The notes under the pieces are model-generated. The model was given only the letters and a program-made list of their open reading frames with translations, was not told the DNA's origin and did not search any database. Shown one piece after another: positions 1-64,000 of a DNA stretch of 64,000 nt. The DNA is from Owenia fusiformis. Lineage: Eukaryota > Annelida > Polychaeta > Sabellida > Oweniidae. The DNA lies in contig CAIIXF020000006.1 in assembly GCA_903813345.2 (NCBI GenBank), positions 23,007,936 through 23,071,935 of the forward strand, written 5' to 3'. The translations under genes and the position numbers were made by a program. Each line of letters starts with the position of its first letter. The first letter of the stretch is position 1.

Positions 1-1663
1 ATATTGATGTTGATAAATATTTCATGCATATGCTTACCATGAGGAGCAATCAATAAATAGTTGCTAAACTTGTATTGAAAGACAAAGTATGAGGAAATGT
101 TTGAGGAATTTAGAACCTTTTTGACCTGACCCCCTAAGCTATTTTTGTAATTGATCTGTGGCCTCAGAAATAAAAGACCATTGTTTCAGCAGTAAATAGA
201 TGGACTATTAATTCATTCAAGAGTTTCACATTTTGTTGATAAAACAACTGCTTTTGGCACTTTTCTTTATCAAGTACTTCACTTAAAGGCTCATTCGTGA
301 CTCAACTGAGTAAAATAACAGTCAGATTAAATATCTGAGGTGTAAAAATAAACTATGCCAGTGTTGACAGAACATTTTTTTTATTGCATGTTGGGGTCAA
401 GATGAGCACATCTGATTGTGTAACTCACTTCTATATGAGCAGTATCGCAACAACAAAGAAAAATTCAGTATCTGGTTGGTTTATAATGCATTGTAAAAGC
501 CTTTAATTTAGAGGCACTCAGCCTGAATACACATCCCAGGGCAGGCATGCTATTTATCACACTCTGAAGAATTACATGTATGTACTAGAAAAAGTGGAGT
601 TGTAGCTTTAGGCTTGGAAATAATCTTGTTTCTTGTCTGAAGATTGTTATGTGTTAAAGGCAAGAAAACAAGAAAAAAAGTGAGCTGGGAAATTTTAATT
701 AATACTGTGAAATTCTTTTATAGACAAGGAAAATCATGTATTTCTCTAATAATATCATTTTTATTCATGTAAATCTAACTACAAAATTACAATTTTAAGA
801 AAGAAGGCCTGGATGTCTCATCCAAAACATTTTTGCTACTGCCTTTAACTATGGGTTTATAGTGCAAATTTCTGGCTTTATGAATTTTAAAAATATTTGG
901 GTGATTTGAGCTCTGAGTTGGAGGGATGGTGCATTTAAAGAGGAATATGAATGTACCCTTGATCGTCAGCTGTTAAACCTGTAATTTAGCTGACAGCACT
1001 GCTAAAATGAAGAGGCACAAGAGGCAAAGTTAGAAAAACACATTATAGCCCAAGAGGAGGGAAAACCCTAGAGCTTAAGAAAATTTTAAAACCGCCATTG
1101 AATGCCGTCATTATTCTGTTGATTTGGCTAATCAGCGACGCTGTCGTTTCAGTACAGATTTACATATTAGACATATCTCTTCTTTGAACCTCTCTCTTCC
1201 CCCCTCTTTTACAGCCTAGACCACCCCTATGGGTAAAAATTACAGAAAGAAAAATTCTACAAGTCACTGTCGTTACCGTATGGTTATAGATTATAGCTAA
1301 GGAAGTGAAAAGTGGTTTCAAATAATTCACATCTTTTTTATGATTTTATGATTATATTCATTTCATTCATTACAATGATGTCCATCAATGTATCTCATAA
1401 TTACAGTACTGTACACACTATGCTTATCTTGATGTGATATTGTTTGACAAGTGAATTTTTTTCACTTTGAAGTTGATGAAAATGTATTTCAATTACTGGT
1501 AATTGGTTGCCACCTTTGGTAAACCTCAAATCAAAATATTGCCCTTAACACCATATTAAACACCACAAAAGGCACACAACACCCTAATGGACATCATATA
1601 TGAAAGACTATGATAAACCTTATAAAGGAAAAACCAACACAGTAATAAACTATTTACTTTCAG
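1..1663 (+). other. Intron / 5' flank of the GXYLT gene
   Basis: No convincing exon was seen here. The stretch is AT-rich and ends in a good acceptor (tttactttcag) at 1663, so it is most simply intron upstream of the first GXYLT exon visible in the window. The missing 5' exons, which should encode the signal anchor and the first half of the enzyme, must lie to the left of the window. Confidence 0.6.
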
Positions 1664-4600
1664 AATATCCTGGCAAATGTTGACTCCATTCTATATGTGG
1701 ACACAGACATCTTGTTTATGAGGCCCCTGGATGACATCTGGGCATTCTTCGGCAAGTTCAACTCTAGTCAGATAGCCGCCCTGGCCCCAGAGAGTGAGGA
1801 TGCGGCCACAGGGTGGTACAATAGGTTCGCTAGACATCCATTCTATGGAAAGTTAGGTAAAGATTGAGATGATATGTTTTGGGTTATTTCTCTGCAATTA
1901 ATACACATTGGATGTTTTCTTTAAAAAATCATTAGATGGATATAAGGGAAATTTACTATATTAGATAATTGGAAAGAAGCACACTAGATAATTGTTTTAT
2001 TTTGTTTTAAGCTTGAATAATCAATACGTTATTGACTTAGTGTTTAATAAATTATTTTGCAAACACTGTCTCAATCATGATTTTTCAACAGTTTCCCTCT
2101 GTTTGTAAGATTTTCATCACCAGCTTTGTGATGAAATCCAGTCATAAAAACATAAAGATCTTAATATTTTTTAAATAGATTTGTCTGGGATTGTTTATTA
2201 TACTGTTTGCTTCTAGGTGTTAACTCTGGTGTAATGTTGATGAACCTAACTCGCATGAGGATTGTAAACTGGCAGGACTACATACTCCCATACTATAAAC
2301 AGTACAAGTTGAAGATAACATGGGGTGACCAAGATCTCATAAATATATTTTTCCATTATCATCCAGGTAAAATACAATCATTGTTTACTTGGATTATATT
2401 AAACTAAGATCATGTTATTCTAAAGCCATTTTATACTAATACCAAGATCATGTTACACTCAGACCATTTTTAAGACTAGTGAATTAGATCCCTGATTGGA
2501 GCCAAGATAATATAAAGGGTCATTTGTGTTTAAGATGGTCAGAATCATAATTACCCCCTCCACACTTTATACATTTTGTGTAACAAGTGTAATACACTAT
2601 GCTTTCTTGATATCAATTCTGTAGAGGTTTGATAATTACTATTTACTTTATTGCAACTCAGTCAATAATTCCTGGCATTGTTATGATATAATAAGGGAAC
2701 ATAAACTGTCAACATAAAGTATAAACATAAACTATGAATATCAAACATATGAACTTCTGTAGACATAAGACTGGGGACGTGTATTTGAACAATATTCAGA
2801 GATATATCATGTATTTTAAAATGTATGATGTACTGGATCAATTTACTTAAAATTGCTTCAGAATATTCTCAATTTAGAAGAACAAACTACCCCATTTGTA
2901 CTTTGGGGAGAGGGGGAGGGGGTTGGGTCTGTCAGAGATCCCTGAATTACTGAGGCATTTTTAGAACTTTTACTTTATATTGCTTATTAGAGGTCCCTTG
3001 ACCTCATCTTGATAGACCCACCATTGAGTAGGTTTTAGATCATTATAATGTATTGATTTTAAAACATGTAAAGAACAATACGACAATCTATAAATATTAA
3101 CTTTCAACTGAACATTCAAATTCACTAAATGTGCTGACATTTTGAACAAATATGAGGCAAAATGATGAATTATGTATTTGCATCTCTCATACTATGAACG
3201 CCGATAATATCAATAGATTAAAAGATGTTCCTTAAATAATTTTTTCGTATGTCAGAATTTTACTCTAGTTTTCAAATATGTAATCAGATTTTGATAATAC
3301 TGAAATTAAAAATGTTATTAAAGAAAAAGTGACCCTTGAACATATTCTGTCCGGGCTACTTTAAAATGTGCAATAACATATGTCTTTACTTTATAGAAAA
3401 ACTATACATCTATCCCTGTCAGTGGAACTACAGGCCTGACCACTGTATGTACATGAGTGTATGTAAGCTAGCTGAGATGGATGGGGTCTCTGTGCTTCAT
3501 GGGAGCAGAGGTGTCTACCATAATGAGAAACAACCAGCATTTAAAGCAGTGTACACCGCTATGAAACAGGTGAGGAACCTTCCCATGATGCAATTTTTTA
3601 ACAAGGGAGGGGACAGCAGATTTTATTGCCATTTATTTATGCATGGGCTTTTAAGAGAAATCCCATGATTCAATACCCTGCCCACAGTCTTGTTATAAAC
3701 TACCCTCTGCCTAGTACAGACTATTACAGTTTAAGAGCCCTGCCCCCACGCCCAATGCCCTTAACAGTTTGGGTCATAAATCATTTCAAACCTACTGTGC
3801 TGACCTTTTCTCAAACAATCAGCGAGCTGGAAGGAACATGTGTTAAATGCATGGGTGCAATTATGCAATTACTTCAGAGAAAATATATAGAAAGTTGTCC
3901 ATATATTATATAGACAAACTCTGATTAGCTCAGTGAGTTCAGCGATTTATTGAAAACTGAAAGAGTGAAGACGAAGCTCTCTTGAGAGAGAAGCAAAGAA
4001 TGGAAAGGGTAATGATTCATGCGGGTACAGATAACACATGAGGGACCCAATCACCAATGGCATAATTGGTGTCCCTCAATGTAGAATTTGCAGTTACAAA
4101 ACATTGTATATTATTATATGAATGTACCAGTGTTGAACAAGACTAGGGTAATGTTGATCTAACAAATATATGTTGCATTAACAATGCCAAGAAATTTGAA
4201 TTTTTTTTCAAAAACTCATATAAACATGTACAATTGTAAACAAATCCAATCTTAATGTAATATCTCTATACTGAAATAAAAAAAATCAATAAAAAATCAT
4301 AATGCAGTTTTACCGCTAAAGTTATACTTAGGATATTGTTTTAGTGTCATTGCTGCATTATAATTCAGTTTTATTTCTATTTTCACTTCATACAGTATGA
4401 TAAATGTTGAAAATAATATTGACAGAGAGGGGTTAAATATTCTTGATAAATTATTGTTTTATCATAAGTGTTATCTAATACAACAGGATGAAGCAAATGA
4501 TAGTACAACATAAAATCATAACAGTTAACTTAACTGTAATACTTTATTAATAGAGTTATTTATTTTGTAATTTTCGTGTTTTTTCCAGTACACATTTGAT

Positions 4601-5723
4601 GGTGATTATTTATTTTGTAATTTTCGTGTTTTTTCAGTACACATTTGATGGTGATTATTTATTTTGTAATTTTCGGTTTTTCAGTACACATTTGATAGTG
4701 ATTATTTATTTTGTAATTTTCGTTTTTTCAGTACACATTTGATGGTGATTATTTATTTTGTAATTTTTGTTTTTTCAGTGCACATTTGATGGTGATTATT
4801 TATTTTGTAATTTTCGTGTTTTTTCAGTACACATTTGATGGTGATTATTTATTTTGTAATTCTCGTTTTTTCAGTACACATTTGATAGTGATTATTTATT
4901 TTGTAATTTTCGTTTTTTCAGTACACATTTGATGGTGATTATTTATTTTGTAATTTTCGTGTTTTTTCAGTACACATTTGATGGTGATTATTTATTTTGT
5001 CATTTTCGGTTTTTCAGTACACATTTGATAGTGATTATTTATTTTGTAATTTTCGTGTTTTTTCAGTACACATTTGATGGTGATTATTTATTTTGTAATT
5101 TTCGTGTTTTTTCAGTACACATTTGATGGTGATTATTTATTTTGTCATTTTCGGTTTTTCAGTACACATTTGATAGTGATTATTTATTTTGTCATTTTCG
5201 TTTTTTCAGTACACATTTGATGGTGATTATTTATTTTGTCATTTTCGTGTTTTTTCAGTACACATTTGATGGTGATTATTTATTTTGTCATTTTCGGTTT
5301 TTCAGTACACATTTGATGGTGATTATTTATTTTGTCATTTTCGTGTTTTTTCAGTACACATTTGATGGTGATTATTTATTTTGTAATTTTCGGTTTTTCA
5401 GTACACATTTGATGGTGATTATTTATTTTGTAATTTTCGTGTTTTTTCAGTACACATTTGATGGTGATTATTTATTTTGTCATTTTCGTTTTTTCAGTAC
5501 ACATTTGATGGTGATTATTTATTTTGTAATTTCGTTTTTTCAGTACACATTTGATGGTGACTTGAAATCTGACTTAGTAGACAAAGCAAATGCGCTTTTG
5601 ATGGAACCAACATCCAGAGGAACCAATTGTGGAAAAGTATCACAACTATATTTTAAACAATTTCAAAAACATTTACATGATAGAAAAGCACAAGATAATA
5701 GCCAGAAAAAACCACCTTCCTGA
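1664..5723 (+). CDS. GXYLT1: Glucoside xylosyltransferase (GT8 family), 3' part of gene
   Basis: Four exons are joined in phase: 1664-1856, 2217-2366, 3397-3569 and 5544-5723 (stop TGA), giving about 231 C-terminal residues. Family members are roughly 440 aa, so about half is missing to the left. Visible hallmarks are the DxD metal/nucleotide-sugar motif in [46 protein letters not shown] and [15 protein letters not shown]. All are characteristic of GXYLT1/2, which add xylose alpha-1,3 to O-glucose on EGF repeats of Notch in the secretory pathway (established for the family). Choosing between GXYLT1 and GXYLT2 is not possible here. The acceptor of the last exon is the final copy of a 21-fold tandem array of itself (see repeat at 4555-5560). 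Exon assignment is secure. Whether upstream acceptor copies are ever used is unknown. Confidence 0.93.
4555..5560 (+). repeat. 47-49 bp tandem array made of a repeated 3' splice site
   Basis: Twenty-one copies of a unit containing a T-run, CAG, then TACACATTTGATGGTGAT and TATTTATTTTG. The post-CAG positions are 4589, 4638, 4685, 4732, 4779, 4828, 4875, 4922, 4971, 5018, 5067, 5116, 5163, 5210, 5259, 5306, 5355, 5402, 5451, 5498 and 5544. Only the last copy (5544) continues into unique GXYLT coding sequence. Each copy carries a pyrimidine tract plus AG and the first codons (YTFDGD) of the terminal exon. Small variants occur, such as TGCACA at 4779, GATAGTG in some copies and TTTTGTAA versus TTTTGTCA. 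Spacings alternate near 47 and 49 bp, so roughly every second copy is in the exon's frame. Confidence 0.95.
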
Positions 5724-8100
5724 TGTGTTCACATGAACTTAGCTTACTAGGAAACTTGGATGCTAATATTATGTGTATAAAAGTAATATAAGGGATCAAA
5801 TGCTAACATGTAAAAAGTGCAAACGTGTAAACAAAATAATTTAAAAATGTATTTTAGAAGGTACAAATGCTGAGAAAACGAATTGCAATTATGTAGGGAA
5901 ACTGTAGTAGAGATATTTGTTGTTAGTGTAATGCTAATTTAAAAATCGATGAATACAAAACTTTACTATTATTACTTATTAGAAAAGTAACATATGTAAT
6001 AATATGACTCAAATATGTTTCTACCTCAATTGATGTAGTTATACATATTTATACTGTCATATTTAATAGATTTATATTGTCATATATGACATATTTATAA
6101 TGTCACAGCCACCAGTAACATGTTTATACTGTCAAAGGTGACAGATACATGTTGTCATAGGAATATGGTTGTCAATGTCATTGTTTATTTTGTCATAGGA
6201 TTGTGGCAGTGTATTCTGTCATGCTGAAGAACAATTTATTGTAGAGCAAGAAAAGGTGATCACAAACCAGTTTTTTTGTGGCCTCATAAGCAGCAGGCTT
6301 GGCTATTTATGAAACATTTATATAAACAGAAGTAGCAATATATACAATCATTTAATGCATTGTAAATTGTAATATGAGAAACCATGCACTTATGCGAGTT
6401 TTTACATTGGTGATTTATGGTCCAACCAAAAACCAAGCGTAAAGAGGATATTTTATTGTTTACATTAACTCTGTGTAGTACAATATTAATGTACTACAAT
6501 GTGTTCTGTCTGTTTTTCTGTCCGTTTGCCTTATTTAATGTTTTTTTATGTCTCAATGGACTGTATCAGATCATTGATGTCTCTATGTATACTGTATTGC
6601 TGTGGTGTGGATATTGGTCAACTGCTAGGCCTATTATATAAAATCACATTTACTGTATAGTAAAAACTGTCAGGTGGGACATCTCACAAGTGAAAAAGAA
6701 TATTGATTGGCTTCATGTTAATGGGCTTCTGTAAATAACACCTCTCTAAGTGGAACACACTATAGTCCAAAGGTGTTCCACAATAAATCTAGAAGTGGTG
6801 ACATATTGTCATAGTCTCGAACTTATTTGTGGACAGTGTTCAGCAATCGGCATCTGTAACACCATTTGGTGTTTGGCAGCAAATGGCAGGTGGTGAAAAT
6901 TTGTACGTTAAAGCCTTGTTGCAATTCGAATAGGTAGGCCCTGTGATGACCCAAACTGAATGTTTAATAGCTTGACAATTTCAGGGAAATTTTGAATACA
7001 ATATCATTTTGACATCAAATGCGTATTGACTTTCTAGATATACTGTATGAGAAAAATAGTTTACACATACATTGAAATACAGTAATTATTTCCATTGGTT
7101 ATGCACAAGCCTATAAATAATAGAATAATATTATATGGAAGATAGGAAATCAATGAAAAAGTAGCATATACAAACACCTTTTTCTGAACAGAAATAATTT
7201 TACTGAAAATTTTCAAACCACATTCATGGTTCGCAATTTTGTAATTGAAAAATAACAGGCCTATAAAAGTAACAAAAATGTTTTTCATCATAATATAATG
7301 TTAGCAACCATTCTTTCCATTTAGAGAAATTAATAAGAATATGTACATAAGCTGGAAAATTAAATGATCATTCTCAATGAAATGAATAGGTTTAGAAGGG
7401 GCAAAACATCAAAATTGGTCCAAAAATAAAGCTGGAGTTTTTGATTAATAGAAATCCAGAAATTGTTGATTGTTATTTTAATTACCATTGAGTACAAATT
7501 AATGTTAGATGAAAATCGATACAGAAACGATTGTTAAATATTTTTTAATTACATAAAGTGTGTACTTCATTAGATACAGTTATTGAGTTCAGAATTAATC
7601 CTATGTATGTACTCTTTATATTTATTGGAACTTTACATTTATAAGCTGCTGTAATACATGTACAATTAACATATTAATATGCATATCCATTATCCATTAA
7701 CTAATGCTTCTTTATTAATGTACATGTACGGTATGTAATGTACGTACATATATACTGAATTATTAGAATCGACCCTATAATTACATAGAGTTACATGTAC
7801 ATGTTGATGCCATGCACAGATAGACCCCTAAGTCTCATTCTGCCCATATTAAACCTTCTGTACTTGTCTGACATTAACTTTTATTTTGCCATTTCATGTA
7901 AATGAGAATGTTCTTCATAAGAATTTGTAAGGCAGTAATCTTTCCAGCATTGAAGTAACCGAGAGAATCATTCAGTTTAGAGTTTAAAAATTATCATCCA
8001 CCGTGTTAATTCACCCAGTTGAAAATATAATATACCCAGGGTATATTAGGGTTCATCAGTTACATTGTACCTTGATAAAAATCTACTTGCATCCACTTGA
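5724..8100. other. GXYLT 3' UTR/flank and intergenic AT-rich DNA
   Basis: No coding exon was recognised. The first part probably includes the GXYLT 3' UTR, and an AATAAA lies near 6783. Around 6060-6230 there are several degenerate copies of a short 'tgtcatat / tactgtca' phrase. A copy of the dispersed 'gtggtgaca' repeat sits at about 6787-6930. The small open frames here lack codon structure or family similarity. Confidence 0.5.
6787..6930 (+). repeat. Dispersed 'gtggtgacat ... ggcaggtggtgac' repeat, copy 1
   Basis: The segment reads gtggtgacatattgtcatag, then a variable middle with 'gtgtttggcag', then 'aatggcaggtggtga' and 'ttaaagccttgtt'. The same layout recurs on + at 10005-10133 and, truncated, at 19635-19705. 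It recurs on - at 28078-28235, 29845-29940, 36838-36955 and 37390-37490. It behaves like a short dispersed element, perhaps a MITE or SINE fragment. The class is unknown. Confidence 0.65.
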
Positions 8101-8103
8101 GAA

Positions 8104-8712
8104 TTTGAAAATTACATTGTATTTGAAAATTACATTGTATATTAAAATTACATTGTATTTGAAAATTATATTGTATTTGAAAATTACATTGTATTTGAAA
8201 ATTACATTGTATATTAAAATTACATTGTATTTGAAAATTATATTGTATTTAATTTGAATATTATATTGTATTTGAAAATTACATCACAATTGAAAATTAC
8301 ATTGTATTTGAAAATTACATTGTATTTGAAAATTATATTGTATTTGAAAATTACATCGCAATTGAAAATTACATTGTATTTGAAAATTACATTGTATTTG
8401 AAAATTACATTGTATTTGAAAATTACATTGTATATTAAAATTACATCGCAATTGAAAATTACATTGTATATTAAAATTACATTGTATTTGAAAATTATAT
8501 TGTATTTGAAAATTACATCGCAATTGAAAATTACATTGTATTTGAAAATTACATTGTATTTGAAAATTACATTGTATATTAAAATTACATTGTATTTGAA
8601 AATTATATTGTATTTGAAAACTACATCGCAATTGAAAATTACATTGAATTTGAAAATTACATTGTATTTGAAAATTACATTGCATTTGAAAATTACATTG
8701 CATTTGAAAGTG
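8104..8712. repeat. 18-bp tandem array (about 34 copies)
   Basis: The unit is TTGAAAATTACATTGTAT. Recurring variants are ATTAAAATTACATTGTAT, TTGAAAATTATATTGTAT and TTGAAAATTACATCGCAA. The variants return in a roughly ordered cycle, which suggests higher-order duplication. Because 18 is a multiple of three and the unit lacks stops, long open frames appear on both strands. They read as monotonous hexapeptides and I do not regard them as genes. Confidence 0.9.
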
Positions 8713-9022
8713 CATTTGCAGTCATAAAGAATTATGGAAAATCATGATATGTTTGATGTTATGTCATATTTCTTAATCTTATAATTGAAATTAATAAAAT
8801 ACTAATTTTGATCCAAGCTGAGAAACATTGAAAAACTGCTAATGTGTGATAAATATGAAATGAATTCCATGCTACGGGTGATTAATTATATTAATTAAGA
8901 CCTGTCAATGAAATATGTGTTGTGTTATTTACAGTATAAACATGAACATGTTATTTGTTGAGCTTAATAAATTTATGTGAAGTAAATCTGTATTATTGTT
9001 GATTTTGCTGTTTTTATTATGC

Positions 9023-9158
9023 GGTTTTGTTAGTCTTGCTCAAAGACTGTATCCACCCCCCCCCCGTCACCTTCACTCTCTTTACCTGGCAATATACAGA
9101 GAGAAGGATAAAGGGGGGGGGGGGGTACAGGGTCTTTTAAGCAAGACTATGGTTTTGT
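9023..9158. mobile_element. hAT-like MITE with C-run/G-run arms, copy A
   Basis: The element at 9031-9150 starts TAGTCTTGCT and ends AGCAAGACTAT. It is flanked on both sides by the perfect 8-bp direct repeat GGTTTTGT (9023-9030 and 9151-9158). Inside are a C-run (about 9055-9064) and a matching G-run (about 9113-9125), so the element can fold on itself. The 8-bp target duplication is typical of hAT transposition (known). No transposase is encoded. Relatives lie at 18052-18183 and 58050-58188. Confidence 0.8.
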
Positions 9159-9359
9159 GTAAATGGAAACATATGGATTCCACGAAGTAATCCATTTGCA
9201 GATATGTTACTGGGATTGATGGGCCATGCATTAATATCCCAACAATGCATATACCACAGAACAATGCATGCGGCCACGTGAATAACAGAAGAAATGATTC
9301 AAAATGTCAGTCCCATTTACAGGCTATAAAACTGCACCATTGGTAATGTACAGTTATTA

Positions 9360-9540
9360 GGGATGCATCTCAGTAAAATAGCTCACCTATGTGAGCTAAA
9401 AAGAAACTAGAAAAACAGCAACTCCACGGAGTAGCAAATCCCACAACGCCCGGACACACGAACGGAACGGACGGACAGACGAACGGCTTTTCTACTTAGT
9501 ATATCCCCCTCGAACTTCGTTCGGTGGGATAATAATGGCA
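9360..9540 (+). repeat. Dispersed repeat with palindromic GAACTTCGTTC end
   Basis: The segment contains aaaaacagcaactccacgg, a run of acggacgg-like motifs and 'cccctcgaacttcgttcggtggg'. The reverse-complement end ('cccatcgaacgaagttcgg', then repeated cgtccgtc) is at 21727-21860. A related start, 'aaaaacagcaactcccctg', is at 28032-28052. It looks like one dispersed element family of unknown class. Confidence 0.55.
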
Positions 9541-9631
9541 ATATCCTTAGACAAGACTCTGACACTGGATTAACTCACACTCAACATTCCTTTCTAAGAT
9601 AAATTTAAAAAATATATTTTTTAAAAATCAT

Positions 9632-13394
<3,763 letters not shown>

Positions 13395-13696
13395 TTAAGA
13401 AGTACACGGCAATATCTTAAATATTTTTTTGATTTTCTGAACCCGGAAGTAAATCTGACCTTGACCTTTCACACATGCTGAGTTCCTTGACAAGGGTTTT
13501 TTCTGCAGGTAATAATATGTGTTTTATTCAATAAGCATCCAATAACATTTTGTATGATATTGATATTCCAACTCAACTGGTTTCTAACAACATTTGTATT
13601 GAATTTCATACCAATCGTTGCACTATTTGACGGTGAATAAGTGTAGATTTATGATATCATTTCTAGAGCTTTTTCTCAGAATTGTTGAGAAAAAAC

Positions 13697-13884
13697 CAAG
13701 GAGGATTGGAAGCCAGGGTTCCAACTCGATATTCTTTAATCTCCACGCATGCGTCATTTGCTATTCGTGTCTGTATAATTTGTACGACTGCATGGAGAAT
13801 GACCCGATACTCTCCAACAAAGCTATCGCTAGGTGATTGTTTTGCAGAATATCGGTGTTGCATTCTGGGAGCCAATCCTCCTTG
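13697..13884. mobile_element. Short inverted-repeat element (CAAGGAGGATTGG ends)
   Basis: The left end CAAGGAGGATTGG pairs with the right end CCAATCCTCCTTG. Inside, 'gagaatgacccgatactctc' lies between imperfect arms. Another end of the same family, ccaaggaggattggctccc, is at 60278. MITE-like, no coding capacity. It sits between JMJD7 and MYG1. Confidence 0.6.
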
Positions 13885-14071
13885 AGAAAAAACAGAACAT
13901 TTCTGATTTGTTCAAAATCAGTTCAGATTACTTCAACCAGTTTTTGGTAACTCCGTAACTTGATTTTCTTCCTAATTGGAGTCCCATGTTATTTTCAGCT
14001 ACACGTACATGTAACTGTATTACTCATTCCAATGGTCTACATCTCACTCTCAGTTTTAGCCCAGTTTTTAG

Positions 14072-14215
14072 ACACAGGAAGTTGTTTCAAGACCTTTTGG
14101 GGCCCTTTTTTCTTTCCCCAATTTCAGAACAGAACTCATCTGTTCTGAGAGGTGGAGGGGGGCAAAAGCCCATAAAGGTCCAAAAAGGTCTTGATATGTA
14201 CAACTTCCTGTGTTT
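14072..14215. repeat. Foldback repeat with ACACAGGAAGTTG arms
   Basis: The left arm acacaggaagttg, then 'caagacctttttgggg'-like sequence, pairs with 'ccaaaaaggtcttg' and 'caacttcctgtgt' on the right. The centre is 'cagaacagaactcatctgtt'. It lies just upstream of MYG1 coding sequence. Confidence 0.6.
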
Positions 14216-14378
14216 TCAGAGAGAGGACATATATGGCATGCCTTTGAAACATCCTTGGATTGGTATAAGGGCAAGGCAGAGTTAGGCCCATGAACTTTCT
14301 TGAGACACAATAGTCAGGATCAATATATTTCTTTACGTGACTCTAACTGCAGGTATAACTCAAGGTATAGCCAGACTG

Positions 14379-17300
14379 ATGAGCTCAGAGCCTGTTGCTA
14401 AGAAACTGTGCACCATGAAGAAGATAGGGACGCATAATGGTACATTTCACTGTGATGAGGTACTAGCCTGCTTCCTACTAAAACAGCTGCCAGAATATAC
14501 AGACGCTGAAATAATTAGGTAAAGTCTTCATCAAATAATTCTCGAATCACATCCTCGATTATATATTGTGTATTTTCTTTTTTCTTACTATAAATGTCAC
14601 ATTTCAGTTTATGTCAATGTAATCTCTCTTATTCTAGAAAGGTACAGCTTTTGGATTGAATAAATGTACATATTTTTCATTTAAGTTATGACTTATACCT
14701 GTATCATGTCAGTGTCAATATTAAACCAATAATTTTTTTTACTAGCCAAGAGAAATATTTCCATTATAGGTTCATTCGAAACAACTTCCTCTAGAATAAA
14801 CTCTAGCAAATCAAAAGTCAATCAAATATTAATCTGAACAAACTTTTTCAGGACACGTGATCCAGGGACCCTAGATACATGTGATATAGTTGTAGATGTT
14901 GGAGGAGTATTTGATCCTGAGAAACACAGATATGACCATCACCAAAGGTGAGAGTGTGCCAAAACCTGTATTTGTGAATATAACACATCTATATAAAGTA
15001 AACATCTGTCCCTAGTGAACACCTCTGTTTAAAGTTAGCACCTGTCCATAGTGAACACCTTTATTTCAAGTAAACACCTGTCCCCTATGAACACCTATGT
15101 TTGAAGTTAATACCTGTCCCTAGTAAACATCTCTATTTAAAGTAAACAGCTGTCCCCAATGAACACCTATGTTTGAAGTTAATACCTGTCCCTAGTAAAC
15201 ATCTCTTTTTAAAGTAAACAGCTGTCCCCAATGAACACCTATGTTTGAAGTAAACATCTGCCCCTAGTAAACACCTCTGTTTAAAGTAAACATCTGTCCC
15301 TAGTGAACACCTCTGTTTGATGTAAACACCTGTCCCCTATGAAGACCTATGTTTGAAGTAAACATCTGCCCCTAGTAAACACCTCTGTTTAAAGTAAACA
15401 CATTTCCCAATAAATACGTCTGTTTGAAGTAAACATCTGTCCCTAGTGAACACCTATGTTTGAAGTAAACATCTGTCCCTAGTGGACACCTCTGTTTGAA
15501 GTAAACACATGTTTCTTGTGAACACCTCTGTTTGAAGTAAACATCTGTCCCTAGTGAACACCTCTGTTTGAAGTAAACATCTGTCCCTAGTGAACACCTC
15601 TGTTTGAAGTAAACATCTGTCCCTAGTGGACACCTTTGTTTAAAGTGTCCCTAGTGAACACCTCTGTTTGAAGTAAACACATGTTTCTTGTGAACACCTC
15701 TGTTTGAAGTAAACATCTGTCCCTAGTGGACACCTCTGTTTAAAGTGTCCCTAGTGAACACCTCTGTTTGAAGTAAACACATGTGTCTTGTGAACACCTC
15801 TGTTTAAAGTAAACACATGTTTCTTGTGAACACCTTTGTTTGAAGTAAATACCTGTCTCCGAGAGAGTAAACACCTCTGTTTGAAGTAAACGATCTGTCC
15901 CTAGTGAACACCTCTGTTTGAAGTAAACACCTTCTTAGAACATACACCATTGACATTGTAGTGGATTACAATTATGTTCTTCATATTTCCAGAACATTCA
16001 GTGAAAATATGCACAGTCTACGACCAGAGAAAAAATGGGTAACCAAACTGAGTAGTGCAGGTCTAGTATACCTCCATTTTGGTGAAAGAATCATTGCAAA
16101 ATTAATCGCAAAAACAGTTGATGATGACATCACAAAGACAATATATGATAAGGTATATGAACAGTTTGTTGAAGAGATTGATGCTGTGGATAATGGCGTG
16201 TCACAGACAGATGGTGAATCTAGGTACCATATAACTACAACCCTAAGCTCTAGAGTCGCTAATCTCAACCCAGCTTGGAATGAGAATAACGTAAATGTAC
16301 AGGTAAGAGAAAAGCTATTAAGGTAGGGCTAGTGGCAGAATTTTCAAGTCATTAGATTTCAGTAAGCATGGGAAAAGTTCAGAATACTCATTCTGTTTGG
16401 TCTACCTTAAAGTATCAATTTGAAAACTTGGCAGAACAGAAATTTGAATGTGACAAAAATTGCATTTATTAAAATTATCTTGTTTGGACAAATAATTCGT
16501 CTAACCATCGTTTCTGTAATGTAATTTGAAAAGTTTTGGAAAACACTGTAACTGTGACATCATATAAAAAATTACAATTAATAAGTCATATGTATTTATA
16601 TTATTTATTTGTTTATTTATTAGGCCCAATTTGAGAAGGCAATGCAGCTGGTAGGAGGAGAGTTCAAAGACAGAGTGAACTATTTCACCAACTCTTGGTG
16701 GCCTGCTAGAACACTAGTCGTAGAAGCATTCAGCAAGCGCCAAGAGGTAGATGTGATTATCAAATATATATCAAGAGGTTTTGAGGAAAAAATGTTGGCA
16801 AGTTGTAAGTTTTGCGTGAATGAACCATAAGTCCAAAAATTACCATATGAACTGCTCGTTCCAAAATTGTTGTTGGTTTAAGGGAAACCACCTCACCACG
16901 TAAGCCAAGTATCCAAGAAATTCTTTTAATTTCTTATTTCAAATTCTCAATATGTACTTTCTGAAATGGCCTTGGCTATTGAATAATGCAAAAATTGCAT
17001 AACCTGAACATTATCAATCACTTTTTAAACTTAATGTTGTTTAACACTTCCATGTTAGGTTAGAGTGCTAGTAACCATTACCAATGAAATATGAAAGGTC
17101 ATTCCCTGGAATACATTTGTAGTAATAAAAATCACATTTAAGATTTAAAAGTTCAAATATCATTTTAATTTCACCCATCAACATGAATCATCCCAACACA
17201 GTCAACTAGCACCATTTAGTGAAGTGATTTCTATAATTTACTAAAAACATTTTATTAGATAAATCAATTAAATAGGAATTTTTATTTTTCCATTATCGTT

Positions 17301-17939
17301 CCACAGTCAGTCTGCACAAATTCATATTCCTCATATATTGAATTTTGCTATTTTACTTCAGGTTGACCCTAGTGGGGAGATTCTTCTCCTAGGAGAAGGT
17401 GGTTGCCCATGGAAAGACCACCTGTTCCTCATAGAGGCAGAACAGAACATTACTCCAAGCATAAAGTATGTCCTCTTTACAGACCAAAATGGAAAATGGA
17501 GGGTACAGTGTGCACCTGCTGCCCTTGGCTCTTTCAAAAGCAGGTATAGATTATGGAATTTATAAATTTTTATGCATGTATCTGACTCCCTTCCAATCTC
17601 TGTATGTTATTCTTGGCCATTTCACTCTAAGTTTAAGGATGTAGTATCTGTTCTCCTCACATTTCCCTAGAATTTGGAAATTTTGGCTCTTTAATGGGGT
17701 GCCGTTGTTTTTTGACACCCTGTATAAACTCAGGGATCACCTTAAAGAGAATCATATGTATTCTTCCTTTCAGGTTGCCACTACCAGAGGAATGGTGTGG
17801 ACTCAGGGATAATGAATTGTCGGAAAAATCAGGAATCCCAGGAGGCATCTTTGTACATGCCAATGGATTCATCGGAGGAAACGAGACATTTGACGGAGCT
17901 TTGGCAATGGCTAGAAAGTCACTTAACATGAGGACTTAA
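14379..17939 (+). CDS. MYG1: MYG1 exonuclease (DHH-like phosphoesterase), complete or nearly complete
   Basis: Six exons in phase: 14379-14518, 14852-14947, 15993-16302, 16624-16746, 17362-17543 and 17774-17939 (TAA). From the ATG at 14379 this gives 338 aa; a second ATG at 14415 gives 326 aa. Vertebrate proteins are near 376 aa because of a longer N-terminal targeting segment, so a short upstream exon may be missing. The signature motifs are present: [92 protein letters not shown]. The family is a metal-dependent 3'-5' RNA exonuclease that processes nucleolar pre-rRNA and mitochondrial transcripts (established in mammals). Intron 2 is almost filled by a minisatellite. AATAAA signals at about 18508 and 18786 could end the transcript. 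Confidence 0.94.
14985..15935 (+). repeat. About 36-bp minisatellite in MYG1 intron 2
   Basis: About 26 units of gtaaacatctgtccctagtg followed by aacacctctgtttgaa. Sub-variants include 'cctatgtttgaag', 'cctctgtttaaag' and 'acatgtttcttgtg', with runs that look like recent block duplications. The array ends about 57 bp before the acceptor of exon 3 (15992). Confidence 0.9.
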
Positions 17940-18043
17940 AAATATTCCATTGTACATTAGATGTCTATCAGATATTGACTTATTTGCCCTTGTTACACCT
18001 CAGCTGCTATTTAGGCACTGTGGCCCAGTCAGAGCTCTCTCTG

Positions 18044-18191
18044 AACTGATTGTAGTCTAGCTACAAGCCTCTGTGACCCCCCAACGCCCCCCCCCCCCCC
18101 CTGACGTGACTACACACATCTCACACACTCATGGGAAGGTATGTAGGGGAGGGGGGGGGGCACGAGGGCTTGTAGCTAGACTAAACTGATT
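18044..18191. mobile_element. hAT-like MITE with C-run/G-run arms, copy B
   Basis: The element at 18052-18183 starts GTAGTCTAGCTACAAGCC and ends GGCTTGTAGCTAGACTA. It is flanked by the perfect 8-bp duplication AACTGATT (18044-18051 and 18184-18191). C-runs on the left (about 18077-18101) and G-runs on the right (about 18148-18160) form complementary arms. Same family as copies at 9031 and 58050. Confidence 0.85.
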
Positions 18192-18779
18192 CCAACAGAT
18201 CATGTCTGAAAATTTATTTGGATTAAAACATTTTCAAAGATATATCAACTCTTAAATTGGAAATTACAGATGACCTAATTTTGATTAGATTTACGTGCAT
18301 GTCTTTAAATCCAAGTCATTGACAGCACCTACGTTGCTATACATATATTGCCAAATTGTGGTATAATCAGGACGTTGTACATAGTTTAGTTACTTTAATG
18401 AGTCTCAGATTCAGATACGACCTGTGAAATACATTCAACCATATTTATATTTTTATTACTAAAATGTTGAATGAAATTCAGCTTTAAGAAGTGGCTGCTA
18501 CAGTTGAATAAAAATTGCACCAAAATTATTACATGAATACATTACCAATACATTGGACTATTATGCATTTTACAATGTTATATTGGTCAGTTGGAATAAA
18601 CCAAATGGCAGTAGGTAGTTACCAGTTTCATCACCAGGTGGCTAATTTGGGTAATAACATGGCAGATATAATAGAAAGTTCCCTTGAACTTGAATATTCA
18701 TCAGTTTTAGTGGATCAAATTTCACATTTATCTGATAATTCTACAAATGAAAATATATCCAGTGAAACAAAATATTATC

Positions 18780-18920
18780 TGATCAATAAAAGAAAAGATA
18801 TTTCACTTTTTGTTATTTTATAACATGGGGTCTATGGGGAATCTCCCAATGAAGAAGTCACATTTTCAAAGAAAATTAAATTTTCAATGTTGATAAACAA
18901 TTCTTGAAACCGCATTTATA
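18780..18920 (+). repeat. Dispersed repeat, inverted copy at 53775-53915
   Basis: The phrase 'agatatttcactttttgtta', then 'taacatggggtctatgggga' and 'agtcacattttcaaa', recurs as its reverse complement at 53775-53915. It covers the end of the small open frame at 18515-18823. Confidence 0.65.
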
Positions 18921-19026
18921 CATGTAATTTTACATGTAGATTTCAAATATGATATCACTTTAACTGAACTTTGTTATGTATTTTGTATCTTAGGCTTTTA
19001 TATTTGGTCTAAAATAAAAATGTTAG

Positions 19027-19260
19027 AAACTAGAAAAACAGCACCTCTCCAGGGGTTCACTTTTGGTATGATCGTAACTTTCTATCCCCAGAAAACCATT
19101 CTCTAGTTTTTGACGAATAATGACTTGCAATTTGGTCGCAAGTAAAATAAAGAACAGCACCTCTTCAGGGGTTCACTTTTGGTACGATCGTAACTTTCTA
19201 TCCCCAGAAAACCATTCTCTAGTTTTTGACGAATAATGACTTGCGACTAAATTGCAAGTT
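19027..19260 (+). repeat. Two-copy tandem repeat, about 123 bp
   Basis: The stretch from 'aacagcacctctccaggggt' through 'cagaaaaccattctctagtt' and 'gacgaataatgacttgc' is repeated almost exactly once more. No coding value. Confidence 0.8.
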
Positions 19261-19924
19261 TCGAAGATTCCAAAAATAGACCCCAGGGTAGCAAATTCCA
19301 CCGAATGAAACATACTTTATCAAATCACCCATCACTTTGAACATAACATGATAGAAATAACAAGGAAGTTCTAGTAGTACAGTAGTATTACTACTACACA
19401 CATGATGTTAAGTGACGTCATGTTATAAATTTCTTGTTAAGTAGAAGTTTCATGACCTTAAGGCATTATTTGAACAAAATCCATCAACTGTTATTTAAGT
19501 TACCAGAGATTACATTTTTTACAAAAATGGTGGCCATTTTGAAATGGCCAGCCATATTGAAAATGGTCCTTTGCCGTGATTTCAAGGTTGTTTCATTTGG
19601 AATTTGTTACAATGGTTGCTTGTTTCATTTTTATGCCACCCTCAAAGGTGGTGACATATTGTTATGGTCTCCGTTCTTTTTGTTGTGGTGGTTGGTTGTT
19701 GATCTACACATTCTAAGAAGTTCAAATCTGACTAAAATTTGAGATTTGACTTTCAATGACCTTCTCAAAAAAGGTCGAAAAGGTATTTTTTCAACTTGCC
19801 TCAAACATGGACTTTCAACTAGGTGAAACCCCATGCTTCAAATTGATCAATTTCTTTTTCAAAATCATCTCATCTACAAGTTCTCAGAATTTCAAATCTG
19901 ACTTTAGATTTAAGGATTGACCCC

Positions 19925-20440
19925 TTGTTTCATTTGTCAGTTTTTGCGAGGGTTGCTTGTTTCATTTTTCAATATTTGCAAGGGTTGTTTCATTTCATTT
20001 GTCAGTTTTTGCAAGGGCTGCTTGTTTCATTTTTCAATATTTGCAAGGGTTGTTTCATTTCATTTGTCAATATTTCCAAGGGTTGCTTGCTTCTTTTGTC
20101 ACTATTTGCAAGGGTTGCTTGTTTCATTTGTCAATATTTGCAAGGGTTGGCTTGTTTTATTTGTCAATATTTGCAAGGGTTGCTTGCTTCATTTGTCACT
20201 ATTTGCAAGGGTTGCTTGTTTCATTTGTCAATATTTGCAAGGGTTGGCTTGTTTCATTTGTCAATATTTGCAAGGGTTGCTTGCTTCATTTGTCACTATT
20301 TGCAAGGGTTGCTTGCTTCATTTGTCACTATTTGCAAGGGTTGTTTGCTTCATTTGTCACTATTTGCAAGGGTTGTTTGCTTCATTTGTCAGTATTTGCA
20401 AGGGTTGCTTGCTTCATTTGGACATGGTAGCAAGGGTTTT
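19925..20440 (+). repeat. 32-bp minisatellite, open in all three forward frames
   Basis: About 16 units of ttcatttgtcactatttgca followed by agggttgcttgc. The unit lacks stops in every forward frame and its length is not a multiple of three. Three overlapping open frames of 157-199 codons therefore appear, all spelling the same three permuted peptides. No promoter, splice context or family similarity supports a gene. Confidence 0.9.
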
Positions 20441-20934
20441 CTTGCATGTCAAGCAGCTCATTTATCTATATTTATGCTTTATGCATTGGCCTTTTAGGAC
20501 CAAATTGACCTCTTGAACACCAAATGCAGGGTACCCTACACACTGTTAATGGTAAGTTGATATGAATAGACTATTTGCAAACTAAATCAACAGTTGATTC
20601 ATAGTCAGCTGTATGCCAACTTGGCACTATATAGTAGTGCATATACTGTGCACATACTGATTCTATTCTAAAACTATATGAAAATCAATACTTGATCAAA
20701 TATCAGAATCAAGGAGAGTGCAATTGGGGGACTGAGGGGTAAGTTGCAGGCAGGGAGGGTTCTACCTTAGAACCCAATATGGATATTCACCTTAGGACTG
20801 CATGGGTCAAAACTGGACTAATATCTCCTAAGGGAGAACCCTCTCTAGATGCTACTTGATCATGACTGGCACATAATATGTTTTTTTGTATAAGGTGATG
20901 GTAGGTAGAATGAAAACATTTTGTGAAAATATTG

Positions 20935-21100
20935 CGATATCTTCACATGTTATTTTCTGGTAAAAAATAAAGTATGAAGGCATTTGTGAATTTCCTCGCT
21001 CTTCAGGAAAGTATCATTACATTGTCTTCTTTTAGTATCCTGGTAAGCTTAAGAGGTCAGTGGTGCAGGTATAGCAATTTTTCAAAAATGTTTTCTTAAA
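20935..21100 (+). repeat. Partial copy of foldback family 2
   Basis: 'cacatgttattttctggtaa', 'aaagtatgaaggcat' and 'gaaagtatcattacattgtc' match the left arm at 12113-12205. The end 'caggtatagcaattttt' matches the right arm at 12427-12444. It is an internally deleted relative. Confidence 0.65.
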
Positions 21101-21272
21101 CCGTCACCTTTGGCCTCCTATATTGACATACTTATTGACTTCTATGTTGCAATACACTATGACTTTGAAATCGTAGTTCTATAATGTCACTGAGTATACT
21201 TTTTATACTTATAGGGAAGTCAACCATAGTGACCATATTCATAGCAACTGAACTATAACAGACTGTAACATC

Positions 21273-24200
21273 ATGTTTGCGATACTAGTTGCAGTAACAG
21301 TAGTACTTCTCTTTGGGTTCATATGGAATAAAACACGCAGTAGACTGACACACATCCCAGGTCCAAGTGGAATACCCATAGCAGGAAATGCCTTCGAATT
21401 AACGAGCACCTTCATAATGATGCAAAAAATGCATGAATGGATGGAGAAATTTGGTGACATCTTTAAGATTAATCTTTTTGGAGAAGAGATTGTAGTCGTG
21501 AGTGGAACATTGACTGGGGAGATGTTGGTTACAAAAGGTAAGTACATGTAGCCTAGGACTCAATATATTGTTGAAGATGTCTGAATTATTAATTATCTTG
21601 TAAACCCATAAATGGGTTGTTTCCAGATCTTTGCATGAGTGCAAAGTAGGAAACGATGCATGAGTGGGATTACATCCAACAATGCATTGAGTCCTAGACT
21701 TTTCACACACTCCTCTAAAATTTAATTATCCCATCGAACGAAGTTCGGAGGGATATAGGGAACGCCTCCGTACGTCCGTACTGTCCGTCCGTCTGTACGT
21801 CCGTCCGTCTGTACGTCCGTCCGTCTGTACGTCTGTACGTCCGTCCGTCAGTCCGTCAGTCCGAGCAATAACTCAAATACCATTGGCCCGAGTTTGTTCA
21901 TATTTTGTACACATATACCCAATAGGAGTAGAAGTTCTGCTCGAAAGCCGATTTTCAAAATGGCCACTCGTTTAAAAATGGCGGCCATTTTAGTGCCGAT
22001 TTTACAGTAATTTAGGTACTGCATATAAAACTGTAATAGCGATATGTTTTAAATGTAAAAAAGTTATATAGGACATTGATTAAGCTAGAAATGTAAATAT
22101 AGAAGAAATACATGGCAGCCATCTTGTAAAATGGCTGCCTTTGCATGTCATTTAACGACTTTTGCTGTAACTTGAAAAGTAGTGGAGCGATTTTGTTCAT
22201 ATTTGGTATGTGAATATTTTAAGCATGGCACAATGTCTAATCACATTTTGGGTAGTAGGCGGCCATTTTGAAAATGGCCACCATTTTTACGTGTGTTATT
22301 TAACATTTTTTACTGTAACTCAAAAAGTAGTGGAGCGATTTTGTTCAAATTTGGTATGTGAATACTTTAAGCATAGCACAATGTCTAATGACATTTGGGT
22401 ACTAGGCAGCCATTTTGAAAAATGGCCGCCATTTTTACATGTGTTATTCTACATTTTTTACTATAACTCAAAAAGTAGTAGAGCGATTTTGTTAATATTT
22501 TATATGTGAATACTTTAAGCATGGCACATTGTCTAATAAAACTTTGGGGAGTAGTCGCCATTTTCAAAAATGGCCACCATTTTTATGTGTGTTATTTTAC
22601 ATTTTTTATTATAACTCAAAAAGTAGTAAAGTGATTTTGTTCATATTTGATATATGAATACTCATAAGCATTGCGTCTAATGACATTTTGGGTAGAAGGT
22701 GGCCATTTTAAAAAATGGCGACCATTTACATGTACATGTGTGCGATTTTTTTAAAATTTTATAGGTGGCTACTTAAAAGCATATAACTTTTTCTGAATGA
22801 CAACTTGGCTAGTGAGCAACTATTTTGAAAATTGTGGCCTTTCTTATGCTTGTTGTTTTATGATATTTGCTATATATTTCGTTTGTAAAAAAGCCAGCCA
22901 TTTCTGTTCGATGGGATTCGCTACGCTTTGGCGTTGCCGTTGTTCTGGTTATCTCTTCACTCCTCAGTCAAAAATTAAAGCAATTGGAATTCATTACAAG
23001 ATTGTTTATATTTTGTTTTGAGGGTTCCAATATGATAAAGACCGGCCTCATAATAAAAGATCAGTTAACAAGGTCTAGTTTATCATATTGGAATTGTATA
23101 TTGATGAAAATATCAATATCTGATGAAATATCTTTATTCTTTATATTGGGACACAAACAATGAGTTTTCTGTAACTGATATATTTTCAGGGAGTGATTTT
23201 GCTGGTAGACCTAGAATACCTGCACTTGAAAGCCTTGAGGGAAATGAAGTTCACTTGGTGCTGAGGGATTATGATCCTAAGTTACGTTTCATCCGTAAGC
23301 TTGTACATAAAGGACTTCGTCAATATGGAGAAGGAATGGACAAAATTGAAGCCATCTCTGTGACAGAAATTGCTAAATGTTTAGACAAGATTGAGAAGTT
23401 AGATGGAGCAGATTTTGACCCATTTCCATACATTCACCATGCTATCAGCCAAGTCATGAATACCATGGTGAGTTTTACGTTTTTTTTACACTTAGCTAGG
23501 TAAGGGGTGTCCAATACTAGCCAACCAGAACACATTATTTCATATAACTGCACTGCATTATATAACCAACAACTGCATCCAAGGTCACTTTTCTTTTTGT
23601 TTAAGGATCCCTCGACTCAGTGCAATGTAGAATGACCATTTCTTGAAGGTGTTGCTTTCCAAATTTTGCATGAGATGCACAGCATCAAGTGTTCATTTCA
23701 GGAGACAATGCCTGAAACAACAACTTTCCTAGCTATGTGTGAATTTAGATTGTAATAAAATGGTTGTCAAGGTGACAATTCATGATGCTGACTGACACAA
23801 ACTTGAAACAGAAGTTACACTTGACTCTTGCAAAAGTTTCCTTGAAAACATATTATTTTAAGTCAATTCATATCTTTTAAGTGAAGAAGAATTTAAAGCC
23901 AAGACTCGATGCATTGTGGCTGATTCATTCCACTGAGGAATGTCTCCTCAACTTTACAATCCTGCTGCACGGTCATGCAAATATTTGAAAATGACACCTT
24001 CAAAAGGAATGATTCAGCACACAATGCATTGAGTCCAGGGCTTAAAATCTTTAATATATACAATTACTTATCAAGAGGTATTTTTGCATTTTGAATATTT
24101 CATGAAATGACAATTTTACAGGTCATTTCAAGATAACATATGTTGATGTGGGCACAGTCCCCCCCCCACCCTGGCCAAAAATTCTCTCAAAATCATGCAG

Positions 24201-27200
24201 TTTTTCACCATGCTGAGCATTTTTCATTCTGAGCATTTTTGGGCCAAAGTTGTCAAAAATGAACCTCCCTGGAATTTTTAAAAAGTGAACACTCCCTTGG
24301 CAAATCCTGGCTACAGATCTGGGGTATAACTTCATTGTAACTTTGTCTTAACAGGTAACAGGAGAGGCAGTACCTGACGGACACCCAATGCTGAACAAAG
24401 CCATTGACTGGGACAGACTCGATGGAGAGCTTAGTCAAGATATAACACTTTTTTTGCCTGGAATGGACAAATTAGCATTTTTACTTAGTGGAAAGTTAAA
24501 GGATTATGCTGGCATCTTGGAATTTTTCATTGAACACTGGAGAAGTTACGAGGTAAATATACAGTACTGTTAGTGTACTAGTCTATTTTATTAATCAAAC
24601 TTTTGCACACAGTAAAAAGTGTGAGCAATTGGGTGAATGAAATATTACCTTTAAATCATGCAAACATAACATATCATTGCAGTGGACATTACCTATAAGA
24701 ACTTATGAAAATAAGGGTAGAATGGAATTCCAGATTTATTTTTATATAATATGAATCTTTATTAAGTATATTTTCAATAAATCACAAAAACAATATGGAA
24801 AATATGGTAAAAAGTTGTTTTTACATTGATTCCTAACATGTCTCCTATTTACTCTTAGAGTGTTTAATTTAGCAAAGCCTTGATTAAAATCTTGAGTTTT
24901 GTGGACACACTTCATTTAACTTAAAGCAGATATGAAATGGTATTTTTAACCTAAAGGAATCAATATAATTTTTTGATAAATGTATTTGGACATGTTTTCT
25001 CATCAGTAGTGTGAAAACTATTTCACTCTAACAATCGTTATAGCTGCTTGATAAGCAATATTCGAATTGGTTGTGACGTTATTGGCCCCCACGTGATCTC
25101 TCACTGGTCCCCACGTGGCCCGTTTTGGTCCATTAGATCATGACGTCATAATGCCAAAATGTTTTGTTATTTGTTTACACGTTGTGATTACTATGGAACC
25201 AATAAACCAAAGCTATATTTTGTATATGACGTTACTAATCACGTGGGGGCCAATTTGATTTATCAGTTAGTTTTATTTCGTTATCTATGACCGTTAGCAG
25301 TTATCTAACATTTATTTTATAATGGGTATCGCAAGAACTCTACGATGGGCTTACAATGGAGAAAACCGCATTTTCGTAGCTGCAAGTTGAGAAAAGCTAT
25401 TTCAGTTGTGCTTTAATTGTATCTACCAAGCTTTGCTTCATTTGCAAATCTTTTTACAAGTGTTTTACATTTATTGACATACTTTTTGAACTGAACTGAA
25501 CTAACTTGAGGGAGGGGGGAATCTGAATATGATTATCTATACATGTATTTTAAAAGAAAACAATTACCAGGTCTCATATTCACCAACTGTTCCAGGCGAC
25601 CTATGATAAGGAGAACATGAGAGGACTCTATGATGTCATATACAAGGCATATCTCGAATCTGAGACAGATGAAGAGGGAATCAAGATCTCATACAACAAT
25701 GTGAAGTACCTCATGTTTGAGTTATATGGTGCAGGTATGTAAATCAATTCTTGCTTTTCAATACAATTATGTCTGCTTGATTGTTTCAAAACAAACTCAA
25801 TCCTTCACCTTTCTTTATTACTCTGTAAACTATGTCTTGAAGTGATGGTTTATGATGTCATGGATTGCTATATTTTTCATGTGTCTTAAAGTGATGGTTT
25901 ATGATGTCATGGATTGCTATATTTTTCATGTGTCTTGAAGTGATGGTTTATGATGTCATGGATTGCTATATTTTTCATGTGTCTTGAAGTGATGGTTTAT
26001 GATGTCATGGATTGCTATATTTTTCATGTGTCTTAAAGTGATGGTTTATGATGTCATGGATTGCTATATTTTTCATGTGTCTTAAAGTGATGGTTTATGA
26101 TGTCATGGATTGCTACATTTTTCATGTGGTTTCCTGTAGGTATCACCACAACACACAAATCAATCTATGCATTTGTTCACATGATGGTGACCCACCCTGA
26201 CCTACAGAAGAGAATCCAAGCCCAAATTGATGATGTTATCGGTTCCCAGCGAACCCCAACGACGGCAGACAAACATAAGCTCCCTCTATTAGAGGCAACG
26301 ATACATGAAACGTTGAGGTATATATCTCATCTTCCCTTCGCTCTTCCCCATGAAACGAAAAAAGAGACAAGTCTAGGAGGGTATGCCCTACCAAACAAGA
26401 CACAGGTAATTGTTTCTTCTTTTATAATAAAATTATAGGTCAAATGCTAGAGAGGGGAGTCTTAAATAATATTTCATATTTTCCATGTATCAATCCCTTC
26501 ATATATTTATTTGAATTTGTCAGGAAAGTTTTTTATATGATAACGTGCATGTTTACTTACCATTTAATTCTATTTATTCCTAGGTTTGGCCATTACTATC
26601 TGGCAACCATCACAACCCTAAGTACTTCAAAGACCCCTTGAGCTTCAACCCTGACAGGTTCCTAGAGAATGATGGCTCTCTATCACCTGCTAGCTCAAGG
26701 AGAATGTAAGTGACTCTATCATTGTTGTCAGATTTGGGTTCTTATTCTAGCTCGTTTCTAAAAGTTTTTTAAAAGTTAAACGCCTAAATAAATTTCATAA
26801 TACTCAATCACTCAATACAACCTAGATGTGATTACTCACAAATGTATACTTTAAACGTCTTGTTTTCAATACTTTGTTTTCTGGAAGTATGGTAAGCCAT
26901 ATTGTAACTAAATAACTCAATAAATTCTCATCTTATACGCTTTAATATTATGGTGTCAATATATAAGACTAAAATAGATTGAGACTTTGAACTATCAAGT
27001 ATTAAATTTTTGTTTCATTTTGAAGGTTGACACCATTTGGAGCAGGGACAAGGAACTGCATTGGGGAGGTATTTGCCAGGACGAGGCTGTTTTTATTCAC
27101 TTCGAGCCTGTTGCAACGATTCACACTCCTTCAACCAACTGAAGGAAAGCTTAATGTTCTTGATCCAAAAAGTGAGGATTATCTCAAGAAGATTCCGTGT

Positions 27201-27239
27201 GTTTGCCCAAACTTCAAAATCAGAGCAATCTCAAGATGA
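21273..27239 (+). CDS. Cytochrome P450 monooxygenase, clan 2-like, complete
   Basis: Seven exons in phase: 21273-21537 (ATG), 23190-23467, 24355-24552, 25596-25734, 26140-26405, 26584-26705 and 27026-27239 (TGA). They total 1482 bp, or 493 aa, a normal P450 length. An N-terminal hydrophobic anchor (about residues 2-18) and the proline hinge IPGPSGIP indicate a microsomal enzyme. The K-helix ExxR is Glu350-Arg353 (ETLR), PDRF serves as the PERF-like motif, and [10 protein letters not shown] carries the heme-ligand Cys434. The I-helix reads YGAGITTTH (about 291-299). It keeps the AG and the following Thr, but Thr296 replaces the usual acidic residue of AG-x-(D/E)-T. Motif style resembles CYP1/2/17-type enzymes; the exact family and substrate cannot be given. 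Introns hold a 147-bp array, a TTAA MITE and a 49-bp array touching the exon 5 acceptor. Confidence 0.94.
21550..21712. mobile_element. Short inverted-repeat element (CTAGGACTCAAT ends)
   Basis: The left end ctaggactcaatatattg pairs with the right end caatgcattgagtcctag. Inside is 'ccagatctttgcatgagtgc'. The same 'ttaagcc.tggactcaatgcat' family end occurs at 23897, 24046, 40313 and 54838. MITE-like, in P450 intron 1. Confidence 0.65.
21960..22770 (+). repeat. About 147-bp tandem repeat in P450 intron 1
   Basis: Four to five units, each carrying an 'aactcaaaaagtagtggagc gattttgtt' phrase (near 22180, 22330, 22477 and 22623) and a ggccattttgaaaatggcc palindrome. Copies diverge progressively to the right. 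The shared 'ggcggccattttgaa' phrase also occurs in the array at 63150-63680. Confidence 0.8.
23893..24052. mobile_element. piggyBac-like MITE candidate (TTAA flanks)
   Basis: The left end, after TTAA, is AGCCAAGACTCGATGCATTG, then tggctgattcattcc. The right end is ggaatgattcagcacacaatgcattgagtccagggc followed by TTAA. About 160 bp with roughly 36-bp inverted repeats. The TTAA flanks suggest, but do not prove, a piggyBac-type target. It lies in P450 intron 2. Confidence 0.65.
24923..25415. mobile_element. About 495-bp TTAA-flanked MITE, copy 1 (P450 intron 3)
   Basis: It starts TTAA-AGCAGATATGAAATGG and ends CTATTTCAGTTGTGCT-TTAA, so short terminal inverted repeats and TTAA flanks are visible. 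It contains two CACGTG-centred phrases, ggcccccacgtgatctctca and atcacgtgggggccaa, in opposite orientation, plus atgacgtcat. A highly similar copy is at 37851-38367 in a sorting nexin intron. Confidence 0.8.
25834..26127 (+). repeat. 49-bp tandem array abutting a P450 acceptor
   Basis: Six copies (starts 25834, 25883, 25932, 25981, 26030, 26079) of gtcttgaagtgatggtttat, then gatgtcatggattgctatat and ttttcatgt. The last copy runs into the pyrimidine tract and acceptor ttcctgtag (ends 26139) of the exon at 26140-26405. Copies are nearly identical, so expansion is recent. Confidence 0.92.
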
Positions 27240-28359
27240 AAAAATCATTATTAAGTGACACAATCTATATGATATATCACAACTATAAGTCTCTACCATT
27301 TCTGATTTAAGTCTGCTGTCATTGCCACTTTGCCAGGACTATATTTGACAGAGATTGGGTGGTCACGTGATGTCATTTAACAAGAACTGTCGTCTAATTG
27401 TACTTATAGAAGTTCTAGACTGTATAGAGTGTAACATACAATATATATCAATTAATATTCTAGTTCTAGTGCAATTTTATTTTGAAGTGGCTTTTATAAT
27501 TTTTACCTTTTGAGGAAAAATTTTTTGGGGAATTTTTTTCCAAACATGATAAGCCCTTTCAATGATTGATTTCAATTAGAACTTCTCAATGGCACGATAT
27601 AGTGACATGATAATATTTACATATGTTTAAAGTAAAAAGTATTAATGAGATCTAGATGTATTAGGTCTTTTTAATTTTTTGTTAGTTTTGTATTTCACAA
27701 TAGTGTATTATACTATTTTTCACAATAGCAGTAAGCACTGTACTTGCTATTCAGAACTTAAACCAGGACATTATTGGATTTTTTGATAGACTGACCAACT
27801 CCTATTGACAATGTTTTTTCTACAGGGTTCATAAAACACTTATACAGGGTTTAAATGCTTAAATACAGCTGTTTTTATTCTCCAGATACATACATATATA
27901 TATATACATGTATTATATCCTCTTACTGTAAAAAGACAAATTTGATACAAAAAAGTGTTATGTAATGTACAGTATAAAAATAATGTAAAAATAAAAAATC
28001 ATTATAATTGTGTTTTTTGTCAAACCACGTAGAAAAACAGCAACTCCCCTGAGTAGCTAATCCTCTCAAAGAAACGAGGCATTAACATGGAAAATGTCAC
28101 CACCTGCCATTTGTTACAGATGTCAACCGCTCTTACAGACACTGTTCCAGATGCCAAACACCAACCACCACCAAACACCATCCACAAAAGTGGGAGACTA
28201 TAAACAATTTGTCACTACTTATGGTGGTGATGTAAAAAACACTTTTTAGATGAATTTATGTCAAATTAAATATTTCAAGATCGAAACTAGAAATCGGAAA
28301 ATCCACTTTATTCATGAATCTGTATATGTCACAATGTAATATTTCCCAACTGCTCTACC
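27240..28359. other. P450 3' UTR/flank
   Basis: AT-rich, with no exon recognised. It probably includes the P450 3' UTR and contains a TA microsatellite around 27890-27910. A minus-orientation copy of the 'gtggtgaca' dispersed repeat begins at about 28078. Confidence 0.5.
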
Positions 28360-28464
28360 TTTGATTAAATTGGCGGATATTAAAAGACATACGAGTTTTA
28401 ACGGTACAAATGATGAAGACAATACAATATTGAGTTCTAATAGTACAATAACGTCATTTCAAAG

Positions 28465-28622
28465 GGCAATATTAAACAAATATTGGATGATCAGGGGCTG
28501 GATATGGCAGAATACCTATTCGAGAAAAAATATTGGGCGAGGCGGCAGCCGAGCCAAATATTTTTTCGAGGATAGGTATTCTGGCCATATCCAGCTCCGG
28601 ATCATCCAGTATTTGTTTTATT
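28465..28622. repeat. About 140-bp hairpin
   Basis: The arm acaaatattggatgatcagg, ggctggatatggcagaatac, ctattcgag pairs with its reverse complement on the right (ctcgag-like...ccatatccagctccggatcatccagtatttgt). The GC-rich tip is gcgaggcggcagccgagcc. It resembles the tip style of the hairpins at 29090-29150 and 29520-29580 ('ggaccaagggccg'). Confidence 0.75.
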
Positions 28623-29069
28623 ATGCACCTCCCAATGAAAGTGGAGTACTTACAGTTTAGTTGACATTATTTTGACATTTATTTATTTTTTCTTTCAAAA
28701 CTCAGACCGGACTTCCGGCCAGTTTATTCGCTACACTGGACGAAAATATTTGAACCGGGAATTTAATTTTTATTTATTCGAGACGTTCTTGCAGAAGTAT
28801 ATGTAACTTTTGAATGATAAGGGTAATTGTGATTGATTAAGCGCATTTTTTCTTCTATTTTCCGCCAGTTTCAGATGTAAGCTTTAAGTAGTACTCCAGT
28901 TATTAAGAAATAAAACTCTGAAGTGGGAATGTTGCAAAAACATTGAAAAAAATATCCGACCCTTTTTCTCGAAAGGGTCAGATATTAAAAAAATATCCGG
29001 CAGTTTTCAGAAAAGAGCAGAGTATTGCCAAATTACAAGCAACTAAGAACCAATCAGATTTGAGTATTT

Positions 29070-29835
29070 TAATGAGGTGCATAATAAAGTGAAATATTGG
29101 ACCAAGGGCCGCAGGCACAAGGTCCAATATTTCACTATTTTGCCCGCAGAAATGATGTTTTTACTATTATTACCACCGTTAATGACCAGGGCTGAAATAG
29201 CAAATTTGAAATAGAAAATCTTATGCACTGAACGATATCACTTTTCCCGGGAAACATAGCCGGGCGGATAATGTCATTATTGCCCGACTAAAGTCATTAA
29301 CGCCCGACACAATATTGCTCACGTCAATATAGCAATTTAAATGCCTTCTCAACTAGTAATAAAACCCCATGAACAGGCCCTGCAAGGTGGTAATAATATA
29401 GTATAATGGGCCATACTTTGAACTAGTATTCAAGTTATCTTCTGGACAGAAGGCTTTACTAATATCCCAATTGAACTTTGTTCATTCTGATAATAATAGT
29501 ACAATAACGTCATTTCGAAGGGCAATATAGTGAAATATTGGACCAAGGGCTGCGGCCCTTGGTCCAATATTTCACTATTTTGCCCGCAGAAATGACGTTA
29601 TTACTATTATTACCAAGTTAATGCCCAGGGCTGAAATAGCAAATTTGAAATGGAAAATCTTACGCACTGAACGATAGCACTTTTCCCGGGAAACATAGCC
29701 GGGCGGATAATGTCATTATTGCCCGACTAAAGTCATTAATGCCCGACACAATATTGCTCACGTCAATATAGCAATTTAAATGCCTTCTCAACTAGTACTA
29801 AAACCCCTAGAACAGGCCCTGCAAGGTGGTAATAA
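29070..29835. repeat. Two tandemly placed copies of a hairpin-tipped dispersed repeat
   Basis: Copies at about 29085-29400 and 29495-29835 share a hairpin (gtgaaatattggaccaaggg ... ggtccaatatttcac), then 'ttttgcccgcagaaatgac', 'aatgaccagggctgaaatag', 'cttttcccgggaaacatagc' and 'aacaggccctgcaaggtggt'. A third, diverged copy lies at about 32555-32820. Class unknown; the layout suggests an element end that forms a stem. Confidence 0.8.
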
Positions 29836-30667
29836 TTAAGAATACAAAGCATTAACATGCAAAATGTCACCACCTGCCATTTGTTACAGATATTGTACAT
29901 TGTACACATTTGTTACAGACACCAACCACTGGACACTTCGTTGCTGGAAATTACACCTGAAAAAATGCCAAAATGCTTTACAAAATCGCCATCCTGATTA
30001 CACCAACATTTCAAAAGCACCTTAGGAATTTTTTTTGAAATTACACATGCCATCTCTAAAATGCTTTTCATGCACTTTTAACAATGTAGATATTGAGAAT
30101 ATACAGCGGATGTGTACATCTGCAATAAATGTATTCTTTTAGCATCTAAGAGAAGGCGTAACCGAGACTTTTGCCAGGGATGTGAACTTACTTTCAATTT
30201 TGCAATATAATTTGATGACCTATTGCATTTTTGGGTCCCATCCATCATTTCCTGTATTTTCGTTTCTTAGTGACTAGGACTTTTGGAAAAGCGCTTTTGT
30301 AAAACGGCAATCGTGATTACACCTATTTTTCAAACCGGGTTAAAACCTTAGGCGCCTTTCTAAAACGCATGGTGTAATTCCAGCAACTGTCCACAAAAAA
30401 AGTTGAAACAAATACAGAATTTTAAACTGATAAATTATGGCAGTGTTGTGAATTGAAATCTTGGTTTACAGTTTAGGCACACCGATGGTTTGCAAATTGC
30501 AGAGCTGAACACAATAATAATGACAATAATCATTTGGTTTAATAAGAATATATTTCAATTATACTCTATTTCATAGAATTAATTTATTCATTATTACACA
30601 CAATAAATTGAGAATTTAGACACCAATATTATATTATTAATAATGCTTTTAAATGAAAACTGAGATT

Positions 30668-31757
30668 TACGAGGGGTGATCAATAAGTAATGGACGCTTT
30701 TTTACACAGATACTTTTTATTGACCAATCCCTCTGATTTTCATACCAGTGATACATCATTCAATTATCTATCAATTCTGAAGATTTGAAGACAAAATATA
30801 TAATACATGTTGATATATCCTAATTTCCGTGAAGGAGGTACAGGTACCCCGGGACCGACATTTACGTCACATGTTCAGTTTTTAGCCAGTTTGGTAAATT
30901 TGAGTTAGATTTGAACTTTTTATATGCAAGAAGTGCTGTATTGTTTGAAATTTTTTGCTGACTGGTAACACATAAACAGAAAGTATTGTGATGTCAAAGT
31001 GTTGTATGGAAGAGGTTTGCAGGTCAATTTGAGAAAGCATTGTGGAAGAAAGGGGTGGTGAGAGAAGGGAACACCCTACTCCATATGGACAATGCACCTG
31101 CCCACAGATCTCAAAATGTTCAGAAAACAATATCCCTGGACCTCAAAATTGAGCCCTTGGCCAATGCACTATATTGTCCACATCTGCTCACATGTGACTT
31201 GTTTATTTCTATATTACTCATTTCTATAGAGAAAGGACGCAGGTTTATTAACACTGATTAAATAAAACAACTCATGCAACTGTATCTTGCTGCCATGTCA
31301 GAGAATGGATTCAGCCTTGTCTCACAATCTTGAGTTAAGAGGATGAGGAATTGTGTACATGTAGCACTTGATGGAACCTATTTAGAGGGCCCTGTGGAAT
31401 GAATGTGACATAGATACCACATAGTAATGATAAAATATTCAAAATCAACTATGGCATAACAAAATGGGGTATTTCATGACCATAATGGTTTGTTTTGTTC
31501 AGCCTGCATTCAACTGCATTGCATGTTAAACAAGCTAAAATAGCTTTAGAATATGTGACGTAAATGTCGGTCCCGGGGTACCCGTACCTCCTCCACAGAA
31601 ATTAGGATATATCAACATGTATTACATATTTTGTCTTCAAATCTTCAGAATTGATAGATAATTGCATGATGTATCACTGGTATGAAAATCGGAGGGATTG
31701 GTCTATAAAAAGCATCTGTGTAAAAAAGCGTCCATTACTTATTGATCACCCCTCGTA
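30668..31757 (+). mobile_element. Mariner-like element with about 203-bp terminal inverted repeats, defective
   Basis: TA target duplications (30668-30669 and 31756-31757) flank a 1086-bp element with ends CGAGGGGTGATCAATAAGTA and its complement. Inverted repeats of about 203 bp (30670-30872 and 31553-31755) match with few differences. The interior keeps a + strand remnant of a mariner transposase C-terminus: LLHMDNAPAHRS with the catalytic Asp, then a decayed region (CPHLLTCDLF) and further stops downstream. The N-terminal DNA-binding part and first catalytic Asp are absent, so it is an internally deleted, non-autonomous copy. The TIR start closely resembles known mariner ends (recollection of family style). 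Confidence 0.88.
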
Positions 31758-32554
31758 TATTCAATCTTATGAACAAAATGTGCAGATATGTGTACACCAG
31801 AACATACAAAGTTGGCAGTTTCTATTTCATAGAAAAAATCTGAAAAAATATGGGAGCACTCTATGATTTAGTGTAATTTTTGAAAATACAATTCAAACAA
31901 ATTCATTTATTCAACAGAAAAACTCCAAATAAATGGTAGAACTAAAATTCCTTCAGATATAAATTTACATAGATACAGTCTGTATATATAGTGTTATTTC
32001 CCTATATTTTGGTTGCAATGAAAATTACCCAATATAATTTCTTTATACAACATATATACATTTATATAGGATATAAAAATGCTATGAATATTTAAATAAA
32101 ATATATAATTTGAAAGTGTTCTGTGTGGAGCAAATAAACGCACACATGGATTTATATATCACATACATTGTACTTTCACACAACTGTGTACAATGCAACA
32201 TTACCCCCCTCCAACAGAGAATAATGTTCGTCCTCAAGCTTTCAAATCTACGATTAAATATAACATGTATGACCTAGGATAGGTATCAAATAATATCTGA
32301 TATAACTGCACGGTAAATTACAATGAACAACATCCAAGGTAAATAAGAATGTCCCACAAATAAGCAAAATTACTGACACTTATTTTGATCAAATATAATT
32401 CAAATTCTAGTTAAGGAAGAAAGGTCATCGAAGGAGGTCATTGATAGACAATACCAGCTTGGGACTATGGGAAATCACCTCATCTGGTCTACATCTATTG
32501 GAATAAGTGGCACCAATTGAAAGTATTGAGCAGGGACTTTTAAAGCAATATACA

Positions 32555-32820
32555 TATTTCACTATATTGCCCACAGAAATTACCTTATTAGTATTTATAC
32601 CAACGTTAATGACCAGGGCTGAAATAGCAAGAAAATCTTACGCACTGAACGATATATAATTTCCAGGGGAAAATTGTCAGTCGTTAATTGTATTATTGAC
32701 CGGCAATATGGCCCGCCATTATGACGTCAATGACTGCTCAAGTCGATATAGTAAAATAAATGCCTTCTAAACTAGCACTAATACCCCTAGAACAGGCCTG
32801 GTAAGGTGGTAATAATATTA
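32555..32820. repeat. Third, diverged copy of the 29-kb hairpin repeat
   Basis: 'tttcactatattgcccacag', 'cgttaatgaccagggctgaa', 'atcttacgcactgaacgata' and 'aacaggcctggtaaggtggt' follow the order seen at 29130-29400, but the body has drifted and the hairpin tip is lost. Confidence 0.7.
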
Positions 32821-34181
32821 TTATTGTGGCTCAACCTGTAAAATATGCCCCAAAAAGATTGTTGCAACCCGTAGCTTACACCATCAATGGATCATAATAC
32901 CACTGATCTGCTGAATACATGAGAGTTTGAACGATTTCATTCATGCAGGATGACGTAATATGAAAATCCGTCCATCTTGTACAAGTTACAGCTTATTACA
33001 ATTCTTTTTAAAATCAGACTATTTTAGAAGCTGAAATAAACAAGATATCTGTCTATATATGTAATCTAATATATAAATAATGAAATTCATAAATATATTT
33101 CCTTGTTGATGTTTGATTTGTAAGCAGTTCAGTTTCAGGAGTAACGAGCCCACTACATGTAATATAATATACATAATAACACAATTATGAACTCTCTAGA
33201 AAGCCTGTAATGTAAAGTATCATTTCAATTAAATATACATTTACAATATACAGCATATACACATAGTGTATAATATTAGGAACTTTCATTTAAGGCAGAG
33301 TGAACTGATCTGTCAATAAAAGATGGAAAGAATGAACAACAATCAAATTGTCTAAATTAAATTATTTTAAGCAATAGTCTTGACCTGTTGACTAACATAT
33401 TAAGCAATAGTGCTTTCATTGAGCTTTTGGCAATGCTTGGATTAAAACAAGAACTGTACATAATTATGTGAGGTAATACCTCATTCCTGATTCCCAGTGA
33501 TGAGCTAATACTGCAGTACCCACACATACACTCAACTATTAAGGTAATCCAGGTCAACATTTATACTCGTACATGAAGGCTAGCTGTATAAATTGGTCTA
33601 AAATTCACCCAACTCTTCCCACCTTAAGTGTGACTAGGGTCGTGTCATATTTTCAATATAATTTGAAAAATAAGCTACATGGTAGTTGACTTTTTCCATG
33701 ATAACTCATACGTCGAGTGTATTCCAATCCTTTTATATGAAGCTCCGTGATTCCTTTTTACTCAGTAATTTAGAGAATGAACACTGCAATAGATCAGAGC
33801 TTCCATTAGATCCCGAATTTTCTATGTAAATGTACAATACTACATTCCTATATACAGATGCCCTAACAGTCAATCTCATGTAATCCTTAAGACAAGAATG
33901 CTGCATCCCCCTCCCACTGTCTGTCCAAGGCACTACTATACTACTAACTAGCACCTCCCTTCAGTGAAAGACACCAAGGGCTGTATTCCCCCCCCCCCTT
34001 GTTTCCCACTTTCCAAGGCACTATGCTCTGTATTTATGTATAAGCAACCCTCAACAGTCAGGTTGTGCTGTATTTTATTCATGACCATCTCTGCAGTGTT
34101 GTTATGTGCTGTATTTGAATGTAAGGATCTGACAGTCCAGTAAATATGTAATAGCGTTGGGACTCCTAGTTGTATTGCACC
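32821..34181 (-). other. Sorting nexin 3' UTR/flank
   Basis: No coding exon was recognised. On the minus strand an AATAAA lies about 105 bp after the stop codon (34079-34074 as read on minus) and could be the polyadenylation signal. The rest is AT-rich with short C-runs. Confidence 0.5.
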
Positions 34182-51534
<17,353 letters not shown>

Positions 51535-51660
51535 CTTGGATTCTAATCACGTGACTGGCTACATATAAGGAAAGGTCACGACAACTCTTACGCGCGGGAA
51601 ATTTAAAAGTTAAAAACTTTGAAAAATATTTGTCGACCGTAAATCGGATATTTGCATGAA
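51535..51660 (-). promoter_or_regulatory. Putative sorting nexin promoter (E-box, E2F-like site, YY1-like start)
   Basis: Read on minus, TTTCCCGCGC (51601-51592), an E2F-type site, lies about 60 bp upstream of the ATG. A CACGTGA-type E-box lies at 51548-51554. CCAAGATGGCAG spans the start codon and resembles the YY1/Kozak-style motif often found at 5' ends of broadly expressed genes. This is motif reading only. Confidence 0.4.
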
Positions 51661-51929
51661 ACCAACCTGTTACGTACACATCTTGGAAATCGAGTGAAAA
51701 AAGTTGCCGCTTCAAATAGCTTCGGCCTGGATGTTGACTGCACAGTAGTTCTCAAAAAGAGGGACCGGTGTAAAAGAATTTATGGTCCCCCAGGGATTAT
51801 GGTTCCCTTTCTTAAGGGCCCTTCCTGGCCCTGATTGTGTATAGATAATGAGGGAAAGAGTTGTATTTAGGTCACCATATAAATCAGTGGAGAGTAGGAC
51901 CATAATTTGATAGGACCTCTTACTCTTTT

Positions 51930-52350
51930 ACACCGGAATAGCCTGACAACGGTAAAGTCTGATACCGTTGTCACAAATGGCGGACATAACCGTCGCTTCA
52001 ATTAGATTTTCTTGAACTGTATGTTTAATAGAGCACCTAGACTAGATTCCTTTGGAACAACAATCAATCAAAGTGTCTCAATGCTCATTGTACAGTTAAT
52101 AATGTTCTACCATTGAAATAAAGTATTTAATTTAACCATGGGCTTTCAAAATAAGATACAGGACAACGAAAACTGAAATTACCATATGTCGTTGTCTTTC
52201 TAAATTACTCAAATTTAGATTCCGTTGTTATTGACGATATCGGAGACGCTATATTGTAGCGATTCACGACCCAATTTGATCGAAAATGGGATTTCGTCCG
52301 CCATTTGTGACAACGGTATCTGACTTACCGTAGTCAGGCTATTTCGGTGT
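51930..52350. mobile_element. MITE with about 55-bp terminal inverted repeats
   Basis: The left end ACACCGGAATAGCCTGACAA, then ...gataccgttgtcacaaatggcgga (to 51985), pairs with the right end (52296-52350) ...tccgccatttgtgacaacggtatc...ggctatttcggtgt. About 420 bp, no coding capacity, just upstream of the sorting nexin promoter. Confidence 0.8.
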
Positions 52351-55300
52351 GTCTGAAACGTTATTAGTAGAGTTTGTGCAAATACATTAAGGTTAATAAA
52401 TGTTGAAGAAGCGAAGTATATTATGCAGTCCAAGTAAGTCCCATCGTACCATGGGCATCGTGATGGCGTCCCATATCATGGGCTTTCAAGAGAAAGGATG
52501 CGTCTCAGTGTGATTTTGCTCCGATGGTGTATGGGCACGCCCTCTCCCTCTCCCTGAAAAAACATCCAATGGTGTAATCCAGGATAGTATGGACAACATA
52601 ATTACTAAAATGATGAGACGAGTAAATAGAAAACGCGGAACGACGAGAGACGATATCAGTTTCTTTGCTAGTTACGTATAATAACAAAATGATGAGAATG
52701 AGTAAAGATGCGCAAATGGCACCGCTATTATGTAATTTAAAAGGAACAACCTAAATGGGATTCCTTGGTTAAGAAGGAGGAAGTACCAATTGACTGAATT
52801 GAGCTGCCACCATTGAATGCTAGGAATAAAAACACGTATCCCGCGTCTTGTCCAGAATTGTCTCACGTTGCAAAATATTTTCTACGAAATCGCCTAAAAG
52901 GTTTATAGACGACTCTTTTGAGAAGCGAAGTCAAACGAATGCAATGGTACTAAAAGATACGAAATCACTAAAATAACATATTTTCAATGGAACTTTTTGC
53001 AAGAGTCAAAATGGCAAAGCATCAATCTCAATCTGTAGAGTCAAGTTGCCACATTGACAACCATTCAACAAATGACCTTGGGTGAGTTATTGATTATATA
53101 ATGCAGTGCAGTTATATCAATTACTGTGTTCGGCCACACAATGCTTAACCATGTGTGAATTGAATGTAAGATGTCCGATGTCCGGTGCATTTCGGAGATT
53201 GCTTTATTAGATATGTAGTTGGCCTTCCAAGCTTGACAGTACGTAAGTAACATAGAAAAGGAATAAAGAGTGTAGAATGTTTGAATCAAATCCAATGCCA
53301 ATATTTTCCAAACAATTCTAATTTCCTGAAAAAAAATGTGAAAACAGGCCAAAAGGAGAAGATATTAAAACTTTACGATGCAGAAATGTCAGAATCCATT
53401 AGAATTGAAAAAGGGAACGCCCTATCCTCATCCCTCTCCCTCCCTTCAATTTTATTGCTCGGTAACCTTACCTTAACAACGCTTAATATTGACATGGGCT
53501 TTCAACTAGAAAGCCCATGATATTGATAACCTTAAAAATCGAGAGTCATATTGGATCAATTAGAGTCAAAGACAGAACTGTTGGACTTTCCGAAAATAGG
53601 CTTAAGCTTACTAGTAGCATGATATCATCTTGCTCTGTTCCGTCGAACTTCGAAGATATCAGTTTGTACTTGGTAATAGACTAGCAGTGCGAGTAGAAAT
53701 AATCTTATATCATTAAATATTCAAAATTCAGTCAAACTGATGTCATATTTGAAATCTACGTGAAAAAGTACCGCTAGAAATATAGTTTCGAAAATTGTTT
53801 ATCAACTTTAAAAATTAAATTTGTTTTGGAAATGTGACTTCTAGTTCGGGTTGATTCCCCATAGACCCCATGTTACAAAATCACAAAAAGTGAAATATCT
53901 TTTCTTGTATTGGAAAGATAACATTTTCCTTTAATGGACATATTTTCATAACTATAAGATACATAAGGGTAAATAATAAATAAATTGTACCACTAAAACA
54001 GATGTAATGTTAAAGGGAACTTTCTACTATACCCGCCATGTTATCTGACCCGAACGAGCCATCTGGTGGTGAAATTTGTAACTTCCTATTCGCATCTATG
54101 TTATTGCGACTTAACATCTCAACAGAAAGCTAACAAGCTTAGTACCCTCTACGGAGCCTCAGGAGTACATTAATTATAATTACTAGAAAGCTTCTTGGCT
54201 ACAGTCATAACTTATTTCCGAGAAAACGCAAAGAATTGCATAAAACATTTAGAAATGAACTATGTATCTGGAGCATGCTTTTGATAATTTGACCTACTTT
54301 TGCACAATGTAGGTTGTAGAATTATCAAAGTACAACACACAAATTGGAATGTGTTTCTGAGAATCCAGCAGTATCAATTTATATTACAGTCGTCAATGAT
54401 TTTAAGTAAGGTGAACATAAATGTGCAAGCCTATACTATTTGAAGAGAATCACTGCCACGAGAGTTTAATAAACGTGTAATCAAAAAATGAAAAATGTAA
54501 GTAGTCGTAGACGTCATATCAAAAAAGACGGTAGAAGTGTTTTTAGATCCCCATCCTTTGCCAGTTGCAATTTTGAATATACCACTTTACCATTTAACTT
54601 GTTTACAGTGACATAATCGAGCTACTTGATCTCTAGGCGTACGTCAAGATACATTCTATATTTGGGAGTATTTGTAGGACAATCTGGCCCTAACTGATAT
54701 TTGATGACGGCAATAGACAGTTGGGCGTCTCGGTCTGTATTTTCTTATTCATCTGATTCGTCACACCATTCCCTTATTAAAAATAAGTTGGTCAAATCAA
54801 ATTTAAATAAATGACGACAAAACATACAATTATTGAGGATTTAAGCCCTGGACTCAGTGCATCATTCCATTAAAGTCTTTGTTTCCAAATCTTTGCATGA
54901 CCGTGAAGCGGAAACGCAAAGTTTAGGAAACAGAAGGCATTCGATATTAAATTACACTATTTGATGGATTGAATATTGAAAAATTATAGGTATGATGTGA
55001 TAAGTATGTTTTAGTACACTTAAATTGTTTAGTACGTAATCTACACTCCACGCCAAAAGTTTGGCAACCCTACCACCCCCACCCAATAGATCGATTACGT
55101 GTTAAAGCCTCTCTATGTTTGAATTCTTAATTGCATAATCTGCATTTCACTTTTTCAAAGCAATTTTAGATAATGTTTTGACTTCTAACAATTTCTTGAT
55201 ACACTCAGTTCAGTTCATGATTAACTAAAGAACAATTTCTTAATACACTCATTCGAGTTACACCGAGGACTCCGATGCGGGTAATATTTTAATATATGAC

Positions 55301-55892
55301 GTGATTTGGCCAAATTGTTTGGTATTTTCAGAAATAGAACACAACGCCTGCTGAATCCGCATAAAATACAATGCAGGTTTAATATTGCCGCCGGAATTAG
55401 GTATACACCCTTGGTATACGCAGCATGGAGTAACCGTTTTTCCCTAATACCAAACCTTGAATTTCCTCCTAATCTAGAATAGGTGTCAAACTATGAATCA
55501 GGCTGACACAATAATTACCTCACCTTACCTTAGCTTGTATAACAATTGGCAAGTGAGGGGGCGTTTACATCTATGCGAGTTACCTATATTGACACGGTCA
55601 TTACAATCTGAAACTGTCAGAAGCAAATTATTATTCATCGTCAATTATATAAGATAATATGATTGTAATTGTGTCTCATAAGCCTTTGGAGGCTGGCCGT
55701 ATAATTACGGGTGACACTGTAATAAATAAATATAATCTAGACCTCATAAACTCATCTTATTTTCACAGTAGTTTCAACCATTTATCATTTATTGGAAAAT
55801 AACATCGTAATGGAGCATTTGGCCGTTCTCAAAAGCCCTGTCCAATGATGCCCTCTATTTTATAATACTGCAGTTGCAATTTATGCATTGAA
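52351..55892. other. Intergenic DNA without recognised genes
   Basis: No exon series, conserved protein motif or RNA gene was found on either strand. It holds the inverted partner of the 18780 repeat (53775-53915) and one end of the TTTAAGCCCTGGACTC family (54836-54860). It also holds a short block, 'gaagcgaagtcaaacgaatg' (52922), that recurs at about 57232. Confidence 0.5.
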
Positions 55893-56820
55893 CAAAAAGT
55901 AAACCCCTGCAACTGGCCATATTTCCCTTATTACATGCTGGAATTCTTTTTTATTTTCACATGTTGTAGAGGAAGGTCTAAAATTTATGTTGGTACCATA
56001 CATTTTTGTTAGTCTTGAAATTTGCAGAAATTATAAGCCCTAACCAAACCTTACTGAAAATGGACAAATTGTGATTTTCAATATCCGCGATTCTTCAACC
56101 CTTAAACACTTTTCCCCTGAGAATTTTTTAAGCTGCAGTCTTAAAGAACTAATATTTTCTGACTTTGTTCAATTTTAAATCCTGCACATTATGGCTTAAA
56201 ACTAGCATGCTACATTTGTTAGTTGCAAAGTTATTGTGATCCAAAGAGATGTGCTAAGCTTCCACAGATGAAAACATTTCTTCATAAATCATGGACCAAT
56301 TCTAATGATATATGGCTCAAAACATTGAATATTGGATTTTCTTTTGATTTTTTAAAGATATTTGATGAAGGGGTTATCAGATTCCTGGTCACAGGGGGCA
56401 ACTTCCTTCCATAAGAGTCCCCCCCCCCCCTCTAACTGTTGCTGTAGGTAACATACCCCTGAACTGTTGAACAGTTAAAATGCTTCAAAATGATCAATGA
56501 AAGTGTGAAATGTGTTTTCTGCTTGAATATTGTCCCTTTTGTCATATGGTAGAGTTTTAAACTTGTATCTCTAACTGAAAGCTGTTCATCCAATGTGTTT
56601 CAACAATTTCCGTGAATCACATTTGTAAAATTTTGTACAATATCTAATTTCCAGGCATGTTTGTTAAACACTTGTAATTTCTTCAAAATTTAAGACTGAG
56701 TATAAACTATGGCATCAACCAAAATTTTAGACATTTCTCTACAACATGTGATAATATGAGCCAATTCATGCATGTATTAAGAAAAATGTAGCCTGTTGCA
56801 GGGGTTCATTTTTTTTGGAC
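55893..56820. mobile_element. Foldback element with about 110-bp diverged inverted repeats
   Basis: The left arm (aaaaagtaaacccctgcaac, ...cacatgttgtagaggaaggt, ctaaaatttatgttg) pairs with the right arm (...caaccaaaattttagacatt, tctctacaacatgtgata, ...tgttgcaggggttcattttt). The right side ends 'ggaccaccctgtata', a phrase reminiscent of Tc1/mariner ends. The interior has only a 63-codon frame with no recognised motif. Confidence 0.65.
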
Positions 56821-58041
56821 CACCCTGTATATACATTATACAACATATTTTATTGGAATTTTAATGGAATGATACATCAAGAATATTTTTTTCGATATAA
56901 AGTTATCAGAATAAAGAAATATCAATCCAACTCTTGATATATACATCTCGACATAAATAATTTTTCAAAATGCATAAGTCAAATATCCTGAAGTATTCAA
57001 GTTCAACAATAATTATTCTTGCTTGAAACGGGGATCGAACCCTAGACCACAGATTCAAATGAAACTAAAATCGAATTAAGAAGAACATTGAAATTAAGGT
57101 TCCTTAAAAAATTTGACTTGATAAATTTTATTGCTTTTAAAAGTTTTGTGTATTTCTGCAATACGATATGTAATACGTACCCTGCGTGCAGAGTCTAGTT
57201 AAACTACAGAAGACGAAGCTCTCTTTTAAGAAGTGAAGTCAAACGAATGCAAAGGGTATGTAATACGATGATGGAGCTTCAAATAGGTCAGTAAGACACC
57301 TTTGAAGGTCAAACGATAAGGCTAAAATCTGGCTCAACACATTTAAATAAAATGTTCATGTTCACCCTAGATGTTCAACGAGCTAATCTTTTGTTGCCCC
57401 ATGTTGCCCCCCAGGCTTTCTTTATTTCTATGGTTTAATGACATCACTTTCAGCAAAACAATGAACATAATGATCATGAGAACGCGAGGGAGGATAATAT
57501 AATCACAGTTTATGGACGTAATCGCACTTTGTGTTTTGATATTTACACGATCGATCTCATATTTGTCTTTAGTATTTAGAATTGACTCTTCATTTCACTT
57601 GATAAGTCCAAATGCCATCGGGCATACGGGATACATTAGCACTAATTAGGCATCTACAATCAATACATTACATAGCTCTATGATACACCTAACAATGTAA
57701 CTCCAACTCTACGGTTAGCTATCGACAAACATTTGGAAATTATCTTCTTCTCTAGACTCTTCAAATCTCTTTAGAATACTTTTAATGGTACTACTTAATT
57801 TTAAATGGAAATCTTTTCTGTGAATTTCTGAGTAATACACTGCTCATACATGTATATTCGGAGTACTGGGAACTTAGGAAAAATCAGTGCATTTTAACAA
57901 TTACAAAAGGCTTTAATTTAACGGTATACAGGATACAATTTCTCATTAGAATGTACCCCAAATGGGAATTTTCGACAGATTTAATCCTGGAAATTGCCCT
58001 GGCCAGACAGTGAAAAGTATTTGAAAAATCTCTATTCATTA

Positions 58042-58196
58042 AAATTTGATAATCTAGCTTCGAGCCCCCCCTCCCCGCCCCCAACTTCAACAACAGTTGT
58101 TGAAGTAGATAAGGGGGGGGGGTCCCCCGGGGAGGGGGGGGGGGTCCCCCGGGGGGGAGGTCCAGTCCAGGGTCTTGAAGCAAGACTAAAATTTGA
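58042..58196. mobile_element. hAT-like MITE with C-run/G-run arms, copy C
   Basis: The element at 58050-58188 starts TAATCTAGCTTCGAGCC and ends TTGAAGCAAGACTA. It is flanked by the perfect 8-bp duplication AAATTTGA (58042-58049 and 58189-58196). C-rich left arm, several G-runs on the right, central palindrome ttcaacaacagttgttgaa. Third member of the family at 9031 and 18052. Confidence 0.85.
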
Positions 58197-58915
58197 GAGC
58201 ATGAGAGAGGGAATTAATGGATAATTGGTAATGGACAACGGAGTATATTGAATGCTTTGAATATACTCTAGTATGCATTCATTGAATCCTTTGGTTAAAT
58301 AGCTTACAAGTATAATACTGTCATATTGAAATAATGCAATGGGCTTGGGGAATGTAATAAATACAATTATACAATTTTATTTACGATTAACTCCATGCTG
58401 AATTTATGAGTATCAGTTCATATATATATAGGACTTGTATCAGGTATCAAATGAAAGCTTATGTTCAAAATGTATGGGTTAATTTCTTTCAAAAAATTGA
58501 ATATTTACATTGAATTTGAATATAAAGATATCAAATCTTTTAAAGTGCAGAATTCTCAAGAGAAACAATAATATTTTAACCGATTGTGAAAAGTGTGATT
58601 TCTAAGGTTTATTAGAGCAATTTTAACGCATAGAGGATTGAGACTCACTAGTGTCCCATCAACAAAATGAGTCTCCAGCGTCATTTGCTATATGGAGAGC
58701 AACCGGGGTGCATTTTAAGACTGAGTCAATTGGTGAATGGGGAACCAGGTGACAATTACCGTTCATATTGAGATTCCAGATTTCTCACTTAAAGAAGAAA
58801 TTGTGATTCCATTAAGTTAATTTACAGACCATTAGAGGATAAACGGTTGTAATTCTTCTACTATACTTAGACCCCTTTAACCCCTTAAGATTAAATATTC
58901 ATTGCATTTTCTTTC
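58197..58915. other. Intergenic DNA, nothing recognised
   Basis: AT-rich sequence without an exon, repeat array or motif that I can support. Confidence 0.5.
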
Positions 58916-58921
58916 TTACAT

Positions 58922-59360
58922 CAATGGGCAATCTGACCATTTTTGTCAAAATTCAGAATTTTAATTTTGTCCACCGCAGAGGTTAAACTGGAATGAGAAC
59001 ACGCGAGGATGAGATGGCATGGGAGAATGTAATCGCATCACTTAGTAATGGTGTGTAAGGACAAATGTTATAGCAATGGGCAATCTGACCATTTTTGTCA
59101 AAATTCAGAATTTTAATTTTGTCCATCGCAGAGGTAAATGAGGAATGAGAACATGCGCATGTAATCGCCTAAGAAATTCATGATGTGTAGGAATAAATGT
59201 TATAGCAATGGGCAATCTGACCATTTTTGTCAAAATTCAGAATTTTTAATTTTGTCAACTGCAGAGGTAAAACTGAAATAAGAACAAGTGTAAATGGGAT
59301 GGCATGAGAGAATGTAATCGCCTCACTTCATCGATGTGTAAGGATGAATGTTATAGCTTC
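58922..59360 (+). repeat. About 150-bp tandem repeat, three copies
   Basis: Each copy has 'caatgggcaatctgaccatt', 'tttgtcaaaattcagaattt' and 'gcagaggt', then 'gagaatgtaatcgc' (shortened in the middle copy) and 'aatgttatag'. Copies start near 58922, 59074 and 59206. Confidence 0.85.
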
Positions 59361-61014
59361 TTTTGCTTTCAGAGATGCCAATATTGACATTGGAAAAATG
59401 GAAATTAAATGTCAATTTATATTTAGTTAATCAATGTTTACTAGTGAGCTTATCGTGTAAACGTTACCAACTTAGGGCCCCTCCGGGTGTTGTTATTATG
59501 ATAACTAACTGAGAGTAGAGCTGAGAATAGTATTTTAAAGAATGTCATCAAATCGTTAAGTTATTAAAAATGATATATGGAGTTTCAGAATACGAACGCG
59601 TGTAAAGAGGGTTATTACTCTCCACGTACGAAGTACAAATATTCATAGTTTTTTCATTCTGTGTTTTCATTAACATACTTTTGATTCTCTTTGATCATAC
59701 TAAGATCTCCATCTAAAAGGTTATATTTTCATGTCTCTTGAGGCCTTCAACAGATTCAAGAGCCATTCACAGATTGAATAGAATCTGACTATTTGTGATT
59801 CCTTCATTCATTTCTTAATATATTTGCGAAAGTAAGCGACCACAATAAGACACTATTTTAATTTCGAATCATGGAACGCTAAAATTCGGTAACAGTGAAA
59901 ATCGATTTATTTGCAATTTGTCAGAACTAAATAGCCTGAGAACTAGAGCCCTTTAGACCTACCCTCTGAAAAGGACCAAGAGATTTCTCTTGAAAGCCCA
60001 TGAGAGGACAAACCAATTTACAATTTGATGCTGACAAGGTCTTAATTAATAACCTCAATGTTCGTTGTCGTGGAATTTCATAGGGCTTCGAATATTATAT
60101 AAATGGCATCTACTAATAAAGGTAAAACTGTTACCCCTGTATCAAGCAACAAAAAAAGAAAGCACCCCTCCAGGAAATTGTCACCCTTGTATCAGGTACC
60201 AAATCAATAAATGTTGCCTCTTCACTAAACCGTTAACCATGTTTTATAATCACAAAATATAAAATGCTCGCTCCACCAAGGAGGATTGGCTCCCAGGATC
60301 GAAACTCGATATTTTCCAAAAATAAAAACGTCAAAATGTCGTTATTTTCTGAAATTATAACCGACTATAAATTCAAAATAAACAGTTAAAAAAATTCGAA
60401 CCAATATCTTGATTATTTTTTGGGAGTTTTGGAATTTTTCGTTTGGAAATAAGACCAAAATTCACGATTCAAATGTTGAAGTGAACAAAATGGCGGCTGT
60501 AAGACTTCGAATTTTGTATCACGACATGCCCATATCCGGGCCCATGGGACAGAATATCGATTTTGCACTCTGGGAGCTTCTTGTCGCTACACTAAACTTT
60601 TACCCTTGTATCAAACGAGGTGTAACTTAGCAACGACATAAAAATATACAAAATGATGCACTATACATGTATTTCAAAAACAAATATCACGATAGACCAT
60701 GACCCAAATTTGAAAAAAGAAAACCCCTTGAAATGCCAGGAGTGTACCAAAAGGAAGATTTTCAAAGCTTAGAGATATCCGAGGATCGACTGAGCATCTC
60801 AAAATCCATGATGTTGCTCATACAGTTTAAATTTTGTGAGGCATGTGGTCACATATATGCTGCACTCATGCAGCGCTGTTAACCACATCAAAAACATCAA
60901 GCCTGGTACAGTTGCTGCGCAAGTTGCTTCTTACATGTATGTGCCTACATGTCTTCATAAACTAGGCCTTTTTATTAATTTAAAGTGCCCATGAATATAA
61001 TTTCTGGTAACCCT
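59361..61014. other. Intergenic DNA with one MITE end
   Basis: No gene recognised. The end ccaaggaggattggctccc (60278) belongs to the family at 13697-13884. Small open frames here have no family similarity. Confidence 0.5.
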
Positions 61015-61815
61015 ACTATCACACCAAACTAGTTCTCACTACGTTCTCGAAAACAGGCTTCAACTGTGTACGAACGGACTGGACGTACTTAGAACCGTTT
61101 TTTACAAACTTCATCGAACGTACTCGAACGGGTAGGTCCTCTAGAACTTAGAACATGCTCAAAATGTTCTCTTGGTCGTCACGTTCTACGATTAGAACGA
61201 GTGACAACCTACTAACGACGAGCTGGACGACGAGCTGGACGTACTACGAACGGAACCGTCGTACTTCAGTCCTACTAGGGACGTTTTAACAACGAGTTGA
61301 ACTGTCTGAGGACGTATTGAGAACGAGGGAGAACTAATTGCAAACGGGTTAAAACTGATTAAGAACGTATTTATCAACGAGTTAGCAAAACTATAGCTAT
61401 CACGCCAAGCAAGTTGACACTGCGTTCTTCAAAACTGGTTTTGAACTGTGTGCGAACGGAATGAACGTACCTACAACGTTCTACGGTCTGTTTATGAATT
61501 TCATGAACTTTCCCGGACGGGGAATGTGACTTAGAATTTTGAATCGATTCAAAATTCGTTGGCGACCATACCGTTCTGTAATCAGGTCATGATGACCTTC
61601 TAGACTAAGGACGTTGCACACCGACGTGGTGCGACCACGACGACCACGGGAAAATTTTGATCATGTTCTAAGTTCTAGAGGACCTACCCGTTCGAGTATG
61701 TTCATGAAAATAAATAGACCCCAAACGGTTCTACATGTAAGTACGTCAACTCCGTTCGTACACAGTTTAAGCCCGTTTTTCGAGAACGTAGTGAGAACTA
61801 ATTTGGTGTGATAGT
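61015..61815. mobile_element. GAACG-rich element with about 180-bp inverted repeats
   Basis: The left end ACTATCACACCAAACTAGTT, then ctcactacgttctcgaaaac, is matched by the right end ...cgagaacgtagtgagaactaatttggtgtgatagt. Arms extend to about 61197 and from about 61626. The interior holds a third, diverged copy of the arm (61395-61520: 'ctatcacgccaagcaagttg', 'gaactgtgtgcgaacgga'). It is markedly rich in gaacg/cgttc compared with its surroundings. No transposase. Confidence 0.8.
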
Positions 61816-62999
61816 CCTCGATCTCTCATATTAAAACGAAATGTTTTAATGGTGCCAATCAGATTTACTTCATACGAATCACATTGTTCGAGGATTCATC
61901 CAGGACAATCAAAGTTTACATGGTCTTGATTATTAACGTTAACTCGATATGTATACATTCATATGTAACGAGTCCTTCTTTGTAACTGCAACCATCAATT
62001 TCGTGTTTCGTCAACGCCGCTTTGCGAGATCACGTTACTAATTAACAAATGTGGTAAGTGCTCACATTTCTTGAAACTGAAAGTCGGTGATGTTGAATGA
62101 ACAGATAGTGAGGGAATAGAAAATAAAGAAATCAGTAGTTGTAAAGGATGGGTATCGATATGGTGAACATTTTGAACACACGTTTCACTTAAACCAGCCA
62201 TAAAAAATTCTGAACATTTTACACATCGTCAATTCAATGGTCATCTTTTGAATGGTAACAATATGATTCGAAATAAATATATATACATTTTCTATATTGT
62301 TTTAGAAAACACATCAGACACTTCTTTTGTTCTTGGTATCATATGTTCGGAATGAAATGAAACATCTACCCGAACCTCATTGGAACAAAATGACATAAAC
62401 ACAACATGTTAATGTTGTAATTGTACAAAGGAAAGTCTGGTTGATTTAAAAAAAGTATCTTGTTAATGAAATAAAAGGTTTAGCTTAATTTTTATCTATT
62501 TTGGCGGTTTTTGTTTTAATTTATGGATACTTTTTGTTAAATCAACCAAAATCTCCTATGTATAACTATAATATTGAGAGGTCTAAGAAAATGTTGTATA
62601 TGCTATTTTGTTCCAACAAGCTTCGGAAATATATTTTATTTCATTCTCAAGAATTGGTAAAAAGGAACAAAAAACAATTGCACTAAAAAACAATTTTTTT
62701 TAACAAAAACAGTTTTTTCGCATTAAATTGTTGGCAATCAGTCACAATTACAAAAAGGACCAGTGTTTTTTACAGAGTGTTTTCAATAATTGGTTTAAGA
62801 GGAAAACAGTGTAGAATTCAGTTCACCATATCGATGCCAATCCTTTATCTCATTAAAGGAAGCTATAACATGTTCATCGACTTTCACGCTATTTTCGAAT
62901 TTCGACTTTTTATGTTTACACTTCGTCAACATTATACTGATATCCTATAGCCCGTTATAGCCTCTTTGGATTTTTCAAGAGTACTACGATATATCGTGT
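61816..62999. other. Intergenic DNA, nothing recognised
   Basis: AT-rich. Short open frames (for example 62501-62686) show no conserved motif or splice context. Confidence 0.5.
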
Positions 63000-63065
63000 T
63001 CACATGGGACAATATATTAGATCACTCACCTCGCTTTTTATCAAACTATCGGTGGGATATAGTCG

Positions 63066-63116
63066 TCATACTGGTCGTGGTCGTGGTCGTGGTCGTGATC
63101 GTGATCGTGATCGTCC
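63066..63116 (+). repeat. Hexanucleotide microsatellite
   Basis: A run of ggtcgt changing to gatcgt, about eight units. It gives Asp-His alternation on the minus strand, which is a by-product of the repeat. Confidence 0.9.
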
Positions 63117-63149
63117 CGCTTTTTGTCATCGCCGTTTAAGGAAAACTGC

Positions 63150-63690
63150 TCATCAGATTTTCTCCAAATTCGCAGAGGTGATAGAGCATATGAAGTTCTA
63201 GAGCTGATTAACTTTTGGGTGGCCATCTTGTTTTCTGGCGGCCATTTTGAAGGTTTTTCGAAAAATCTTGTCATCGCCATTTCAGGAAAACCGCTCATTG
63301 GATTTCCTTCAAATTTACACAAATGATAGAGGATATCAAGTACTAGAGCTGATTAACTTTTGGGCGGCCATCTTGTTTTCTGGCAGCCATTTTGAAGATT
63401 TTTCGAAAAATCTTGTCATCGCCATTTCAGAAAATCCGCTCATCGGATTTCCTTCAAATTTATACTCATGATAGAGGATATCAAGTACTAGAGCTGATTA
63501 ACTTTTGGGCGGCCATCTTGTTTTCTGGTGGCCATTTTGAAGGTTTTTCGAAAAATCTTGTCATCGCCATTTCAGGAAAACCGCTCATCGGATTTCCTTC
63601 AAATTTACACAAATGATAGAGGATATCAAGTACTAGAGCTGATGAACTTTTGGGCGGCCATCTTGTTTTCTTGTTCTTGAAATTTGTAAA
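63150..63690 (+). repeat. About 145-bp tandem repeat, four copies
   Basis: Units contain 'cttgtcatcgccatttcagg', 'tcaagtactagagctgatta' and 'acttttgggcggccatcttg', then 'ggccattttgaag'. Because 145 is not a multiple of three, several overlapping repetitive frames appear on both strands. Later copies are almost identical. Confidence 0.9.
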
Positions 63691-64000
63691 CATAATAGGA
63701 GAACAGTTTTCCTGGTTCATAGTGTCTGCCTATTTGATGGTGTGATCTCGTTCACGTCCTGTGCCTTGTTTCAAATTATTTTTCTGCCATGTTTGCAAGG
63801 ATGTGTGTTATTTTTGACATCTAATGCAGTAGTAAGTTACTAGTAACGCGCCGGACACAGAACCGGTGCGTTATGGTTACTCACCGTGAATTCAATCTAT
63901 GAATAGAAAGTAAATATCCTCATTAGTCAAAGTTAGTGAATGCTGACGTTTCTGTAAAATGCGCAAGTAACGGTAAAGTTCAAAAAACATAATGAAATCG

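Follow-up and report, generated by a model that had tools for sequence, protein, structure and literature searches.

A 21-copy acceptor mirage in a glycosyltransferase-8 gene of Owenia fusiformis and the gathering of tandem arrays at splice junctions in three gene families

The last intron of a glycosyltransferase-8 gene of the annelid Owenia fusiformis ends in a tandem array (4556-5560, numbered within the window, the whole 64-kb stretch of DNA analysed here) in which the 3' splice junction of the terminal coding exon stands 21 times. The structure is a mirage, a kind already described in cephalochordates. Tandem arrays tend to arise or persist at exon-intron junctions, donor and acceptor alike, in the three gene families that we sampled, and we infer the same tendency across the whole genome. 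This clustering at junctions is the surprising part of the results. For the array itself, the explanation that we consider probable is a neutral minisatellite spanning the junction, in which the 3'-most, authentic acceptor is used and the decoys are mostly silent, as one case of the junction tendency.

Anatomy of the acceptor array

The array lies on the forward strand, like the gene around it, which we take to be GXYLT-like on the strength of the initial annotation. The penultimate coding exon (3397-3569), placed from the sequence, an own-genome protein match and a Pfam match on the joined exons, ends in ATGAAACAG before the donor GTGAGG. The coding part of the terminal exon (5544-5723) follows the authentic acceptor directly and ends in KKPPS and the stop codon at 5721-5723. 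Joined, the exons match Glyco_transf_8 (PF01501, E 1.6e-9), which bears out the earlier description of a glycosyltransferase gene whose last exon is preceded by multiple acceptors, and they have six solved-structure matches, with LARGE1 first and XXYLT1 among them. The unique part of the last intron covers 3570-4555 and holds four branch-point-like yTnAy words 38-60 nt before the acceptor of copy 1.

TRF described the array as 21.0 copies of period 47 with 94% matches; at 1 kb and this identity it is no chance match. Exact decomposition placed the acceptors at 4589, 4638, 4685, 4732, 4779, 4828, 4875, 4922, 4971, 5018, 5067 (copies 1-11), 5116, 5163, 5210, 5259, 5306, 5355, 5402, 5451, 5498 and 5544 (copies 12-21), spaced by 49 or 47 bp except for a final spacing of 46 bp. 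Each unit of 46-49 bp consists of a pyrimidine-rich tract, a CAG that is intact in all 21 acceptors, and TACACATTTGATGGTGA or a one-base variant of it, the first 17 nt of the terminal exon. Units differ in the type of tract (CGTGTTTTTTCAG, CGTTTTTTCAG or CGGTTTTTCAG) and by a few substitutions. From 5163 onward 47- and 49-bp units alternate, forming 96-bp dimers of which the last pair is 47+46, and the copy at 5544 runs on into the coding exon as far as its stop.

Owing to this 47/49 alternation, decoys 13, 15, 17 and 19 (5163, 5259, 5355 and 5451) keep the frame and read uninterrupted as far as the stop at 5721, and their use would add 127, 95, 63 or 31 residues; the longest open stretch, 127 codons, spans 5163-5543. 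Five further decoys (4638, 4779, 4875, 4971 and 5067) lie at an in-frame distance, yet a stop within the array would end their reading frames. In the other 11 upstream copies the frame is lost; one of these is copy 1 (exon-start fragment 4589-4605, acceptor TTTTTTCCAG), which reaches a stop after 19 codons. The initial annotation had read correctly both the 21-fold repetition of T-run, CAG and exon start, on which TRF and exact decomposition agree, and the four in-frame copies with their added residues, which the decomposition reproduced. Its spacing of 47-49 bp holds for nearly all of the array and misses the last interval, the true range being 46-49; its statement that the other copies give frameshifts is right for 11 and wrong for the five that keep the frame by distance and stop within the array.

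A DNA search of the species' own genome, by a method that passes over simple repeats and common words, listed the array as its single match; within that scope, neither a transposon origin nor further copies of the unit appeared. That single listed match and the unique flanks also bear on whether the repeat was collapsed or inflated during assembly. Assemblies are prone to errors in the number of copies of an array, and the available text on the amphioxus BflGb6 array describes it as apparently aberrantly assembled in the draft (PMC3087553). Here, however, the copies carry distinct variants and period classes, and many other junctions carry arrays of differing units, so that an assembly artefact is hardly credible.

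Junction arrays in the gene pair and in motor-protein loci

Eight matches were listed in a search of the own genome with the protein. Four are the gene itself, three belong to an exon-split paralogue on contig C1, and the eighth is a further stretch of C1 covering residues 2-127 (E 1.4e-9). A retrocopy of the spliced mRNA was sought in the same search, and the matches listed were limited to the gene, the exon-split paralogue and the further C1 stretch. The last exon of the paralogue, located by eye without a search match, starts at the matching place behind a single acceptor, TTTTCAG followed by TACAAGTTTGGC. Because this matching exon start has one acceptor, the array looks derived, and the intron position appears from the sequence to be older than the array.

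Both members of the pair carry further arrays. Upstream in the same gene (L001, 3734-6069), an acceptor array of about 119-bp units, TTTTACAG followed by CTTGATGCATGG, comprises 19 decoys and the authentic site. In the paralogue (L002, minus strand), a 26-bp acceptor array, ATTTCAG followed by CTGTGAACAC, has 35 matching decoys plus the authentic acceptor, and TRF counts 39.2 copies.

We then surveyed three unrelated gene families, with loci picked as clusters of Pfam exon matches: 12 Myosin_head loci holding 56 of the 92 listed matches, 18 DHC_N2 dynein loci (79 of 80) and 15 kinesin loci (61 of 144), compact clusters being chosen for myosin and kinesin. In total the survey covered 45 loci, 173,845 bp and 196 exon matches. 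After merging, 29 TRF arrays with a period of at least 15 and at least 2.5 copies passed the cut-off, and by our reading 16 of the 29 contain a splice junction with its AG or GT. At least one such array occurs in 10 of the 45 loci. The structure had been called unusual, a description that fails within this genome, given the arrays in the same gene, in its paralogue and in these 10 loci.

Donor mirages were found in L004 (34 bp), L010 (41 bp), L029 (59 bp) and L039 (91 bp), and acceptor mirages in L022 (87 bp), L031 (71 bp), L033 (42 and 93 bp) and L046 (87 bp). Two loci hold both types: L009 (83-bp donor, 91- and 260-bp acceptor) and L043 (39- and 57-bp donor, 76- and 154-bp acceptor). Five of the 16 overlap no listed Pfam match (two in L009, that of L010, the 93-bp array of L033 and the 39-bp array of L043); at these five the exon is presumed from an open frame, splice signals and general features of the family. 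The unit of the 39-bp L043 array begins at the donor GT, without any exon base, and the authentic copy of the 93-bp L033 array lies outside the end of the fetched region. Three more mirages with fewer than 2.5 copies (L024 1498-1592, L030 2433-2679 and L031 1393-1483) stand outside the 16; with them, we read the 19 junction arrays of the survey as 10 acceptor and 9 donor arrays. A kinesin exon with about 18 copies at 159 bp (L048) was chosen because it carries an array and does not enter the survey totals. Also uncounted is L034 2669-2762, in appearance an old donor mirage whose decoys are dead.

The other 13 survey arrays of at least 2.5 copies were rejected as mirages, only some of them after being judged base by base. 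Position and unit decided for L004 111-240, L005 2339-2514, L017 2731-2775, L018 1868-1918, L025 483-616, L030 389-443 and L031 2988-3172, while in L017 7-221 and L045 377-465 the AG is outside the repeat. L004 4133-4220, L041 3605-3651 and L047 112-182 were likewise rejected, as was L022 6000-6134, perhaps a degenerate mirage. In the window itself, the arrays at 14982-15932, 25833-26128, 34956-35061 and 35859-36179 were rejected since they end before the acceptor. Window arrays adjoin P450 and sorting-nexin exons and, less closely, a MYG1 exon; the array at 44448-44950 carries TTTTCAG, with no exon recognised beside it. The Pfam run on the window covered 100 of the 207 open frames of at least 55 codons beyond base 6000, frames inside arrays being dropped, and 20 were rerun singly.

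To judge placement, each array was reduced to a founder unit one period long and placed at random, under ten settings that varied the number of missed exons (0-100) and the admission of coding bases. Against 16 of 29 junction-containing arrays, 3.5-6.9 were expected (P 9e-5 to 5e-9 across the ten settings, run with 197 exon matches, one more than the true 196). When each locus was limited to a single mirage and a single other array, 10 of 21 remained against 2.9 expected (P 1.4e-4). Overlap with Pfam edges alone, which does not depend on our reading, gave 13 of 29 arrays against 4.1 expected, and 21 of 29 lay within 50 bp of a Pfam edge against 8.0 expected; none of 5000 random placements was as high as either of these two counts. 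The 13 include two arrays that are not mirages (L017 7-221 and L045), and five of the 16 mirages miss the listed Pfam edges. As those two overlap Pfam edges though their AG is not in the repeat, arrays near exons seem to be favoured even without a junction inside. About 4% of the sampled junctions (16 of roughly 392-474) lie inside arrays of at least 2.5 copies.

Short introns in the sampled genes might by themselves place arrays near exons, junctions playing no part of their own. The choice of the myosin and kinesin loci as compact gene clusters speaks for this, as do the several window arrays that abut acceptors without containing them. The nulls, however, already take in how dense junctions are in these loci, and the excess persists, with 13 of 29 against 4.1 and with 16 of 29 where no setting expects more than 6.9, which makes this explanation unlikely. 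A gathering at junctions could possibly come from exon borders prone to breaks or slippage, or from slower loss of arrays in which one unit is under selection. We would go further only tentatively, to the idea that a mutational process of this lineage favours tandem duplications at both donor and acceptor junctions, that its splicing tolerates up to dozens of intact decoys at one junction, and that the arrays form a standing raw material for new introns and exons.

Decoy signals and use of the array

The AG is kept in all 20 decoys of the 4556-5560 array. Over the 19 arrays scored, 278 of 290 decoy AG/GT positions match the authentic site (95.9%); for neighbouring positions the figure is 3130 of 3501 (89.4%). 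The signal is intact in 135 of 145 decoys, located by a script that misses copies diverging by more than 36% from the junction word. Lost decoys were counted in the paralogue (7 of 35), in L001 (1 of 19) and in L024 (2 of 2). Given this retention, the decoys look usable from their sequence. We do not take it as evidence of selection, since copies within an array are not independent; the decoys are simply not dying. In the five units listed, out of 20, two yTnAy words, a pattern too loose to decide site usage, lie 22-38 nt before the next AG, and on this ground a single unit could act as a complete acceptor.

Frequent use of the decoys might be expected to favour units divisible by 3. By modal length, 7 of 22 junction arrays have such units, and the distance from decoy to authentic site is divisible by 3 in 51 of 145 cases, both near one third. 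Four open in-frame decoys exceed the number obtained when the units are shuffled, on average 0.36 (P 0.007), or 0.78 when the last unit keeps its place (P 0.009). The 47/49 order of the 96-bp dimers explains the excess with no selection needed, but the excess itself counts somewhat against a purely neutral array, and selection may have contributed. Products of the in-frame decoys would gain hydrophobic repeats, with a 19-residue hydropathy maximum of 2.06 against 0.03 in the authentic tail.

One could see in the array a functional module in which splicing to 5163, 5259, 5355 and 5451 is regulated and adds repeated segments close to the C-terminus of the enzyme, or in which the other copies give truncated C-termini. 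The 21 intact AGs and the surplus of open in-frame decoys over shuffled orders would fit such a module, and premature stops would fall in the last exon, so that nonsense-mediated decay might spare the mRNAs. Against it stand the strong hydrophobicity of the extension, the unit lengths without bias to multiples of 3, and the equal structure in unrelated genes, at donors too; we regard a regulated module as improbable. Still less probable is that the copies were retained as protection against mutation of the authentic acceptor. Decoy signals are indeed kept slightly better than their neighbours, but only 4 of the 20 decoys would restore an open in-frame product, the copies are not independent witnesses, and an unstable array would probably bring more risk than safety. 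Of the three options first put forward (length variants, buffering of acceptor loss, neutrality), neutrality is favoured; neither unit lengths nor decoy distances are biased to multiples of 3.

The neutral array would have begun with a tandem duplication that happened to cross the acceptor junction before the last exon, taking in about 30 nt of intron end and 17 nt of exon. Unequal exchange or slippage may then have expanded it to 21 copies, partly as 96-bp (47+49) dimers. The array across the junction, the dimers in its 3' part and the single acceptor in the paralogue are the observed elements of this scheme. The 3'-most copy, joined to the terminal coding exon, is the authentic acceptor, and most mRNAs are probably spliced there, the 20 decoys being removed with the intron. 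This choice would likely follow from terminal-exon definition, which should favour the acceptor closest to the exon body and the polyadenylation site. Silence of the decoys is suggested by analogy with amphioxus, where data on Adh3 and RT-PCR of globins pointed to regular splicing across the arrays (available text of PMC3087553), and where regular splicing is stated for Adh and TnC and suggested for PGBD5 (available text of PMC3902484).

Related systems and significance

Amphioxus mirages are described as minisatellite-like arrays in which an intron-exon boundary, be it on the 3' or the 5' side, is tandemly duplicated, in Adh3, the globins BflGb6 and BflGb9, and TnC, with similar imperfect repeats in PGBD5; they have many copies with AG/GT signals and evolve in concert inside the array (PMC3087553 and PMC3902484, in the parts available). 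The Owenia array shares with them a unit that spans the intron-exon boundary (tract, CAG and 17 nt) in 21 copies, splice signals kept in many copies (20 of 20 decoys here, 135 of 145 over 19 arrays), and, across the surveyed loci, duplication of both boundary types (10 acceptor and 9 donor arrays). It differs from BflGb6, for which the available text gives 6 and 3 units of 150-160 bp, in having 21 copies of 46-49 bp before a terminal exon. Unlike the amphioxus cases, it belongs to an annelid rather than a cephalochordate, and the frequency of such arrays over a gene sample is measured here (10 of 45 loci). The genome has three matches above the cut-off to Pfam Eryth_link_C, an annelid haemoglobin-linker family; a search for mitochondrial COX1 gave no match.

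A minisatellite with multiple splice donors was reportedly found in human IFI6 (6-16, G1P3) by Turri et al. in 1995 (as cited in PMC2572611 and PMC4526556). Its repeat units act as splice donors and allow three mRNA species, according to the available text of PMC4526556. Both are minisatellites overlapping a splice site, but the IFI6 units are reportedly used, and the repeat at 4556-5560 spans an acceptor, not a donor, and so supplies no donors. It has been proposed that new introns can arise from tandem arrays or from internal gene duplication (Zhuo et al. 2007; Gao and Lynch 2009; as cited in the available part of PMC3087553). Tandem or internal duplication is common to those systems and ours, which differs in being without a demonstrated new intron or exon. 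Earthworm metallothionein genes have intronic minisatellites and a duplicated exon 4 that is absent from transcripts (PMC12783039, available text). They too are annelid genes with repeats and exon copies, although the same text does not describe duplicated splice junctions as tandem minisatellites. The literature searches, partial in coverage and largely without subscription papers, listed no annelid case of such arrays, no genome-scale account of them and no measured junction excess.

Twenty equivalent acceptors set against one real site make the array a natural setting in which to test spliceosomal choice between equal signals, and junction arrays in general are a place to study both the picking of splice sites and the origin of such repeats. 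If they are as common genome-wide as in the three families, an extrapolation, the genome would hold thousands of such natural experiments. Tandem duplication would then be drawn to splice junctions, or kept there, which would bear on the origin of introns and of alternative exons.

Acceptor mirages in the glycosyltransferase gene and its paralogue

The glycosyltransferase gene with the main array carries a second acceptor mirage, a minisatellite-like array whose unit spans the intron-exon boundary, in its upstream part (L001 3734-6069; G000:C6:23000936-23007935). Its unit of about 119 bp is present in 20 copies across the junction TTTTACAG/CTTGATGCATGGCC, and in several decoys, the copies besides the authentic splice site, GGCCAGATGG is replaced by GGCTAGATGG. 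The acceptor mirage of the paralogue (L002 5006-6013, minus strand; G000:C1:51622500-51630500) lies at a different exon, with a 26-bp unit and the junction ATTTCAG/CTGTGAACAC; seven of the 35 decoys found there have lost the AG. Two further arrays in L001 (886-1945 and 2609-3377), with a unit of roughly 166 bp (GCACCCATTTTGGTGGCCATCTTGG...), run in mutually opposite orientation.

Repeated junctions and exons in motor-protein genes

Donor mirages were found in two dynein paralogues (L024 1498-1592, 39-bp unit; L030 2433-2679, 121-bp unit). Both arrays follow the same exon end (GAGCAACAG/GT) but have different units, so mirages may have arisen twice at this junction. The array in a kinesin gene (L048 146-2989, minus strand; G000:C2:23266200-23270000) comprises about 18 near-identical copies of a 159-bp unit, an acceptor plus roughly 125-130 nt of exon sequence. 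A single myosin-head exon (profile positions about 18-84) is tandemly copied about a dozen times at G000:C9:37986009-37994334 (minus strand), resembling a cluster of mutually exclusive exons.

Other minisatellites and a shared core

Window minisatellites at 25833-26128, 34956-35061 and 35859-36179 stop just upstream of P450 and sorting-nexin exon acceptors, with the AG outside the repeat. No exon was recognised adjoining the 55-bp x 9 array at window 44448-44950, in whose units TTTTCAGG is present. Finally, a ACCTGTCYCTAGTGAAC-like core is common to arrays on separate contigs (window 14982-15932; locus L018 of the motor-protein survey, 1868-1918), and this recurrence suggests that both belong to a dispersed minisatellite family.
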